A DNA stretch of 64,000 nt from IMG/VR virus record IMGVR_UViG_3300005264_000003, positions 23,349 through 87,348 of that record; one strand, given 5' to 3'. Source of the stretch: a virus. This document shows positions 1 to 64,000 of this stretch, piece by piece. A program made the translations under genes and the position numbers. The stretch's first letter is position 1. Each line of letters opens with the position of its first letter. The notes under the pieces were generated by a model that searched no databases, was not told the DNA's origin, and saw nothing but the letters and a program-made list of their open reading frames with translations.

Positions 1-7
1 TATTATT

Positions 8-724
8 ATGGAAGATACTAAAGCTTTAGCCAATAAAATATTTGTAGAAATGGTAGAGAAACTACCAGCATCTGATCCAGAAAATAACCCCTTTGCGAAC
101 GTTGGAGTTATAACATCTTTAAATCAATTCATGGATTTAGTTATTGCAGCAAACTCTATTTACAATGAAACATTTGAAATACCGAATACGGACCAGTTAG
201 TAATAGCAGAAGATGTGCCAAGCGAAATCGTCAACAAGATGAATAACTTGGGCTCAAATACAATAGATGCAGATACATTAAGAGACTTAAGAATAGTAAC
301 ATATACTGCTGATGAGAGACCGGCAGTTATTGCAGCAAGAAGAACAAACGAATACAATGGCACTCGTAGCATTAAGTACAGGTTAATTGATATAGTTCCT
401 GATCCTATGTACACAGGCTATTCGATAGCTAGGTATGGAAGAGAAATAGAAGCTGACCTATCCTTTCATGTGTGGGGAATAAATTTCGAGGACATCCGTA
501 AGAGAGGGGCGCTCCTTAAGGATATAATCGACACAAACGTTTGGTTTTTTAAAAATAAAGGTCTCAAGGATATTATCTGGCAAGACAGTCGAGAGACAAG
601 ATTGTGGGATGGTAAAAACTTAGTTAAAGAGAAAATAGAACGCTATCTAGTAAGGTATGTTGACCTTAAGGTAGTAAGAGAGAAGAACCTTGAGCAGGTA
701 ATTTTCCAGTTCGGGTTATCGTAA
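8..724 (+). CDS. Putative tail terminator / head-tail connector structural protein
   Basis: A 238-residue protein just upstream of the tail sheath gene, a place where contractile phages usually encode tail-completion or terminator proteins; that context is the main argument for the call. No catalytic motif or membrane segment is visible. The protein is mixed alpha/beta, with a helical first 60 residues and a C-terminal half rich in charged beta-like segments. The ATG at 8 is the first in frame, but the window begins 7 bases earlier with no in-frame stop and no visible ribosome binding site, so the real start may lie upstream. It ends 29 bases before the sheath start. It could equally be another neck or baseplate protein. 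Confidence 0.5.
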   Translation: MEDTKALANKIFVEMVEKLPASDPENNPFANVGVITSLNQFMDLVIAANSIYNETFEIPNTDQLVIAEDVPSEIVNKMNNLGSNTIDADTLRDLRIVTYTADERPAVIAARRTNEYNGTRSIKYRLIDIVPDPMYTGYSIARYGREIEADLSFHVWGINFEDIRKRGALLKDIIDTNVWFFKNKGLKDIIWQDSRETRLWDGKNLVKEKIERYLVRYVDLKVVREKNLEQVIFQFGLS

Positions 725-753
725 CCTCAATAAAACAATGGAGGAAAGAATAT

Positions 754-3462
754 ATGTTTAATGTTGCACCCAGATATCTATCCGGTATTTCTGTGTTTCT
801 TGGTGATGATATCACTGAGCGAGAAGTCACTGGAGAGTTAGTTGTCCTAATGGGTCCAGCTACAAAGGGTCCTTCTAGTGCCGTAACTTTAAGAAGTATT
901 GATAGCTTAGTACCTCTTTTTGGCTCTAATAACCCTCTTGCTAAAGCTGCTCACCAATTTTGGGATGGCTATGTTGATGCAGGCGCTACAAACTCACTAC
1001 AACTCGTAGCAATGCGTATTGGTGGAATTGCAGCAACGCTCGCAAACTCTTTCGGCGTAGTCATCGAAACAGAAGATGCATATAATGGTATTGAAGACGA
1101 ATACTATGTTTATATTTGTGACGTAGATGCAGAATCCTTTAACGTTAAGGTATGGGACAAAGACAGACTGCTTGTTTTTGACTACCTAAATGCAATTGAT
1201 ACAAGATATGTCAAGGTAACCGTGCCTGATATAACTGGCACTACTGGTAAGCTTTATGGTACTGATATTGATAATGATCCTTTGAATCCTGGCTTAACAC
1301 TCGCTGAGCTAACAAACAAAGATCAAGTTGCACCTGGTGGCTTATTTTATGGTACTACTGGTGCAGGCCCTGTTCCTGGTGCAAGTAGCATTGTCTTAAG
1401 TGATGAGCATGGCTCGCAAGATTCATTTGCATCCTTTGCTGACCTATTCCCATCTACGGGCAAGGTAAGAATTTCAGGTAAGATTGGTGCCGTTAAATAC
1501 GAAGAGTTTATTAGCTATTCAGAATATGACTCTGAAACTAATACCTTTACTTTATCTGCCGAGACTACTGTGGATTTCTCTGGTGTAGCTGCTACTGATA
1601 TGAGAGTAGAGTATATTGGCTCAACTTTAATAAAAGGTGATTCTGAGTTAGACCTAACTGATCGTCAGCTTTATGAGAAGATGCGCAATATGCTTCTAGA
1701 AGTTGAAACTTGGACTCCTGATTATATTGTTACTGGTGGCGGATATTTTGATGCTAAAGGAACTTACGTATCAGGTAAGACTGCTGTAACAGTACCTACA
1801 ACTGCACAGGTTGCTGGTCCAGAAACTGCAGACACAGCGCTTTCATTAGCATTCGTTGAGGCTGAGGCAGCTGCTACATGGGCAGACTCAGGTACCGCTA
1901 AGCTAGATAGTGGACTAGAGCTAGACCTTGGTGATGGCAATGGCCTTACTGGAGTTAGTCAGTATATTCGATACTCAGGCATTACAACCGTTGATGACGG
2001 ACAATCGGATACAGACTATAGACTCAATGTAACATTTGATCAATTTGAAGTTAGTGCAAATTACGTAGGGGATTCTCAAGTTCTTTATGTTAAGCAAAAA
2101 GCAAGTGGACCTGCAATCGATAAGTTGATGCCAGAGGGATGGTTCCGTATCTCTAAGGCAGGACAAACACTAGCTGGATACTATAAGCTAGCATCTGTTA
2201 CTGATGGAGTTGCTAAGCTTGCAATTCACGTACCTGCTAATCAAGCAGCAGAAATAAGTGTCCATGTGTCTGGTGCAGCTGAATTTGATGCCGATGGAGA
2301 TGGAGCACTGCCGATAGCTACTGACACATTTGAGCTTTGCTGGATGCCTTTTGGTACTAATGACACTTACCTACATGGCTACTGGACTGAGATTGAAAGC
2401 TATGAGACTGGCATTGGCTACGTTAAAGAGACCGATCAAGGTGACTGCTATACTTTTGAGTGGAGCGATGAGCCTCAGATTGGATATGGATTAGCTCATT
2501 TCGGCTATCTTATTGCGAACTTCTGTAATGAAGCGACTATTGGTTACAATACGCCACTTACAGGAATGAACATGACTCCGCCTACTGCATTTGACAGAGC
2601 GTCAGTTATTCAATGGATTGGATCTAAGGCCGCATACAAGATGGTTGCTGGAGAGCCTACCGCTATTGAAGCTGTATCTGCATCCGGTACAGGTCTTCTT
2701 GGCAATGCCATTATGGCAGGTTCGGAGAGATTTAATCGTACATACTTAAATGACACAGCAAATAACAAGTTTGTTGATCCAGCATATGGTCTTCTTATGA
2801 CTAATGATGGATTTGTTGATGGCTCAGAGACAAGAGATACTTACGGTAACGTAGTTGATCTTGGTAAGTTTATGTGTGTTGGTGCAGGACTGCTAACATT
2901 TGTAAATGCCGCTTCTGGTACTCCTTATACTGAAACATGTGGCTTGTATTCAATTGGTATGCTAGCTGGTAGCCCAAAAGAGCAAGGTATTTCATTTAAG
3001 CAAATTGGTAAAAATTCTGGCACTACAATTAGTGTCATTGTTAATAGAAAATTATATAATGACCTAGTTAACCTTGGCTATATTGTAATTACTAGAGAAA
3101 AAGGCCTTGGATGGGTTATCAATAACGATCACTCTGTTGCAAGAAAAGATAGCGGATATCGCTTAATTTCTACTACAAGAATTGTTAAAACTGTTATTGA
3201 GGCTAAGCGTCAAGAGCTTGTAAGTTTTATTGGCAAGCCTATTAATACATTCTACTACGAGGCAGCTAAGACTAAAATGGCTGACTCCTTCAAGAATGAC
3301 GTTTCACTAGGTCTGCTTAATGGCTATAACTTCAACCTCGAAGCTTCTAAGGCTGGTCAGGCTATTGGTAAGCTCTACTTAAGAGTAGTTCTTAATCCGC
3401 CACTTGAATTAACTCAAGTAGACATTGATACTGTTATTGACCGCAACGTAACAACTAGCTAA
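754..3462 (+). CDS. Contractile tail sheath protein
   Basis: This 902-residue protein forms the contractile sheath around the tail tube. The N-terminus has the usual sheath opening (PRYLSGISVFLGDDITERE, then a VVLMGPATKGP strand and loop), and the last 200 residues show the conserved sheath core: YIVITREKGLGWVINNDHS, a STTRIVKTVIEAKRQEL helix and a final FNLEASKAGQAIGKLYLRV region. About 400 residues in the middle form an acidic, beta-rich insertion, probably surface domains, which makes it longer than T4 gp18 (659 residues). A strong ribosome binding site (GGAGGAAAG) precedes the ATG. The tube gene follows after a hairpin. Among the most confident calls in the window. Confidence 0.94.
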   Translation: MFNVAPRYLSGISVFLGDDITEREVTGELVVLMGPATKGPSSAVTLRSIDSLVPLFGSNNPLAKAAHQFWDGYVDAGATNSLQLVAMRIGGIAATLANSFGVVIETEDAYNGIEDEYYVYICDVDAESFNVKVWDKDRLLVFDYLNAIDTRYVKVTVPDITGTTGKLYGTDIDNDPLNPGLTLAELTNKDQVAPGGLFYGTTGAGPVPGASSIVLSDEHGSQDSFASFADLFPSTGKVRISGKIGAVKYEEFISYSEYDSETNTFTLSAETTVDFSGVAATDMRVEYIGSTLIKGDSELDLTDRQLYEKMRNMLLEVETWTPDYIVTGGGYFDAKGTYVSGKTAVTVPTTAQVAGPETADTALSLAFVEAEAAATWADSGTAKLDSGLELDLGDGNGLTGVSQYIRYSGITTVDDGQSDTDYRLNVTFDQFEVSANYVGDSQVLYVKQKASGPAIDKLMPEGWFRISKAGQTLAGYYKLASVTDGVAKLAIHVPANQAAEISVHVSGAAEFDADGDGALPIATDTFELCWMPFGTNDTYLHGYWTEIESYETGIGYVKETDQGDCYTFEWSDEPQIGYGLAHFGYLIANFCNEATIGYNTPLTGMNMTPPTAFDRASVIQWIGSKAAYKMVAGEPTAIEAVSASGTGLLGNAIMAGSERFNRTYLNDTANNKFVDPAYGLLMTNDGFVDGSETRDTYGNVVDLGKFMCVGAGLLTFVNAASGTPYTETCGLYSIGMLAGSPKEQGISFKQIGKNSGTTISVIVNRKLYNDLVNLGYIVITREKGLGWVINNDHSVARKDSGYRLISTTRIVKTVIEAKRQELVSFIGKPINTFYYEAAKTKMADSFKNDVSLGLLNGYNFNLEASKAGQAIGKLYLRVVLNPPLELTQVDIDTVIDRNVTTS

Positions 3463-3471
3463 CAATAGGAA

Positions 3472-3491
3472 GGAAGAGCTTCGGCTCTTCC
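3472..3491 (+). promoter_or_regulatory. Perfect 8-bp stem with UUCG tetraloop between sheath and tube genes
   Basis: GGAAGAGC, TTCG, GCTCTTCC: an uninterrupted 8-bp stem closed by the exceptionally stable cUUCGg loop, 9 bases after the sheath stop. There is no U-run after it, so it does not look like a simple intrinsic terminator. It more likely acts as an mRNA stabiliser or processing stop that sets sheath and tube transcript levels. The tube gene's own GGAGG site lies about 20 bases downstream. Confidence 0.7.
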
Positions 3492-3521
3492 GGACTATTA
3501 ATCTATTCGGAGGAATAATTA

Positions 3522-4145
3522 ATGGATAACAATAATGCTCTACAGAATGTCTTCTCTGGATCTGATGTAGTTTGCATCTTCGGTGACAGCTACATGGGTG
3601 AGTGTATGTCTCTTACCGTTGGCATCAACAGAGAAGCAGGCCCACTATATGTTATGGGCCGTAAGGAGCCAATCGCAATCCCTAAAGGAAAACGTGGCAT
3701 TGGCGGATCATTTATCTTAGCTCAATTAGGATACGATGCGCTACTTGGCTTCTATGAACAGATCATGGGAACTAATAAGAAGCCTATTTGGGTACGTAAA
3801 GATGAAAGCGTTCCTTCTACTGAGAGAGGCATTGATACAACAGCCTATAAGGCAGACAATGTTTCAATTGCTGAAGATGGTACTATTACTGAAATTGGCA
3901 CATTTGACTTATGGGAAGAGCTATATACCCCTAACTATGTCGATCAAATGCCTCCTTTTAACATGACTATCGTTGGCGTCAATGAGCAGGGCGAGAAGAT
4001 GGGATTCCGTATTTACGGAGTTACCATTATTAATGAAGGCATGGCTATTTCTGTTGATGAGCTTAATATGGAGAAGCGCTATACATTCATTGCTCAATCT
4101 GTATCTCGTACACAAAAACTAGCTAGCAATACAAGTACTAATTAA
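3522..4145 (+). CDS. Tail tube protein
   Basis: A 207-residue protein directly after the sheath, the usual place for the tail tube monomer. It has the features of the gp19-like tube fold: an early strand pair (SGSDVVCIFGDSYMGECMSL), a central strand with a glycine-rich turn (GKRGIGGSFILAQLGY), and a C-terminal strand pair around PPFNMTIVGVNEQGEKMGFRIYG followed by an AISVDELNMEKRYTFIA strand. Size is close to the T4 tube (163 residues) and phiKZ-type tubes. GGAGG precedes the ATG. It is followed by a strong terminator, so the sheath-tube pair can be expressed at a level separate from the downstream genes. Confidence 0.85.
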   Translation: MDNNNALQNVFSGSDVVCIFGDSYMGECMSLTVGINREAGPLYVMGRKEPIAIPKGKRGIGGSFILAQLGYDALLGFYEQIMGTNKKPIWVRKDESVPSTERGIDTTAYKADNVSIAEDGTITEIGTFDLWEELYTPNYVDQMPPFNMTIVGVNEQGEKMGFRIYGVTIINEGMAISVDELNMEKRYTFIAQSVSRTQKLASNTSTN

Positions 4146-4176
4146 TATTGCTAACAAGCTGAATGCACTATCTCTT

Positions 4177-4225
4177 AAGCCCGAGGTTGCACTAGAAATA
4201 GTGTGCTTCGGGCTTTCTGTTTTTA
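4177..4225 (+). terminator. Rho-independent terminator after the tail tube gene
   Basis: AAGCCCGA pairs with TCGGGCTT, and inside it GCACTA pairs with TAGTG around a GAAA loop, giving an extended hairpin. It is followed by a T-rich tract (TCTGTTTTT). It lies 31 bases after the tube stop and 26 bases before the next start, closing the sheath-tube transcription unit. Confidence 0.85.
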
Positions 4226-4250
4226 AAACTTTATATAGGAGAAGCTAAGA

Positions 4251-5567
4251 ATGGCTACCTTAAAAAGAACAAACTCAAATATACATATAATTGTAAGATT
4301 ACAGCCAAGTAAAGATAAGCCATGGTACTTTCATAATTCATCAATTGAACTAACTGTCGCTGAGGGCAGATATATAGATCCCGTTTCAGGACTAACACTT
4401 GAAAGCGCCATTAAGAGCAAGCTTAATGAAATAGAATTGAGCTCGCCAGACTCGTCTCCTAAGGATGTTGAAAGTCAAATAACCAGAATAATAGAAAGAG
4501 CAAGAGAAAATGCCATTGAATTAAGCTTCAATGCCTCAAGTAGCACTGTTGGCAAGTTTGATCCTAAGGTGGGTAAGGTAACTGGAGTAGAGGCTCCTGG
4601 TAAGTTTCCTTCATCTATGTCCACAGAGAGCGACTCTGCATATAATATTGGTGATAAAAACGTAGAAGACGTAACAGAAGGGCTTGGTGCATTTTGGAAG
4701 GCTCAAAGAGAGGGTGGCAAGAATGTAAATGGATTTCAAGAGACTGTTGGTGGAGCCGACATGGCAGTATTTTTCTTAGCTGAAGTGCCAATTATTGACG
4801 ACCTAGTTAAAGGTATAGCCAAGGAAGAGGCAAGAAAAGAGTTAATTGTTCTTGAGATGGACAACGTGCTATCTTTACAGTACTCTATATTAAGAGAGGT
4901 CTACCCCGTAAGACAACTAGGCAATGCTAATCCTGTAGATTTCACAAGAGGCCCTAGGACAATAGCTGGACACATAGCGTTTGCTATATTCTCAGAAGAT
5001 ATACTTGGCAGGTTAAGGTCTCGAGTACTTAAGGAATTTGAAGGCCTATTTAAGAATATAAAAAACAATCAAGAGTCGCTCATGAAAACAGTGGCGTCAA
5101 CTCAAGCTAAAATGGATAACCTGCTAATTAACGAAGACTTATCTGTAGATCAAGGCGTAATGGATAATAAGACTGCACTAGATGAAGCAAATGCAGCTGC
5201 AGCTAAAATGTATCAATATTATGATGCAGCACTACACTTTGATGCTGTTGAATTACTAGACTCACTACCTCCGTTTCACTTACTTGTTATGGGGATTAAT
5301 GAGAATGGTGTATTATCTAAATTTCTAGTAAAGAATATACAAATAATAGATGAAAATCAATTGCAAGGCACTAGGCAGCCAAACATAATGAATAAAGCAT
5401 CATTCGTTGCGAGAGATATAGTACCAATGAGCGCTGCTGGACTAGATAAGACTGTAACATCATCAATGAATGATTGGGCTCCTGGATCCGGCAATAACTC
5501 TGTAACAAAGAAGTTTTCAGCCTCTCAGGCATTAAGTCAAAGTATACGTAGCGATTTGGAGATATAA
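4251..5567 (+). CDS. Tail tube-fold-like virion structural protein
   Basis: A 438-residue protein of unknown exact role. Its centre has REVYPVRQLG followed by DFTRGPRTIAGHIAFAIF, a strand-turn-strand signature of the kind seen in tube-like and baseplate-tube initiator proteins of large myophages. The C-terminal 100 residues (LPPFHLLVMGINENGVLSKF, then KNIQIIDENQ) repeat the PPF-beta-hairpin pattern seen at the end of the tail tube protein in this window, which suggests a shared fold. A long helical segment lies between about residues 260 and 340. It ends 2 bases before the next gene, which carries the same type of fold. A baseplate tube or tube-capping role is inference from this resemblance. 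Confidence 0.5.
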   Translation: MATLKRTNSNIHIIVRLQPSKDKPWYFHNSSIELTVAEGRYIDPVSGLTLESAIKSKLNEIELSSPDSSPKDVESQITRIIERARENAIELSFNASSSTVGKFDPKVGKVTGVEAPGKFPSSMSTESDSAYNIGDKNVEDVTEGLGAFWKAQREGGKNVNGFQETVGGADMAVFFLAEVPIIDDLVKGIAKEEARKELIVLEMDNVLSLQYSILREVYPVRQLGNANPVDFTRGPRTIAGHIAFAIFSEDILGRLRSRVLKEFEGLFKNIKNNQESLMKTVASTQAKMDNLLINEDLSVDQGVMDNKTALDEANAAAAKMYQYYDAALHFDAVELLDSLPPFHLLVMGINENGVLSKFLVKNIQIIDENQLQGTRQPNIMNKASFVARDIVPMSAAGLDKTVTSSMNDWAPGSGNNSVTKKFSASQALSQSIRSDLEI

Positions 5568-5569
5568 GA

Positions 5570-7051
5570 ATGACTGACAATTCAGGATATGAATTTAGCG
5601 GTGGCATAAATAGTGTTGGAGAAGTTACTGAATATAAAAAGCAAACATCTTACGAGCCGACATATGTTACTGCACCACAGGGTAAGATTTTAATAAACGG
5701 TATGTTAATTGATGAATGCTATGATATACAATACTCTTATAGAGAATTTAAAGAGCCAGTATATGGGTACAACTCCAGGCATTTTGATAAAATATTACCT
5801 GGCACCGTAATAATTCACGGAGCCTTCACGATAAACTATAAGCACGATGGATATCTTCATTCAGCTCTGCATATCGCTAGCGGAGGAGACAGTGGTAACG
5901 ATCTGTCTTCTATAGATGCTGCCATCTTAAGAAAGGAAGATCTTAAACAAAAACAAATAGCATACAGGTCGAGCTTAGATAGCTTAAGGGCTAGCCAAGA
6001 AAGCCGCAAAGGACTATTGGATCAAAAAGCTCAAGCTGAGGTAGCCATGAAGACTGCAACTCAGCACTTATCTGATGCAAAGAGCAAGCAGCAAATGAAC
6101 TGCGGAAAAGGAGGAGCACTCGATGCTGAAGTTTCCTCGGCTAGAAAAAAATACCAAGAGTATGTAAATAGTCTCACCACTGAGCAACTAGAGCAAGTTA
6201 CGGCTGCTAAGAAAGAAGTCAAAGAAGCTCAAACTCTTAGTAGCGAGAGCAGTGCTGAGTATGCTAAATTATCTGAAGAGCTACTGAGTAAGAAGAATCA
6301 AATTAGATTAGAGATAAATAAGCTAATAGAGCAAAACATAAATAACAAGACTGTAATGCAAAAGTCAGAAACAAAAAAAACTTTACTTAAGGATACAAAT
6401 GCAACAGAAGAAGAGGTCTCTTCTGTCGAAGCATATATTACTAGGCTAAGAATTTCATATGAAGCAAGGGAAGATAAAATAACGTCACTTAAGGCTAAGG
6501 AAGAATTATTAGACGCAGACATAGCTGAGCAAGAGCAATCATATAGGAAAATTGCAATCAAGGAAGATGACTCAATAGAGAAGAGTGTTACTTCTACTCC
6601 AGAGACAGTAAGGTATATTGAGTTAAAACAAAGGCTTGATGTGGCGATTACAAATAAAACTGACGGATCATCACTAATTAAAGCAGAGGTAATGTCATTT
6701 CAAGATGTATTTGATAAGGCCTCAGCTAACCTGAAGTCTGCACAGAAAAAGCTAGGAGAACTAGAGCAGAGCACGGATGCACTTAGGGAATCAATGATTG
6801 ACAATAAGAAGAAGGTAAGAGAAATAAACGATTTAGTAATAAAGCACATAGAGCTAGGCGATGACTATGTGAGAATTAAGCATCAGAGAGCAGAAGACTA
6901 TAAGGACTTTAATATATTTATTGAATACAATGGAGACATACATAAAGTTCTTATGCATTGCCAGCTTACTGGGCATACACATGCATTGCCACATTCAGGC
7001 GATCCAGTTAGAGAGCAATATACATTTATAGCAAAGAAGATAAATGCATAA
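5570..7051 (+). CDS. Tube-fold-like structural protein with large coiled-coil insertion
   Basis: A 493-residue protein in three parts. Residues 1-115 hold beta strands and the motif EPVYGYNSRHFDKILPGTVI followed by HGAFTINYKHDGYL, like the tube-fold partner proteins of large myophages. Residues about 120-435 are almost entirely charged heptad-like helix (rich in K, E, Q, A, L) and should form a long coiled coil. Residues 440-493 return to a compact strand pair (DFNIFIEYN, KVLMHCQLTGHTHALP) that appears to complete the fold begun before the coil. It starts 2 bases after the preceding gene. The likely role is a tail-tube end or baseplate-tube subunit with a projecting helical hairpin. Confidence 0.5.
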   Translation: MTDNSGYEFSGGINSVGEVTEYKKQTSYEPTYVTAPQGKILINGMLIDECYDIQYSYREFKEPVYGYNSRHFDKILPGTVIIHGAFTINYKHDGYLHSALHIASGGDSGNDLSSIDAAILRKEDLKQKQIAYRSSLDSLRASQESRKGLLDQKAQAEVAMKTATQHLSDAKSKQQMNCGKGGALDAEVSSARKKYQEYVNSLTTEQLEQVTAAKKEVKEAQTLSSESSAEYAKLSEELLSKKNQIRLEINKLIEQNINNKTVMQKSETKKTLLKDTNATEEEVSSVEAYITRLRISYEAREDKITSLKAKEELLDADIAEQEQSYRKIAIKEDDSIEKSVTSTPETVRYIELKQRLDVAITNKTDGSSLIKAEVMSFQDVFDKASANLKSAQKKLGELEQSTDALRESMIDNKKKVREINDLVIKHIELGDDYVRIKHQRAEDYKDFNIFIEYNGDIHKVLMHCQLTGHTHALPHSGDPVREQYTFIAKKINA

Positions 7052-7089
7052 TATGCTTATTAACACATACAACCTAAAAGGAGACAAAT

Positions 7090-7506
7090 ATGAAAGAAGA
7101 GATTAGCAAGGAAGCGCAACCAGTTTTAGAGAGTAGTTTTTGGGATGAAATTGATTGGGATAAAGTATCTCATAATAAGATTGACAGAGGAAGCTTCTTG
7201 AGAACTAAGTCACTTAATAGTAAGATATTTGCTACGTTTCTTGGACCGCAAGATCAGTTGCAATTCTACTTATTTAAGCCTCTTGGATGGGCTAAGTACA
7301 AAGACATTAGATCAAAAGACTTAGATAAAGACACTGTGCATGAATATATCATAAATGCATGTCTAATACATCCAGCCAGCAATCCAATTGCTGTAGGCAA
7401 TATTGATGCAGGTATAATGCTAACACTTGTAAATCAAATACTTACTATAAGCAACTTCTTAACGGATCCAAATCAGGCACTTGAATTACTATTAGAGATC
7501 AAATAA
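7090..7506 (+). CDS. Putative tail assembly chaperone, first of pair
   Basis: A 138-residue acidic, helical protein between tube-like genes and the first giant ORF, where tail assembly chaperones (lambda G/GT type) normally precede the tape measure gene. The core is FATFLGPQDQLQFYLFKPLGWAKY followed by a helical region with HEYIINACLIHPASN, a pattern like the chaperone 'GTxxEY' region. It ends in TAATG, shared with the next start, so the two are translationally coupled. No slippery heptamer was found near the end, unlike the frameshifted lambda-type pairs. The upstream spacer holds AAAGGAG as ribosome binding site. Confidence 0.5.
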   Translation: MKEEISKEAQPVLESSFWDEIDWDKVSHNKIDRGSFLRTKSLNSKIFATFLGPQDQLQFYLFKPLGWAKYKDIRSKDLDKDTVHEYIINACLIHPASNPIAVGNIDAGIMLTLVNQILTISNFLTDPNQALELLLEIK

Positions 7507-8081
7507 TGTCAAAATATAAAATCTCTACCAGTGATTACACGATAGTATTTAACTCTATAAGTGCAGAGGATGCAGACAGGTATCACAGAATAATAAAGCA
7601 GACAGATAGCGCAGAGGCTGAAGAGATGTTATTCTTGTCAATAGTGGAAGATAAGAGCATTGACATAGAGTCACTCAATGCTGGCGTTATACCAACAGTG
7701 CTGTATTGCGCATTTCATATATCTGGATTTATAACTATAGATGAGTCTGTTCCAGACAACATAGAGAAGGCTAGAACTAGAATAGCAAGTAGCCTTTATC
7801 ATTCCTTACTGTATCCAGCTATAATAAAGACTCAGCCAGGGTATACATTAGATATGCTGCGGAGCAAAAGCTTAAATGACTTAATGGAACTATTCGCTTT
7901 AAGCGAGATAATCCTAGGCAAAGACATTGTCAATATCGAAGAAATGAGAAAAACTATTGCTGAAAGTAAACAAAATAAAGTTTCTCCATCTGCTGGCGGA
8001 ATTGCCGGAGTAACATCAGAAGAGCTTGACTTAGTTAAGTCAATGATTGAAGCGGAAGAATTTAATAGCGAGATATTCTAA
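7506..8081 (+). CDS. Putative tail assembly chaperone, second of pair
   Basis: A 191-residue helical protein whose start overlaps the preceding stop by one base (TAATG) and whose own stop overlaps the start of the 1951-residue giant in the same way. This chain of couplings matches chaperone genes translated with the tape measure. A central helix-rich region (VIPTVLYCAFHISGFITIDE, then SSLYHSLLYPAIIKTQPGY) precedes a polar C-terminal tail. No enzymatic motif was seen. The chaperone role rests on position and size; the family cannot be named from sequence alone. Confidence 0.45.
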   Translation: MSKYKISTSDYTIVFNSISAEDADRYHRIIKQTDSAEAEEMLFLSIVEDKSIDIESLNAGVIPTVLYCAFHISGFITIDESVPDNIEKARTRIASSLYHSLLYPAIIKTQPGYTLDMLRSKSLNDLMELFALSEIILGKDIVNIEEMRKTIAESKQNKVSPSAGGIAGVTSEELDLVKSMIEAEEFNSEIF

Positions 8082-11000
8082 TGAGCAGTAAGCCAATAAA
8101 TCCTATAACATTTTCGGTAGATATAGAGGCTAATAATCTCCCCACTGACTTTCATATAGTGAGAGGCCTTGGGGAGCCCTTTAGGCTTCCTGACCTAAGC
8201 AAGATGGTGGATGGATTTGCAAACGTAGATATATATCAAATTGGATACATGGCCAATGGTGAAAAGAAGCATGTTGACGTAACTGAAACTACGTTTAAGC
8301 ATCCCGAGGTCTCTACGCCATTAAAGTATTCAGAAGAATATATAGACGCTGCTGGCAAGACGCGTTCGTTTAAGAGAGCTACTACAGTTACAGCATCAAG
8401 AGAAAGCTATGAGTCTCTATTCAAGTCTAGTGTAAATAAGATGAATGCTGCATCTACCGAGCAATATAGGAAAAAAGTACTGCCCTACTACTTACTGCAG
8501 GCTAGGAAGAATACTCAGTTCATGCTAGATAACGGTGGATCAATTGGTGCAATGCCTTTTGATGTATTCATAAAGCCATATGAAGAAATAAGAAGAATAG
8601 CTGAATCTCCTGAGAATGGGTTTAAGTATAGTCAAGTTACGCAAGCTAACTTTAGAGGTAAAGGTACAGACTCTCTCTATGAAGCAATAGATAATCTTGT
8701 CAGCTCAGCTAGCTCTAAGGATGCACCAGCTGTATTTAGATCATGGAACCCAGCATATGATGCGCCAGTTATACTGGCAGCACTACAGAAGTCGGGGCAT
8801 ACTGCTCTGGCAGACAAGTTTATTGCACAGCATAAGTCTGGACTATTAAAAATACAAGGCATAGAAGATGAGTGGCATGAAGTTTTATGGAAGTTAACTA
8901 AAGAGAATCCTGATATAGCAGATGATATAAGAGTAGGAATGCACCCAATAGCAGCAATTGCTACGGGTCGGCCTGGTGGCAAAGTAACTACGTATGGAGA
9001 ATTTAAGTACTCTACATATAGCTGGAAGCAAGAGGACATAGCTAAGCTTTTCAGGGGACATAAGAATTTTAGAGACATAGGCCATATAGCATCAACAGAT
9101 ATATTACAATCAGAAGAGCTTGCTAGTTTTATGCAGGCAGTAAAAGAAAGAGCTAGGAAAACTCTTGGACTTAAAGAGGCTACAGAAGCATTAAATCTAG
9201 AAGATACAGGCAATGCATTTACAGATGCCTTTAATGCTGAGATAGCTAAGACCTTTGGTGATAATGGCGCTACGACAGCAAGGGGAATGCTAAGAGAAGC
9301 AACTATAGATTCAAAGAGGAAGAATAAATTCTTTAGACAAAACTTTGGATCATGGTTTGCTGCTGACACATCTAAAAGAGCAAGAGCAAGCTGGACAAAA
9401 TATCCTGGAGTTATAGGAGCAGCAATTGCAGTAGCAGGAGCAACATATTTAGCTAATAGTGAAACGAAGACAAGTCTAGGCAGCGGTTTTTCAAGTATCA
9501 ATGGAGTTCCTATAGGCAAAGGCATTGGGTCAGGAATAGACAAGGACAGTCCTAATCTTGGCGCTAATATGGTTGGCGCTATGGCATCAGGCATTGTTGT
9601 GCCTGGAATAACAATGGCAGCTATTGGATACGGAGCAGCGCAAAGACATCCTATGCTGGGATATTCTCCATCTAAGCCTGAGACCTTTACGCAGGCCTGG
9701 AATCAAATTAAGAGTACGATAAGATATGGCATCAAGACTACAGAGGGTCAAGTATCTTTAGCTCGCGTATTCGAACTAGGAAGCTTAACAGATTATTTTT
9801 CTAGCAGTAGAACTTACTTGGCTGGAAAAGGCAAGAGTGGTAATTTGCCTAACGGAAAGCCTGGCAGGTACTATAAGTTTAATGTTATACAGACAAAGAA
9901 TGGCATAACAAGAGTACTTGATCAGAAATCACCAGGCCACGGCATGGACATGACTAAATTTATGCATGTACTCAAGCGGGATAATATATCTCAATATAAA
10001 AAACTAGACAGTATTCTTAATCCAAACATTAAAGATATGGCGCCTGAAAAGAGGCCTTACACAAGGCAAATAAGAATAGCATCCACAGTTGGCGGTGGAA
10101 CAAGAGTGCAGTGGGACGACTATGCCACTGAAAGCTTCGGCAAGGAAAACAGAATAACGAATTATTTATTAATAGATAAACATATAGGCATAAATAAACT
10201 ACGGGACGTAATACCGCAAGCTGCCAATCTGCATACTAGGCAGACTGATAAAAATAATTTGCGCAGCACGAATACAGCAGCCAGGGAAGCTGTTCATAGG
10301 GATATGTATAGATATGGCGGGTTTGCAAAAGATGAATACGAAGATTACATGGGCAGGCTTGTTAAGCCTGGATTTGCCAGAAGAAGCGAGCTTGGTAACA
10401 CTGCGTGGCGCGGAGCCGAGAAGTTAAGATGGATGTTAGATCTGAACTCGAAGAGTGTTGGTGAGGCTAACAATTTACTTATACCTAATGTAGCTGAGAC
10501 GCTTAATAGCACGAAGGCTGTAGTGCTAGTAAAGGATGCTAGATACTATGCTGATGTAATACCAAACTGGCTCATTGGTAGCATGGATAGATTCCTTGAA
10601 ACTCCATTTGAGTTCTTAGGAGTTGAGCATGGTAAAATAGAAGGGCTTGCTAATAAATTGAAAGCATCCCCCAACTTTACAACTAATACATTCGGTAAGG
10701 CATTATCTGCTATAGAGAAGCCTCACTTCGGATTAGGACTTGCAGCAAATGGTGGGTCTGCTTCTAGGTATCTGATGTCATTTGGACTCAAGAGAGTACT
10801 GCCTGCATACCTAGCTATAAACATGTTCTCGCTTACTGATCACTTACTAGGTGCAGCTACTATGTCTCCTACTGGAAGAGGACCTCTTACATCTGTTCCC
10901 ATAAAAGCATATGAGACAGCATCCTTGCTATATACTAAGATGTCCGATATTGTAGGGCTAACTGATTATGCAAAATGGCAAGCAGATGTTGCTCCTGGAT

Positions 11001-13936
11001 CTACGGGTATCGGAATATTCGCTCCCGCTGCGACAATGACTGCAACTTATTTTATGGGTGAGGTAGCATATAAGCATGGGCCAGATTTTATTGGCGGAGC
11101 AATAGACAAGGCTGCAAAGAAAGCAATTGAGCATCCATTCTTACAGAAAGCACTTAGAAAGGAATCATTTACTGGTGCAGTTTCTAGGGGGCCAGTGGAA
11201 AGGTTCATGTCTTATGCTATTAAGAATCCTAAAAAGGCTTTGTTTGGATTAGCAATGTTGCCTGCAATACCTTTTGTTCCAGGATTCCTCGGATCAGATA
11301 AAAACTATATGGAAAAAAAGGCTGAATACGATGGCGAAAAAGATGTTGCCATTAGAAAGTATCGTGGATGGCTATTATCTTCATCTCCATTTGAGGGCGG
11401 TAGAGTTAGATCGTTTCGTAGGCATGCTTTAAATTTGGTTGAGAGCGACTTTGAGAACAGAGGGGTAGTCTATCCTTCTTTCGCAGAAAGATTTGCTCAC
11501 AGCGCAACCCTAGGCCTCTACAAGCCTAATATGCTAGAGGAGTACCACAAGGAATCGCAGCCAGTATATAAATCTGCTCCATTCGGAGCAAACATTCCAT
11601 TACTTGGTCCTTTGATAGCCGGTACGTTGGGTCAAATAATTGGACAAAAAACATATCACGTTCCAGGAGAAACAGCAGGAGAGGGCGATGGAGTTGGATA
11701 TGATATGGGCATCGGACTAGAGCAGTCATTAAGTGATGGCGAGTCAAGAGCTATGATTGCTGGTGATGGTAGTACTGGATATATAATGGGCCTAGAAGAT
11801 CCTGCATCTTTAAACTCTATGGCTTCAAGATTTGCTGACACACTTTCTGATTTATCCGGTTTCCGTGGCTTTACAACAAAGACACTTTACAGTCGAGGAT
11901 CAGGAAAGTCGCTGCCAGATGATTACACACCATATGCGCAAGATGCAAGTCAAATGTATAGTCCCGCAGAGCAAATGTGGCAATACAATCTTGGTGACAT
12001 AACAGTAGTTGGTGGTGAGTTTTTACGTCGTGTATTACAAAATTCTGAGAAGAAGTGGCAAGTTAATGATATACCGAACGAGTTAATGGGAGTAAGCTGG
12101 ATACCGCAGAGTGATAATTATGGTAAAGACTTAACTCATGGCACCACTTTCGACAAGGTAGACATGGGTTGGCTTTACGGAGCTAGAAAAGGCTGGGAAT
12201 TTTTATACCCAGGAGAAGCTAATGGAGAAATGGAAACATATGGGGCTCCAGTAAGAACAGAAATATTGTCTCATATAGCACCTTACTCTAGACAGTATAA
12301 ACAAGAAGCAAAAAAGACATTAGACATGGCTCTTGACGATAGAATAGATCCAAGAAGAGAGCAGAGATTCTATGAGACTCTAGAACAAGTTTCTCAAGTT
12401 AAAGAACAGTTATATGCTACGGCAGGAGAATATACACATACAATAGATACAGAAAGTAGATCTGGTGTAGTGCAGTCAATGGATGAGTCAACTGGGTCAT
12501 TTATGATTAATAATACGCAGTATAGGCTGGCTGGGGTATCTACAAATGAGGCTGATATAAGATCAAGGCTATTGCAAAAAAAAGAATTTGAGAATGCTAG
12601 ACAACTAAGCGCTGAAGTGCAGAGAGTTCAGCTTCAAACAGCAGAGATAATGAGAAGCAATCTAGCTCCAGGCACGCATATAGACATGGACGTTGCTACA
12701 GCAGCAATGCTACCTAGTGCTACTAACCTGGGATATGAAGCGAGAATCAGCGGACTTTCAGAAAAGATGCTTGAGGCTGGTGCTGCTTTTGCTGATACCG
12801 GTAACATAGCAACACATAACATGGCGCAAGATAGACATGGTATGTTTAGTAAGCTACTAGCTTCGCATTGGGAAGGAATGACGTCAGTTAACTCGTATTG
12901 GAATAAGAAGCTTATATCTCAAAGAGACTATCTTGATAACTATACCACTAATCAAGTATTTAACCGAGAAGTAAAGCTTTGGACTAGGCCTATCGATCAC
13001 ATACTAAAGCCGTTTATTGCATCAACTATGCATAATTGGTTCGGGCTAGATGCGATACCTTCATTTACTAAGCAGCGCAGAGCTACTCAGCAGTATTGGG
13101 ATATATTAAAGTATATAAAATACAAAACACTATCTACTAAATCTAGGGCTGACGGAGATCTTGATTCAGCTACTTACTATGAAACTCAATGGAGAAGCAC
13201 TATGGTAGGTGCTGATCCAACCAATGAAAGCAAGAGAGACGAACTAATGGCTCTTCCTGGAAATGAGAGACAGTATTTTAATTACTTCTCAGCTGAATCA
13301 GATCCAGATAAAAGATCTGAAATATTTAAGTATTTACCAGAGCCAGCTAAGAGAATATATTCAAGCATATGGCTAAAGAAGATGGCAGAGACGTCGAGTA
13401 ACCAAGAAGTTCAAGCAGCTTGGGCAGGACTAAAATCATCTGAAGGCTGGAGTCTTTCAGAGGAAGAGGAAGCTGACTATATAAATGAAACTAATGGCAA
13501 TGTATCTAAGGGCGACTGGGCTAGAGCAAGATTTGTACAGCAATATGCTAGAGAAAATGATCTTCCTGGACCTGAGTGGTCAGGCTGGAACTCAAATGTA
13601 GATATAGATAACACACAACTGCTTTCATTAATGGAAGATGGAGAGAATGCGCAAGACTATGGATTTTTTGATAGTAAGATACGTAAAGCTCTATATGACG
13701 ATGATGCATATAAGGCAGCAACCGATATAGATTCGGCTAGTACCACTGCCAGCGTATTAATGGGAAGCGCACTTCCCTATTTAATGGAAGATAGCATGTC
13801 TTTATCTTACGCCGTGCCTGTAAGTATGTCTAGTCCTACTATTGAAATGAATATAGAGACTAATGGATTCAATAAAATATTAATGAGAATGAATGACTTA
13901 GGGTCATCACTACTTCCTGATGAATTCCTAGATTAA
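8081..13936 (+). CDS. Giant tape-measure/ejection-like protein with N-terminal DEDDh exonuclease domain
   Basis: A 1951-residue protein in the tape-measure position after the chaperone-like pair. Residues about 8-345 read as a DnaQ-like 3'-5' exonuclease: motif I FSVDIEA (D14, E16) followed by a YQIGYM strand; motif II SWNPAYDAPVI (D227); motif III HIASTD (H335, D340), matching the HxAxxD of the DEDDh class. All four acidic residues and the histidine are present, with an insertion of about 100 residues between motifs I and II. The rest has several hydrophobic segments (about 440-465, 500-530, 925-950, 990-1010, 1060-1085, 1175-1195), a glycine/proline-poor helical C-terminal half, and no further enzyme motif. 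It may line the tail lumen and be ejected with DNA. Which of the three giants is the ruler is not certain. Confidence 0.65.
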   Translation: MSSKPINPITFSVDIEANNLPTDFHIVRGLGEPFRLPDLSKMVDGFANVDIYQIGYMANGEKKHVDVTETTFKHPEVSTPLKYSEEYIDAAGKTRSFKRATTVTASRESYESLFKSSVNKMNAASTEQYRKKVLPYYLLQARKNTQFMLDNGGSIGAMPFDVFIKPYEEIRRIAESPENGFKYSQVTQANFRGKGTDSLYEAIDNLVSSASSKDAPAVFRSWNPAYDAPVILAALQKSGHTALADKFIAQHKSGLLKIQGIEDEWHEVLWKLTKENPDIADDIRVGMHPIAAIATGRPGGKVTTYGEFKYSTYSWKQEDIAKLFRGHKNFRDIGHIASTDILQSEELASFMQAVKERARKTLGLKEATEALNLEDTGNAFTDAFNAEIAKTFGDNGATTARGMLREATIDSKRKNKFFRQNFGSWFAADTSKRARASWTKYPGVIGAAIAVAGATYLANSETKTSLGSGFSSINGVPIGKGIGSGIDKDSPNLGANMVGAMASGIVVPGITMAAIGYGAAQRHPMLGYSPSKPETFTQAWNQIKSTIRYGIKTTEGQVSLARVFELGSLTDYFSSSRTYLAGKGKSGNLPNGKPGRYYKFNVIQTKNGITRVLDQKSPGHGMDMTKFMHVLKRDNISQYKKLDSILNPNIKDMAPEKRPYTRQIRIASTVGGGTRVQWDDYATESFGKENRITNYLLIDKHIGINKLRDVIPQAANLHTRQTDKNNLRSTNTAAREAVHRDMYRYGGFAKDEYEDYMGRLVKPGFARRSELGNTAWRGAEKLRWMLDLNSKSVGEANNLLIPNVAETLNSTKAVVLVKDARYYADVIPNWLIGSMDRFLETPFEFLGVEHGKIEGLANKLKASPNFTTNTFGKALSAIEKPHFGLGLAANGGSASRYLMSFGLKRVLPAYLAINMFSLTDHLLGAATMSPTGRGPLTSVPIKAYETASLLYTKMSDIVGLTDYAKWQADVAPGSTGIGIFAPAATMTATYFMGEVAYKHGPDFIGGAIDKAAKKAIEHPFLQKALRKESFTGAVSRGPVERFMSYAIKNPKKALFGLAMLPAIPFVPGFLGSDKNYMEKKAEYDGEKDVAIRKYRGWLLSSSPFEGGRVRSFRRHALNLVESDFENRGVVYPSFAERFAHSATLGLYKPNMLEEYHKESQPVYKSAPFGANIPLLGPLIAGTLGQIIGQKTYHVPGETAGEGDGVGYDMGIGLEQSLSDGESRAMIAGDGSTGYIMGLEDPASLNSMASRFADTLSDLSGFRGFTTKTLYSRGSGKSLPDDYTPYAQDASQMYSPAEQMWQYNLGDITVVGGEFLRRVLQNSEKKWQVNDIPNELMGVSWIPQSDNYGKDLTHGTTFDKVDMGWLYGARKGWEFLYPGEANGEMETYGAPVRTEILSHIAPYSRQYKQEAKKTLDMALDDRIDPRREQRFYETLEQVSQVKEQLYATAGEYTHTIDTESRSGVVQSMDESTGSFMINNTQYRLAGVSTNEADIRSRLLQKKEFENARQLSAEVQRVQLQTAEIMRSNLAPGTHIDMDVATAAMLPSATNLGYEARISGLSEKMLEAGAAFADTGNIATHNMAQDRHGMFSKLLASHWEGMTSVNSYWNKKLISQRDYLDNYTTNQVFNREVKLWTRPIDHILKPFIASTMHNWFGLDAIPSFTKQRRATQQYWDILKYIKYKTLSTKSRADGDLDSATYYETQWRSTMVGADPTNESKRDELMALPGNERQYFNYFSAESDPDKRSEIFKYLPEPAKRIYSSIWLKKMAETSSNQEVQAAWAGLKSSEGWSLSEEEEADYINETNGNVSKGDWARARFVQQYARENDLPGPEWSGWNSNVDIDNTQLLSLMEDGENAQDYGFFDSKIRKALYDDDAYKAATDIDSASTTASVLMGSALPYLMEDSMSLSYAVPVSMSSPTIEMNIETNGFNKILMRMNDLGSSLLPDEFLD

Positions 13937-13946
13937 CGGAGAGCAT

Positions 13947-16900
13947 ATGTCATACAACAATCCATACGATAAAGAAGACGGAATACTTGGTACTATTGTG
14001 AAAGGCACTGCTCTTACTGGTGCAGGCGTAGTGGCAGTTAATGCTTATAGAAATCCAGAAGCTACAAGACGTAAGTTTGGTCAAGCAATGGACATGATTG
14101 CTCCAATTAAGAGCCCTAAGCTTAATCCTTATCAGCAGAGACTAGCAAGAGCGAATGAGATTCTATTTAGCACAGTAGCAGAAAGAGATGCTAGAATTAA
14201 ATCAAAAGATAAAATTAGAGCAGCAGAAGCCATGCAGATGACTGGGTCTAAAAGCTCATGGTCTGCAATAACGCCTGTTGCACTACCAATTGGAGCTGAC
14301 AGTAAGCAGAAAGTATTGAATGAGATTTCAGCTCAAGTTAGCGAGTATTCATTTGAGAAGCTAGATGACATTCGCGATATAGACAATAGGCCCATTGGAA
14401 ACAAAATACATAAACAGCTTAAAAAGAAGTTTCCAGGACAGATAACAAATGCTCCTAAGTTTAAAGGTACGAGAGCTACATGGAGGATAGGAGGCGAGGA
14501 TCTAGAGATAGATTTCTCTAAACGCATAGGACAAACTGAAGGCTTCATGAAGCGCATAGGTGAGTCAATGTATGTAGCTCCATGGAGAGCAGACCTTCAA
14601 AGCGTCGATGGGAAACTAGGGTATCAGTTATCTGATCCCAACACTGATATATTAAGCTTCCTAAGCGATATGAATGATGAAAATGGAAATGGTAGATTAT
14701 TCTGGGGAGTAAATGAGAATAGCGAGGTAAGAAGTAAGTTTGAGAAATTAACAGGCAGTGGAATGGATAGTAAAAGGGCTATGGCTAAGCTTAGATCTGA
14801 AGCAGAGAAGTATTCATTGAGAGAGTTAGATGTAGTCAGGAACTTGCAGGAAGCAATTAAAAGAGAAACAAGAACTGATACGCAAATAGCCGATAATGAT
14901 ATTATAGGAAGAAATATGCACGCCTCGAAGGTGCAAGTAAATGAGCACAGCGCATATCTTGTTGGGCAAATGCCTGCTCATAGAGGAGTTGGGTCCAGAG
15001 CTCTTGGTACTGGTGCCATTAATAGTGATGTAATTGACGGCAAGAACGTGCAAGAGTTATACGATATACATACAAATTCAACAATGGATAACAATCTAAT
15101 AACAATATCTACTAGCGGCAATACTAGTAAAAGAATAAGAGAGATGGCTATAAAGCATGGAGGCTATGTAGATAGCCAAAGCACAGTTGCTGAACTTGGT
15201 TGGAGCATGAGAGTAGGATCTACAGCTGCATATGCTGAAAGAGAGAAAAGCTTTAAAGGAATAATGTTTGAAAGCCATAAGCTTGCCAAGACTCCGTTTA
15301 GTGGCGTAGGAGGCACGAAGATAGATAGTGATGCATTGGCTAGGATTAGACACAACTTCTTTATTAATGATGATGGTGCAGATAGTGATTTCAAGTATAG
15401 TTCTCATGTACAAAGCAAGGCTATTGTACAAAAAAATAAGGGCGTTTATAATATGGCTCTTGCTTTAAGTCCATTTGAATCTGAAGCAATAATGATAGGA
15501 GACGCAACTAGCGAGAACATGAAGACACTTGCTCCAAAGACAACTAGTGTAGCAGCAATGGCCATCAAGAAAGGCGATAAGGCATATGAAAAATCTTTCG
15601 TTGAAATGAAGTATTTCGATGTGGATTCTAATTCTCAGAAATCATTCACAAATCTTACGCTTCAAGACATAATGGAAGATTCACACAAAAGCAATATTAT
15701 GACTCAAGGATTTGGTGAGATACACATAAAGAGAGGTACGATATTAGGCAAAAAGCCAGTTGGTCAAGAATTACTCAATGATGGCACTGTAAATGATATA
15801 ATTGCTAGAGAAAGCGGAATTATAAAAACACAAGTCAACAGGCTGATTGGTAGAGATGATTATATATCTACATTAGCATCACATAACAGAATGATTGTTG
15901 ATGGTCATAAGCTAGCAGGAGGAGTTAAGATTGTATCACAAGTGCATGAGGATGCAGTTAAGATGGCACTTAGCAATGTAACTACACGTAACACGACTAA
16001 CTTTAGAGACAATGAATTAGTAAATGAATTGACTCAAAATGCAGGGCTTGGTAAAGCAGAAGGTACTATGTCACTGGACTTTCTTAAAAAAACACTTCCT
16101 AAAAAGGGTCCAAATAACAGAGTAGTGCTTGGTAAGGGTTCTTCTGAGTTAATGCAAGTTTTACAGTCTGCGATTGGGTGGCAGGCTCTGCAAGGTGATC
16201 ATGATGTAAAATTAAAAGGTAAGGCGGCACAGCAGTTCTCTAAGTATATTAATAATGGTAACACTCATTTAATTAATGGAGAGTTAAACTTATCAAAGAT
16301 CATGAAGAAAGGTAACTTATCTTTCAAGCAAATGATACATGATAAGAAGTTATTCGCAGACCAGTATGAGCACACAATTGAAACACTTGGCCTAATAAGA
16401 GAAGGGTTTGGCAATGGAGATGCTCAAACTATTATTCAGCCAATGAGAGGAAGTGTAGACATAGGCTTTTCATCAAAAGGAGCTAAGTCTGCAGCCACAA
16501 CAATAGACACTCACATAAGGCAACTTGAAATACTTGGAGAAAGAGCAAAGAGTGGCACAAATGCAAGGAAGCTTCTTGCAAAACAAATAACAATTGGTGA
16601 GATAGCGAAGACAGTTACAGCTAATGCCAGGGAATTAGCAATGGGTGTAATTGGTGGTGTAATGCCTCAAGAGCAAGCATGGAATTCTATAGGTAAAGAG
16701 TTTAGTGAAATGAAATTATCTTCTAAGGCAATTTTTAATTTTTTAGATAATCCAGAAATACTTAGAGACCTAGGCGTCAACAGTACTACTCCTGCTATTA
16801 AAATGAGCAACGAGTTAAGACTTATGGAAAGTGGAGCCAGGGGCCATAATATTAATGGAGCACTAAAAGCCTACGGTGACAGCTTTGGGCATATACCTCA

Positions 16901-19337
16901 CCTTAAGGATCCAGGTGATATACTTAAAATGCTAGGTGGTGTGAATGCATATGATGACATAACTTTAAAGAGGCCAGAGGTTGCTCTTAATACATTCTTA
17001 AATTCTGGGCACAGCTTTGAAGACTCCAAGGGTAATATTATAAATAACAGGCATGGGTTTACAATAGAGGCTGACGGAAAGAAATTATACATACCAAGTG
17101 GAGATGTATGGTCTGGGTATGTTACTGAAGATGGGTCTACTACGTTTGATAGTATGTTTCTTAAGACTCAGAAAATGCTAAGAGGCTTAACGGTACGAGA
17201 TGGGGAGCCTGGAGATATTGAGGGATGGACTAAGTCATTATTTGGAGAACTAGGCAACTCAAAAGAAGGACTAAGAGGACAGGCAACATTAAAGGTAGAT
17301 GGATCTTCATATGTTAAGGTTGCACAAGATTATAGATTATTACAGAACGATGTATTAGGTGGAGCAATTGATTCATGGGATACAGATGCTAGCTCAAAAG
17401 AAATTAGATATGCAGCATCAGAACTAAAGCACTTACTTGGCAACAGCTCTGCTATGTCAGCTGACGACTTCGATAGTCAAATTAAGCAAATGCTTAGTGA
17501 GACATTTGAGCAATCTCAAGATAACTCTACGTTAAAAAGATCAATGAATGAAATACTTGTCGCTCAGTATGGAGAAGGACATTTCTTGGCTAAGTATGAA
17601 AGTAAGATTAACTCCATAAAAGCTAAGGAAGATATAATACCGCTAGTAGAAAAAATTACCTCTGATCAAGTAAAACTTAGTGATAAAATAGCTGATATGT
17701 ATGAAGAGTTTGGCAAGACAGGCAATGCTAGTCTCTATAATGATATAATGAGCGAGTCTAGAAATATGCATCAGTCTTATAGCATCAGATACCCGCATAT
17801 ACTACAGGGCTCTCATTCACAAACACCTACATTTATAAGCAAAGCAATAAGACGTGGTACAGTAGCGCTTGGTAATATAGACTTAGTTAACAAGAATGGT
17901 GACCATGATGGTGATGCAAATTTTGTGAAAGGAATATACAGTAGGGCTACGAGAAATAAGACGTTTGAAATGATAGATGTGCAGCAAAGAGAAGCATTTA
18001 AGCACATGAGCCTTAGAATTCAAGGTGTAATGGCCGACATATTTCAAGGAGGCGTTGACGCTAAAGGTCCTGCGCTTGCAGCTTCAATAGATGGAGCAAG
18101 CTCAGTAGCGGAAACGATACTAAAGACAAACCCAATGGCTACATCAGTTGCCTCATTTATGACAAAAGCTGTTACTGGTGGCTTTAATGTTGGAGCTCTA
18201 CAGACAAAAGGTTACCTTGGCATGATACAAGAGAGCTTAGGCTTATCAGAGGATCATATAGCTTCAATGAATTCATATTTTAGCAATATGATTTCAATGA
18301 CAACAGAGCAGAAGATAATTGGATCAAAGCAAATGGAAACAGTTATAGGTGACTTTCAAGGCTTACCAGATGAAAATAAAATGAAAGGCATACTAGGCAT
18401 GCTTAATCAAGATGATTATATGGAAAAGTCCCTCCAGGATATAAGATCTACCGGTAAAGTTAATCCATTAATTGGCACATGGGCATCAGATGCAGCTAGG
18501 CATAACAATCCAAAGGAAATAAGAGAAGTTGCACAGGCAGTCCTTAATTTTGCTGATATGGAAAACGGATGGCAAGAGTTTGGAGAGGCAGATTTCAGGT
18601 CTACCATGAACATTATAGGACACAAAGAAGATGTTATAGATACAATGTGGGATCAGTATATAGAAACCATGGCAGTAGAGAGGCAGAATCTTGCCTCTAA
18701 CAGTGAAGCTATGAGGGCTGCAGGATTGCAAGATAAGCAGCTATTTGAAATATGGGGAGACGCATTGCGCAGCAAGGACCTATCTGCATCTGAGAATATC
18801 AGCTTTATCTTAAGTAAAAAGAACTCTCCAGGCGAAGCGCTTGCAGCACTTGATCTTAATCGTCAAATGTCAATAGCAGGTAACATGCTTAATCTTCCAG
18901 AAATGAGCAACACGCTACCTCAGAAAGGAAGAAGGATAATAGGGTATGATAAGTTACAGGATGGCATATCATGGATGATGGATCCAGTACACGGCGGAGG
19001 GCCTGTTAGGATGGCTGGAGTTGCTGGTATTGGACTGGTATCAATGACTGCGCTAAATGTCTTGTCTGGTGATGGCACACTGGAAGATCCAGGCGATTTA
19101 CCTAGCGTCAACAATCCATCCTTTACATCTAATAGAGGCAGTGGTAATATGTCCATGAGTACACTTTCATCTAATGTTGGGCTAAACTCTAATATAAACT
19201 TATTAACAGATAATACAATGAGTCCAACAAGTGCTATTGGTATGATGCAAGGTATGCTTGGGTACCAAGGCAACACAATATCTGTTAGACATGACGGTGA
19301 AGATCCTTATAAGCAAGACCTTATGTATTATAAATAG
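13947..19337 (+). CDS. Candidate single-chain double-psi beta-barrel RNA polymerase in the tail module
   Basis: A 1796-residue protein between the tape-measure-like and hub proteins. It shows, in order, motifs of the two large RNA polymerase subunits. Beta-like: residues 501-517 (YNMALALSPFESEAIMIG, cf. NxxVAxMPxxGYNFEDAI); 590-604 (GEIHIKRGTILGKKP, cf. GDILVGKVTP); 653-666 (DGHKLAGGVKIVSQ, cf. GDKMAGRHGNKGVIS) with two lysines K655 and K661; 725-748 (SSELMQVLQSAIGWQA, cf. PSRMNxGQVLETHLGWAA). Beta-prime-like: R1281 in RYP and D1319-H-D-G-D1323, 38 residues apart (35 in E. coli R425-D460); then GFNVGALQTKGYL at 1412-1424, like the trigger-loop GLxxTALKTxxxGYL. Hydrophobic stretches lie at both ends (GTALTGAGVVAV; MAGVAGIGLVSMTAL). 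YonO and crAss-like phage gp66 are known single-chain relatives. Virion packaging is inferred from position. Confidence 0.75.
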   Translation: MSYNNPYDKEDGILGTIVKGTALTGAGVVAVNAYRNPEATRRKFGQAMDMIAPIKSPKLNPYQQRLARANEILFSTVAERDARIKSKDKIRAAEAMQMTGSKSSWSAITPVALPIGADSKQKVLNEISAQVSEYSFEKLDDIRDIDNRPIGNKIHKQLKKKFPGQITNAPKFKGTRATWRIGGEDLEIDFSKRIGQTEGFMKRIGESMYVAPWRADLQSVDGKLGYQLSDPNTDILSFLSDMNDENGNGRLFWGVNENSEVRSKFEKLTGSGMDSKRAMAKLRSEAEKYSLRELDVVRNLQEAIKRETRTDTQIADNDIIGRNMHASKVQVNEHSAYLVGQMPAHRGVGSRALGTGAINSDVIDGKNVQELYDIHTNSTMDNNLITISTSGNTSKRIREMAIKHGGYVDSQSTVAELGWSMRVGSTAAYAEREKSFKGIMFESHKLAKTPFSGVGGTKIDSDALARIRHNFFINDDGADSDFKYSSHVQSKAIVQKNKGVYNMALALSPFESEAIMIGDATSENMKTLAPKTTSVAAMAIKKGDKAYEKSFVEMKYFDVDSNSQKSFTNLTLQDIMEDSHKSNIMTQGFGEIHIKRGTILGKKPVGQELLNDGTVNDIIARESGIIKTQVNRLIGRDDYISTLASHNRMIVDGHKLAGGVKIVSQVHEDAVKMALSNVTTRNTTNFRDNELVNELTQNAGLGKAEGTMSLDFLKKTLPKKGPNNRVVLGKGSSELMQVLQSAIGWQALQGDHDVKLKGKAAQQFSKYINNGNTHLINGELNLSKIMKKGNLSFKQMIHDKKLFADQYEHTIETLGLIREGFGNGDAQTIIQPMRGSVDIGFSSKGAKSAATTIDTHIRQLEILGERAKSGTNARKLLAKQITIGEIAKTVTANARELAMGVIGGVMPQEQAWNSIGKEFSEMKLSSKAIFNFLDNPEILRDLGVNSTTPAIKMSNELRLMESGARGHNINGALKAYGDSFGHIPHLKDPGDILKMLGGVNAYDDITLKRPEVALNTFLNSGHSFEDSKGNIINNRHGFTIEADGKKLYIPSGDVWSGYVTEDGSTTFDSMFLKTQKMLRGLTVRDGEPGDIEGWTKSLFGELGNSKEGLRGQATLKVDGSSYVKVAQDYRLLQNDVLGGAIDSWDTDASSKEIRYAASELKHLLGNSSAMSADDFDSQIKQMLSETFEQSQDNSTLKRSMNEILVAQYGEGHFLAKYESKINSIKAKEDIIPLVEKITSDQVKLSDKIADMYEEFGKTGNASLYNDIMSESRNMHQSYSIRYPHILQGSHSQTPTFISKAIRRGTVALGNIDLVNKNGDHDGDANFVKGIYSRATRNKTFEMIDVQQREAFKHMSLRIQGVMADIFQGGVDAKGPALAASIDGASSVAETILKTNPMATSVASFMTKAVTGGFNVGALQTKGYLGMIQESLGLSEDHIASMNSYFSNMISMTTEQKIIGSKQMETVIGDFQGLPDENKMKGILGMLNQDDYMEKSLQDIRSTGKVNPLIGTWASDAARHNNPKEIREVAQAVLNFADMENGWQEFGEADFRSTMNIIGHKEDVIDTMWDQYIETMAVERQNLASNSEAMRAAGLQDKQLFEIWGDALRSKDLSASENISFILSKKNSPGEALAALDLNRQMSIAGNMLNLPEMSNTLPQKGRRIIGYDKLQDGISWMMDPVHGGGPVRMAGVAGIGLVSMTALNVLSGDGTLEDPGDLPSVNNPSFTSNRGSGNMSMSTLSSNVGLNSNINLLTDNTMSPTSAIGMMQGMLGYQGNTISVRHDGEDPYKQDLMYYK

Positions 19338-19347
19338 AGGTAAATAA

Positions 19348-22300
19348 ATGTCGATTACGAATGAAGAGTTAGTAGAAATCCTAAAAGAAGCTGACCTGTG
19401 GCCACCAGTTAAGAAAGCTCCGGCAACTAGCATTAAGAAAGTGCATTCAGTACCAGAAGGATTGGTTACATATCATAATAAAGTAATAACTAGCCTTGTT
19501 GTTGTCGATGGTGATACGATTGAAATCGTTGAGCCTGGCATTGAAGATAATGAGTCTATACGTTATTATGGAATTGATACAAATGAAACAGCCAAGGACT
19601 GGCTAGGCAAGCCAGAAGAAGATTATGCTAACTGGCAGACACAAGTACATGATGAGCTAATAAGATATGCTATAGACAAGAATCTTCATATAGAAATAAG
19701 TGATCACCTAGCAGGTTACTTCGGTCGTACTGTAGCTGATATACGAATAGACGGATCTAGTGTATCAGGAATATTCGTAGGAGCAGGCATTACTCCGCCC
19801 AGCATGGGGGCAGATACGAAAGTAGTTCCAGATACATCTATTACTAAAAATCAAATCATAGCAAACTATAACACTGCTATGCATAAGCGTTCTGGTATCT
19901 GGAAAAATGTTGGCGAGTATGTCTATCACCCCAATAACAATATTGACGAAAAACTTATAATTGACCTGTTTAATGATACATATTCTACTAAAAGAAAACT
20001 AGGTAAAGGCATAACTAAGATTGGTGACGTGTATCTAGATATACCTCCTACGCAAATAGCTATTACTCAACTCAGAACATCACGCTCTGTGCCTCAATTG
20101 GGCGGTGAATCAAAGCCTATTAGTGAAAACTCAGCTAGAACAATCATAAAACTTCACTTAGTGTTCTCAGGCGAGGAGACTATAAACACTGATCTGGTAA
20201 GAATTTTACAGCAATTTAGGTACTGTCCAATAAACCTGCTTTACTCTTTCGATATATTTGAGAAAGTTGTAGGCGATAATAAATATCTACTAGAAGGATA
20301 TGGTCAAGTAGATGATGAGTGGTTTATACCTGTAACAATGGATGAGTATACTATACATACAATTGAAGGTCATCCATCCTCGCTTGGATGTGTCTTACAG
20401 TTATCTTTATTTAACTATGCAGCATACTTTAATGGAGATATAGCAGAGAAAGTTCAGTATTACAAATATGAAATTGAAAGTGGAGAAGTCGACTCTAAGA
20501 GATCTTTAGCTGGTGTAAATAGAGACTTTGTATACACTTCACACCTAGAAGAAGCTGTGCATCCATATAATTTATATATAACTAGTCACTTAAAAGATAA
20601 GTTGCACATGTTTAATGGTTCAGATAGCTATACTGAGCTATTCAAGGTAGCAGGCACTAGAACTCCCCCTAACTATGAAGCAATTAGCGCTAAAGATGCA
20701 GGTAGGCTTTCTGATGAACTAGATGAGCTTTACTTGATACTTAGCTCTAGAGTTAAAGAATTAACAATGTCTACGAGTATCTTTTTTAGGAATAACTTTA
20801 CATGGCTGCCAGTTATTGGATACTCACAACCAGTTGCACAATACATAGGGCCTGGAGACTCTGTAGTTACACTCGAGTTGCAAACTGAGGACAACTCAGT
20901 TATATCTAGTTTATTAAATACATTCGGAGAAGAATCAACAACAAGTATTGTTGATACATTTTATGATGATAGATATATATTATCTAACTCACTTACCAGA
21001 TTGTGTGCTACTGAAGTCTGCAGTATGAAGAATTTTTCAATGTCTAATGTTAGTGGTCACCCAGATGCGTCAGTTATTAATATGGTATTTTGTAAGACAG
21101 CATATGCCACTACAGCAAATGAGGTTAATCCTGTTGCTGAGTTTGACGAGTACTGGGGTCTTCAGAGAATATTAAAATCACTAGACAAAGAAGACATGGA
21201 GGCAATTGAAACTGAACTCAAGAGCGATAGAGTTACAAGACTAGACATTGGCGACAGTGCTGACTCTTTCATTAGGCTGGCAGAGAGAAGCGGAAAGACT
21301 GATACGGAAAAGAAGGTAAATGAAAAAACAATAGCTGCTATGACAGTTGCTCTTAATAAGCTAAAGGGACATAAGAATTCCATGGAGTTTAATGCCCCTG
21401 AGTTTCATTTGCTTCAATTTAGAACTAACTTAAATTCAAGTATATTAAGTGCACGAATGAGCGGTTTGTCTGGAAAAATTATTCTTCTAGATGGATTGAG
21501 CATGTATTCAAGAATGACGGTGTCTCAATTCCCTGCTAATAAAACACTAGATCAGCTTAATCTTAATGCGAATAAGGCATATAAGACTTACTATGGTGGA
21601 ATGCTTAGTTCTTATCCTCGCAGCCGGGTTGCCAAAGAGATGACTAGAAACTTCAGAGATGCCTTAGGCGGACACGGAGAAGCATCTAGGATATTAAGAG
21701 CTTATGTTAGTAAGGTATACGCAGGCGGATGGCTTACTAGTGATATAACAGGACCGCCAGTAAGCTTACTAGATTTAAGCGAGAAGCTGCATGAAGAATA
21801 CCTTAATCCTAGCTATAGTAATGACTATGTAAATAGAATTAACACTCATGGCACCTATAATGGACATGGATGGGATCTTTCTGATTACGATAGATGGATG
21901 GGTAAGCTGGTTGACAAGTTATGTCATGCAATTGAAGCTAAGTCAACTGGATTGCTTTCTAAGTTTAAAGAGAGGTGGAATGAGCAGTCTCTCCTAGAAA
22001 GCAAGGGATACTCTGTTATAATGAAGTTCGTTGGCACTGCAATAGAGGCTAGAGTTATTAAGACTGCTTTTATTTTAGGTAGCAGAGACGCTAATAGGAA
22101 AGAAGAAGTGTCTGAGGCAAGAGAATATTTCCATACCCCAAGGAATATATCGTACCCTTCATTTTCAGTTATATATAATGCAGATGATGGTACAGAAGGA
22201 ACTGATTTAATACTAACAGATAGTGATGCTAATGGAGAGTCTAAAAATTGGACATTTCAGGTAACATTTTTTCCTTCTGAGCACAATGAGGGCATTAGTA

Positions 22301-25300
22301 GATATTGGCACGAGGAGCCAGACTCTGAAGCTGCATCTGAAGCTGAGCTCGAAGAAGCTAGAGCAAAAATGGATGTAGTGTCACATGGCAATATAGTTAT
22401 ACCTTATGCTGGACATAGGTATTTCCCTAACATAGACTTATACCTGAAGCATCAAGAGATATTCTCTACTACCGTAGGGGAATGGTTTGCTAATAAATAT
22501 ATAGAGGACCCATATAAGATTTTCGAGCAAGTATCTGAATCAGTAGAGCAGTCTATAGCTCCACTAATGGATAGGCCGGCATGGGAAGCTACATACATTG
22601 AAAGAAGTCATGGTGTTGCATTTGCTAACAAGATAGCAGAAGACCCACATGATCCATGTAAGTTAGTTGCAGCTATTAACTGGATGAGTTTTGGTAAAGA
22701 TTTCAGTGAAGACAATCGAGACACAGCCTTATTAAAAGGCAAGCCTAATAGCACAGTAGATCGCTGGATAAATAAATGCATACCAGATATGATTCTTAGT
22801 AGCGAAGATGGTAGCCCTAAAGATCTCGACGTTCCTTTTAGTACTGTTCATCAGTGTGCTGCCCTTAGTAGTGGCTACTATGACTCGGCTAAGTTTCAAG
22901 GAAAAGAGATAGTTGCATTTAGAATGAATGTAATGAGTAAGACAAGTATGTCTCTCAATACAGCAGGACAAACATCTAGGGGATATAATCTTCAAAACAA
23001 GATGTGTGCTATAGAGTCAGATGGTGCACTATACTTGCCTTCAGATGTGCCTGAAGCTTCACTTGCTGGCAGCATAGATGATTCAGCTAAGTTCATTCAT
23101 TCTCCAGCAGACACGCAAATACACTACGGAGGCAACTATGCAAATGGGTGTGACTTGACATTATTGCAAAAGCACCCAGAGGGATTCGCAAAGGAGCTAG
23201 GGCGAGAACAACCTGCATTACAAGCGCTGGGTCAGAAAGATGGATTAAATACAATTGAAGCTGACGCAATGCTTAGGGAAAAATTCTATAAGATATTACT
23301 AAAAAGCAACAGTAAAGGTGCCGAGTTCAGTAAGTCGCCAGCACAACTAAGGGGTATAGCTAAGAGTCACGTAAGTACACTTAAAGACTCTATTGCTCCA
23401 GCTACAAATATTTACTATATGACAGAGAAGCTAATAGTAGATTATCTAAGCAACGGAGTAACGTCTGAACTAAAGGCTGATTTAAAAATAATAGTATCAA
23501 AGTACATAGCAGACTTTGGCCCCTTAATAGATGATGCGACAAAAGAGTTGGTATCTAGAAATGCTCTTGAATCTATGATGCCTACTATTGGGATAGAAAA
23601 TGCATTTCCTACATATAAAATGTATATAATTGAAGAAGACATGTCTGATATAAGATACTTCTCAATGGATGATTGGTATGATCTTAGGACAGCTCAAGAC
23701 TTGATGATTGTAAAGTCTAAAGACAATCCAGCACATATGCTTAAAGGTAGAATTATAGTAGATCATAGATATATAATTACTAGCGACAAAGTGAACCAGA
23801 AAGTTTCTGATATTAGCAATCCTCAGGAATTTGAAGTTGAGGCACCAGCACCGGGGATTGTTGATACTAGGGCTGAAAACCATTTCAATAAAGGAATGAC
23901 TCCGTTACGAGAAGGTATGAGAATTTGCATTAAACTAGGCTACCACTCTGACCCAAGAGCTATGGACACAGTCTTTATTGGTACGATTACAGGACTTAGT
24001 GGCAACATGAGTACTGGCGTATATGACCTAGAGGCTAGAGGTGATGGTAGAGAGCTACTAACTCCTCCGTCACAAGATGTAAAGCCTAATATCTCAGGAG
24101 AGAATTTTGCTGAGATTATATCTATTATGATGAGAAATAGCCCTGCTGTTATGCACTTTGGAAGAACATATGGTTCATTTTTAGAGAAATTCTCAAGAAG
24201 GCACTGGGCGCTATTTGCACTTGCTAAGCACGGAAGACTATCTAAGTCTCATGTTTTTGGAGCCGTAGGTATGTCAATGGGACTAGCTGCAAGATCAGCA
24301 ATCAGGCAGGCAGCCATGAAAGGATCTCTTTCTGAGGAAACTGGCATGGGCATGTGGGCGTACATGATTCATTCATTTAGTCGAAAGACTATGTCTGTAT
24401 ATGAAGAAACAACAGCCTTGTATAACAATACGCTTTTGCCTTTATCTGACAAAGGATCCCATGAGAGATGGGCTGCATATAGTAATAATATATTTGACGG
24501 CGATGATGGTAAATGGGGTATCTTTAGCTCAGAGTTTGGTAACGCAAAGTTCTCTCAAGTAAAGGGCTGGTTAGCAGGAAATACATTTGATCCAAGAAAG
24601 GCTAGTGCTCAAACTGCCGGCATACTATATAATACATTCAAGCAAGGCAATAATCCTATTGATGATAACATATTCGCTATTGATATTTGGAATACTTTTG
24701 TTCCATGGCGCACATTTGACATGCCAATCAATAACACAAGAACTATTTGGGATGTGCTTGTTGATATTAAGAGAATGTATCCAAACTTTGCACTTGACGT
24801 AAGACCGTATGGGTCTAGATCTACGCTATTTATGGGGCCTAAGGAGTTTAATATATGGAGAACTGACGACCCACTACAAGCAGTTGCTCCTCAGTTAGCC
24901 GAGATAACTACCAATGAGGCATCATGGGATGATAGTTTTAGCTATAACTTATCAGCTAAAGATGCCCTTAGGTCACAGGTTATATTGGATAGATTTGGTG
25001 ACCGGAAGCCATCAGAAAACAATGTAGCAGGATGGGTGCCATTTCAAAGGCAGCATACGGTATCTTCTTTCAGTGACATAGTAATGAATGGCATCCGATC
25101 TACTCCTTATAGAGGATGGAATAACGTCGTAGTAACGTATTCAAAAGGCCCTGGCGATAACGAGAGTAGGGCTCCTATTATGCAGTCTGCCAATGCAAAC
25201 TTAGATCCAAAAGCTATTAGAACAAAATATGCTAATATAGACTGGACAGATGATCCGCAAATGGCCAAGCAGTATGCCATTGGACTACTCAAAGAGGGCG

Positions 25301-26706
25301 TTGAGAGAATGTACGGCGGTACGTTAATCATAAGAGGTAACTCTAAGATAGAGCCGCATGATAAAGTATTTATATGTGACGCAGTTAATAAGATGTATGG
25401 ATGGATAGAAGTAGAAACAGTGATACATAAATTTGATCTAAGTATGGGCTTTACAACTCATATAGTACCAAACATGGTATGCTCTGTAAATAACGACTCT
25501 TATAGTACTTTTAGTAATGTATTTAGAAGACAAATGGTTGAAAAGTGGGGGACATTAATCTTAGGCTATGCCGGTGGCGCTGCTGTTGGATATGGAGTAG
25601 CAGGATTAATTGGTCCAATAGGATGGGTAGCAAGCGCTGTGGTTTCAACGGCAGCATTAAGTATAAGTGTTGCTGGTGCATATCGAGAAATAAAAAGCAA
25701 AGCAGAGTCTATAATGGATGCAGCTGAAGCCGAAGGCAAGGCCAGGAAAGAAGAGAGACTCTTGTCTGACAGACTAAATTTCATGTTTCTATCAGACGCT
25801 GTAAAACACGGATATGACAGAGGAATAGCGGCTCATTACCTATTAAGATTGTTAGGTGAAGATGGCCTAGGTATAAAAGCAAGAGACATAAGAATGCCTA
25901 AGCTAGCAGGAAAGAGGGCGATTAAGAAGGGCGTTGATATTGCAGCGGAAAGATGGGCTTTTGCATCAAAGTTTATTGGTGGATTTAGAGATGAGTACAA
26001 GGTAGGCAAAGCCATTAAGAAGCAAGCTTTATTTGATAGTATTGCAAAGGATGTTGGCAGAACAATTGACTGGGATGCTATTGATGCTGCACCAACATTA
26101 ACAGATGCGAGAGTTAAGTTAGAGGCTGAATTAAATAGCTTAATAGAAAAAGCTTCAGAGGAGCTATCTGACGATGCAAAGAAGACGATAACAAGATCGC
26201 TAGGCAGGGACTTTGGCGATGCTCTCGTGCCCAGGGATACTATCTCAAGAGCAGAGAGTTCTTCAGCAGGTGCGTTAAAGAGCACTAAAGCTAAGCTGTT
26301 AAAAAAGGTTAAAAAAGTTCGAGTAACGAAAGGCCTTAAGGCGGCAGGAGGCTTTGGGTTATCTGTTTTTGCAATAGGAGCAGACATGGCTCCAGCGCTA
26401 GTGGAAACATTTGTAGTTAATGCTATGTTAAACTCAAATACAATAATATGTCATCCGCTATACAGTAAGCATGGTATGCTTATGAATGGATTAGATGGAT
26501 ACCAAAACAAGACATCATATAAGCATCTTAAGGGTATGATAGTTCAAGCTGAAGGCTATGTTAATAAGGCTAAAGAGGCGCTTAGTGAATGGGATCACAT
26601 GTTCAACTTGAGCAATGGAGCGACACCTATGAGTGAAGACGCAGCAGCGCAACTAAGAGCTTCTGCTATTAACTTGAATGAGGATACAGGAGTAGGAGAT
26701 GAGTGA
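19348..26706 (+). CDS. Giant baseplate hub protein with N-terminal staphylococcal-nuclease domain
   Basis: A 2452-residue protein. Residues about 48-150 form a complete SNase/thermonuclease domain: DGDT at 54-57 (D56), R72, D77 and E80 with the exact R35-D40-E43 spacing of the S. aureus enzyme, and GYFGRTVADI with R127 in the R87 position. The middle part is unassigned. Residues about 1413-1900 look like a gp27/gpD-type hub: AFPTYKMYIIEEDMSD, then REGMRICIKLGYHSDP, VFIGTITG, and YDLEARGDGRELL. C-terminal hydrophobic segments (about 2070-2110 and 2330-2360) could enter membranes. AGAGGT precedes the start. The C-terminus overlaps the next gene by 8 bases. It would combine the DNA exit point of the tail with a DNA/RNA endonuclease. 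Confidence 0.75.
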   Translation: MSITNEELVEILKEADLWPPVKKAPATSIKKVHSVPEGLVTYHNKVITSLVVVDGDTIEIVEPGIEDNESIRYYGIDTNETAKDWLGKPEEDYANWQTQVHDELIRYAIDKNLHIEISDHLAGYFGRTVADIRIDGSSVSGIFVGAGITPPSMGADTKVVPDTSITKNQIIANYNTAMHKRSGIWKNVGEYVYHPNNNIDEKLIIDLFNDTYSTKRKLGKGITKIGDVYLDIPPTQIAITQLRTSRSVPQLGGESKPISENSARTIIKLHLVFSGEETINTDLVRILQQFRYCPINLLYSFDIFEKVVGDNKYLLEGYGQVDDEWFIPVTMDEYTIHTIEGHPSSLGCVLQLSLFNYAAYFNGDIAEKVQYYKYEIESGEVDSKRSLAGVNRDFVYTSHLEEAVHPYNLYITSHLKDKLHMFNGSDSYTELFKVAGTRTPPNYEAISAKDAGRLSDELDELYLILSSRVKELTMSTSIFFRNNFTWLPVIGYSQPVAQYIGPGDSVVTLELQTEDNSVISSLLNTFGEESTTSIVDTFYDDRYILSNSLTRLCATEVCSMKNFSMSNVSGHPDASVINMVFCKTAYATTANEVNPVAEFDEYWGLQRILKSLDKEDMEAIETELKSDRVTRLDIGDSADSFIRLAERSGKTDTEKKVNEKTIAAMTVALNKLKGHKNSMEFNAPEFHLLQFRTNLNSSILSARMSGLSGKIILLDGLSMYSRMTVSQFPANKTLDQLNLNANKAYKTYYGGMLSSYPRSRVAKEMTRNFRDALGGHGEASRILRAYVSKVYAGGWLTSDITGPPVSLLDLSEKLHEEYLNPSYSNDYVNRINTHGTYNGHGWDLSDYDRWMGKLVDKLCHAIEAKSTGLLSKFKERWNEQSLLESKGYSVIMKFVGTAIEARVIKTAFILGSRDANRKEEVSEAREYFHTPRNISYPSFSVIYNADDGTEGTDLILTDSDANGESKNWTFQVTFFPSEHNEGISRYWHEEPDSEAASEAELEEARAKMDVVSHGNIVIPYAGHRYFPNIDLYLKHQEIFSTTVGEWFANKYIEDPYKIFEQVSESVEQSIAPLMDRPAWEATYIERSHGVAFANKIAEDPHDPCKLVAAINWMSFGKDFSEDNRDTALLKGKPNSTVDRWINKCIPDMILSSEDGSPKDLDVPFSTVHQCAALSSGYYDSAKFQGKEIVAFRMNVMSKTSMSLNTAGQTSRGYNLQNKMCAIESDGALYLPSDVPEASLAGSIDDSAKFIHSPADTQIHYGGNYANGCDLTLLQKHPEGFAKELGREQPALQALGQKDGLNTIEADAMLREKFYKILLKSNSKGAEFSKSPAQLRGIAKSHVSTLKDSIAPATNIYYMTEKLIVDYLSNGVTSELKADLKIIVSKYIADFGPLIDDATKELVSRNALESMMPTIGIENAFPTYKMYIIEEDMSDIRYFSMDDWYDLRTAQDLMIVKSKDNPAHMLKGRIIVDHRYIITSDKVNQKVSDISNPQEFEVEAPAPGIVDTRAENHFNKGMTPLREGMRICIKLGYHSDPRAMDTVFIGTITGLSGNMSTGVYDLEARGDGRELLTPPSQDVKPNISGENFAEIISIMMRNSPAVMHFGRTYGSFLEKFSRRHWALFALAKHGRLSKSHVFGAVGMSMGLAARSAIRQAAMKGSLSEETGMGMWAYMIHSFSRKTMSVYEETTALYNNTLLPLSDKGSHERWAAYSNNIFDGDDGKWGIFSSEFGNAKFSQVKGWLAGNTFDPRKASAQTAGILYNTFKQGNNPIDDNIFAIDIWNTFVPWRTFDMPINNTRTIWDVLVDIKRMYPNFALDVRPYGSRSTLFMGPKEFNIWRTDDPLQAVAPQLAEITTNEASWDDSFSYNLSAKDALRSQVILDRFGDRKPSENNVAGWVPFQRQHTVSSFSDIVMNGIRSTPYRGWNNVVVTYSKGPGDNESRAPIMQSANANLDPKAIRTKYANIDWTDDPQMAKQYAIGLLKEGVERMYGGTLIIRGNSKIEPHDKVFICDAVNKMYGWIEVETVIHKFDLSMGFTTHIVPNMVCSVNNDSYSTFSNVFRRQMVEKWGTLILGYAGGAAVGYGVAGLIGPIGWVASAVVSTAALSISVAGAYREIKSKAESIMDAAEAEGKARKEERLLSDRLNFMFLSDAVKHGYDRGIAAHYLLRLLGEDGLGIKARDIRMPKLAGKRAIKKGVDIAAERWAFASKFIGGFRDEYKVGKAIKKQALFDSIAKDVGRTIDWDAIDAAPTLTDARVKLEAELNSLIEKASEELSDDAKKTITRSLGRDFGDALVPRDTISRAESSSAGALKSTKAKLLKKVKKVRVTKGLKAAGGFGLSVFAIGADMAPALVETFVVNAMLNSNTIICHPLYSKHGMLMNGLDGYQNKTSYKHLKGMIVQAEGYVNKAKEALSEWDHMFNLSNGATPMSEDAAAQLRASAINLNEDTGVGDE

Positions 26707-27076
26707 TTTAAGAGACATTACAAATCAGTCGAATGAGCTTAGAGACATAAGCAATAAAGGATTAAGCTCAGCATATAAGTCGCGGGAGGTTTCAATTGGC
26801 ACTGTTACCTCCTGTGCTACATTTAAAAATAAATTTATAGTTTACTTAATAGACGAGCACGTTTCGGTAGATGCAAAGCTTACAGGCATACTTAATGACT
26901 GGATAAGCTCTGCAAGGCCGAGCACTGGAGATCTCGTTTTGGTCTTACATAAAGCTACTAGTGATGCTATGATATTTGCGAAAATGGATGATAAGAGATC
27001 AGCAGAATATAAAGACAATGTAAAGTCTAATCCATTCCAGCAATGCAGGCACATGCAGGCACAGGGCCCAACATAA
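26699..27076 (+). CDS. Putative spike OB-fold protein
   Basis: A 125-residue protein overlapping the hub gene by 8 bases. After a polar N-terminus, residues 32-100 show the strand pattern of the small OB domain found in gp5/gpV spike proteins: VSIGTVTSC, FIVYLID, a TGILNDW loop, TGDLVLVLHK and DAMIFAKM. It has none of the lysozyme or beta-helix parts of T4 gp5. The next gene looks like the missing beta-helical tip, so the spike appears to be split over two genes. The call is based on pattern and on position between hub and gp25-like genes. Confidence 0.5.
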   Translation: MSDLRDITNQSNELRDISNKGLSSAYKSREVSIGTVTSCATFKNKFIVYLIDEHVSVDAKLTGILNDWISSARPSTGDLVLVLHKATSDAMIFAKMDDKRSAEYKDNVKSNPFQQCRHMQAQGPT

Positions 27077-27087
27077 CAGGAGTTAAT

Positions 27088-27486
27088 ATGGCTGTAAAAA
27101 ATAACGAGCTAAGCGGATGGGCGGCACCAAAAGAGAAGCCTGATGCGGAAAATGTCGGCATGGTTAATGTTGAACTTGATCATAGAAAAATAGCAACCAG
27201 ACAAGGTACAGCACAGATATATATACAAGACAATCAAATCACAGTATCGCATGGTGCCAATGGTCTTATGGTAAACGAAAGAGGTACAGCACTAATTAAT
27301 CCTTTGCATATAGCTACTGATCCTAGCATGACAAGAATAAATACATTTTGGGTGCTTAATGATGAGATAATGACTACGTTACCATCTACGATATATACAC
27401 CAATACCAATGCTAAGATACAAGAGACCTGCATTTGCAGATCAAGTAACTGATCTTGCTAAAAGATTAGCGTCATTAGGAGCGTAA
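27088..27486 (+). CDS. Putative baseplate spike tip protein
   Basis: A 132-residue protein. An in-frame ATG at 27043 exists, but the start at 27088 is preferred because ACAGGAGTTAAT gives a proper ribosome binding site and removes a 34-base overlap with the upstream gene. The centre has short alternating strands (AQIYIQDNQITVSHGANGLM, then VNERGTALINP) like the beta-helix of gp5C/gpV spikes. The final third (IYTPIPMLRYKRP) is proline-rich. No metal-binding HxH iron site of classical spike tips was seen. Neighbours (OB-fold protein before, gp25-like and J after) support a central spike role. Confidence 0.45.
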   Translation: MAVKNNELSGWAAPKEKPDAENVGMVNVELDHRKIATRQGTAQIYIQDNQITVSHGANGLMVNERGTALINPLHIATDPSMTRINTFWVLNDEIMTTLPSTIYTPIPMLRYKRPAFADQVTDLAKRLASLGA

Positions 27487-27515
27487 GTTATTAACAGATA
27501 TCTGGAGAATATAAA

Positions 27516-27917
27516 ATGTTAACAATAAAAGACTTAATGACAGACAGCGCGGATGACATAATAATTAATGGCGACATTACTATAGAGCCAGGCACAATTG
27601 TGTCTACTATTAAGATAGCTGAAAGAAGAATATCTGCTAGATACGATGACTTCTTGATTAATAATATTGGAGCAGGATTAGAAAGACATATTCTTAAGAG
27701 AATTGATGCGGCAACAAAATATAACATTGAAGATGATATAAGAAGATCGCTTACGTCTGATATGCTTATGTCGTTTAGTGAATATAAAGCATACCTTCTT
27801 AGTGAGACTGATGATGGAAGCCTGCCTATAGTGATAAAGTTTACTTCTCCATATTTTGGATCTGAATATACGTTTAGCACTTTAATTAATAATCAGAATC
27901 AAAGATCTTATAACTAG
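27516..27917 (+). CDS. Putative gp25-like baseplate wedge protein
   Basis: A 133-residue protein directly before the baseplate J gene, where gp25/W-like or DUF2634-like wedge proteins usually sit. The middle has an arginine-rich helical region (ERRISARYDDFLINN, ERHILKRID) and a long helix, followed by a short strand pair (LPIVIKFTSPYFGSEYTF), broadly similar in size and order to gp25-like proteins. The classical EPR motif of gp25 was not found, so the call leans on position. TGGAG is the ribosome binding site. Confidence 0.45.
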   Translation: MLTIKDLMTDSADDIIINGDITIEPGTIVSTIKIAERRISARYDDFLINNIGAGLERHILKRIDAATKYNIEDDIRRSLTSDMLMSFSEYKAYLLSETDDGSLPIVIKFTSPYFGSEYTFSTLINNQNQRSYN

Positions 27918-27946
27918 AATATAAATATATTAAACTTGGAGAAAAA

Positions 27947-29161
27947 ATGGCTACCTACAGAGATAAGTTAGAGAGAATACTGCAGTCCATGCAAGAAAGA
28001 ACAGGGATGACAAACTTACTTCCTGGGTCCAAGGCATATCAGTTAGCTGAATCTTACGCATATGAGCAAATGCTTCAAGAAGCCAAACAGGAAGATTGGA
28101 CTAGTAGCAACAGTATATCTGAAGCTAAAGGCGAGAAGCTTGATGCTATATCTAAAGGGTTTTTTAAGATTCCTAGGCTAGAAGCTGTGAGGTCATATGC
28201 GTCCAGCTCAATGAAGGCTCTTAAGTTCTATACTGATGATGGATATACGTTCGGGTCCATCAATACAGATGAATCATCTAACGTTACTATGCAGCAAGAC
28301 ATCATTATAAACGAAGGAACTACGATAAGCGGAATAAGGGATGGCTTAATTTACAAGTTTAGAGTTATAGAAGATACAGTACTTGAAAAGAGTAGTAAGG
28401 AAGCATACGTAAATGCTGAGTTAATTCAAGGTGCTTCAGATAATATTCCAGCTAATATCTTAAAAATTCATAACTTTACAAATTATTCACAATCAGTTAA
28501 TGGCTTACTTAAAGTTACCAATCCTGTTCCAGTAAACAGCGGTAGGCCCAGAGAGCTAGATGAAAACTACAGGTTTAGACTTGCTAACTCAATGAGAGCA
28601 TTTCCAAAGACAACATCAGTAGCTATACATCAGCAAGTTACAAGTATGCCTGGAGTGTCAGACGTATACATAGAGACAGCTGCGAATGGCGGAGGTACTT
28701 TTACTGTTTACGTACAAGGCACTACTCCAATAACAAGCAATGACTTAATAGAGGATGTTAACTTGTCATTATCTCAAGTCATTAATCCTTGGCAGGTCAC
28801 TTACACTGTTACAAAGCCGCGTTATCTTGGAATATCTGCATCTTTAAATTTAGTATTTAAGGATGGTTTTAACCTGGCAGCATCTGAAATAGCAGTTAAC
28901 TCAATCATAAATTACTTAAATAACTTTAATGGTCAAGTGTTTTATGTTAATTCAATTCTTAGCATAGCGCAGGGTGTACATTCAGACATACTTGATGTAT
29001 CATTTAATTATGTAAGATTACATGTTGGATCTGAAGATATTCGATCCTATGAAGAGTTTAATTTAACAGAAGACCCTAACCCTACAATAGTACTGGAAGT
29101 TAAAGAGAAGCTAATTTCAGAGCCTATAACAAGTGCTATCATAGCTGTACCGGTGGTGTAA
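27947..29161 (+). CDS. Baseplate J-like (gp6/gp47-type) wedge protein
   Basis: A 404-residue protein with the full J-like layout: an N-terminal helical part (LPGSKAYQLAESYAYEQM), a central beta domain with GTTISG and VNAELIQGASDNIPANIL, then the signature VNSGRPRELDENYRFRL, then a region with TSMPGVSDVYIE and a C-terminal repeat of alpha/beta elements (VNSIINYLNNFNGQVFYVN). J proteins link the hub to the outer baseplate and start sheath contraction. Length is close to other J-like proteins of large myophages. A TTGGAG ribosome binding site precedes the ATG. Confidence 0.87.
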   Translation: MATYRDKLERILQSMQERTGMTNLLPGSKAYQLAESYAYEQMLQEAKQEDWTSSNSISEAKGEKLDAISKGFFKIPRLEAVRSYASSSMKALKFYTDDGYTFGSINTDESSNVTMQQDIIINEGTTISGIRDGLIYKFRVIEDTVLEKSSKEAYVNAELIQGASDNIPANILKIHNFTNYSQSVNGLLKVTNPVPVNSGRPRELDENYRFRLANSMRAFPKTTSVAIHQQVTSMPGVSDVYIETAANGGGTFTVYVQGTTPITSNDLIEDVNLSLSQVINPWQVTYTVTKPRYLGISASLNLVFKDGFNLAASEIAVNSIINYLNNFNGQVFYVNSILSIAQGVHSDILDVSFNYVRLHVGSEDIRSYEEFNLTEDPNPTIVLEVKEKLISEPITSAIIAVPVV

Positions 29162-29162
29162 T

Positions 29163-32027
29163 ATGCTATATTATCCTTATAACGCAATAACATCAAAAAC
29201 GATTAGCCAATTTCGGTATAATCTATATTCTGCTATAAGCATTAATATGCTTAAGTATAATCATGATTCATCTGCGACCCTGAGATTATTAAGTAGCTTA
29301 ATTGATTCTAGTTGTGAAATAAATGAAGACCTGCCTTATCAATTTAGGTTTAACTTTAAGGATTTTGAATTTGTTAACATAGATAGACTTAATGGATTTT
29401 CCTTATCCTCAGTTGATAATTTTTCAAAAGAAAACCAAGAAGGTAAGCAGCTATATGGATATTCAAGATATACGAATGAGTACTATCCGCTGGAGATAAT
29501 TAAAAGAAGGAATGATTTAATAAGACATTCTTTACCGACAGGAGCTTTCTTTAGCAGTATGACGATAGTGAAAGACCCTGAATTGTCATTAATCTACCCT
29601 AACACTAAATCTAATATCGGGCTAAAGGTTGAAGATAGTAGTATTACGATACAGCCTGTATCTGGATTTAATTTTCTAGGCCGAGAAAGCGATAGCCCTA
29701 TAAAGATTACTATATTTGGATTAGATACGTTTGGTGAAAGTATTGAAGAAGAAGTATTAATAGAAAGCAATATTGACTATATAACGATTAGTGAATTTAG
29801 TTTTATAGACAGTGCTATGGTAACAGGCGCAAATTACTCTGTTGAGATAATGATATACCCCTACATAAGAGGAAGTGTTGTTGTATGGAACAATGATTAT
29901 ATTGACAGAGATACAATGGATGAGTACAATACGGTGCTAACAGTAAATAGAGAGGCGCATCAATTAGTATTCAACATGCTAAGAGAGAATCCATCTGAGT
30001 ACCCGTATAACTACGAGCCCGTTAAAACCGTAGACTTCAACATGCCTGATAGTGAGATTATAATTGCTGAGTTTATAGATGTATCTAATAAGCTAATATA
30101 TATATCTTCGGAAAATGATGGAGCCTTTTACTTAAGATGCTATCCTTTAGTAGTGCCAAAAACAAACATTAACACACTTGACAGTATTAAGACCACAGAT
30201 CAGTCAGTAAGAATAGAGTGCCTGGAAGACTGTGTAGGTGAGAAGTTTGTGCTATGGATTTTCCCAACATCTAAGTCTAATGATGTGGATTTTATGCACA
30301 TTTTCATTGATGGAAAAGCATATAAGCAAGACATACTGCTAGACTTAATAAGAGAGGGAATAGAAACAAATAGGATAGAGATACCTTTTTCTGACATCAT
30401 ACCAGCTCCGCCAGATAATTCATTAGACATTCCACCGGTAGTGCTAGACAATCCTAATGCTTATGGGTCAGAGTCTGGTGATATGTTTGGTGGCTCTGTA
30501 GATATGTGTGATTCATATATAATAGCTGGAGCTAGCCGTGAAGATGACCCTAATGGTTCAAGCTCTGGCAAGGCATATATATATAATAAAGAAACTGGCG
30601 CACTTATTCACACCTTAAATAACCCTAGTGGCTATGGTGGCAGCAATGAAGATTACTTTGGTTATGCCGTCGGTATATGTGAGTCGTATAGTGTTGTAGG
30701 CGCTTATTATGAGGATGATCCTAATGGGACATATGCTGGTAAGGCATATATATTCGACAATGTCACAGGAGAGTTATTGCATGTGTTAAATAACCCTAAT
30801 GCCATTGGTGACAGTAGTTACTTTGACTTATTTGGCAGCGCTGTTTCTATATGTGAATCTTATTGTGTCATAGGGGCGCATGGCGAGAGTGAAGATTCAG
30901 CAGCAGGACTCTTGGAATATGGTACAGCCTATTTATTTAACAATAAAACCGGAAGCCTGTTGCATCAGTTAGTTAATCCGGCAACGAAAGGCAGGTTTGG
31001 TCAGGCTGTTTCAGTATGTGAATCTTATAGTTTAATAGGGGCGTCCATGGACTCCACTAATGGAACATGGCGAGGCTCGGCACATATATTTAGTAATACT
31101 ACAGGAGAGCTGTTGAATACAATTGGTGTCCCAGATAGCATATTTTTTGGTCAAGCTGTTTCTATATGTGAATCTTATAGTCTTATTGGCGCATCTGACA
31201 GGAAAGCTAATGGTGTACATATAGTCTCTGATGCGTATTTATTTAAAAATACAACTGGAGAACTAGTACATACAATAAAGAATCCAAGGACTTATAATGA
31301 AGATGGTAGTGATCGTTTTTCATATTCTGTTTCAGTATGCGAATCTTATAGCTTAATAGGGGCATCTGGTACAGATGGTGAGTCCGGGAAAGCATATCTC
31401 TATAATAATAAGACAGCCGAGCTAGTTAGGCTAATTAATAACCCTAATGCATCTGGGTCAGAAGCGGGAGATAAGTTCGGCGGCTCTATATCTATTTGTG
31501 AGTCGGGCTATGTAATAGCAGCAATTGGCGAAGGATCAGGCGGACAAGCCTATGCATATAAATTACTTCAACCAATGGAAGATGATAACTGTGCGCTAGT
31601 AGAAGTAAAGACATTTGGCGAAGTGCAGTCAGTTCAGCCCATCTTTCTTGACAGAACTAAGCTTACTGCTTTATGGCAAAAGTCTCTTGATAACTACGAC
31701 TTAGCTTTCAAAGACAGCCCAGCAATAGAAGCACTAGAGCCATCAATTAAGTCTTCTAGAATACAATATACTCCGATTGGTGCATATGGATATGGCGAAG
31801 AAGGATATGGCGGGTTAATAAGTGGATCAGATGAAAGCTTTGGCTATGGAGGCTTTAAAGAGCCAGATAGATCATTGCTGTTTAAGCTGTCGAATATAAG
31901 CCAAGTAACGCTTGATGGGTCCAGGATTGTGCATGTGTTTAATTCATTTTACTATAATGAAGAAGACGACATTGTCGTTACATCAGATACAATAACTCAC
32001 ATAACATCTAACATGGAGATGTCTTAA
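29163..32027 (+). CDS. Baseplate protein with internal seven-bladed FG-GAP beta-propeller
   Basis: A 954-residue protein starting one base after the J stop. Residues 1-425 form a baseplate-like N-terminal part with no known motif. Residues about 428-803 contain seven tandem blades, each with a variant of FGxxVxxCESYxxIGA followed by a KAYIYNNxTGEL-type strand: FGGSVDMCDSY, FGYAVGICESY, FGSAVSICESY, FGQAVSVCESY, FGQAVSICESY, FSYSVSVCESY and FGGSISICESG. These are FG-GAP repeats, as in integrin alpha heads. The calcium-loop aspartates are only partly conserved. The C-terminal 140 residues continue the structural part (glycine-tyrosine-rich GYGEEGYGG). The propeller may bind host surface glycans or proteins. 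Confidence 0.7.
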   Translation: MLYYPYNAITSKTISQFRYNLYSAISINMLKYNHDSSATLRLLSSLIDSSCEINEDLPYQFRFNFKDFEFVNIDRLNGFSLSSVDNFSKENQEGKQLYGYSRYTNEYYPLEIIKRRNDLIRHSLPTGAFFSSMTIVKDPELSLIYPNTKSNIGLKVEDSSITIQPVSGFNFLGRESDSPIKITIFGLDTFGESIEEEVLIESNIDYITISEFSFIDSAMVTGANYSVEIMIYPYIRGSVVVWNNDYIDRDTMDEYNTVLTVNREAHQLVFNMLRENPSEYPYNYEPVKTVDFNMPDSEIIIAEFIDVSNKLIYISSENDGAFYLRCYPLVVPKTNINTLDSIKTTDQSVRIECLEDCVGEKFVLWIFPTSKSNDVDFMHIFIDGKAYKQDILLDLIREGIETNRIEIPFSDIIPAPPDNSLDIPPVVLDNPNAYGSESGDMFGGSVDMCDSYIIAGASREDDPNGSSSGKAYIYNKETGALIHTLNNPSGYGGSNEDYFGYAVGICESYSVVGAYYEDDPNGTYAGKAYIFDNVTGELLHVLNNPNAIGDSSYFDLFGSAVSICESYCVIGAHGESEDSAAGLLEYGTAYLFNNKTGSLLHQLVNPATKGRFGQAVSVCESYSLIGASMDSTNGTWRGSAHIFSNTTGELLNTIGVPDSIFFGQAVSICESYSLIGASDRKANGVHIVSDAYLFKNTTGELVHTIKNPRTYNEDGSDRFSYSVSVCESYSLIGASGTDGESGKAYLYNNKTAELVRLINNPNASGSEAGDKFGGSISICESGYVIAAIGEGSGGQAYAYKLLQPMEDDNCALVEVKTFGEVQSVQPIFLDRTKLTALWQKSLDNYDLAFKDSPAIEALEPSIKSSRIQYTPIGAYGYGEEGYGGLISGSDESFGYGGFKEPDRSLLFKLSNISQVTLDGSRIVHVFNSFYYNEEDDIVVTSDTITHITSNMEMS
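30450..31570 (+). repeat. Seven tandem FG-GAP repeat units
   Basis: Within the 954-residue baseplate gene, seven units of about 48-58 codons repeat the pattern Phe-Gly-x-x-Val-x-x-Cys-Glu-Ser-Tyr-x-x-Ile-Gly-Ala, a variable loop, then Ala-Tyr-x-Tyr/Phe-Asn. The number matches a closed seven-bladed propeller. Units 4-6 are closest to each other, suggesting recent duplication. Confidence 0.75.
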
Positions 32028-32809
32028 TGTCATTTGGAATCTGGAATAACTTAGACGAAGCCGCGCTTTACCTTGGACTAGAAAGACTAGACGGAGAAGT
32101 TGATGAAGAGCTTTGTGCTCGAATTAAGAAGTTCGGTAAGTGGAGGTATAAGACTGATTATTATACTCAAGTTCACTCCATACCTTTACAGGTAGGACTA
32201 GGCACGAAGAATCTATTAGAGATAACATCTGTAAAAAGATTTGAATGCAAGATAGACTGGGAGCACTTTACAATAGAAAGCTTCAATGACGACGGTACTA
32301 GTTCAGAATATGTAAGAGTTTTTATAAATACTCCCTTTGTTACAATTAGTAAAGTTTCAGACTTACTAGATCAGTCACTAGACTTTAAATGCAATATATA
32401 TAACCCCCAATACAAGAGTTACTTATTCAAAAACATAATAAGACATACAAATGTATTCATTGAAACAGCATTCATTAATAGCAGTAATTATAATTTCCTA
32501 AATGGCAATATAATTAAGGGAACATTGAGATTTAATGATGATAATATATTTAACAGAGAAGTAGGTAGCCTTCAAGATCTAGGGAGTTCTGGTGATTACT
32601 TTGTGGATTATACTAGGGGCTATATTCAGTCTTACGATAATATTAAAGATGGAATATACGCTACATATAGAAGATTTAATGATAGGTTTATATTAGAGCA
32701 TACAGACATAAACTTGCAGCCATTGAATGTAATATCTAAATATGGAGTTACAGATGACCTCATAGACCTAATGCCATATCTCTTAAACGGCAAGACATGG
32801 GGAATATAA
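32027..32809 (+). CDS. Baseplate-associated structural protein, unknown
   Basis: A 260-residue protein whose ATG overlaps the preceding stop (TAATG). The N-terminus (LDEAALYLGLERLDGEVDEE) is helical and may be a docking segment similar to those of baseplate wedge partners. The rest is beta-rich with many aromatic and asparagine residues. No recognisable domain or catalytic motif. It sits between the propeller protein and a series of large beta-rich proteins, so a baseplate wedge or fibre-connector role is inferred from context. Confidence 0.45.
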   Translation: MSFGIWNNLDEAALYLGLERLDGEVDEELCARIKKFGKWRYKTDYYTQVHSIPLQVGLGTKNLLEITSVKRFECKIDWEHFTIESFNDDGTSSEYVRVFINTPFVTISKVSDLLDQSLDFKCNIYNPQYKSYLFKNIIRHTNVFIETAFINSSNYNFLNGNIIKGTLRFNDDNIFNREVGSLQDLGSSGDYFVDYTRGYIQSYDNIKDGIYATYRRFNDRFILEHTDINLQPLNVISKYGVTDDLIDLMPYLLNGKTWGI

Positions 32810-32810
32810 T

Positions 32811-33440
32811 ATGTCAAAATTAACTAAATTCAATGTAAACGGATTAGAAATAGTAGACACAAACAGTGTGAGCATATATAATCTTGGTCCAGTATTACTT
32901 TATGCTGTAGATATATTCATTTACTCTAAAGTAGCAAGTGATATGGAATGGTTACTAACTAACAATATTAACAATTCGCCTAAGATACAACTATCCATAG
33001 ATAACAGTCAGGCGTTTGACATATCTAAAGGATTGGCTGGTGAGTCATTTTCGAATCCCATATCTTATAATAGACTAAACGATATTGGACCAAACATAAG
33101 AAAGATTCCAAGTCATAACGTTGAGTATCAAAAAGACGTTGCGCTAATAGGTGGCAGCATGGACAGCAGTGTTGGGTCAAATTGGTCATATAGATTTCCA
33201 GTGCCTAGCTCTGCAGCAGATAGGGCATTCCAGTCTCAGAACCCAGGAGTTAATAGTGATTCACTAACTATAGAAATTATCATAAATCCCAAGACTGATT
33301 TCTTGATGCTAAATAGGGTTATGGGCAATGCTATAATCACCGTAGCGCCATCATTATATAAAGGGCTTGAATACAATTATTTGAACTATAACTCACAGCC
33401 TAAATTTCCAGTAAGTATTGAAAAGGGCATAAGGTATTAA
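32811..33440 (+). CDS. Unknown virion structural protein
   Basis: A 209-residue protein beginning one base after the previous stop, without a clear ribosome binding site, so probably translated by coupling. It has an N-terminal beta segment (LGPVLLYAVDIFIYSKVASD) and a C-terminal strand region (SLTIEIIINPKTDFLMLNR) of the type seen in jelly-roll or tail-knob proteins. No known domain recognised. The position in the baseplate series suggests a structural role. Confidence 0.4.
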   Translation: MSKLTKFNVNGLEIVDTNSVSIYNLGPVLLYAVDIFIYSKVASDMEWLLTNNINNSPKIQLSIDNSQAFDISKGLAGESFSNPISYNRLNDIGPNIRKIPSHNVEYQKDVALIGGSMDSSVGSNWSYRFPVPSSAADRAFQSQNPGVNSDSLTIEIIINPKTDFLMLNRVMGNAIITVAPSLYKGLEYNYLNYNSQPKFPVSIEKGIRY

Positions 33441-33441
33441 A

Positions 33442-35625
33442 ATGGCAAATAGCATTAATGAATCTTTGGATATTCTGAGAAGAAGCGTACTTTCAGTAAT
33501 TATAAATAATACCGATATAAAGTTTACTAGCATTAAGCAATCACTAGAAGAGTACATAGCGAGTGGTGATAGTTTATTTTCCAGTCTATTGCATTTAATG
33601 GACTTTAATCCTCAAATGCTAGATTCATCGCAAATGAGTGCTGTGTATCTGCTTTCCTATATGGACTTCTTTGCAGTTTATGCACTTATGTACTCTAATT
33701 ACATGCCTGTATTTCAGAACTTAAAGCATATATCAGAAAGTAAATATGCTCACATATACAATCTATATAAAGACTTAAGCAGCGTAATGAAAGAAAAGCA
33801 AGCAGCACAAAAATACTTTTTCATTAGATATAATAGCTTCTTGTTTCCAAAAAATATAAACACCGAAGGGTCAGGGCTTATAAACAGGATAGAAAAAGCA
33901 TCGAAGCCTCTTGGATTTAATGGCGTTTGTACTTTGCCGCTAAGAAAGCAAACGGAAGTCAAGCCTTCATCAATAACATATTTCTCTGGAGACGGAGCAG
34001 TTAGTACTAATGCTAGCAGTGTTAAGCAGGATGGGTTTTCGTTCGAGATATTAAGAAGTCAAAGCAATAAAATTGGCACAGTGACAGGCAGTGGTGTAAA
34101 GCCAGCGAGTAGCACTACAATATCCATACCTGATGTAGCTGGAACTATTTTCGGATATTTTTCAGAGTCAATTCACTTAGAGTTAGTAGACATTGTTAGA
34201 GGTAATGCTAATGGTATAATTAGCGTGTCACTGATTGGCTCTACAAATGGATTTGATTGGTCTGATGTTTTTGTTGCAAATGTAGATTCACAGACAAGCT
34301 TACTCATAGAGGATAACATAGCCATAGGACTGAATGTTAATTTTTACAGCGGCATGAACTTAAGAGTAGGCAATAAGTGGCTTATATCTATTAGTAATAT
34401 AGATGTAAAATACCCATCTCTTATGCTTGATGTTAATTTTGATATATTGGAACCAGTTTCATTTATAAGATATATGGATATTAGCTCATATAAGCTTGGA
34501 GTCAATAGTTCAACTATAGACAGAAATAGATTTAGCTCAGAGAGAATAAGTCCTTATACTTATGATGGCAGGATAGGACACGTCACTGTATGTGAAGGAG
34601 GACTAAATCAACTTAAGACAGAGCTCAGTCAATACGACTATGATATACAGTCTGATAATGGTAGCTTGTATTATAAGTATGATTTTAAGCTAAGTGATAT
34701 AACAGCATATATAAACGAGTATGAAAGACACGGATCATTAGCATTTGATCCTCTAGTTGTAGATGGAATAAACACAGTAACAGTTGACTCTAAATGCAGG
34801 ATGCCAGAGTATAAGCCAAATAGAATAGACTATAGTGAAAGCAAAGAAGATCAAGCTACGAAAGTAAGCATACCTAAGTCAAGCTTAGAGTTTAATATAA
34901 TAGCAGAGACAGATACAAGCAGAGCTGTTATTCCAATGCTTCCAACTGACATACTTACAGATAGAACTACATATACAGAAAATAGCATGAGCCTACTTAA
35001 CTCACTTCACTTAGATGCTAACGATGGAGATTACGGCACAGTAAGAGGTATTGATGAGCTATATGTGCGAATTGGGTCGTCATGGATAAAATACACAGAA
35101 GATCAATCTGCTGACACTCCATTGATTTTTGAACACGTTATTCCAGATAGCGTAGACTACAATGAATCTTATGGTAACATTGAATATGCGCCCGCAATAT
35201 ACAAGCCTAGGTTTCCAGTTAATGAAGACTATAATATTAAAAACACCGACCCTGTATTAACATTTAATTCTGAAAAAATGGTAGAAGCTGGATCTAATTA
35301 TATTATAAATACTAAGAGTGTTACGATAAGCGAGTACTTCATGAAAGATACGCACTCTATATTCTATGGAGTAGACATTAGTAATATAGCGGACATGATT
35401 GGTAGTACAGTGGGCGAGAAGTGGATACAGGCAGCAAGCAACATTTACTACATTTACTATATGGATGAAAACAGAAAGGTACACCTGGCAATAAGGAATA
35501 TAGATGCTAGTACTGGTGGGCTAATTCCGTTTGTTGGATCTATAACTGGGCAAATAGAAATGAGTTCAATTGATGAGTCCTATAAGACTCCAATGGTATT
35601 TGACTACACTTTAGGGATAATTTAA
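33442..35625 (+). CDS. Large beta-rich baseplate/fibre-like protein I
   Basis: A 727-residue protein, the first of three consecutive proteins of 719-774 residues with the same plan: a helical N-terminal part of about 130 residues (here MSAVYLLSYMDFFAVYALMYS, shown in part) followed by several hundred residues of beta-rich, asparagine- and serine-rich sequence. A part around residues 240-340 (SLIGSTNGFDWSDVFVANVD) looks like a carbohydrate-binding jelly roll. No signal peptide or catalytic motif. The family is not recognised; a baseplate wedge or arm is the most likely role. Confidence 0.4.
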   Translation: MANSINESLDILRRSVLSVIINNTDIKFTSIKQSLEEYIASGDSLFSSLLHLMDFNPQMLDSSQMSAVYLLSYMDFFAVYALMYSNYMPVFQNLKHISESKYAHIYNLYKDLSSVMKEKQAAQKYFFIRYNSFLFPKNINTEGSGLINRIEKASKPLGFNGVCTLPLRKQTEVKPSSITYFSGDGAVSTNASSVKQDGFSFEILRSQSNKIGTVTGSGVKPASSTTISIPDVAGTIFGYFSESIHLELVDIVRGNANGIISVSLIGSTNGFDWSDVFVANVDSQTSLLIEDNIAIGLNVNFYSGMNLRVGNKWLISISNIDVKYPSLMLDVNFDILEPVSFIRYMDISSYKLGVNSSTIDRNRFSSERISPYTYDGRIGHVTVCEGGLNQLKTELSQYDYDIQSDNGSLYYKYDFKLSDITAYINEYERHGSLAFDPLVVDGINTVTVDSKCRMPEYKPNRIDYSESKEDQATKVSIPKSSLEFNIIAETDTSRAVIPMLPTDILTDRTTYTENSMSLLNSLHLDANDGDYGTVRGIDELYVRIGSSWIKYTEDQSADTPLIFEHVIPDSVDYNESYGNIEYAPAIYKPRFPVNEDYNIKNTDPVLTFNSEKMVEAGSNYIINTKSVTISEYFMKDTHSIFYGVDISNIADMIGSTVGEKWIQAASNIYYIYYMDENRKVHLAIRNIDASTGGLIPFVGSITGQIEMSSIDESYKTPMVFDYTLGII

Positions 35626-35626
35626 T

Positions 35627-37951
35627 ATGGCAAAACTTGGAAGCTTAATCTTTATGGATGATATAGAGCAAAGCGTTAATTCAATTAAAAGCACAAGCGA
35701 TTTGCTTCACAGTAATATCTTAAATGCCTTTTCTGATAGCAATGTACTATATAATATGTCATCTGTAATGGAAGACATTGTTCTTGATAAATATCTGTCA
35801 ATGTATAACACAGCTAAAGCTATTAATATAGGCAATATACTTAAAAATAATGTAATCATAGAGTCATTTACATCTAATGACTTTAATGACTTAGAGTTTC
35901 CTGTTGATGAGTATTTAAATATTGATACTCAAAATGGTGACTTATCACTACCAATACAATCAACTAAGTCGCTGGATGTTTCAAGCGTAATACTTGGATC
36001 TGAGTCTAATGGTAATCTTGGTAATTCACTAGAAAACAACAAGAATAATGATGTCACTGCAATGCTAAATGGCAACAGTACTAGCATGTTAGAATATGAA
36101 ATTGTCTCAAATTCATGGAAAGTTCCTACTTTAAGACTGTCTGTGACACTAAGGCTTGCAAGTGAGAATGTAGCAAATGGAGTGTATATAAAGACATTTG
36201 CTGAAGACGGAATGTTATATCCTAAGATAGAAAGCATATTAGTATCGCTCGACGGAGAGCTGTGGATCAATGCTCCTCGTGTAGTAGATGTAAATAAAGC
36301 CGACTACTACATTAGATTTAAGTCTCAAAGGGCTAGATTTGTAAAGGTTTTATTTTCTCAAACTACCTATCATGTTGTTAAGTCAATTTTTGGCAATAAG
36401 AATAGGTATATGATAGGCGTAAGAGAAATATCAATTAAGCAGACAACATATAAATCTACAGGCGAGTATATATCGAGAGCATTCACTAGTAGCTCTACAA
36501 TAAACACTATTGCATTTAGAAGCCAAGAGGAATCCAATAGAGACATAAGCTATTTCATTAGCGCTGACAATGGATCTAGATGGGTGCGAATTAAAAGCGG
36601 ACAACTGTTACAGTTATCTAACGCAAACATGGGACTCAGAGGAGACATAGATGTTTCAGCAGTAAGAATAAAGATATTAATGAACAGAAACCTATTGCCT
36701 AACACAAAGACTAGTACAGAATGGATTAATACAAATAGTAGCAATAAGTATTCTCTTACACATCAGCCGGCTGACATAAGCACCGTAGAAGCATGGGTTG
36801 GAGGCCACATTACTTGTGGAGATGATCACCCTTACAATGTAAGCATAAATGATACAGCTAATATAGACAAAGAGGTATTAGAGACGTCTAGATGTATAAT
36901 AGATAAGAACGTAAATTTTGCATCTGTTCTCAAGTTCATTCCTTATCATGAGGATATAGAGAAGGACATTATCGTTAAGATGAATGGTCTTATTCTTAAA
37001 AATAGCAGAAATACATATAATATAATCAGGCATGCCAATCCTCTCAACTCAATAGTTATATTTAACAACAAGGCATTCTTGAGTAATTCAGTTCCAGCTA
37101 GCCAGTTAAGCTTAGAATATGCACCTTATTTACACGACAACAGAACTCAGCAAGTGCCAACTATAACTCTTCCAGCTACAAGGCCTGCCTTTATTCCTTC
37201 AGGTGATGGTGTTAGTGTTATAGCCTTGAAGTATTCTGATATAGAAGTAATTACTCCATCACACATGAATATATTTGACAGCCTAGGAGAGACATATTCT
37301 GTAATAGAAAATAAGTCAGATGTGGACGGCATGAGCTGTTGGCTAATTGAGTCTGGTAACATTGGCGAGCCTGTGTGTCCTAAGCAATACACATTTTCAC
37401 CTCACTTCAATGCAGCTAGTGGAGACTATTCATATAATCCATCAGCGTGGCTATTTGAAGGATCGAACGATGGTATTAAGTGGACTACAATACAAGAAGA
37501 ATCTTTAACTAATCCAGAGTGGAATGGTAGCTTGAAAGCATTCAAGACAGATAATGATTGTTATTTTTGTTATTTCAGATGGAGGTTTACTCAGAATTCA
37601 TCTGCTACCAATTTAACAACACTCAATTTAGCAGGCATAAACTTATATGAAGGCGAGCTAGAGAAATTAGAAAGCAGTAGCTTCAAAGTAATAGACAGAT
37701 ACACGATAAAGATAGATAATTCTAGCTACAGCATAGACTGGGACTATTTAGTTTATTATACGCCAGCTGTTAACATTGACAACTACGTACCAAATAATGT
37801 AGACTTAAATAGAATTGAGTTACAGGGACTTCCTACGCTACCAAACGGTATCAAGGTTTGCTTTGAGTATGAATATCAAGACAATGAATCTAATGAAGGT
37901 AAAGTGTTCTACACACCAATTTGCAATGAATACAAGGTAGAGTTACTATGA
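35627..37951 (+). CDS. Large beta-rich baseplate/fibre-like protein II with discoidin-like domain
   Basis: A 774-residue protein starting one base after the previous stop. The N-terminal 100 residues are helical. Two regions resemble discoidin or F5/8-type-C jelly rolls: near residues 290-330 (ISYFISADNGSRWVRI) and near 600-680 (WLFEGSNDGIKWTTI, then FRWRF and LAGINLYEG), the pattern LxGSNDGxxWxxL being typical of that fold. Such domains commonly bind carbohydrate. Its last codon overlaps the next start (ATGA). Possibly a baseplate arm with glycan-binding modules; the exact family is unknown. Confidence 0.45.
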   Translation: MAKLGSLIFMDDIEQSVNSIKSTSDLLHSNILNAFSDSNVLYNMSSVMEDIVLDKYLSMYNTAKAINIGNILKNNVIIESFTSNDFNDLEFPVDEYLNIDTQNGDLSLPIQSTKSLDVSSVILGSESNGNLGNSLENNKNNDVTAMLNGNSTSMLEYEIVSNSWKVPTLRLSVTLRLASENVANGVYIKTFAEDGMLYPKIESILVSLDGELWINAPRVVDVNKADYYIRFKSQRARFVKVLFSQTTYHVVKSIFGNKNRYMIGVREISIKQTTYKSTGEYISRAFTSSSTINTIAFRSQEESNRDISYFISADNGSRWVRIKSGQLLQLSNANMGLRGDIDVSAVRIKILMNRNLLPNTKTSTEWINTNSSNKYSLTHQPADISTVEAWVGGHITCGDDHPYNVSINDTANIDKEVLETSRCIIDKNVNFASVLKFIPYHEDIEKDIIVKMNGLILKNSRNTYNIIRHANPLNSIVIFNNKAFLSNSVPASQLSLEYAPYLHDNRTQQVPTITLPATRPAFIPSGDGVSVIALKYSDIEVITPSHMNIFDSLGETYSVIENKSDVDGMSCWLIESGNIGEPVCPKQYTFSPHFNAASGDYSYNPSAWLFEGSNDGIKWTTIQEESLTNPEWNGSLKAFKTDNDCYFCYFRWRFTQNSSATNLTTLNLAGINLYEGELEKLESSSFKVIDRYTIKIDNSSYSIDWDYLVYYTPAVNIDNYVPNNVDLNRIELQGLPTLPNGIKVCFEYEYQDNESNEGKVFYTPICNEYKVELL

Positions 37952-40107
37952 AAACATTAATGCTCAGAAAGATCATGGAGGAAAAGTTTAAGTCTTCAGT
38001 GATAGCAAACAGTGATTGTCCTAGGTTTATTGATATATATAACTCATCAATAAACGCATTAGAAAAAGTGATAGATACAAGTAATGTTCCCAGTATAAAA
38101 TACAGGGCCAAGACGTCTACTTTAAGCCATAACAAGAATACTGAAGATATTATATCTTGGCTCCAAATAGCAGCTAAGACAATGTCAGTTATGATAAATG
38201 ACTATGAAGATGTATCAAAAGCTTATCTTAATTTATCTACAAGGATATTAAATGATTCTCAAGAATTAAACAATGAAGTTGCTAAGATAACTAGCATGTC
38301 ATGTATTTATATACCGCCTAGCTATTCTAATCAGACCAGTAAGTCTGTAGTTGGGAAAATTGGTAACTATATATGTTTACCATTTTTTATTAATGCAACT
38401 GAGATGTATGACGGAAGCGCATTTATTAGATCATATTCCAGCGGAAGTATAGACTTTACAAACTCTAGTAGGATCAACTCTGTACCACTTAAGGATCCGC
38501 TGGCACTAAAGGTGTCTAGTCAAGACAAACTCGTAAGCGTAATCACTAACATTAACATAGATCTTATTACAGCTAACATGATTTATATTAGATTTCTAAA
38601 TGAATCTACAAAAATAAAGCTCTCCTTATTTAATGGCACTATTAAGGTGTATGAAAAGGAGTTTTACGATTCAGAGATTTTGGTAAACTTTAGCCCAATT
38701 GAGTTTAATATAATATCAATTGAATTAAACTATATCAATACGAATACAGATAAGCCGTTTGCTATACAACTAGATTCAGTAGAGGTATTTAAGAGGATTC
38801 AATTTTCAAAGTGTGGTCAATTTGAGTCTAGTCCAATTAAAATAAACAACGCATCTAACATAGAGAATATAGGGCTTTCATATACTCAGCTTAGCGATGA
38901 CTCTATTACAAAGTCTACCAATCTCGTATCAATATCCAATAATCCAGACATACTAGCTTATAACAGAATAGATCAAGGGGAATCGTTAGACGTATCTGTT
39001 CATAAATTTAGGCACTCAGAGAGCTTTAGCGGGCTTAGTAGTCGCAATGTAGATTATCCAAGGGTAGATATAGCAGGAAAAAGCTTTTATCAAATTGACA
39101 TGGATCCAAGCAAGGATGATTTATGGAATATAAATTATGATCATGCATTAGTTTTACATGGACTAAATTCAGACTATGCTGAAACTAATGAAGTTGGATC
39201 AGGTTACTATGGTCAGCATTTTGAGAATTGGACTAAAATTGGTACGTACTGGAGGAGTATGATTAACATTACAGATGATGCTGTATTAATAGATATAGGC
39301 AGTAATGAATGCTTAATAAACGGCAGAGAGCGCACGGGTAAGATTGAGATGAAGAAAGGTATCTCAATGATAGATGTACACGAGAAAGACATAGATTTCA
39401 AGATGGGTAAAGAGATTGTATCAGACATGTCAAGAGAGTCGGATATAAAAGAAGATCCTTTGTATCCGTTTAATTTCGCATACATGTTCTCAGGTTTACC
39501 AGAATATGATACTAATGGAGACATAGAAGATAAACTTCTTCGAGTATTTCAAGTCAGCGGAGTTACAACGCTGTTCCTTAATGAATCATTCATACCTCTT
39601 TCTATCGAAGTTAGTGATACGTCTCAAGTTGAACCATATAAAATGCAGTTAACTTCTGGTGTATCTGTTCCTGGTACATTTTCCATTGAGCCAAATTCTG
39701 GAAGAATAAAAGTTTGCCCAAGCAGAACCAGCAAGGTAAAGCTACAGGTTAAGTATAGAAGATCCTCATTCTTTAGAAGGCCTATTGGCGTAATGTTTAA
39801 CAGGTTATTAACATTCATGCCAGTAAAAGCATTAATTGGACTAGAGAATGCCACTGATGAACAATTAAACTATAAGTATATATTCGATAACGAGTCCTTT
39901 TTTACACTAGATGGCGACACATCGAAGAGAAAGTTACTGTTGCAGGATACAACAAGTGACGACCTATTTAGGTATAATAAGATTCAGCATTCTCAGTTAA
40001 TATTTAATCGCAATAATGAAAATTTATACATATCCTCTAAAATAGAAATGGAGACGACAAATAGATATATAACACCGGCTATAAAAGATATCTACCTGTC
40101 AACATAA
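37948..40107 (+). CDS. Large beta-rich baseplate/fibre-like protein III
   Basis: A 719-residue protein coupled to the previous gene by ATGA. The first 130 residues are helical; then come beta-rich regions with AFIRSYSSGSIDFTN and a C-terminal part (TTLFLNESFIPLSIEV, VKLQVKYRRSSFFRRPIG). Its plan resembles the two preceding proteins, but identity by eye is low, so ancient duplication is only a possibility. No catalytic residues. Structural role inferred from position. Confidence 0.4.
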   Translation: MKTLMLRKIMEEKFKSSVIANSDCPRFIDIYNSSINALEKVIDTSNVPSIKYRAKTSTLSHNKNTEDIISWLQIAAKTMSVMINDYEDVSKAYLNLSTRILNDSQELNNEVAKITSMSCIYIPPSYSNQTSKSVVGKIGNYICLPFFINATEMYDGSAFIRSYSSGSIDFTNSSRINSVPLKDPLALKVSSQDKLVSVITNINIDLITANMIYIRFLNESTKIKLSLFNGTIKVYEKEFYDSEILVNFSPIEFNIISIELNYINTNTDKPFAIQLDSVEVFKRIQFSKCGQFESSPIKINNASNIENIGLSYTQLSDDSITKSTNLVSISNNPDILAYNRIDQGESLDVSVHKFRHSESFSGLSSRNVDYPRVDIAGKSFYQIDMDPSKDDLWNINYDHALVLHGLNSDYAETNEVGSGYYGQHFENWTKIGTYWRSMINITDDAVLIDIGSNECLINGRERTGKIEMKKGISMIDVHEKDIDFKMGKEIVSDMSRESDIKEDPLYPFNFAYMFSGLPEYDTNGDIEDKLLRVFQVSGVTTLFLNESFIPLSIEVSDTSQVEPYKMQLTSGVSVPGTFSIEPNSGRIKVCPSRTSKVKLQVKYRRSSFFRRPIGVMFNRLLTFMPVKALIGLENATDEQLNYKYIFDNESFFTLDGDTSKRKLLLQDTTSDDLFRYNKIQHSQLIFNRNNENLYISSKIEMETTNRYITPAIKDIYLST

Positions 40108-40110
40108 GAC

Positions 40111-40398
40111 ATGACTAATGATGATTACTATGTAAGTAAAGTATTTATGTCAGATAGCAGCCTTGTTATCAATAGCATTAAAACTCAAGTCCTAAACGGA
40201 TTTAAACAAAAGATTATAGATTTAGAGTTGGCAACAGAAGATGATGTAATTCTCGATGCGCTTGCTTCACATTTACTAGTACTAGAGGATGCGTATAATA
40301 TAAGTATGTATAAGTTTCAATTTAAAATATTCACTGGAATAGTTAACAGAGAACTTGCAGCCATTAGAGAGATGGTAGAATATGAAGAGACAGTATGA
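40111..40398 (+). CDS. Small all-helical protein, unknown
   Basis: A 95-residue protein predicted to be helical throughout (VINSIKTQVLNGFKQKIIDL; MYKFQFKIFTGIVNRELAAI). There is no clear ribosome binding site; its start lies 3 bases after the previous stop and its end overlaps the next start by ATGA, so it is translated as part of a coupled chain. It could be a small assembly factor or adaptor for the neighbouring Cas4-like nuclease or the large baseplate proteins. No family recognised. Confidence 0.4.
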   Translation: MTNDDYYVSKVFMSDSSLVINSIKTQVLNGFKQKIIDLELATEDDVILDALASHLLVLEDAYNISMYKFQFKIFTGIVNRELAAIREMVEYEETV

Positions 40399-41243
40399 TA
40401 AAGGAGCTATTAGAAAGACACTTTATTAAAGATGCAAAGGAACCAAGAAAGCATATCGATAGATTCTATCCAACTCAATCATCAGTTCCAGTTAGCAAGC
40501 GTTCATATATAAAGCTAGAGGGGAAATGTCTGAGGGCAGCCTATTATAGCTGTCTTGGGTTACCAGAAGAGGCCGAGTTTAGCTTAACTAAGCAGTTGAT
40601 CTTCGGTATGGGAGATTATACTGAAAGCCTTATTCTTGATACTTTAGAGAAAGAAGGTAGTTTATTTGACAGGAATGTTAAGTTTTTCTCTGAAAAATAC
40701 AAGATCAGCGGTAAGCTTGATGCTATAATCTTAGATGAGAATGGCAAGAAAGTTGGCCTAGAAGTTAAGAGTATTGGAAGCAATAAGTATGCATACGGTA
40801 GAATTTATGGAGACAGGTGGAATAAGCCATTTCCTAAATGGCAGAACTTACTACAAACAATAGTATACTGTTACGCATATAAGGACACTATAGATAAGTT
40901 TATCCTTATGTATATAAGAAGAGATACTTGTGAAATAAAAGAATTTGAAGTATCAATAGTGCCAAGAGATGGAAAAATGTATCCAGTTATCGACGGCATT
41001 GTAGATGAGAGCTTTTGTGTAGATGATATATTAAGTAGATACGTCACTTTATTATCATTTATATCGAAGAAAGAAATTCCTCCTAAGGAGTATCAGCTAG
41101 TATATCCATCTAACTACATTTCAACATATAATAAACTAGGCATATTATCAGACTGGCAAGTTGAGAAATATATGAAAGAGCCTTTTGGTGATATAGAATG
41201 TAAGTTCTGTGGGTATGCGAATCGATGCATTAAGGATAAGTAA
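40395..41243 (+). CDS. Cas4/RecB-like PD-(D/E)XK nuclease with four-cysteine iron-sulfur site
   Basis: A 282-residue protein with the complete core of Cas4-like nucleases. Catalytic residues: D109 (SGKLDAIIL), E123 and K125 (GLEVKSIG), and a QNLLQTIVY helix with Q150, Q154 and Y158, the QxxxY motif. Four cysteines fit a 4Fe-4S cluster: C45 in GKCLRAAYYSC and C269, C272 and C278 in CKFCGYANRC. This is the C...CxxCx5C arrangement of Cas4 and AddB. The predicted activity is DNA exonuclease or end processing. It lies inside the coupled tail-gene chain (ATGA before, TAATG after) rather than with replication genes, which is unusual. It could act in DNA replication or packaging; virion location is untested. 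Confidence 0.78.
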   Translation: MIKELLERHFIKDAKEPRKHIDRFYPTQSSVPVSKRSYIKLEGKCLRAAYYSCLGLPEEAEFSLTKQLIFGMGDYTESLILDTLEKEGSLFDRNVKFFSEKYKISGKLDAIILDENGKKVGLEVKSIGSNKYAYGRIYGDRWNKPFPKWQNLLQTIVYCYAYKDTIDKFILMYIRRDTCEIKEFEVSIVPRDGKMYPVIDGIVDESFCVDDILSRYVTLLSFISKKEIPPKEYQLVYPSNYISTYNKLGILSDWQVEKYMKEPFGDIECKFCGYANRCIKDK

Positions 41244-42754
41244 TGAGTCAGATAATAATAAAAAAAGATCCATTAGATAAGAACAATTACTTCTATAGAG
41301 ATATATCAGGGCTTGGACTACCGGATCCTAACATTAGAGCAATGGCAGTGAGGGATAATTATATATATATGATATATGGTAATCAGGCACTGTTTCCATC
41401 TGCAGCCAAGATAAATATAGGCACATTGGAGATAGAAGAATACTTTACAGCTCTAGATATAGCAAGCTCAAGTGCTGGGTATTCAAGTACGCTAGGACTT
41501 AAGAACCTAGATACACCGCTTAATAATAAAGCGATTTTGTGGAATTTTAACACCTTAGTCGTTGTCACAAGAACAGCTAGTCCTGTTAACGGCATAACTA
41601 TAGCCAAGGTAAATCTAGACACTAACTCTGTAACGCTAAGATTATTATCAGACATAGATATAAATACATATATACTTGATTATTCCATAAGTGGAAATGA
41701 TTTATTTTTAGTTGCGAAAACAGGATTGTCTGCAGCCAATTACAACAAGATTTATAAGATAGACATATCAACACATAGCGCTAGCGGTCATCCAACCACG
41801 GAGTATCAAGTAGACTCTACATTAATTGATGGACAGTCAGTAAATATATACAATAACGTTATCTATTTTATCGGTGGGAGATGCTATAATAACAACACTG
41901 GCATAGTAGAGTATATGTCTACTAAGTATTTTTCTATAGATATATTAAACCTATCTAGCTCAGACTGCATGAATGAGCAGCAGCTATCTTCTGCTATTGC
42001 CATGCCTTCGTTGATAGGAGAAATACCGCTTTCATTTGAAGGTTCAATGGTTCATATGCCAGCCAATCCGTTTATATATACTGCTAACTTAAGAGATGGA
42101 TCTGTATTTAAAAACTCGGCTCCTGAGGTAATTTCAGGAAACTGTACATTAAATAATGGTGATGAGATCATCTTGCTTAATTTTGCAACAGGTACAATTT
42201 ATATCATAGGCGAGCCCTCATCAATACACTTAGTTGCTCATGGGGTAATACAGTTTTACGATAAGGAAACAACTACGCTTACTACTAACCCGTACTATAA
42301 AAAGACTATTAACAAAATAGATGGAGAAAAATTTGTAAGTATGATTAGTATTCCTACTCCTTTAATTAGCACTCAGGCAGTGCCAGAGGGCTATACTGAT
42401 ATAACAGACCAGGTACTATGGGGTGAAACTTCTCAGTGGATTAGCGATCATTATGAAGGAGAAAGAGTTGACGACGAAGATGATGATTCTAATAGAGTAT
42501 ACCTTAATAGGGAGCTAGCTGAGGATTTAATTTCTAGCTTAATAATTATGTTTAAAGATGAAGGAACGGTAGATGTGTTTGTAGATCTATGGGACAGAGA
42601 AGTATGTATCGATATACGAGAATGCTCCTCAGGAGAAATACTTAATGTCAACGGGTTTCTTCGTAACATAAGCATAGTTGGAGGTTCATTAATGAAAATT
42701 TATAAAGTATATGCAATGACAGAAGAATCCTTCCAGGGGCCAATGCCATCATGA
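41243..42754 (+). CDS. Putative beta-propeller fibre/baseplate protein
   Basis: A 503-residue protein starting in TAATG. The first 340 residues are made of repeated short strands with patterns such as IYMIYGN, NDLFLVAKTG, NVIYFIGGRCYN (kelch-like GG), and DEIILLNFATGTIYIIG, consistent with a kelch-like propeller. The last 110 residues form a separate acidic domain (LISSLIIMFKDEGTVDVFVD). Ends in ATGA overlap with the next gene. No catalytic motif. A surface-binding or fibre-attachment role is inferred from the fold and context. Confidence 0.45.
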   Translation: MSQIIIKKDPLDKNNYFYRDISGLGLPDPNIRAMAVRDNYIYMIYGNQALFPSAAKINIGTLEIEEYFTALDIASSSAGYSSTLGLKNLDTPLNNKAILWNFNTLVVVTRTASPVNGITIAKVNLDTNSVTLRLLSDIDINTYILDYSISGNDLFLVAKTGLSAANYNKIYKIDISTHSASGHPTTEYQVDSTLIDGQSVNIYNNVIYFIGGRCYNNNTGIVEYMSTKYFSIDILNLSSSDCMNEQQLSSAIAMPSLIGEIPLSFEGSMVHMPANPFIYTANLRDGSVFKNSAPEVISGNCTLNNGDEIILLNFATGTIYIIGEPSSIHLVAHGVIQFYDKETTTLTTNPYYKKTINKIDGEKFVSMISIPTPLISTQAVPEGYTDITDQVLWGETSQWISDHYEGERVDDEDDDSNRVYLNRELAEDLISSLIIMFKDEGTVDVFVDLWDREVCIDIRECSSGEILNVNGFLRNISIVGGSLMKIYKVYAMTEESFQGPMPS

Positions 42755-45237
42755 GATTTGACTTAGAGTTTAATATGGTTTCACAGCTTAGCAGTAATGG
42801 CCTAGCTGAACTATCGGAGATGTTTTATGGCAATGACAACAAATGGCTAACTCCATCAAGGTGGGACTCTCAGTCATTAATCAATAAAGATCAGGCAGCT
42901 AAGAGTAATATAGATGTATCAAAATATAATAACATGTCAAACATACCTAGCTGGCTGTATAGCAGTGGAGTGTCATCTAGTGATGATATATCCCTAAATA
43001 GGCTTATCGCAAGAAACAGTATGATATGTCCTTTGTTTAACGCAGGGTCTGTTTATTTTAATAGGTATAAGTTTAATTGGTCCAATAGTACTATTAGAAA
43101 AGAGGTATTGTTTAATCCTTGGTTGGGACATTATTATTGTGAGGTAGACAGCGATATAGATGTAAAAAGTATTCAGGCGTTTACTTTAAAATTTAAGTAT
43201 CCAGGATACATATCTTACGAAAAGACATGGGAATTCGTAGAATTTATAGAAAATGAAGACTTGTCTTTTAGATCAAATTTAGAGGCAACATTCTCAGCTT
43301 ACCCCACGAAAGATTACAAGATAACATTAGTAAGTTACGATGACGTATCTATCGTAATCTTAAGTGGAGACAAGATACAAGTACGAGATTTAAATATAGG
43401 CACAGCATACGCCAATAAAGGCAGCATTATGGCCATTGGAGAATACCCAGTAATAGAAGAGAGTGTTGAGCTGAATAATCTTAGTTGTGATGATTGTGAG
43501 TATAGATTCTTTTCTTCCACAATGGTATTTAATAATGTAACAGATAAAGATGTTAATGTATTTGTATGCTATGATGTTAGTCCTGTACTTGTTTATTCTC
43601 AACTTGAAAGATTCAACTCTAATGATGTCGTATATGCTCATGCTAATATACTTCCTAGCGCAATTGGGTTTAATAACGGGCTTATTGCTTTGCATAATGC
43701 CGGATCCGCAGGCGGCACAATACAAACAGATGATGGGGTAAATATAGTTATACCTACTGGCCTAACTATAGATGTAGATAGAACAGAAGCATCGGTATTG
43801 GATTCAGTTAGATGTACAGCCAAGATGAGTGGCATTGATAATATGCCAGTGAAGGATGCTAAGATTAAGTTTCAGCTGAGCTCCGTTAGTGAAGATGTTA
43901 AGTTTTTAGAAAGTGGAGCTATGAGTTATGAGGCATACACTGGCATCAACGGAGAGGTAACAGCTAATGCCTTTATAGATAGAGATAGATTTGGCTGGTA
44001 TCTTCAGAAAGAGTGGGTGAGTGGAAATAAAATTAGCATACCTTACGATATACATACTGAAATGACAGATGAAATCTATTTATATTTCATAACATCAGAT
44101 GATCCAATTCTTGGTAAGTTGTTTGCCCGTGACTTCGAAGCATCAATAGAGGAAAGTTATGCATCAGAAACTAGCCTTGAAACATATGATGTAGAAGGTA
44201 GAAAAGTAGCATATGTGAAACTAATGAATCGAAACAAAGGTGGTTCAAATATTGTATATAGCTCATTTGTGAAACCTGTGTCGATATCAAGAAATGAATC
44301 ATTTTTATTTGACTTCAAGAATCTATATATAAAAAACAGTCAGCAAGATATTGCTAGGTTTATTAGCAGTCTGCCAGATTACATGTCCATGCAAGTGTCT
44401 ACTCCAGTAAGAAGTTATTCAGCAGAAAGCTTAGGGTATACGAAAGGAACACTGCCTAACGATGTACTAGATATTTACAGAGCTAAGGTAACAGATGGCA
44501 CGATAATTGAATTTGAAGATAGTATTCCTGCATACGACAATATCATAGGTTATTGGTTAATAACAGGTAGTTCAGTAGACGTTGCAGTTAAAGCAATATT
44601 TGATGATGGCAATAGTTTTATGCATCTCGAATCCAATGAAGTATCTATAAGCACCACTAATTATATTAAGTCAGAATATGAGTTTATACTTACTGATTCT
44701 GAAACTGAAAGTCAGAATACAGCACTTAGCTCATTTGGATACTATACAGTTTCTGAATATTTAGATAATCCATATAAGCAAAATGCTTGTACATATACAT
44801 GTCGATACTCCGATCCAATAAGAAAGAAGTGTTTATTTAAGGAAGGTAAATACTCTAAGTATTATGATACTGACGGATCCTCTGGGATATGCACAAAGCC
44901 AGCTAATCATAATCTCTTAGATGAAAGTGATAGATGTCCTATTACTTCCAATAAGTATATAAAGGGGCCTGATGGGAATTTACTGCTAGAGCAAAAGCTT
45001 GTTTCTGAAGACACTATTGTTGATGTGTATTCATGGGCAGCCCAGGCGAGCTTTAATTCATATGAAGGTAAAGAGCCACATATAGCACTGATTGACGGCA
45101 ATATAAGTCAAGCTACATTTGATGCAATGATTACATCAGGAGATATACTTCCAGTACATGTAATTAATGAAGACTATGAAGAAAATGCGTGGGGCTTTAT
45201 AAATCCATTCATTATGCTAGCTGAGAAATTAGCTTAA
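42751..45237 (+). CDS. Large fibre-like protein with Ig-like (invasin-type) domain and cysteine-rich C-terminus
   Basis: An 828-residue protein beginning MRFDLE, the same opening as the 552-residue protein at 46565; the two share further N-terminal resemblance (RNSMICPLF / HNAMVPIF). Residues about 335-430 look like a bacterial Ig-like group 1 (invasin-type) domain: VLDSVRCTAKMSG, PVKDAKIKFQLSS and TGINGEVTANAFI. Residues about 675-725 contain spaced cysteines (CTYTCRYSDPIRKKC, later GICTKP) that could bind metal or form disulfides. The end is a short hydrophobic tail (FINPFIMLAEKLA). Likely a baseplate-to-fibre structural protein. Confidence 0.5.
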   Translation: MRFDLEFNMVSQLSSNGLAELSEMFYGNDNKWLTPSRWDSQSLINKDQAAKSNIDVSKYNNMSNIPSWLYSSGVSSSDDISLNRLIARNSMICPLFNAGSVYFNRYKFNWSNSTIRKEVLFNPWLGHYYCEVDSDIDVKSIQAFTLKFKYPGYISYEKTWEFVEFIENEDLSFRSNLEATFSAYPTKDYKITLVSYDDVSIVILSGDKIQVRDLNIGTAYANKGSIMAIGEYPVIEESVELNNLSCDDCEYRFFSSTMVFNNVTDKDVNVFVCYDVSPVLVYSQLERFNSNDVVYAHANILPSAIGFNNGLIALHNAGSAGGTIQTDDGVNIVIPTGLTIDVDRTEASVLDSVRCTAKMSGIDNMPVKDAKIKFQLSSVSEDVKFLESGAMSYEAYTGINGEVTANAFIDRDRFGWYLQKEWVSGNKISIPYDIHTEMTDEIYLYFITSDDPILGKLFARDFEASIEESYASETSLETYDVEGRKVAYVKLMNRNKGGSNIVYSSFVKPVSISRNESFLFDFKNLYIKNSQQDIARFISSLPDYMSMQVSTPVRSYSAESLGYTKGTLPNDVLDIYRAKVTDGTIIEFEDSIPAYDNIIGYWLITGSSVDVAVKAIFDDGNSFMHLESNEVSISTTNYIKSEYEFILTDSETESQNTALSSFGYYTVSEYLDNPYKQNACTYTCRYSDPIRKKCLFKEGKYSKYYDTDGSSGICTKPANHNLLDESDRCPITSNKYIKGPDGNLLLEQKLVSEDTIVDVYSWAAQASFNSYEGKEPHIALIDGNISQATFDAMITSGDILPVHVINEDYEENAWGFINPFIMLAEKLA

Positions 45238-45247
45238 GGAGAAAACA

Positions 45248-46555
45248 ATGTCAGACAGTCAGTCATTTCAAACACTACTACCAGTTGACATAACATTTTA
45301 CAGAGGCGAATCTCCGTCTCCAGCTAAACTGAATGGTATATTTAATTATATACAAGCATCCTATTACGTGCTTGAGTCTTATCTTGGTAATGGCACAGAC
45401 TATTTAGTCGATGAAAGTAACTTTAAAGATAGAAAAATGCTTCACAATCTTGCTGGAGCTATAGGCAAGATGGGAGATTTATATAGGCCGATAAATAAAC
45501 TAGGAACGTTAAAGCACATACATTCAGTATATGGCGCCAACAACCACGGAGATGTAGGCACGGGGCTTGAAGCTCCATGTACGTCTTACATTAAAGGTAC
45601 AGGTAAGACAAACGAGTATCTCTCTGTAGATAAAGACTTTAATATACCAGTACAGCTAATGACAGACACGAGTAGTGATTACTATCTAGTTGTCAATTTT
45701 AGAGGAAGAGGCAATTTAAGTGTAAATGATGGAATTTCAAATACCAACATACCACTAGATGAGTCTAGCTTCACCAAAGAAAAGACTTACGTAATAACTG
45801 GTGGAAGCTTTATAGATCACATTAAAATTAATACAATTTCTAGTCTAGAGATATATAGCATCTCCTTACTCAGTGGCAAGGAATGCTATCAGTATCAAAG
45901 TCTTGCATTTAATGTCGCAACCAGTATGCCGCTAGATCAAGATAAATTTTGGACAGTAAAAGCTCCATGTCTACATGCATATACAAATGACGGATTGTGT
46001 TCTGTATCTACATGTCAGTTTTGTATAGGGAATACATATGATTTATATATAGAAGACTCCAGCTTAGACGATGCTTCTAGGTTCGGACTGCCTGTCTGTG
46101 GTGGTGATTACTTTACAAGTGTTCCTGATGAGCTAAAGCCTGATGCTGCTGATAGTTCTATCACTTACACGCCCTACGATCCTGCTGGAAGTGTTAAAAC
46201 GTATGCAATGCAGTCTTCACTACTTATGACAAGTAAAGGCTTTATGGCTAAATATAGGCCGTTTGCAGCATTCGATCCAGTTAAATATTCTGCCGGTGAT
46301 CCTATCTCAAAAAATGAGAGCGTTATATACGATAAATTAGCTGCATATAGTCCTGTATTTTATGATATAATACTTTATGCTACATCAAGACCAGATATAA
46401 TATATTTGTCTGATATTAAGAATGAGGTAGTACCAAATACAAATGACAGATACTTTGCTGTAGGAGGTGCGTATAGTGTCACATCGCTACTTTCTGATAT
46501 ATTAAAATACTTATCAGACCAACAGAAGCCTACAACAGCGGTATATGCAGATTAA
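45248..46555 (+). CDS. Baseplate/fibre-associated structural protein
   Basis: A 435-residue protein with a good ribosome binding site (TAAGGAGAAAAC). The N-terminus (VDITFYRGESPSPAKLNGIF, shown in part) resembles the start of baseplate proteins that link fibres to the wedge. A cysteine pair group near residues 255-265 (CSVSTCQFC) may bind metal. The C-terminus (YFAVGGAYSVTSLLSDILKY) is helical. No enzyme motif. Assigned as structural by context between two MRFDLE-type proteins. Confidence 0.45.
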   Translation: MSDSQSFQTLLPVDITFYRGESPSPAKLNGIFNYIQASYYVLESYLGNGTDYLVDESNFKDRKMLHNLAGAIGKMGDLYRPINKLGTLKHIHSVYGANNHGDVGTGLEAPCTSYIKGTGKTNEYLSVDKDFNIPVQLMTDTSSDYYLVVNFRGRGNLSVNDGISNTNIPLDESSFTKEKTYVITGGSFIDHIKINTISSLEIYSISLLSGKECYQYQSLAFNVATSMPLDQDKFWTVKAPCLHAYTNDGLCSVSTCQFCIGNTYDLYIEDSSLDDASRFGLPVCGGDYFTSVPDELKPDAADSSITYTPYDPAGSVKTYAMQSSLLMTSKGFMAKYRPFAAFDPVKYSAGDPISKNESVIYDKLAAYSPVFYDIILYATSRPDIIYLSDIKNEVVPNTNDRYFAVGGAYSVTSLLSDILKYLSDQQKPTTAVYAD

Positions 46556-46564
46556 GGTGTTAAT

Positions 46565-48223
46565 ATGAGATTTGACTTAGAGATTCCAAGTACATGCGTA
46601 GACCTAACATACATATCTGAAGGCAATAAAATACCAGCATCTGTTGTTCCTTTGTACTATGTTGACATTGACTATAGAGATAAATTACCTCAGGACTTCC
46701 TAACAATAAATGAGAATATAGTAGAGGATCCAACTAGTGAGCTCGTATTCGAGGAGCAAGATGGTCCATCGTTTGGGCTAAGAGGAAATAGATTTTTATT
46801 AACTAACGTATCTAAGTACTCAATGACACATAATGCAATGGTTCCTATCTTTCATAAGCTGGTGCTAGATGAGCAGGTAAGTGAATTTTCAATTAAAATC
46901 ACAGATAACCTTGGCGAAGCACTGGATAGAAGTGAATATATAGTAGAAGTAAATAACGGCAAGACAGTTATTTTCATGAATAAGCAAGGAAAAGTATTCT
47001 TTATTGAATTTATATCTGACAATAAAACCGTAAAGCGGTTAATTAGTCTTGCCCCTGTCTTTAGTGAGATATCATGGGATGATGTAATTCGTAGCCCTTA
47101 TGACATTCCTGATAGGAAATATAGGATATCAGAAGATGGCATACTAAATACATCTCATATTGGGAAACTTTATGTTAAGTATGATCATGATATAAAATTA
47201 CTTCAATCGCCAATAGCGAATATTGATGATAGTTGGTATTTGGGTATTCGTAATGTGAAATTTAGTAAAGTAGATTCAGAGGATTCAGGTATAACATATA
47301 GCTATGAGGTGCCAGAATTTTATATTCAAAACCCAATGACACAATATAGACTTGAGGAAATAAGAGAAAAAAAGTGCAAGGTTTTGTTTGACAACTTCAT
47401 ACAAACACAGTCAGTGCCAGACTTAGCTGCTATCGATAAGACTAATATATTTATACACGATTACTATACAGGAGAACTTAAGTATGCATTTACCACTAAC
47501 TCTAGCCTAGCTGGAACTATTTATAATAACGTATACTTTATACTAGCAGACGACTGGAATAACGAGGGCGTAATACAGCTACCGATTACAATAACAGATA
47601 GTGACGTTATAACATCAAGCTATTTAGTAAAAAATGAATACTATAAATTCAGGTTTTTAAATTTAAATTCAGTAGAGGTAGGAAAAGATCATTATTTTAG
47701 TATTTACATGAAGCCAAATCCTCAAGAAACTGAACTAGGTGTATTTTTTGCCATAATTGGCAAGACGGATGATCCGAACATAGAGCAGTCTGTATTTAGA
47801 CAAGGCAGAGCGTTTGGCTCTATAGAGGAATACGATGCTTTTATATTGAAATACAACTGTTATCATGTAGCTATTATTGGTATTTCTACCAGTACACAGT
47901 TAGGCATATCAAATTTCACTGATGTAAGAAGAAAAGGTAATGTAATAGATGATAAGGAGTTAGCAAGTAAAGCTTCAGCTGATATATTTTACAATGATAT
48001 CATGCAAGAAAATATATTACTTCCGACAAACGACGTACTAATTGCAACGGTCAGCGCCAAGTCTCTTTCTAGCAAAAGGGCTATGGAGATAGATGGCTCT
48101 ACATTAGAAGTAAGTAGTCTTACAAAGGACTATTTGGCAAAAATAGAGAAAGCTGTAAGCTCAAGCTTGGATGCTACAACTCAGTTTGTAATTGAGGTAA
48201 GTAAAAATACGGAAGAGTTTTAA
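46565..48223 (+). CDS. Fibre/baseplate protein paralogous at its N-terminus to the 828-residue protein
   Basis: A 552-residue protein beginning MRFDLEIP. It shares its start and a beta-rich segment (MVPIFHKLVLDEQVSEFSIK) with the protein at 42751, suggesting duplication of a docking domain. The middle (YYKFRFLNLNSVEVGKDHYF) may be a jelly-roll fold. The C-terminal 80 residues are helical and polar and could form a trimeric stalk base. No catalytic residues. Confidence 0.42.
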   Translation: MRFDLEIPSTCVDLTYISEGNKIPASVVPLYYVDIDYRDKLPQDFLTINENIVEDPTSELVFEEQDGPSFGLRGNRFLLTNVSKYSMTHNAMVPIFHKLVLDEQVSEFSIKITDNLGEALDRSEYIVEVNNGKTVIFMNKQGKVFFIEFISDNKTVKRLISLAPVFSEISWDDVIRSPYDIPDRKYRISEDGILNTSHIGKLYVKYDHDIKLLQSPIANIDDSWYLGIRNVKFSKVDSEDSGITYSYEVPEFYIQNPMTQYRLEEIREKKCKVLFDNFIQTQSVPDLAAIDKTNIFIHDYYTGELKYAFTTNSSLAGTIYNNVYFILADDWNNEGVIQLPITITDSDVITSSYLVKNEYYKFRFLNLNSVEVGKDHYFSIYMKPNPQETELGVFFAIIGKTDDPNIEQSVFRQGRAFGSIEEYDAFILKYNCYHVAIIGISTSTQLGISNFTDVRRKGNVIDDKELASKASADIFYNDIMQENILLPTNDVLIATVSAKSLSSKRAMEIDGSTLEVSSLTKDYLAKIEKAVSSSLDATTQFVIEVSKNTEEF

Positions 48224-48278
48224 GTAAATAGCTTATTAACATAGTAGAATTACAGCTTAAGCTAATAAGGAGAACATA
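48224..48278 (+). promoter_or_regulatory. Intergenic leader with TTATTAACA element and 10-bp palindrome
   Basis: One of the few spacers longer than 40 bases. It contains TTATTAACA at 48233-48241, the perfect palindrome AGCTTAAGCT at 48254-48263, and the ribosome binding site AAGGAG. A promoter or regulatory role is a guess based on recurrence of TTATTAACA in other long spacers (7057-7065 and 27488-27496). Confidence 0.25.
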
Positions 48279-49745
48279 ATGTCTAGAGGCTCAAAAACAT
48301 ATTACGTCAGTGGATTAACTGATGTAACAACTCAGCTTACATTAGATACTGAAATTAATGCAGCTATCAACGAGACTCCTCAGTGGGGAGACGTAGCAAT
48401 AGAAAAGGATGTTAATGGACTGTTAGATCCAGCTACTCCAGGGGATCACAGGAGAGCCAATTTAACATTTCAGTTTAACGGTGTAAGTTGGATTAACATA
48501 CTACAGCGTAGTGCTGATGATCCATCTACTGACACCAAAACAGCTTTTAATCAAGAGCAGATGGTAGGTAACGTTACTCCAATCAGAGCTGCTCATGTAG
48601 AGGAAATAAGAAGCTTCCTGTCCTTTATACAAAAAACGTATGCTAAAAGGTACGGTGATGCTTGGTTTAATGAGCACGACTGGACTAGAGCTGTTATGAG
48701 CTGGAGTGCTGGGTCAGGAAACTCAACAGGCAAGATCTTTATGGGTAGCTATGGAGTGGCAAGTGATCAAAAGCATCTCACTTTAGAGTTTGGTCAAACA
48801 GATAACGCGATTATGAAGTTTATACATCGAGCTGCTAGCGGTAGCTACTCTACTGTACTAGAGCTTAAAAAAGACTTAGTGTCCTTATGCGCAGATGTTG
48901 AAATACAAGGCAAGCTTACAGTTCAAGGCGATACAAGGCTTAATGAAGATGCGTACGTAAATAAGAAGCTATCTGCAGCCTATCTTGTAAATAGAAATCA
49001 GTTCTTTTACTTAAACCCAACAAACAATTTAGATGAAACTACTGATGCGCCTACTGATGGTAGAGCGCTGGGCAGAGGAACAGGCGATGTACTAAGAGTA
49101 AATTATGAAGGTGACTTTGTTGGAGGAACTTTAATACAGGGCGGACTTAATCATACTCCAGATATCGCATCGTCACCAGCTTCGTCTTATAGAGTCTGGA
49201 CAGAGGAGTATGCTGGTCATAATGACACCAATCCAGATCAATTAGGAATAGATGCTGATAAGCTAGAAGGATTCCATGGATCTGAAAATGATATACCTAA
49301 CACAATACCTGTTAGAACTAATGGTCCTGGCAATATAATAAAAGGCCTGGTAGAGCGCGCACAGCAATGTAATATGCTTGGCGCTCCCATTTACTATGAT
49401 TATTACTATGTTTCATCTTTCTCTTTAGTATGGGACACTAAGGTTACAATAGACTGTACAGCTATGGCGCAGCAGTTTATGAGTGATTATGGTACAGCGA
49501 ATGGAGTTCCGATAGGAGACTTTAGGGTTATGGCAATACCTCATTTAAGTTATCAGTTCTTCCAGGAGTCTGGATGGGGAGTAAAGTCATTTAAGGCTCA
49601 ATTTTTAGACTGGACAGCTGGACCATATAAGCCTAGAATCATATATGGAGGAAAGAAAAGCTCTGGATATGGATCTGTTGGCGGAGCTATTGAAGTTGTG
49701 CTTATTGGTGCATGGCAAGAGCACTTAAAGTATTTTCCATTTTAA
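48279..49745 (+). CDS. Tail fibre protein
   Basis: A 488-residue protein with typical fibre layout: an N-terminal beta/helical attachment part (TAFNQEQMVGNVTPIRAAHV), a short repeat-like stalk (VEIQGKLTVQGDTRLNEDAY), and the motif QLGIDADKLEGFHGSE, equivalent to the GxDADxLDGxxAxxF hinge of many phage fibres. The C-terminal 150 residues are a beta-rich tip with tyrosine and glycine clusters (YYDYYYVSSFSLVW, KKSSGYGSVGGA), candidate receptor-binding domain. The preceding intergenic stretch of 55 bases holds a TTATTAACA element and the palindrome AGCTTAAGCT. Confidence 0.65.
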   Translation: MSRGSKTYYVSGLTDVTTQLTLDTEINAAINETPQWGDVAIEKDVNGLLDPATPGDHRRANLTFQFNGVSWINILQRSADDPSTDTKTAFNQEQMVGNVTPIRAAHVEEIRSFLSFIQKTYAKRYGDAWFNEHDWTRAVMSWSAGSGNSTGKIFMGSYGVASDQKHLTLEFGQTDNAIMKFIHRAASGSYSTVLELKKDLVSLCADVEIQGKLTVQGDTRLNEDAYVNKKLSAAYLVNRNQFFYLNPTNNLDETTDAPTDGRALGRGTGDVLRVNYEGDFVGGTLIQGGLNHTPDIASSPASSYRVWTEEYAGHNDTNPDQLGIDADKLEGFHGSENDIPNTIPVRTNGPGNIIKGLVERAQQCNMLGAPIYYDYYYVSSFSLVWDTKVTIDCTAMAQQFMSDYGTANGVPIGDFRVMAIPHLSYQFFQESGWGVKSFKAQFLDWTAGPYKPRIIYGGKKSSGYGSVGGAIEVVLIGAWQEHLKYFPF

Positions 49746-49757
49746 ATAGAGGTAGAA

Positions 49758-50381
49758 ATGATTTTTCTTAATGTAGATAAAACATATAGATATATAGAGC
49801 ACGCAGCTCATGTTTCAAAAAGTAAGTATGCAGTTACTGCGGATATTGGTATAGTTTCAGACGATAAAAATGCTCAAACAGATGACTACGAGCTAGATGA
49901 CTCTGTTTTGCTGGACTGGGGCTTTGACTTAGATGAGTTTGGTAAAGAAATAAGAAACTTAGTATATACGAAGGAAGGTGAAATAAAAACAAGGCCATCT
50001 GTGGTAGCTAACTTTTATGAAGTTAGTAGCGATAATGTAATTGGTAAAGAAATCGTAGCAGCAGAAGAAGACTTGCTTACATACAGAGTTCCTGTTAACA
50101 CAAGAGTGTTATGTCGTGTATCAATTAACGATCCAGACAACATAGGGTACTCTAAGAATATAACATCTATTAAGTTGAGAGATTTGCTTGGGCACGTTCA
50201 GTTGCCAGGCGATAGAATAGGCTGGAATCACAAACAGGGCTATGTCCAGTTTATCTTCTCTTCGGATAAGACTGGCGTTTCTAAAATAAGACTTAAGGAT
50301 AATTTATTTATAGGGAACTATGAGCTTAGTGGATATGAATTTAAGTTTACAGGAAATGTAATAGAAAGTTTAGTTTTATGA
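49758..50381 (+). CDS. Unknown structural or fibre-accessory protein
   Basis: A 207-residue protein after the fibre gene. Residues 30-60 are strongly acidic, followed by a beta-rich domain with VNTRVLCRVSI and LLGHVQLPGDRIGW. No domain recognised. The stop overlaps the next start (ATGA), so it is co-translated with the U32-like gene. It may be a fibre chaperone or a substrate or partner of that enzyme. Confidence 0.35.
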   Translation: MIFLNVDKTYRYIEHAAHVSKSKYAVTADIGIVSDDKNAQTDDYELDDSVLLDWGFDLDEFGKEIRNLVYTKEGEIKTRPSVVANFYEVSSDNVIGKEIVAAEEDLLTYRVPVNTRVLCRVSINDPDNIGYSKNITSIKLRDLLGHVQLPGDRIGWNHKQGYVQFIFSSDKTGVSKIRLKDNLFIGNYELSGYEFKFTGNVIESLVL

Positions 50382-51457
50382 AATACGACATAGCATTAAA
50401 ATTTGAAAAAGCCTATATTGATAAACTGAACTCAATTAGCGATAAGATGGAATCAGTTCATTTCTCGCTAGGATTAGAGTTCGGTCTGGACGCAAGGAAA
50501 GAATGTAAGTTTGACTTAGCTAAGATTGAAAAAAGCTTAAAGCGTCTAGATCCATCTATTAAGAGATACGTTACGCTTAATGGTAGGTTTATTTCTCCAG
50601 ATAAGTTTTCTGAGAGATATTTAATAGGGCTATCTAACTTGCTTGTTGGATGGGCTAAGCTTGGCCTGCTTGATGGAATATTATTTTTAGATTTTTATTT
50701 CATCAAAGCATTATGTAAAGCTAATTCTGAAATTACAGAACACTTAACACTTATTCCTTCAATTAACTGTGAGATTGACTCTATAGAAAAGCTTAACCAG
50801 TACATGTCACACTTAGATGCCATTAAAGCTGGCCTTGTTCCAGAAAAGATCATATTGGATAGATCTCTAAATAGGAAGCTAGGTAAGCTAGGTGACCTAT
50901 GTAGCTATGTTAGAGACAGATATCCTGAAATGAAAGTGGAGCTATTGGCTAATGAGGGATGTTTACTTCATTGTCCATTTAAGGTCAATCATGATATAAA
51001 CATATCTTGTAGCTCAAATACGAGCGAAGAGTGGCTAATGTATTCGTCCTTGATGTCGAGTAAGTATGGAGACATAGACTCTGATAACTTAAATGAGTCT
51101 TGCTTGCAGATATGGGCAGATCATCCAGAGGACATAATTAAGACTCCGTTTATTAGGCCAGAAGATCAAGACAGGTACAGCGGGATGGCTGATATAATTA
51201 AGATATCTGGCAAGATGATAGATACTCAAATATTACTAAAAATTCTACATCAATACATTAATAAAAAGTCTATTACAAATCTAATAGAGATTCTTGATGC
51301 TCCTAGTAGCTTAAAAGATACGTATTACCTAAAAGGCTTTGATTTTCCAGTAGACTTTATAGAAAAGGTTGGGAACTGTGATAAAGACTGTTTATCGTGC
51401 AGCTATTGTAACAAGATATCAGATGAATTTTGCATAAAATATTCCGATGAAGAATAA
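50378..51457 (+). CDS. U32-peptidase-like (UbiU/YhbU-like) protein with cysteine clusters
   Basis: A 359-residue protein with the look of a U32-type TIM barrel: an N-terminal strand-helix pattern, a DGILFLDFYF strand, PEKIILDRSLNRKLG and, at the expected centre, VELLANEGCLLHCPFKVNH with C195 and C199. The NEGC-x3-C motif resembles the iron-sulfur-binding segment of U32 proteins. Further cysteines C334, C338, C341 and C344 (CDKDCLSCSYC) at the C-terminus may complete a cluster. Known relatives hydroxylate RNA or quinones or act as collagenase-like peptidases. It is embedded between fibre genes. Family assignment is moderate and reaction unknown; a radical-SAM-like enzyme is an alternative, but no CxxxCxxC of that family is present near the N-terminus. 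Confidence 0.5.
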   Translation: MKYDIALKFEKAYIDKLNSISDKMESVHFSLGLEFGLDARKECKFDLAKIEKSLKRLDPSIKRYVTLNGRFISPDKFSERYLIGLSNLLVGWAKLGLLDGILFLDFYFIKALCKANSEITEHLTLIPSINCEIDSIEKLNQYMSHLDAIKAGLVPEKIILDRSLNRKLGKLGDLCSYVRDRYPEMKVELLANEGCLLHCPFKVNHDINISCSSNTSEEWLMYSSLMSSKYGDIDSDNLNESCLQIWADHPEDIIKTPFIRPEDQDRYSGMADIIKISGKMIDTQILLKILHQYINKKSITNLIEILDAPSSLKDTYYLKGFDFPVDFIEKVGNCDKDCLSCSYCNKISDEFCIKYSDEE

Positions 51458-51469
51458 GGAGAGCGTTAA

Positions 51470-53482
51470 ATGTCTACACAAACAACATTCATACAACTAG
51501 ATCTATTAGAGTTAGGAGAAAATCCTGGTACATGGGGGCTTAACTTAAATGTTAACTTCAATTTAATTGACAACACGCTCAAGCGAGCCATTAATAACCA
51601 GGCTAGTGCGGCATCAATGGGAGCGCCAGCTGATGATGGCTTCCTCGACACTGGAGCTGGTGTAACATGGTTTGATACATCAATAGACCTTCTTAAAATA
51701 AAATCATCTGCCGGTGCATGGAAGCCAGTCTCATATCACAGACACGGCATAACAGAAGGCATACCAGGGCTAAATTTATCTAGTGAAATAGATGCAGAAA
51801 CAGTATTGTCATCTACTAACGTACAGTACTCAGGACTAGACTCTGAAAAACTTGGTCATTTTTTGTGGAGTGAATATTTCAGGCAAGCGGGATCTGAACT
51901 AGAAGCAGACGGACAGCACATTAACTTAAAGGCAATTCCTTCGCTAGAGACAGGCGAGTCAAACTTAGTTACAGTAGATGCATATGGTAGAATTACATCT
52001 GCTCAAAAAACTAACAGCTCTGCAGCTCTGGGCTTAACAGATGTTCTTACAATAAATAATGCAGCTACAAATTACTATGACAAGGTTAAGGTTGATAATA
52101 TTCTTGGTTTTTCGCATCTTGAAAATGGAGGAACAAGGAATGTTGTGGCATGGGCTGACGCTAGGTATGGATTAAAGTCAAAAGAGCATGACGAGAACCA
52201 CGTACATGTAGAGAATGCATTGCTTGCTGGATCTAGTACACAGAAGTTCTCAGTAGCCCTACTTGATGGTGATATCGGAACTGATCCCGGTAAGGCAATG
52301 AATAAGTCTCAGCTCGATGCTAGATATATGTTAAAAACAGCTGTAGGTGGACAAATACAAGAAACAGTAACTGGTGAAGTTAAGTACTTAGCATCAGCAT
52401 ACTATGATCCTACTAATCAAATTGCAGGATCAGGTGGTAATCCCGAAGACTATGAGTTAGTGCATAAGAAATTTGTAAACGACTGGATTACAACTCTTAA
52501 TGGGGACTTAACTGGGCTGTTAAGAAAAACAGATACAGATACATATTACCATCCATTAAAAGGCGGAGCTTCTCCTTATGCGGAACTGAATGTCCCGGAT
52601 CCTGGAGCAAATACTAGCGGACCCGTTCCATTGTCAAGACTTCAATCTTTCGTTGCAGATAAGATAGCTTTACATATGTCTGCAGGACACTCTCAGTATG
52701 ATTCTATTGTAGTACCAGAAGTAAGTGAGTCAACTAATAAAAGAAACTGCATATTAACAGCATCCATTGATGCTTCTGGTAACCATAACTGGTACACTAT
52801 ATCAGGACTTGAGCTTAGAGTTAATATACCGCTAACTGACAATACTAATAGCCGGTTCGACAACTCATTGCTTGTTAGTTGCGTGTCAGGCTTCAGTGGA
52901 GAGACAGGATCTAAAGATGTAATAATGACAGTTGATGATCAGTGGAACTGGACTGGCACTGATGACATTATTAATGAGAACTTTATTTTATTTCCAGCTA
53001 ATTCAAAGGGCTACTTTGGACTTGAAAGAGACAGGGTAACTAATGATACCTCATGGTTTATATCAGAAAGAGATTATGATACATTGCTAGCATGGGACTA
53101 TGAGCAGAGGTTTATGCCAATAGAGCCAGAGGTTAATGAGTATTGGCTAGATACAAATACTATGAAGTTATTTAAGTGGGAAGAATATGATCCAACTGGA
53201 GCTCCGGGTATCTATGCTTGGATGGATAACACATCCAGAGTACCTGTCGGTACTTGGTCTACAGATGAGACTGACGTAACAGTATCTATATATGATATTA
53301 GAGCTGAAATGGAGCCGCTAAATCCTACAGAATTCTCTAAATATACAGTAGCTAGCATACCAGATGCTACAAAGTATTTTGGATTCCAGATATTCATTAC
53401 AGATGAATCTGGTGGAGCATGCATGGCTGTTTCAGACGGAGTAGACTGGAAGAGAATTTACGATAACGTAACTGTATCATAA
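51470..53482 (+). CDS. Tail fibre protein
   Basis: A 670-residue protein. The N-terminus (MSTQTTFIQLDLLELGENPG, then TWGLNLNVNFNLID) matches the attachment domain common in phage fibres of aquatic bacteria (GxWGxxLNxNF). It then has fibre-shaft-like repeats (EIDAETVLSSTNVQ, AMNKSQLDARYML) and a C-terminal domain with tyrosine- and aspartate-rich segments (EVNEYWLDTNTMKLFKWE). A terminator follows right after its stop, closing the large baseplate-fibre unit. AAGGAGAGCG is the ribosome binding site. Confidence 0.68.
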   Translation: MSTQTTFIQLDLLELGENPGTWGLNLNVNFNLIDNTLKRAINNQASAASMGAPADDGFLDTGAGVTWFDTSIDLLKIKSSAGAWKPVSYHRHGITEGIPGLNLSSEIDAETVLSSTNVQYSGLDSEKLGHFLWSEYFRQAGSELEADGQHINLKAIPSLETGESNLVTVDAYGRITSAQKTNSSAALGLTDVLTINNAATNYYDKVKVDNILGFSHLENGGTRNVVAWADARYGLKSKEHDENHVHVENALLAGSSTQKFSVALLDGDIGTDPGKAMNKSQLDARYMLKTAVGGQIQETVTGEVKYLASAYYDPTNQIAGSGGNPEDYELVHKKFVNDWITTLNGDLTGLLRKTDTDTYYHPLKGGASPYAELNVPDPGANTSGPVPLSRLQSFVADKIALHMSAGHSQYDSIVVPEVSESTNKRNCILTASIDASGNHNWYTISGLELRVNIPLTDNTNSRFDNSLLVSCVSGFSGETGSKDVIMTVDDQWNWTGTDDIINENFILFPANSKGYFGLERDRVTNDTSWFISERDYDTLLAWDYEQRFMPIEPEVNEYWLDTNTMKLFKWEEYDPTGAPGIYAWMDNTSRVPVGTWSTDETDVTVSIYDIRAEMEPLNPTEFSKYTVASIPDATKYFGFQIFITDESGGACMAVSDGVDWKRIYDNVTVS

Positions 53483-53485
53483 CTT

Positions 53486-53508
53486 AAAGGGGCTTAGGTC
53501 CCTTTTTT
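53486..53508 (+). terminator. Rho-independent terminator ending the fibre gene unit
   Basis: AAAGGG pairs with CCCTTT around a short loop and runs into TTTTTT, 3 bases after the fibre stop. It separates the structural unit from the lysis cassette. Confidence 0.8.
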
Positions 53509-53616
53509 ATTGAGAGAGAACTAAGGGTCACGAATTGGTGAGTATTTAATTCAGATATGCAATAAATAATATGTCTTTAGTTTAGCAATTTAAGTTAATA
53601 ACAAGCAGGAGATATT
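53509..53616 (+). promoter_or_regulatory. Leader between terminator and lysis cassette; likely promoter region
   Basis: 108 bases without an ORF between a terminator and the holin-like gene, so a promoter is expected here. TTGGTG at about 53535 with AT-rich hexamers downstream, AATAAATA at 53561-53568 and TTAATAACA near 53594 are possible elements, but no consensus match is convincing. Confidence 0.3.
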
Positions 53617-53847
53617 ATGATTAATATAATGAAGTACAAAGCTCTATTTGCATCTAAGACAATCTGGGGATTAATCATTACATGCATAGCTAGAGCTACT
53701 GGCTCGTCAGTTGATATCGACGATGCCATGCTGCAACAAGTTATAGAGCTAGCCTCAATGTTACTTGAGGTCGGGGGCGGTTTACTAGCTGTATATGGTC
53801 GAATTGTTGCAAAAGAGCCAATAAACTTCAATGGAAAGGAAACTTAA
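53617..53847 (+). CDS. Putative holin-like small membrane protein
   Basis: A 76-residue protein. The pattern SKTIWGLIITCIARATG, a polar acidic linker, then LASMLLEVGGGLLAVYGRI with a final VAKEPI, closely follows a common family of short phage holin-like proteins with one or two membrane segments and the GRIxAKxPI ending. It opens the lysis cassette, with AGGAG before the ATG. An in-frame ATG at 53629 could give a shorter form, the dual-start arrangement found in several holins. Confidence 0.6.
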   Translation: MINIMKYKALFASKTIWGLIITCIARATGSSVDIDDAMLQQVIELASMLLEVGGGLLAVYGRIVAKEPINFNGKET

Positions 53848-53860
53848 ATAAGGAGAATAT

Positions 53861-54478
53861 ATGTCCGATAAATTAGATCAATCAGAATATCAAAACCTCG
53901 ATGCGAGGCTTAGAGAAGTTGAATCAAGCACTAATGTGATTTCGGTAACCATTAGCAATGTTGGTCAGGATATTTCAGATCTAAAGAAAATGATGCAATC
54001 ATTTATGGCTCAAACAGTTAAGGTTGCCGAGCTCGGAGTAAAAGTTCGAGTCCTAGATAGACTAGGAGACAAAGTAGAGCTAATGGACAAGAGGCAAGAC
54101 GACTTAAACAGTAAGATAGTGGAAATGAAGAGCGATCAAAGAACATGCTTATCTACTAAGCGTAGATCAGATGATTTCATATCAAGCCTTGGTACCAAGG
54201 TAACTAGCTTAGAGTCTCAGACGCTAAAACAGCTAACAACCATACAGGCAGACTTATCCATCTTAAAAAATAAGCATAAAAAAGTAGATGGTGTGTTGTG
54301 GAGCTGGGGAAGTAATGCTGGCTGGCTCTTTATAGCAGGGCTATTTTATTTGCTGTTAAATCATGGACCTGAGGCTGCGTCATATTTAAGAGGCAGTACG
54401 CAAAATCCGATACCAAAAGCAATAGTACAGTACAATAGCCAACAGGGAGACATTAAGGATGAAAGAACTTATAAGTAA
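53861..54478 (+). CDS. Coiled-coil protein with C-terminal membrane anchor (lysis-associated)
   Basis: A 205-residue protein. Residues 8-140 are charged heptad-like helix (DARLREVESSTNVISVTISN, LDRLGDKVELMDKRQDDLNS), followed by a single hydrophobic segment at about 153-168 (AGWLFIAGLFYLLLNHG) and a polar tail. It sits in the lysis cassette and may be a spanin-like or holin-regulating protein, but classical i-spanins have the membrane segment at the N-terminus. It overlaps the next gene by 20 bases. Confidence 0.45.
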   Translation: MSDKLDQSEYQNLDARLREVESSTNVISVTISNVGQDISDLKKMMQSFMAQTVKVAELGVKVRVLDRLGDKVELMDKRQDDLNSKIVEMKSDQRTCLSTKRRSDDFISSLGTKVTSLESQTLKQLTTIQADLSILKNKHKKVDGVLWSWGSNAGWLFIAGLFYLLLNHGPEAASYLRGSTQNPIPKAIVQYNSQQGDIKDERTYK

Positions 54479-54755
54479 GCTAGGCGACAATACATTTAAC
54501 TTTATATATCTTGCTATATCTGCTATATTAGTATACATCTCATTTGTATATGGAATAAGCTATCTGCAAATCATATCAATAGCATTAGTTAAGGTTGGTA
54601 TATATACATTTACAAGCACATGGTTAGTTCGATTTCTTAATGGCTTAAATTGTAATATCTATGAAGAGATATTTGAAAAGCAAAACATAGCAGCAGCATT
54701 ATTAGTCTCAGGATTATTGCTTGGATTATCAATTGTTATAGCTATAGCAGTTTAG
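54459..54755 (+). CDS. Three-segment membrane protein, candidate holin
   Basis: A 98-residue, strongly hydrophobic protein with probable membrane segments at about 13-33, 37-58 and 75-97 (AALLVSGLLLGLSIVIAIAV). The order polar N-terminus, three segments and short tail fits class I holins; the EKQNIAAALLVSGLLLG end also recalls DUF350-type membrane proteins. It overlaps the upstream coding end by 20 bases and is followed 8 bases later by the endolysin gene, which supports a lysis role. Confidence 0.5.
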   Translation: MKELISKLGDNTFNFIYLAISAILVYISFVYGISYLQIISIALVKVGIYTFTSTWLVRFLNGLNCNIYEEIFEKQNIAAALLVSGLLLGLSIVIAIAV

Positions 54756-54763
54756 GATATGAT

Positions 54764-55387
54764 ATGAAATATATACTGATAGTATTAGCATTACTGCTTA
54801 CATCAACTGTCTATGCTGAGACAGACTGCACTATGTGTCATTCAGATAATGCATTGCAATACAATGCTGTAAGAATAGCTGATCAGTATGAAGGATTAAC
54901 AGAGTTAACAAATAAAAATGACGGACCCGAAATTACTGAATGGTTATCTAATACAGGACTAGGGTCCGGTTATCCTTACTGTGCAGCATTTACATATAGT
55001 ATGTATAAGGAGTCTCGTGACTTCTTGCATATTAAAAATACAACTCTTCCATATAGGTCAGCAAGAGTATCTTCTATCTATTATTATGCAAAGAAAAATC
55101 CATTCAAGTATACAGTTATAACTCCTGGTCAAGTTAAGCTAGGAATACACAGTTTATGTGAGGGAGATATTCCAATATGGACACGAAGCGCAGAGTCAGT
55201 TGAGAACTTTAACGGACACACTGGACTAGTAATAGAGCAGGTTAATCAAGTAGAATTTAAAACTATAGAAGCCAACACAATGTCAAGCAATAAAGGTGAT
55301 CAAGGTGAAGGCGGCGGAGTATTCTATAAGACTAGATATGTAGATGATCCAAGTTTTCGACTCAAAGGCTTTATAAGACTTAAATAA
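54764..55387 (+). CDS. Secreted CHAP/NlpC-type endolysin
   Basis: A 207-residue peptidoglycan hydrolase. Residues 1-18 form a Sec signal peptide (MKYILIVLALLLTSTVYA) with a typical VYA cleavage site, so export does not need holin pores. The catalytic set is visible as C73 in YPYCAAFTYSMY, H152 in NGHTGLVIEQ and E169 or N171 in TIEANT, the Cys-His-Asn/Glu arrangement of CHAP amidases or peptidases. A CxxCH motif (C22, C25, H26) follows the cleavage site and may form a regulatory disulfide. It ends the lysis cassette and is followed 9 bases later by a fibre gene. Confidence 0.75.
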   Translation: MKYILIVLALLLTSTVYAETDCTMCHSDNALQYNAVRIADQYEGLTELTNKNDGPEITEWLSNTGLGSGYPYCAAFTYSMYKESRDFLHIKNTTLPYRSARVSSIYYYAKKNPFKYTVITPGQVKLGIHSLCEGDIPIWTRSAESVENFNGHTGLVIEQVNQVEFKTIEANTMSSNKGDQGEGGGVFYKTRYVDDPSFRLKGFIRLK

Positions 55388-55396
55388 GAGGCAAGA

Positions 55397-58300
55397 ATGT
55401 TTATTACTGTTGATGAAAATAAAATAAATGCAAACACCATAAAGACTTTAAGGGCTGATGGAGTAAAAACTGTCATAGAGCTCATTCATGGCTCTGACAG
55501 CAAGCAGTTTATAGTAATAGACGAAACTCTTGCAAATGTACTTAATATTATTGCTATAGATGCTGACTGGTTGTCATTCGCAGTATCTGTAAATGATGAT
55601 ACAGAGACACTTATTTGCGTGAATCAAGTTAAGAGATTTAACAGAGATGAAAATGATGTAAGTAATAGTATAGTAGAGTTTAAGGATGGTGAATATAAGA
55701 AAGTTAACATAAGTACAGAAGCACTTAGTTCTGTATCAGATAACTTATCTACACCAGGCCTAGGCCCAGCGGGGCGAGACGGCATCTCAATAGTTTGGCA
55801 AGGAGATTCTGAGGTACATCCATCAAACCCAGGAAATGGATGGGCATATAAAAATACATCAGACGGCAATTCTTATATTTACCAAGGTGGCGTCTGGTAC
55901 CAAATGACTGTTGATGGAGTTGATGGCCAGGACGGTGAAGATGGTAAGTCAATTATATGGATGGGCGATGTAGTCAATCCAGATACTCTTGGCAATCCAG
56001 AGCCTGGATGGACGTACAGGGATTCTGATGATGGAAGGATCTATATAAGAAATGACAACAACACTGCATGGGAGCTAATGGTTCTTGATGGTAGTGACGG
56101 CACGGATGGTGCTGTAGGTCAAGATGGTAATTCTGTATATATTACTTACCATAATAATCCTGTATTTACATCACCAGCAAGGCCAGTTGATGGCACTGAT
56201 GGCACTGAATTAGGATGGCATACAGATTCTGCATCAGAAGTAAACTGGATGTCTCAGAAGTTAGCTAAATTGCCAACTGAGGGCGTGTGGGGAGAACCAA
56301 TTCTACTTACTGGCCAAGACGGTCAAAGCGGCATATCAATATCATGGAAAGGCGAACTAGTTGCTGCTCCAGAAAATCCAGAAGACAATTGGTCTTATAG
56401 AAATACTACAAATGGTATTGTGTATATCTATAATATGAGCGTTCCTGGATGGGAAATTATGACTATTGATGGCGCTGACGGTATAGATGGCGTTGATGCT
56501 ATTATGCAATACACATGGATTAAGTATGCCGAGGATGATGCAGGGGCTAACATGTCTGACTCTCCTGATGGCAAGGCTTACATGGGAGTTGCATATAATC
56601 AGATAACTGAAGATGAGTCTGATGAAGCATCTGACTATGTATGGACACTAACTAAGGGTGATAAAGGCATACCAGGAGAAGCTGGTACAAATACATACAC
56701 ATGGATCAGATATGCAGATGACATTAACGGATCAGGATTAACAGATAATCCAGTTGACAAATTATATATTGGCTTAGCATATAACAAAGAAGATATTAAT
56801 GAGTCTAGTATTGCTACAGACTATACATGGTCCCTATTTAGAGGTGATGATGGAGTACCTGGTCTTGATGGCTTATCTATATTCATTACATATAATGACA
56901 ATGATGTTAATGATGAGCCTAATGTGCCTTCTGGAAATGGTACGCTTGGAGGATGGCATACCGATGCAACACCAACCGTTAAGTGGATCTCTCAGAAGAT
57001 ATCAGATACGGCCAGTAATGGTGTTTGGGGAACTCCGATTTGTATATCTGGCGCAGATGGTAAAGACGGTAAAGACGGAGAGAGTGGTTCAGATGCTCAT
57101 TACTTAGATCTTAATAGCTTTGGAGGAATATTCTTCTTAAAGAAGTCTGGGTCTAATGGAAGCCTAGCAAGTGACTGGACTGACCTTGGCCGTTTTACCA
57201 TAGCAGCACTTTCGGATGAAGAAGTTACCTGGGTTTCAATTGGCCTTAGTCAGAACTATACAGGTACAGGTGCAGCAAGAGATATTTATTCTGTGTCTAA
57301 TGCAGGGTCTCCATATATAACGAATGAGTCTGCAACAATAACAGCATCAACTCCTAGTGGAATAGTGAAGAATATCACTATCAGAAAACTAGATACTGTA
57401 GATGGTACGTACATAGATGAGAATGGTATCTATACAGGCTACTTAACAGCTGAGCAAATCAGAGTTGGTGCTGGGTGGACTGACATGCCTACCGATGGTG
57501 CTGATAAGACATCCAGCAACACAGCTAATGATACATCTAACATAGGCGGTACGCCAGTATCTGAAGTAAAGAGCAGCCTGGCATTTGCTGAAGATACTAT
57601 TAATGCAATGTCAGATGATACAATCCTCTCTATATCAGAAAAAGAATACTGGAGAGGGCTATGGCAAGCAATAACAGGTGAGTATAGCTCAATATTAACT
57701 AATGCACCACTCCAAAACATAGGCCCAGGTAATGACATATATGATAGCTATGTATCAGCAAAAGACAACTTAGAATTATACTTAACCAACGCTGGAGTAT
57801 GGACTAATCCGCAAGAAAGTTATGCAATTACAGGCTCTGAGCTATCTGCCGCATCTGAATTGTATTACAATAAAGTGCAAAACTTACTAACGTTAATCAG
57901 TACAATTTCCACAGAAGATGCTGCTGAGGTTAGCTTGGATATTATATCTAGAGCAGATAAGTTTCAGGTGGACTTTGACCTAACTAACAATAATAACGGT
58001 ACTCAGCCTGCAGATCCAGAGTCTGTACTGGTTAAGTATAATTTACTATCAGATGGTACGGTTAGTGTTAATATGTCTTGGGAATACAATGAAACAGACC
58101 TATTTCATGATATAGATGGGTTTATGGTATACTTATACATAAGCAATAATGGCAGTGAATACGTATACGGATTAGATAAGAGTAATGAAATTATAAGTTT
58201 TGCAGATAAGACAAAAAGAGTTATTAACATAACAAGAATACCTCAAGAAAAGTACATTACTATCGGAGTACAAGCATACAGAGCTGTGAGCAAAAGCATT

Positions 58301-58417
58301 ATTAAGGACGGAATGCTTTTCTCTAATATAATAAAATCCTCAGAATTAGAAAACAATCCATATAATGCAGAGTTGATTATAGAGCTACCTACTTCTGTTG
58401 AAATAGCGCTTTTATAG
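55397..58417 (+). CDS. Large modular tail fibre protein with collagen-like linkers
   Basis: A 1006-residue fibre. After an N-terminal attachment part (1-125), it is built from three module types joined by short collagen-like GXY stretches (GLGPAGRDG, GVDGQDGEDG, GADGKDGKDG). Module A (SIVWQGDSEV ... YIYQGGVWYQM) occurs three times, B (SVYITYHNNPV ... GVWGEPI) twice and C (YTWIKYAEDD ... YVWTLTKGD) twice, in the order A A B A C C B. Residues about 725-850 match a helical region common in phage J/fibre proteins (LSISEKEYWRGLWQAITGEY), followed by a fibronectin-type III-like domain near 875-990. The endolysin gene lies upstream. Likely a receptor-binding fibre. Confidence 0.65.
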   Translation: MFITVDENKINANTIKTLRADGVKTVIELIHGSDSKQFIVIDETLANVLNIIAIDADWLSFAVSVNDDTETLICVNQVKRFNRDENDVSNSIVEFKDGEYKKVNISTEALSSVSDNLSTPGLGPAGRDGISIVWQGDSEVHPSNPGNGWAYKNTSDGNSYIYQGGVWYQMTVDGVDGQDGEDGKSIIWMGDVVNPDTLGNPEPGWTYRDSDDGRIYIRNDNNTAWELMVLDGSDGTDGAVGQDGNSVYITYHNNPVFTSPARPVDGTDGTELGWHTDSASEVNWMSQKLAKLPTEGVWGEPILLTGQDGQSGISISWKGELVAAPENPEDNWSYRNTTNGIVYIYNMSVPGWEIMTIDGADGIDGVDAIMQYTWIKYAEDDAGANMSDSPDGKAYMGVAYNQITEDESDEASDYVWTLTKGDKGIPGEAGTNTYTWIRYADDINGSGLTDNPVDKLYIGLAYNKEDINESSIATDYTWSLFRGDDGVPGLDGLSIFITYNDNDVNDEPNVPSGNGTLGGWHTDATPTVKWISQKISDTASNGVWGTPICISGADGKDGKDGESGSDAHYLDLNSFGGIFFLKKSGSNGSLASDWTDLGRFTIAALSDEEVTWVSIGLSQNYTGTGAARDIYSVSNAGSPYITNESATITASTPSGIVKNITIRKLDTVDGTYIDENGIYTGYLTAEQIRVGAGWTDMPTDGADKTSSNTANDTSNIGGTPVSEVKSSLAFAEDTINAMSDDTILSISEKEYWRGLWQAITGEYSSILTNAPLQNIGPGNDIYDSYVSAKDNLELYLTNAGVWTNPQESYAITGSELSAASELYYNKVQNLLTLISTISTEDAAEVSLDIISRADKFQVDFDLTNNNNGTQPADPESVLVKYNLLSDGTVSVNMSWEYNETDLFHDIDGFMVYLYISNNGSEYVYGLDKSNEIISFADKTKRVINITRIPQEKYITIGVQAYRAVSKSIIKDGMLFSNIIKSSELENNPYNAELIIELPTSVEIALL

Positions 58418-58425
58418 GAGAAGAG

Positions 58426-61400
58426 ATGTGGTATAGAATAGGACTAGTAAGCGTAGAAAATAATAGCAATATAATTACAGGCAGTAGTACGTTTTGGTAT
58501 TCACAAATAAAACCTGGAGATATATTTAAAGGATCTGGTGATGTTTTATATGAGATTCGCTCAATACAATCAGACACACAAATAACTTTAGTTGACGCTT
58601 ATATAGGATCAACACAATCTAATGCTTCATATAGCATAATACGAAACTTTACATATACACTAAACGCTGATATTGCCAATAGCATATCTAACCTAGTAAG
58701 TAGGTGGAGAGTTAGAGATAGCGAGCTAACTGATTGGTCTAGCGGGACTGCCGATGGCGGCCCAAGTGGCAATGGTGAGTTTCCGTTAACTGGCCCTTAT
58801 GGTGCAGTTGAGATGGTTGCATCTCCATCCAAGATATCATATCTAGCTAGCGGATCAGAGGCTGCAAAAAATCATGCAGAAGAGTGGGCTAGTAAAGCTG
58901 AGGATTTCTTAGTATCTATAGGTGCTGGTGCTGATGGAGCAAATGACTACTCTGCATTACACTGGGCAAAAAAAGCTGAAGCATTTAGTCTTACTGTTGC
59001 TACATTAGAAGCTCGAGTAAGTCCTTATTATGCGAAGATTCAAATAGTATCTGATAATATTGATAATGTAAATACAGTAAGCGACAGCATTACTAATGTA
59101 AACGTAGTAGCTCCTAGTATTGCTAGTGTAAATACTGTAGCTGACTCAATAAGCAATGTAGATATAGTAGCTCCTAGCATTGCTAGTGTAAATACTGTAG
59201 CTGCTGGTATAGACCAGATCAATACGATTGCTGCAGATTTAACTGAAGTAGTATCTGAAATAAATACAGTTGCTGATGACTTAAATGAAGTTCAGTCTGA
59301 AATAAATACTGTAGCAGAATCTATAGATAATGTTGATATTGTAGGTGCAGATATTGATAACGTAAACACTACAGCTAACTCTATCGTTGATGTTAATGCA
59401 ACTGCTGCAAATATTACAGACATCAACACAGTGGCAATCAGTATTGCAAGCGTCAATAAGGTTACGACAGATATTGATAATGTAAATATTGTTGCTATGG
59501 ATATTGATAATGTAAATACAGTATCTAGCTCTATCGCTAATGTCAATATTGTTGCTATAGACTTAGCAGAGCCACTTTCTGAAATCAATACAGTAGCCAC
59601 AGATATTGATAACGTCAATACAGTAGGTGCAGATATTGATAACATTAATGCTGCTGCAGAGTCTATAGGAAACGTCAATACGGTTGCAAGTGTAATTGCG
59701 AATGTTAATACTACTGCAGCAAATATTACTAATGTAAATAAGGTAGCTGTCGTAGATAATAATGTTACAACTGTTGCTAATTCAATATCAAATGTCAATA
59801 CAACAGCAGCGAATATAGTTAATGTTAACAAAGTAGCAACTATAGATGACAGTGTAGTAACTGTAGCAGGGATAGATTCTGAGACCGTTGCAGTGTCTGG
59901 TATAGTTGGGAATGTAACTACAGTAGCTGGGAACATAGATAATGTCAATAAAGTATCTGTAGTTGATGCGAGCGTTACAGCTGTTGCCGCTATTGATGAA
60001 TCAGTAACGGTGGTTGCAAGTAATACAGCAAGCGTAAGTGCAGTAGCAGAATCAATATCTAGCGTCAATACGAATGCTGCGAATATTAGTGATATTCAAT
60101 CAGCATCAGCAAACGCTCTCTTAGCAAAAGACTATGCAGTGAAAAATGAGAACGTAGAAGTAGAGGCTGGTAAATATTCTGCATTACACTGGGCAACTAA
60201 GTCTGCCGAGAGCGCTAGTGTTTTTATTATTGAAGACACACTAACTAGCTCTTCAATAATAGCAGCTCTATCCGCCAATCAAGGAAAAGAGCTCAGCACT
60301 ACTAAAGTAGATAACTCAAGAGTTTTAACTGATGTTCCTGCTAATGCTGTCTTTACTGACACTGAAAAAATAACAAGCTTAAACATTAATGCTAACATCC
60401 TTACATATATAGACGAAGAAGGCACAGAAACTGATATTGACCTAAGCTTATATTTAGATGACACTAATCTCGCAAGACTTACTACTGGAACACTTAATGG
60501 CTCTACTGGAGTCGCAACATTTACTCGTGAAGATTCAACGACTTTTACGGTAGACTTTTCAGCTCTACTTGATGATACTGTATTAAGTGATGTCCAAGTA
60601 AAAGATGCATATGAGCGTAATTTAAATACAAATACATTTACAGATACAGAGAAGACAAAGCTTAATAGCATTGAAACTGGAGCTACGACAGATCAAACCA
60701 AAGCAGATATAGACGCTCTTAATATAAACGCTGGCAAGGTAAACAATAAGACTGTTGAAGCTAATGTGCCTACCGGAGCAGTGTTTACCGATACGCAAGT
60801 TGTTATCCAAGACAACCTAACATCAACATCGACAGATGAGGCTCTATCCGCCAATCAAGGTAAAGAGCTGAAGACTTTAGTAGATCAATCTTCTGGTAAA
60901 ACTGAATGGGAGGTTACTCAGGCAGCTCATGGATTCTCTGTGTTGGATGTTGTATATGTATCTACAGGAACTTGGGCTAAGGCTAAAGCTGATAATACTG
61001 AGACGCTTGGTTTAGGTGTGGTAACTGAGGTGATAGATACAAATACATTTAAAGCATCTCTGAGTGGATTCTACGAAGCCTCAGCACATGGTTTGACGGT
61101 GGATGAGTTCTATTATTTAAGTGATTCTATTGCTGGTGGACTGACAAGTACTGAGCCAGATAACTCACAACCAGTACTGTATGTTGTTGACGCTAACAAT
61201 GTGCTTATACTGCCATATCGTCCTAGCTCAACTCCTGTATCAGGTTATTCTGATATTACAACAGCAACAGGCGTGGCAGGTTCGACTACAGTTCCACTGA
61301 CTTATACACTAGATGCCTACGCAACGCAGACAGACCTCTCCCTGACAGTACAAGCATCAGTTTTCAGAAAATCAGTAATAGCACTTTGTGAGTTGACGAA

Positions 61401-62178
61401 TGACAATGCAAATTTCAACTCGTACTCTAGTGGTGAGTTGATATTTCATCGTGTCAACAGTATATCCCCAGAAATAACTTGTAAGTTACAAATTGCGAAA
61501 CAATACAATACGACCAAGCCAAATGCTTACTTAGAGATATTGTCAGATACACTGCAAAGTTACTCTGAAATAAAGATATGCACCTTTATGCACAATGGTG
61601 TGAAATATGGTGGTTTACATTTCTATCAGGGTGCGCCCAATTACCACACAGTAATAGCCAAACTGGCAGGCAATTTTGATGTGTTCGGGTTAGATTATTA
61701 CGACACACAAAACAGTGTTGCCCTAAACACTGAAGTAAATGATTCTCTAAGTTTCACTGATTATAAGCGTGTACAACAAGGGCACAGCTACAATCAAGGC
61801 AACATCCTAGGCACAGTGTCTCAGTCAGCAGGAATACCCACAGGGGCTGTTATAGAGCGTGGTAGTAATGATGATGGCGAGTATGTGAAGTTTGCTGATG
61901 GGACTTTGATATGTGCCTGCACGTCTTCTACAAGTTATATAACGGATACTGCATTAAGCGCAGTATTCTATAACAATGGTGCTATTTTTACATATCCATG
62001 CAGTTTTATTGACGTACCTGTGGGCACTAATGCAACAAAAAACGGTGTGACAGGTAGCGCGGCAAACGGGCATTACATGTACGATGTCACAGTGTCAGGT
62101 TGCAGGTGTGGTGCGACAGGTTATAAGGATACATGTACATTTAGACCGGGATACACAGCAATAGGAAGGTGGTTCTAA
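58426..62178 (+). CDS. Giant repetitive tail fibre protein
   Basis: A 1250-residue fibre. Residues 1-75 are a small beta attachment domain (GDIFKGSGDVLYEIRSIQSD). Two similar segments (DYSALHWAKKAEAF near 185 and KYSALHWATKSAES near 585) bracket a shaft of about thirty 11-residue repeats of the type VNTVAxxIxxx. It continues with two copies of an ALSANQGKEL module, paired with VFTDT segments, and a C-terminal part (about 940-1250) with clearly different codon use (CGT, fewer ATA), probably a swapped receptor-binding tip ending in a cysteine-containing domain (SGCRCGATGYKDTC). The stop lies one base before the next gene. Confidence 0.65.
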   Translation: MWYRIGLVSVENNSNIITGSSTFWYSQIKPGDIFKGSGDVLYEIRSIQSDTQITLVDAYIGSTQSNASYSIIRNFTYTLNADIANSISNLVSRWRVRDSELTDWSSGTADGGPSGNGEFPLTGPYGAVEMVASPSKISYLASGSEAAKNHAEEWASKAEDFLVSIGAGADGANDYSALHWAKKAEAFSLTVATLEARVSPYYAKIQIVSDNIDNVNTVSDSITNVNVVAPSIASVNTVADSISNVDIVAPSIASVNTVAAGIDQINTIAADLTEVVSEINTVADDLNEVQSEINTVAESIDNVDIVGADIDNVNTTANSIVDVNATAANITDINTVAISIASVNKVTTDIDNVNIVAMDIDNVNTVSSSIANVNIVAIDLAEPLSEINTVATDIDNVNTVGADIDNINAAAESIGNVNTVASVIANVNTTAANITNVNKVAVVDNNVTTVANSISNVNTTAANIVNVNKVATIDDSVVTVAGIDSETVAVSGIVGNVTTVAGNIDNVNKVSVVDASVTAVAAIDESVTVVASNTASVSAVAESISSVNTNAANISDIQSASANALLAKDYAVKNENVEVEAGKYSALHWATKSAESASVFIIEDTLTSSSIIAALSANQGKELSTTKVDNSRVLTDVPANAVFTDTEKITSLNINANILTYIDEEGTETDIDLSLYLDDTNLARLTTGTLNGSTGVATFTREDSTTFTVDFSALLDDTVLSDVQVKDAYERNLNTNTFTDTEKTKLNSIETGATTDQTKADIDALNINAGKVNNKTVEANVPTGAVFTDTQVVIQDNLTSTSTDEALSANQGKELKTLVDQSSGKTEWEVTQAAHGFSVLDVVYVSTGTWAKAKADNTETLGLGVVTEVIDTNTFKASLSGFYEASAHGLTVDEFYYLSDSIAGGLTSTEPDNSQPVLYVVDANNVLILPYRPSSTPVSGYSDITTATGVAGSTTVPLTYTLDAYATQTDLSLTVQASVFRKSVIALCELTNDNANFNSYSSGELIFHRVNSISPEITCKLQIAKQYNTTKPNAYLEILSDTLQSYSEIKICTFMHNGVKYGGLHFYQGAPNYHTVIAKLAGNFDVFGLDYYDTQNSVALNTEVNDSLSFTDYKRVQQGHSYNQGNILGTVSQSAGIPTGAVIERGSNDDGEYVKFADGTLICACTSSTSYITDTALSAVFYNNGAIFTYPCSFIDVPVGTNATKNGVTGSAANGHYMYDVTVSGCRCGATGYKDTCTFRPGYTAIGRWF
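59040..60110 (+). repeat. Tandem 11-residue repeats (VNTVA type) of a fibre shaft
   Basis: About thirty degenerate 33-bp units encode I-x-x-V-N-T-V-A-x-x-I patterns. Nucleotide copies are diverged, though short blocks such as GATATTGATAATGTAAAT recur exactly. This is a trimeric beta- or helical-shaft repeat, not a CRISPR. Confidence 0.75.
60265..60293 (+). repeat. Direct repeat copy 1 within fibre gene
   Basis: A 29-base block encoding ALSANQGKEL. It recurs at 60841-60869 with a single base difference, while flanking sequence is much more diverged. Confidence 0.8.
60841..60869 (+). repeat. Direct repeat copy 2 within fibre gene
   Basis: Matches 60265-60293 at 28 of 29 positions. The pair could support recombination that swaps the fibre tip, as it lies just upstream of the composition change. 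Confidence 0.8.
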
Positions 62179-62179
62179 A

Positions 62180-62554
62180 ATGCAATTAAAATTCAAAGCG
62201 GTAAATAAAGCACCACAATACACAATCGACAACGAAACCATCAACGGTATTGACCTTTCAGTATTCCCTGAAAACGGTAAATTCACTGGTGATGAAACCA
62301 CAACCGAAGCAGGTATTTTCAGTGTAGAACGCACAGATGGTATTCTCTATGTAACTCTTGCTCAATCCTGCACAGCTTATCAAACACCTGTCCCATCACA
62401 CGATTGGCGAGGTTCTGAGGATTACATTGATTCAACAGAGTTCAGTAATGATACCTGCTATCTCAATCCAACAGCCGCACCTGATGGTTTTAGTTTTATA
62501 AATACTCCTGATGGTTGGAGCGTAACACTGGAGGCAGAAGATGAGTTGGTTTAA
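62180..62554 (+). CDS. Fibre-associated protein, probable tail fibre accessory or chaperone
   Basis: A 124-residue acidic protein directly after the fibre gene, where assembly chaperones or fibre caps are encoded. It begins MQLKFKAVNKAPQYTIDNET and has a beta-rich middle (GIFSVERTDGILYVTLAQSC) and a C-terminal SFINTPDGWSVTLEAEDE segment. Codon use is like the adjacent host-range region, not like the upstream structural genes. It overlaps the next gene by 14 bases. Family not firmly recognised. Confidence 0.5.
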   Translation: MQLKFKAVNKAPQYTIDNETINGIDLSVFPENGKFTGDETTTEAGIFSVERTDGILYVTLAQSCTAYQTPVPSHDWRGSEDYIDSTEFSNDTCYLNPTAAPDGFSFINTPDGWSVTLEAEDELV

Positions 62555-62738
62555 AACACCTGAAACAGTAGAGCAAGAGCGTATTGAAGCGTTAGCCACA
62601 AGTATCCGCACTCAACGAGACCAGTTATTAAAGGATACTGATTGGGCTATGCTTCCTGACTCACCTGAACCACCTGCGGGATTATTGGTGTATCGTCAAG
62701 CACTACGGGATGTAACGTCTCAAGGGTTATTACGATAA
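62541..62738 (+). CDS. Truncated tail fibre assembly-like protein
   Basis: A 65-residue ORF. Its sequence (IRTQRDQLLKDTDWAMLPDS, then YRQALRDVTSQ) closely fits the C-terminal part of tail fibre assembly chaperones and related phage proteins, where RDxLLxxTDW and YRQALRD are typical. The frame ends abruptly at GLLR. Removing one G from the GGG at 62724-62726 would restore a longer frame (QGYYDKAVTDGKLTEF), so the gene looks broken by a one-base insertion or by a sequencing error. Confidence 0.55.
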   Translation: MSWFKTPETVEQERIEALATSIRTQRDQLLKDTDWAMLPDSPEPPAGLLVYRQALRDVTSQGLLR

Positions 62739-63074
62739 GGCTGTAACGGACGGAAAACTTACTGAGTTTGTCGGTGACTTCACAAGTAAGAAACTGTAAT
62801 AAAGGACAATAAATACACAGGTACACAATACGAGCAGGATACACCTGCAATTAGAGAGCATCATGCCGCACAAAATGAAACTCTAATTTTCCTAGATAGA
62901 CGGGTTGAACCTGACGATATTCCAACTGAGGATGAGTTAGCCAGTATCGCTACACCTCCACGCATAATCGACGGGCAGAAAATATCAGGGGCAACTCGAT
63001 CTGAACTCGCGAACGCCACAACCACAGAGGAATTGCAAGCAGCGTTGGTTAAGATACTGCTAGGAAATCAATAA
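62725..63074 (+). pseudogene. Frame-shifted remnant downstream of the fibre assembly gene
   Basis: This 350-base stretch has no ATG-started ORF but reads as protein in two successive frames. 62725-62799 gives a 24-residue segment (GYYDKAVTDGKLTEFVGDF, shown in part) that continues the upstream gene in another frame. 62790-63074 is open for 94 codons in a third frame with no ATG, GTG or TTG near its beginning, giving coding-like sequence (TLIFLDRRVEPDDIPTEDEL; GATRSELANATTTEELQAAL). It probably was one gene of about 175 codons interrupted by two frameshifts. Confidence 0.5.
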
Positions 63075-63087
63075 GGAGATAAGGTGA

Positions 63088-64000
63088 ATGAGCAATAAAA
63101 TAGATGGAAGATTCATAAAAGATATACATGTTGAGCGCAATCCGATAATGTATGATGATTTTGGCGACGCAAACGTAATGGTTCGTATCCCGAAATTTAA
63201 AGTCGAAGATATCGACGCAAGCCTCGGAACAGGCATCCACCCCGCATTTATCGTCAATGGTGTCGAAAAAGATGCGATCTATATCGGCAAATATTTAGCC
63301 TCAGCGCAGGGCACTAATTTTGTCTCAATGCCCGACAAAGACCCTGCTGTATCAATTAATTTCGACACCGCCCGTGCAAAATGCACAGTAAAAGGTACAG
63401 GATGGCACTTAACGACAAACGCCGAATACGCTGCAATCGCACTGTGGAGCTGGAAAAACGGTACACTACCGCATGGTAATAACAATTATGGCCGCGACAC
63501 AGATCATAAACTAGAAACTGGCCGATTAACGCAAGCTTCGGCAATACTAGGGGCCAGCGGTACAGCCCGAACGTCGACAGGTAGTGGCCCAGCGACGTGG
63601 AGTCACGACCATACCGTTGACGGCATTTACGATATCAATGGTAACGTGTACGAATGGGCAAGTGGCATGCGCCTTAATGATGGCGAGATTCAGATACTTG
63701 AAAATAACAACGCCGCCGATAACACGAAAGACCAAAGTGCGACAAGCACAGAGTGGAAAGCTATACTCCAAGACGGCTCACTCGTAGCTCCAAGCACTGC
63801 ATCGACGCTAAAATATGATGCAACAGGAGCGACTGGCGCAGGGGCTCCGTTAGTTAGTGATACAGTATTGAGCCAATCCGACGGCACGACATATTCTTAC
63901 ACTTATTTGGAGTCGCTAGCCGTTGAAGCAGGGATAACCGTACCCGCATTACTGATACAGTTATCCTTATACCCAGCAGGTACAGGGTTGGGTGGCGATA
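63088..64000 (+). CDS. FGE-sulfatase/C-type-lectin-fold tail protein, partial at right edge
   Basis: An open frame of 304 codons running off the window, starting at ATG 63088 after AAGGAGATAAGG. It shows the pattern of formylglycine-generating-enzyme/C-type-lectin-fold phage proteins: VMVRIPKFKVED, HPAFIVNGVEKD, YIGKYLAS, TGWHLTTNAEYAAIALWSW, LPHGNNNYGRD, GIYDINGNVYEWASGMRL. GNVYEW is the signature of this fold. Such proteins form fibre tips and are the usual targets of diversity-generating retroelements, whose variable region would lie at the C-terminus beyond the window. Arginine codons are mostly CGN and GC content is high for this phage, indicating acquisition. Enzyme activity is unlikely. 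Confidence 0.7.
   Translation, partial: MSNKIDGRFIKDIHVERNPIMYDDFGDANVMVRIPKFKVEDIDASLGTGIHPAFIVNGVEKDAIYIGKYLASAQGTNFVSMPDKDPAVSINFDTARAKCTVKGTGWHLTTNAEYAAIALWSWKNGTLPHGNNNYGRDTDHKLETGRLTQASAILGASGTARTSTGSGPATWSHDHTVDGIYDINGNVYEWASGMRLNDGEIQILENNNAADNTKDQSATSTEWKAILQDGSLVAPSTASTLKYDATGATGAGAPLVSDTVLSQSDGTTYSYTYLESLAVEAGITVPALLIQLSLYPAGTGLGGD

What the first reader, a model, noticed from the sequence alone, without database searches (positions are those of the whole stretch)
19348..19800. Staphylococcal-nuclease domain fused to the baseplate hub
D56, R72, D77, E80 and R127 reproduce the active-site residues of S. aureus nuclease with exact R-D-E spacing. The domain is the N-terminus of a 2452-residue hub. 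A nuclease at the tail tip is not a known baseplate feature; it could degrade host nucleic acid outside the cell, in the periplasm or on entry.
Basis: partly seen in the sequence, partly recalled or inferred. Interest (0 to 1): 0.72.

Follow-up and report, generated by a model that had tools for sequence, protein, structure and literature searches.

The report
Nuclease domain on phage baseplate hub
The giant hub protein at the tail tip of this uncultured contractile-tailed phage begins with a complete DNA/RNA-cutting domain of the staphylococcal-nuclease type whose active site is preserved in its nearest relatives; one such hub was already noted in 2007, but the arrangement turns out to be common in this phage group and its purpose is still unknown.

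Summary
ORF 19348-26706 (2452 aa) is a baseplate-hub homologue of the 0305phi8-36 lineage. A profile built without the window scores it 59.8 bits (best of 2000 shuffles 7.6), and an AlphaFold2 model matches SNase crystal structures. D54, D56, R72, D77, E80 and R127 are all present. Added here: 46 of 75 dereplicated hubs carry an SNase domain, at N-terminal, middle or C-terminal positions; sequence affinities suggest several separate captures; D21, R35, E43 and R87 equivalents are nearly invariant while Ca-ligand D40 drifts; one sub-clade looks dead. Best reading: an active, probably Ca2+-dependent nuclease displayed on the virion and working outside the cytosol during attachment and entry. Activity, exposure and substrate are untested.

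The parts
19348..26706 (+). Baseplate-hub homologue, 2452 aa, carrying the SNase domain
   Evidence: PHROG hub families phrog_8809/phrog_20474; homology to the ME3 'baseplate hub protein' and the KLEB27-3 'putative baseplate protein'; weak profile match to solved chain 9euf_E, E=0.0037
19489..19908 (+). SNase domain, aa 48-187
   Evidence: leave-window-out profile 59.8 bits, aa 48-186; Pfam PF00565 aa 71-187; AlphaFold2 model of aa 35-190, pLDDT 75.6, listed PDB matches all staphylococcal nuclease
19507..19518 (+). DGDT motif; D54 and D56 (equivalents of D19/D21, Ca2+ ligand region)
19561..19587 (+). R72-x4-D77-x2-E80 (equivalents of R35, D40, E43)
19726..19728 (+). R127 (equivalent of R87) in GRTVADI
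20017..20430 (+). First conserved hub segment, aa 224-361; SNase-less hubs L050, L052, L053 and L049/L080 begin at or shortly before it, so the SNase region is a detachable N-terminal module
   Evidence: blastp
23590..24168 (+). Conserved hub core 1, aa 1415-1607
   Evidence: alignment A2; 79-hub scan
24721..25509 (+). Conserved hub core 2, aa 1792-2054, containing the part that matches a solved phage protein
   Evidence: alignment A1
27947..29161 (+). Baseplate J-like wedge protein downstream: baseplate gene neighbourhood
   Evidence: Pfam PF04865 E=2.7e-16; PHROG baseplate wedge E=2e-29

Best explanation
The N-terminus of this phage's giant hub is a catalytically competent nuclease of the staphylococcal (micrococcal) type. 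It was captured from a stand-alone SNase gene and fused in front of the conserved hub core, so every virion should carry it at the tail tip. Proposed mechanism: SNases need millimolar Ca2+ (established for the S. aureus enzyme). In the cytosol, where virions assemble beside phage DNA, Ca2+ is too low and the enzyme is silent. Outside the cell, or in the wall space or periplasm, it is active and clears nucleic acid at the site of attack, such as extracellular DNA/RNA in the matrix or on the envelope, while the tail's peptidoglycan hydrolases open the wall. Shown here by sequence: domain, active site, conservation in relatives, fusion to the hub, recurrence in the lineage. Inferred: catalytic activity, presence in the virion, site of action, substrate.
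For: Complete SNase domain far above chance, with an SNase-like model and a profile match to S. aureus nuclease at E=6.5e-32 (alignment of 19 that includes the window). All six active-site residues are invariant in the nearest relatives L104, L105 and L106 although the N-terminal region is only 35, 34 and 22% identical. Across 18 N-terminal, middle or L045-type hub SNases the equivalents of D21, R35, E43 and R87 are 18/18, and across 29 C-terminal-type domains 29, 29, 25 and 24 of 29 (L001 and L068 read by eye). SNase domains occur in 46 of 75 dereplicated hubs at three positions, which points to selection for having a nuclease on the hub rather than for one architecture. The window SNase scores 69.5 bits against stand-alone SNases and 21 against other hub SNases. 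Wall hydrolases use the same kind of variable slot in sister hubs and lie just downstream of SNase hubs in pAD3 and pN497-ZHONG, which fits a role at the envelope stage.
Against: No activity or virion data for any SNase hub were found. One C-type sub-clade (L020, L021, L037, L043) has lost the E43, D40 and R87 equivalents yet keeps the domain, and D40 is replaced in 6 of 18 and 22 of 29 domains, so a non-catalytic role exists at least in some. Relative L107 has no detectable SNase, so the domain is dispensable. The compartment argument rests only on the Ca2+ dependence of the family.
Confidence: 0.55

Rival explanations
1. The nuclease is delivered into the cytoplasm or periplasm with the hub or ejected proteins and attacks host DNA/RNA, plasmids or nucleic-acid-based defence at the start of infection.
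For: Intact active site. Hub and tail-tip proteins are the first to meet the envelope (general knowledge of contractile tails).
Against: It would have to act at low cytosolic Ca2+, beside the incoming phage DNA, and be released from a 2452-aa structural protein. No release site was identified; no tool here tests this.
Confidence: 0.15
2. The fold is kept mainly as a structural or nucleic-acid-binding OB-fold module of the baseplate; catalysis is secondary or lost.
For: One sub-clade has a degenerate active site but keeps the domain; D40 varies; OB folds are common in tail hubs (general knowledge).
Against: In the window group all six catalytic residues are invariant at 22-35% identity; the domain is absent from several hub architectures and turns up at three positions, unlike a fixed structural part.
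Confidence: 0.18
3. The nuclease acts mainly after lysis, cutting released host DNA so that virions disperse and are not trapped.
For: Intact active site; same biochemical requirements as the best explanation (extracellular Ca2+, virion display).
Against: Nothing here separates it from the entry-stage reading; a secreted stand-alone enzyme would serve as well.
Confidence: 0.12

Closest known systems
BtI1/BwK1 hub homologue RBTH_07687 of the phage 0305phi8-36 lineage (Hardies, Thomas and Serwer 2007, PMC2147016)
   Same: SNase domain at the N-terminus of a greatly enlarged hub; 'not obvious why' it is there
   Different: Different host and a very distant sequence; in BtI1 (paper) and in pAD3/pN497-ZHONG separate wall-hydrolase genes follow the hub, whereas none was recognised directly after the hub here
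Bacillus velezensis pAD3 and Cytobacillus oceanisediminis pN497-ZHONG hubs, RefSeq product 'nuclease' (WP_207169201.1, WP_243509945.1)
   Same: ~2450-aa hub with SNase at aa ~155-345, intact active site
   Different: SNase of another sequence lineage; carries about 150 residues before the SNase
Acinetobacter phage vB_AbaM_ME3 baseplate hub (AND75198.1)
   Same: Homologous hub with an intact SNase domain
   Different: SNase in the middle of the protein (aa ~1090-1250), next to an M23-type peptidase domain
Staphylococcus aureus thermonuclease and stand-alone phage SNases (PF00565, phrog_452)
   Same: Fold and active-site residues
   Different: Free enzymes; here a module fused to a structural protein
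0305phi8-36 gp147, T4 gp27/gp5 and similar hubs carrying peptidoglycan hydrolases
   Same: An enzyme displayed on the hub
   Different: They cut peptidoglycan, not nucleic acid (PMC2147016)

Membership tests
Staphylococcal nuclease (SNase, PF00565) | Sequence profile match over the full domain | tested here: met
   59.8 bits, aa 48-186, with a profile lacking the window; Pfam above cut-off for the N-terminal 200 aa, below it for the whole protein
Staphylococcal nuclease (SNase, PF00565) | Catalytic set D21, R35, D40, E43, R87 | tested here: met
   D56, R72, D77, E80, R127
Staphylococcal nuclease (SNase, PF00565) | OB-fold barrel with helices, SNase topology | tested here: met
   AlphaFold2 model pLDDT 75.6, pTM 0.70; listed PDB matches all SNase, E about 5e-6, but TM only 0.45-0.62
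Staphylococcal nuclease (SNase, PF00565) | Ca2+-dependent cleavage of DNA/RNA | not testable with these tools
   needs a biochemical assay
Baseplate hub of the 0305phi8-36 lineage (T4 gp27 / P2 gpD type) | Homology of the core to known members | tested here: met
   PHROG phrog_20474 1.4e-30 and phrog_8809 6e-26; ME3, KLEB27-3 and MTATph1 by tblastn
Baseplate hub of the 0305phi8-36 lineage (T4 gp27 / P2 gpD type) | Detectable relation to a solved hub structure | tested here: inconclusive
   only 9euf_E, a peptidase-C51-domain protein, E=0.0037 over 53 residues; gp27 itself not hit; 0305phi8-36 record not held
Baseplate hub of the 0305phi8-36 lineage (T4 gp27 / P2 gpD type) | Position in a baseplate gene cluster | tested here: met
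   baseplate J-like wedge gene four genes downstream; tail sheath-like gene upstream
Baseplate hub of the 0305phi8-36 lineage (T4 gp27 / P2 gpD type) | Presence in the virion | not testable with these tools
   no virion proteomics for this uncultured phage

The most novel reading that the evidence does not exclude
A virion-displayed nuclease is a recurrent, independently re-acquired feature of the 0305phi8-36-like phages: at least four or five separate captures of SNase onto the hub at three sites, kept catalytically active in most groups (with a tolerated change of the D40 Ca2+ ligand) and decayed in one. This would make tail-tip nucleic-acid degradation a general but overlooked step of infection.
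Probability: 0.35. Interest if true: 0.7.

Novelty: new member of a known kind. Interest (0 to 1): 0.48.

Why it matters
In 2007 Hardies and colleagues could not say why a phage hub should carry a staphylococcal nuclease. The survey here shows it was no oddity: most hubs sampled in this large phage lineage have one, in different places, usually with the active site intact. If active, it is a nucleic-acid-cutting tail-tip enzyme to set beside lysozymes and depolymerases, and cultured hosts (Bacillus, Cytobacillus, Acinetobacter) make it testable. The degenerate sub-clade offers a natural negative control.

Tried and rejected
Chance motif: rejected. First AlphaFold2 job with 7 sequences failed (pLDDT 35.6) and was not used; the second, with 19 SNases, worked. 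Single-sequence searches of the solved structures found nothing. Relatives by P0001 or P0002 alone: none; conserved-core alignments were needed. A tree of hub cores has very long branches (ME3, window, L048), so capture counts rest on leave-one-out scores and best hits, not on the tree. C-type domains do not hit the solved structures, nor Pfam for the two tested; they are called SNase-like from the N-type profile and hhalign 96.5%. The idea that SNase and hub-fused wall hydrolases exclude each other was dropped: ME3 and L045 have both, and L105 carries an M15-like insert as well. The idea that the hub SNase of G005 arose from a same-genome gene was not supported: its stand-alone SNase is closest to other stand-alone ones. 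A suspected frameshift between the two ORFs at 26699-27486 was dropped: relatives show the same two-frame arrangement. Literature searches for other hub nucleases found only PMC2147016.

Full report
WHAT IS THERE. The window is part of an 87,348-base IMG/VR virus record. ORF 19348-26706 encodes 2452 residues. Its conserved parts match the giant baseplate hubs of the 0305phi8-36 lineage: PHROG families phrog_20474 (1.4e-30) and phrog_8809 (6e-26), and by tblastn the ME3 'baseplate hub protein', the KLEB27-3 'putative baseplate protein' and an MTATph1 protein annotated 'endolysin'. A baseplate J-like wedge gene follows at 27947, and a sheath-like and a head-protein-like gene lie upstream. The hub core matches one solved protein, 9euf_E, weakly (E=0.0037).

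THE SNASE DOMAIN IS REAL. The first 200 residues pass the Pfam SNase cut-off (6e-5), although the full protein scores just below it. A profile of 18 other SNases, without the window, gives 59.8 bits over aa 48-186, against 7.6 for the best of 2000 shuffles. In the 19-sequence alignment D54, G55, D56, T57, R72, E80 and R127 are invariant and D77 nearly so. That alignment matches S. aureus nuclease at E=6.5e-32. An AlphaFold2 model (pLDDT 75.6) finds staphylococcal nucleases as its listed PDB matches, with moderate TM-scores of 0.45-0.62.

CLOSE RELATIVES KEEP THE ACTIVE SITE. A scan with a hub-core alignment brought L104 (40% identical over the whole hub), L105, L106 and L107. L104-L106 carry the domain; over the N-terminal region they are 35, 34 and 22% identical to the window, yet all six catalytic positions are invariant. 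L107 has no detectable SNase but has an SLT transglycosylase at its C-terminus; a DGDS...R-x4-D-x2-E remnant can be read in its N-terminus by eye. More distant L108 has neither the domain nor the leader, and an M23 peptidase instead.

THE LINEAGE. From 121 hub sequences dereplicated to 75, SNase domains are found in 46: 15 N-terminal, 1 in the middle (ME3) and 30 C-terminal; 29 have none, some of them truncated. SNase-less hubs such as L050 and L053 start at or just before the segment that follows the SNase in the window. The C-terminal type is recognised as SNase by the N-type profile (1e-9 to 1e-3) and by hhalign (96.5%, 88 columns), though not by the solved-structure search. Leave-one-out scores suggest separate captures: the window domain scores 69.5 bits against stand-alone SNases and about 20 against other hub SNases; ME3, L045, L048 and L002 likewise score higher against stand-alone SNases; the Bacillus/KLEB group and the C-type group each score highest against themselves. 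The core tree has branches too long to count events reliably.

ACTIVE-SITE PATTERN. In N/middle/L045-type domains the D21, R35, E43 and R87 equivalents are present in 18 of 18 and D40 in 12 of 18 (others Q, N, E). In C-type domains the counts are 29, 29, 25, 24 and, for D40, 7 of 29 (mostly N) (two rows, L001 and L068, were re-read by eye because the script took an earlier R). From memory of the enzymology of the S. aureus enzyme, loss of R35, R87 or E43 is far more damaging than loss of D40, so this pattern fits selection for catalysis; the tools could not confirm that literature. The sub-clade L020/L021/L037/L043 has lost E43, D40 and R87 and is probably inactive.

RELATION TO WALL HYDROLASES. 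SNase-less hubs often carry Glucosaminidase, Lysozyme-like, SLT, VanY or M23 domains, but not always (L121, L122), and ME3 and L045 have both SNase and a hydrolase. In B. velezensis pAD3 and Cytobacillus pN497-ZHONG the SNase hub ('nuclease' in RefSeq) is followed directly, or after one gene, by separate wall-hydrolase genes, as described for BtI1. So SNase does not replace wall cutting; it shares the same accessory positions. In the window no hydrolase was recognised next to the hub; a weak CHAP-like match lies at 54764-55387.

PRIOR ART. Hardies et al. 2007 (PMC2147016) described the N-terminal SNase domain of the BtI1 hub, proposed transfer from a stand-alone gene, and called its use obscure. 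The spread over three positions, the D40 drift and the decayed clade were not found in the papers searched.

MECHANISM. Shown: domain, active site, conservation, fusion, recurrence. Inferred: activity, virion display, site and substrate. The Ca2+ dependence of the family (general knowledge) makes action outside the cytosol the simplest account, with silence during assembly; injection into the cell and a purely structural role remain open.

Noticed in passing
L020, L021, L037, L043 (C-terminal domain of the hub): SNase domain with DGDE/NADE, D40 to I, E43 to N/K/S and R87 to K/D: a probably dead nuclease kept on the hub.
   Followed up: partly
C-type hubs (e.g. L007-L012, L017, L029) and L001, L002, L022, L044, L126, L141: The D40 Ca2+-ligand position is replaced by N, Q, T or E in many of these while D21, R35, E43 and R87 stay: a possible altered metal site.
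   Followed up: partly
L105 hub aa ~1381-1475 (inserted at window aa 1324): M15-like peptidase domain inserted in a close relative and absent from the window, showing how readily enzymatic modules come and go in this hub.
   Followed up: partly
L126 record (G005, 203,584 bases): One phage genome carries both a hub SNase and a stand-alone 135-aa SNase; they are not closest to each other.
   Followed up: yes
NZ_AP024502.1, NZ_CP065512.1, NZ_CP035189.1, NZ_CP118109.1 and others: 200-240 kb 'plasmids' of Bacillus, Cytobacillus and Paenibacillus encode this hub and baseplate genes: phage-plasmids or carried phages of the 0305phi8-36 lineage.
   Followed up: partly
window 29163-32027: 954-aa baseplate-region protein with about seven degenerate repeats of the form FGxSVSICESYxxIGA...GKAYIYNNxTGELxHTLNNP, resembling beta-propeller (FG-GAP-like) repeats; no DNA-level tandem repeat.
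   Followed up: no
window 54764-55387: Weak CHAP-domain match (21.4 bits, below the cut-off of 26): candidate cell-wall hydrolase of this phage.
   Followed up: partly
window 40395-41243: Weak PD-(D/E)XK nuclease match (16.8 bits, below cut-off) inside the presumed structural gene region.
   Followed up: no
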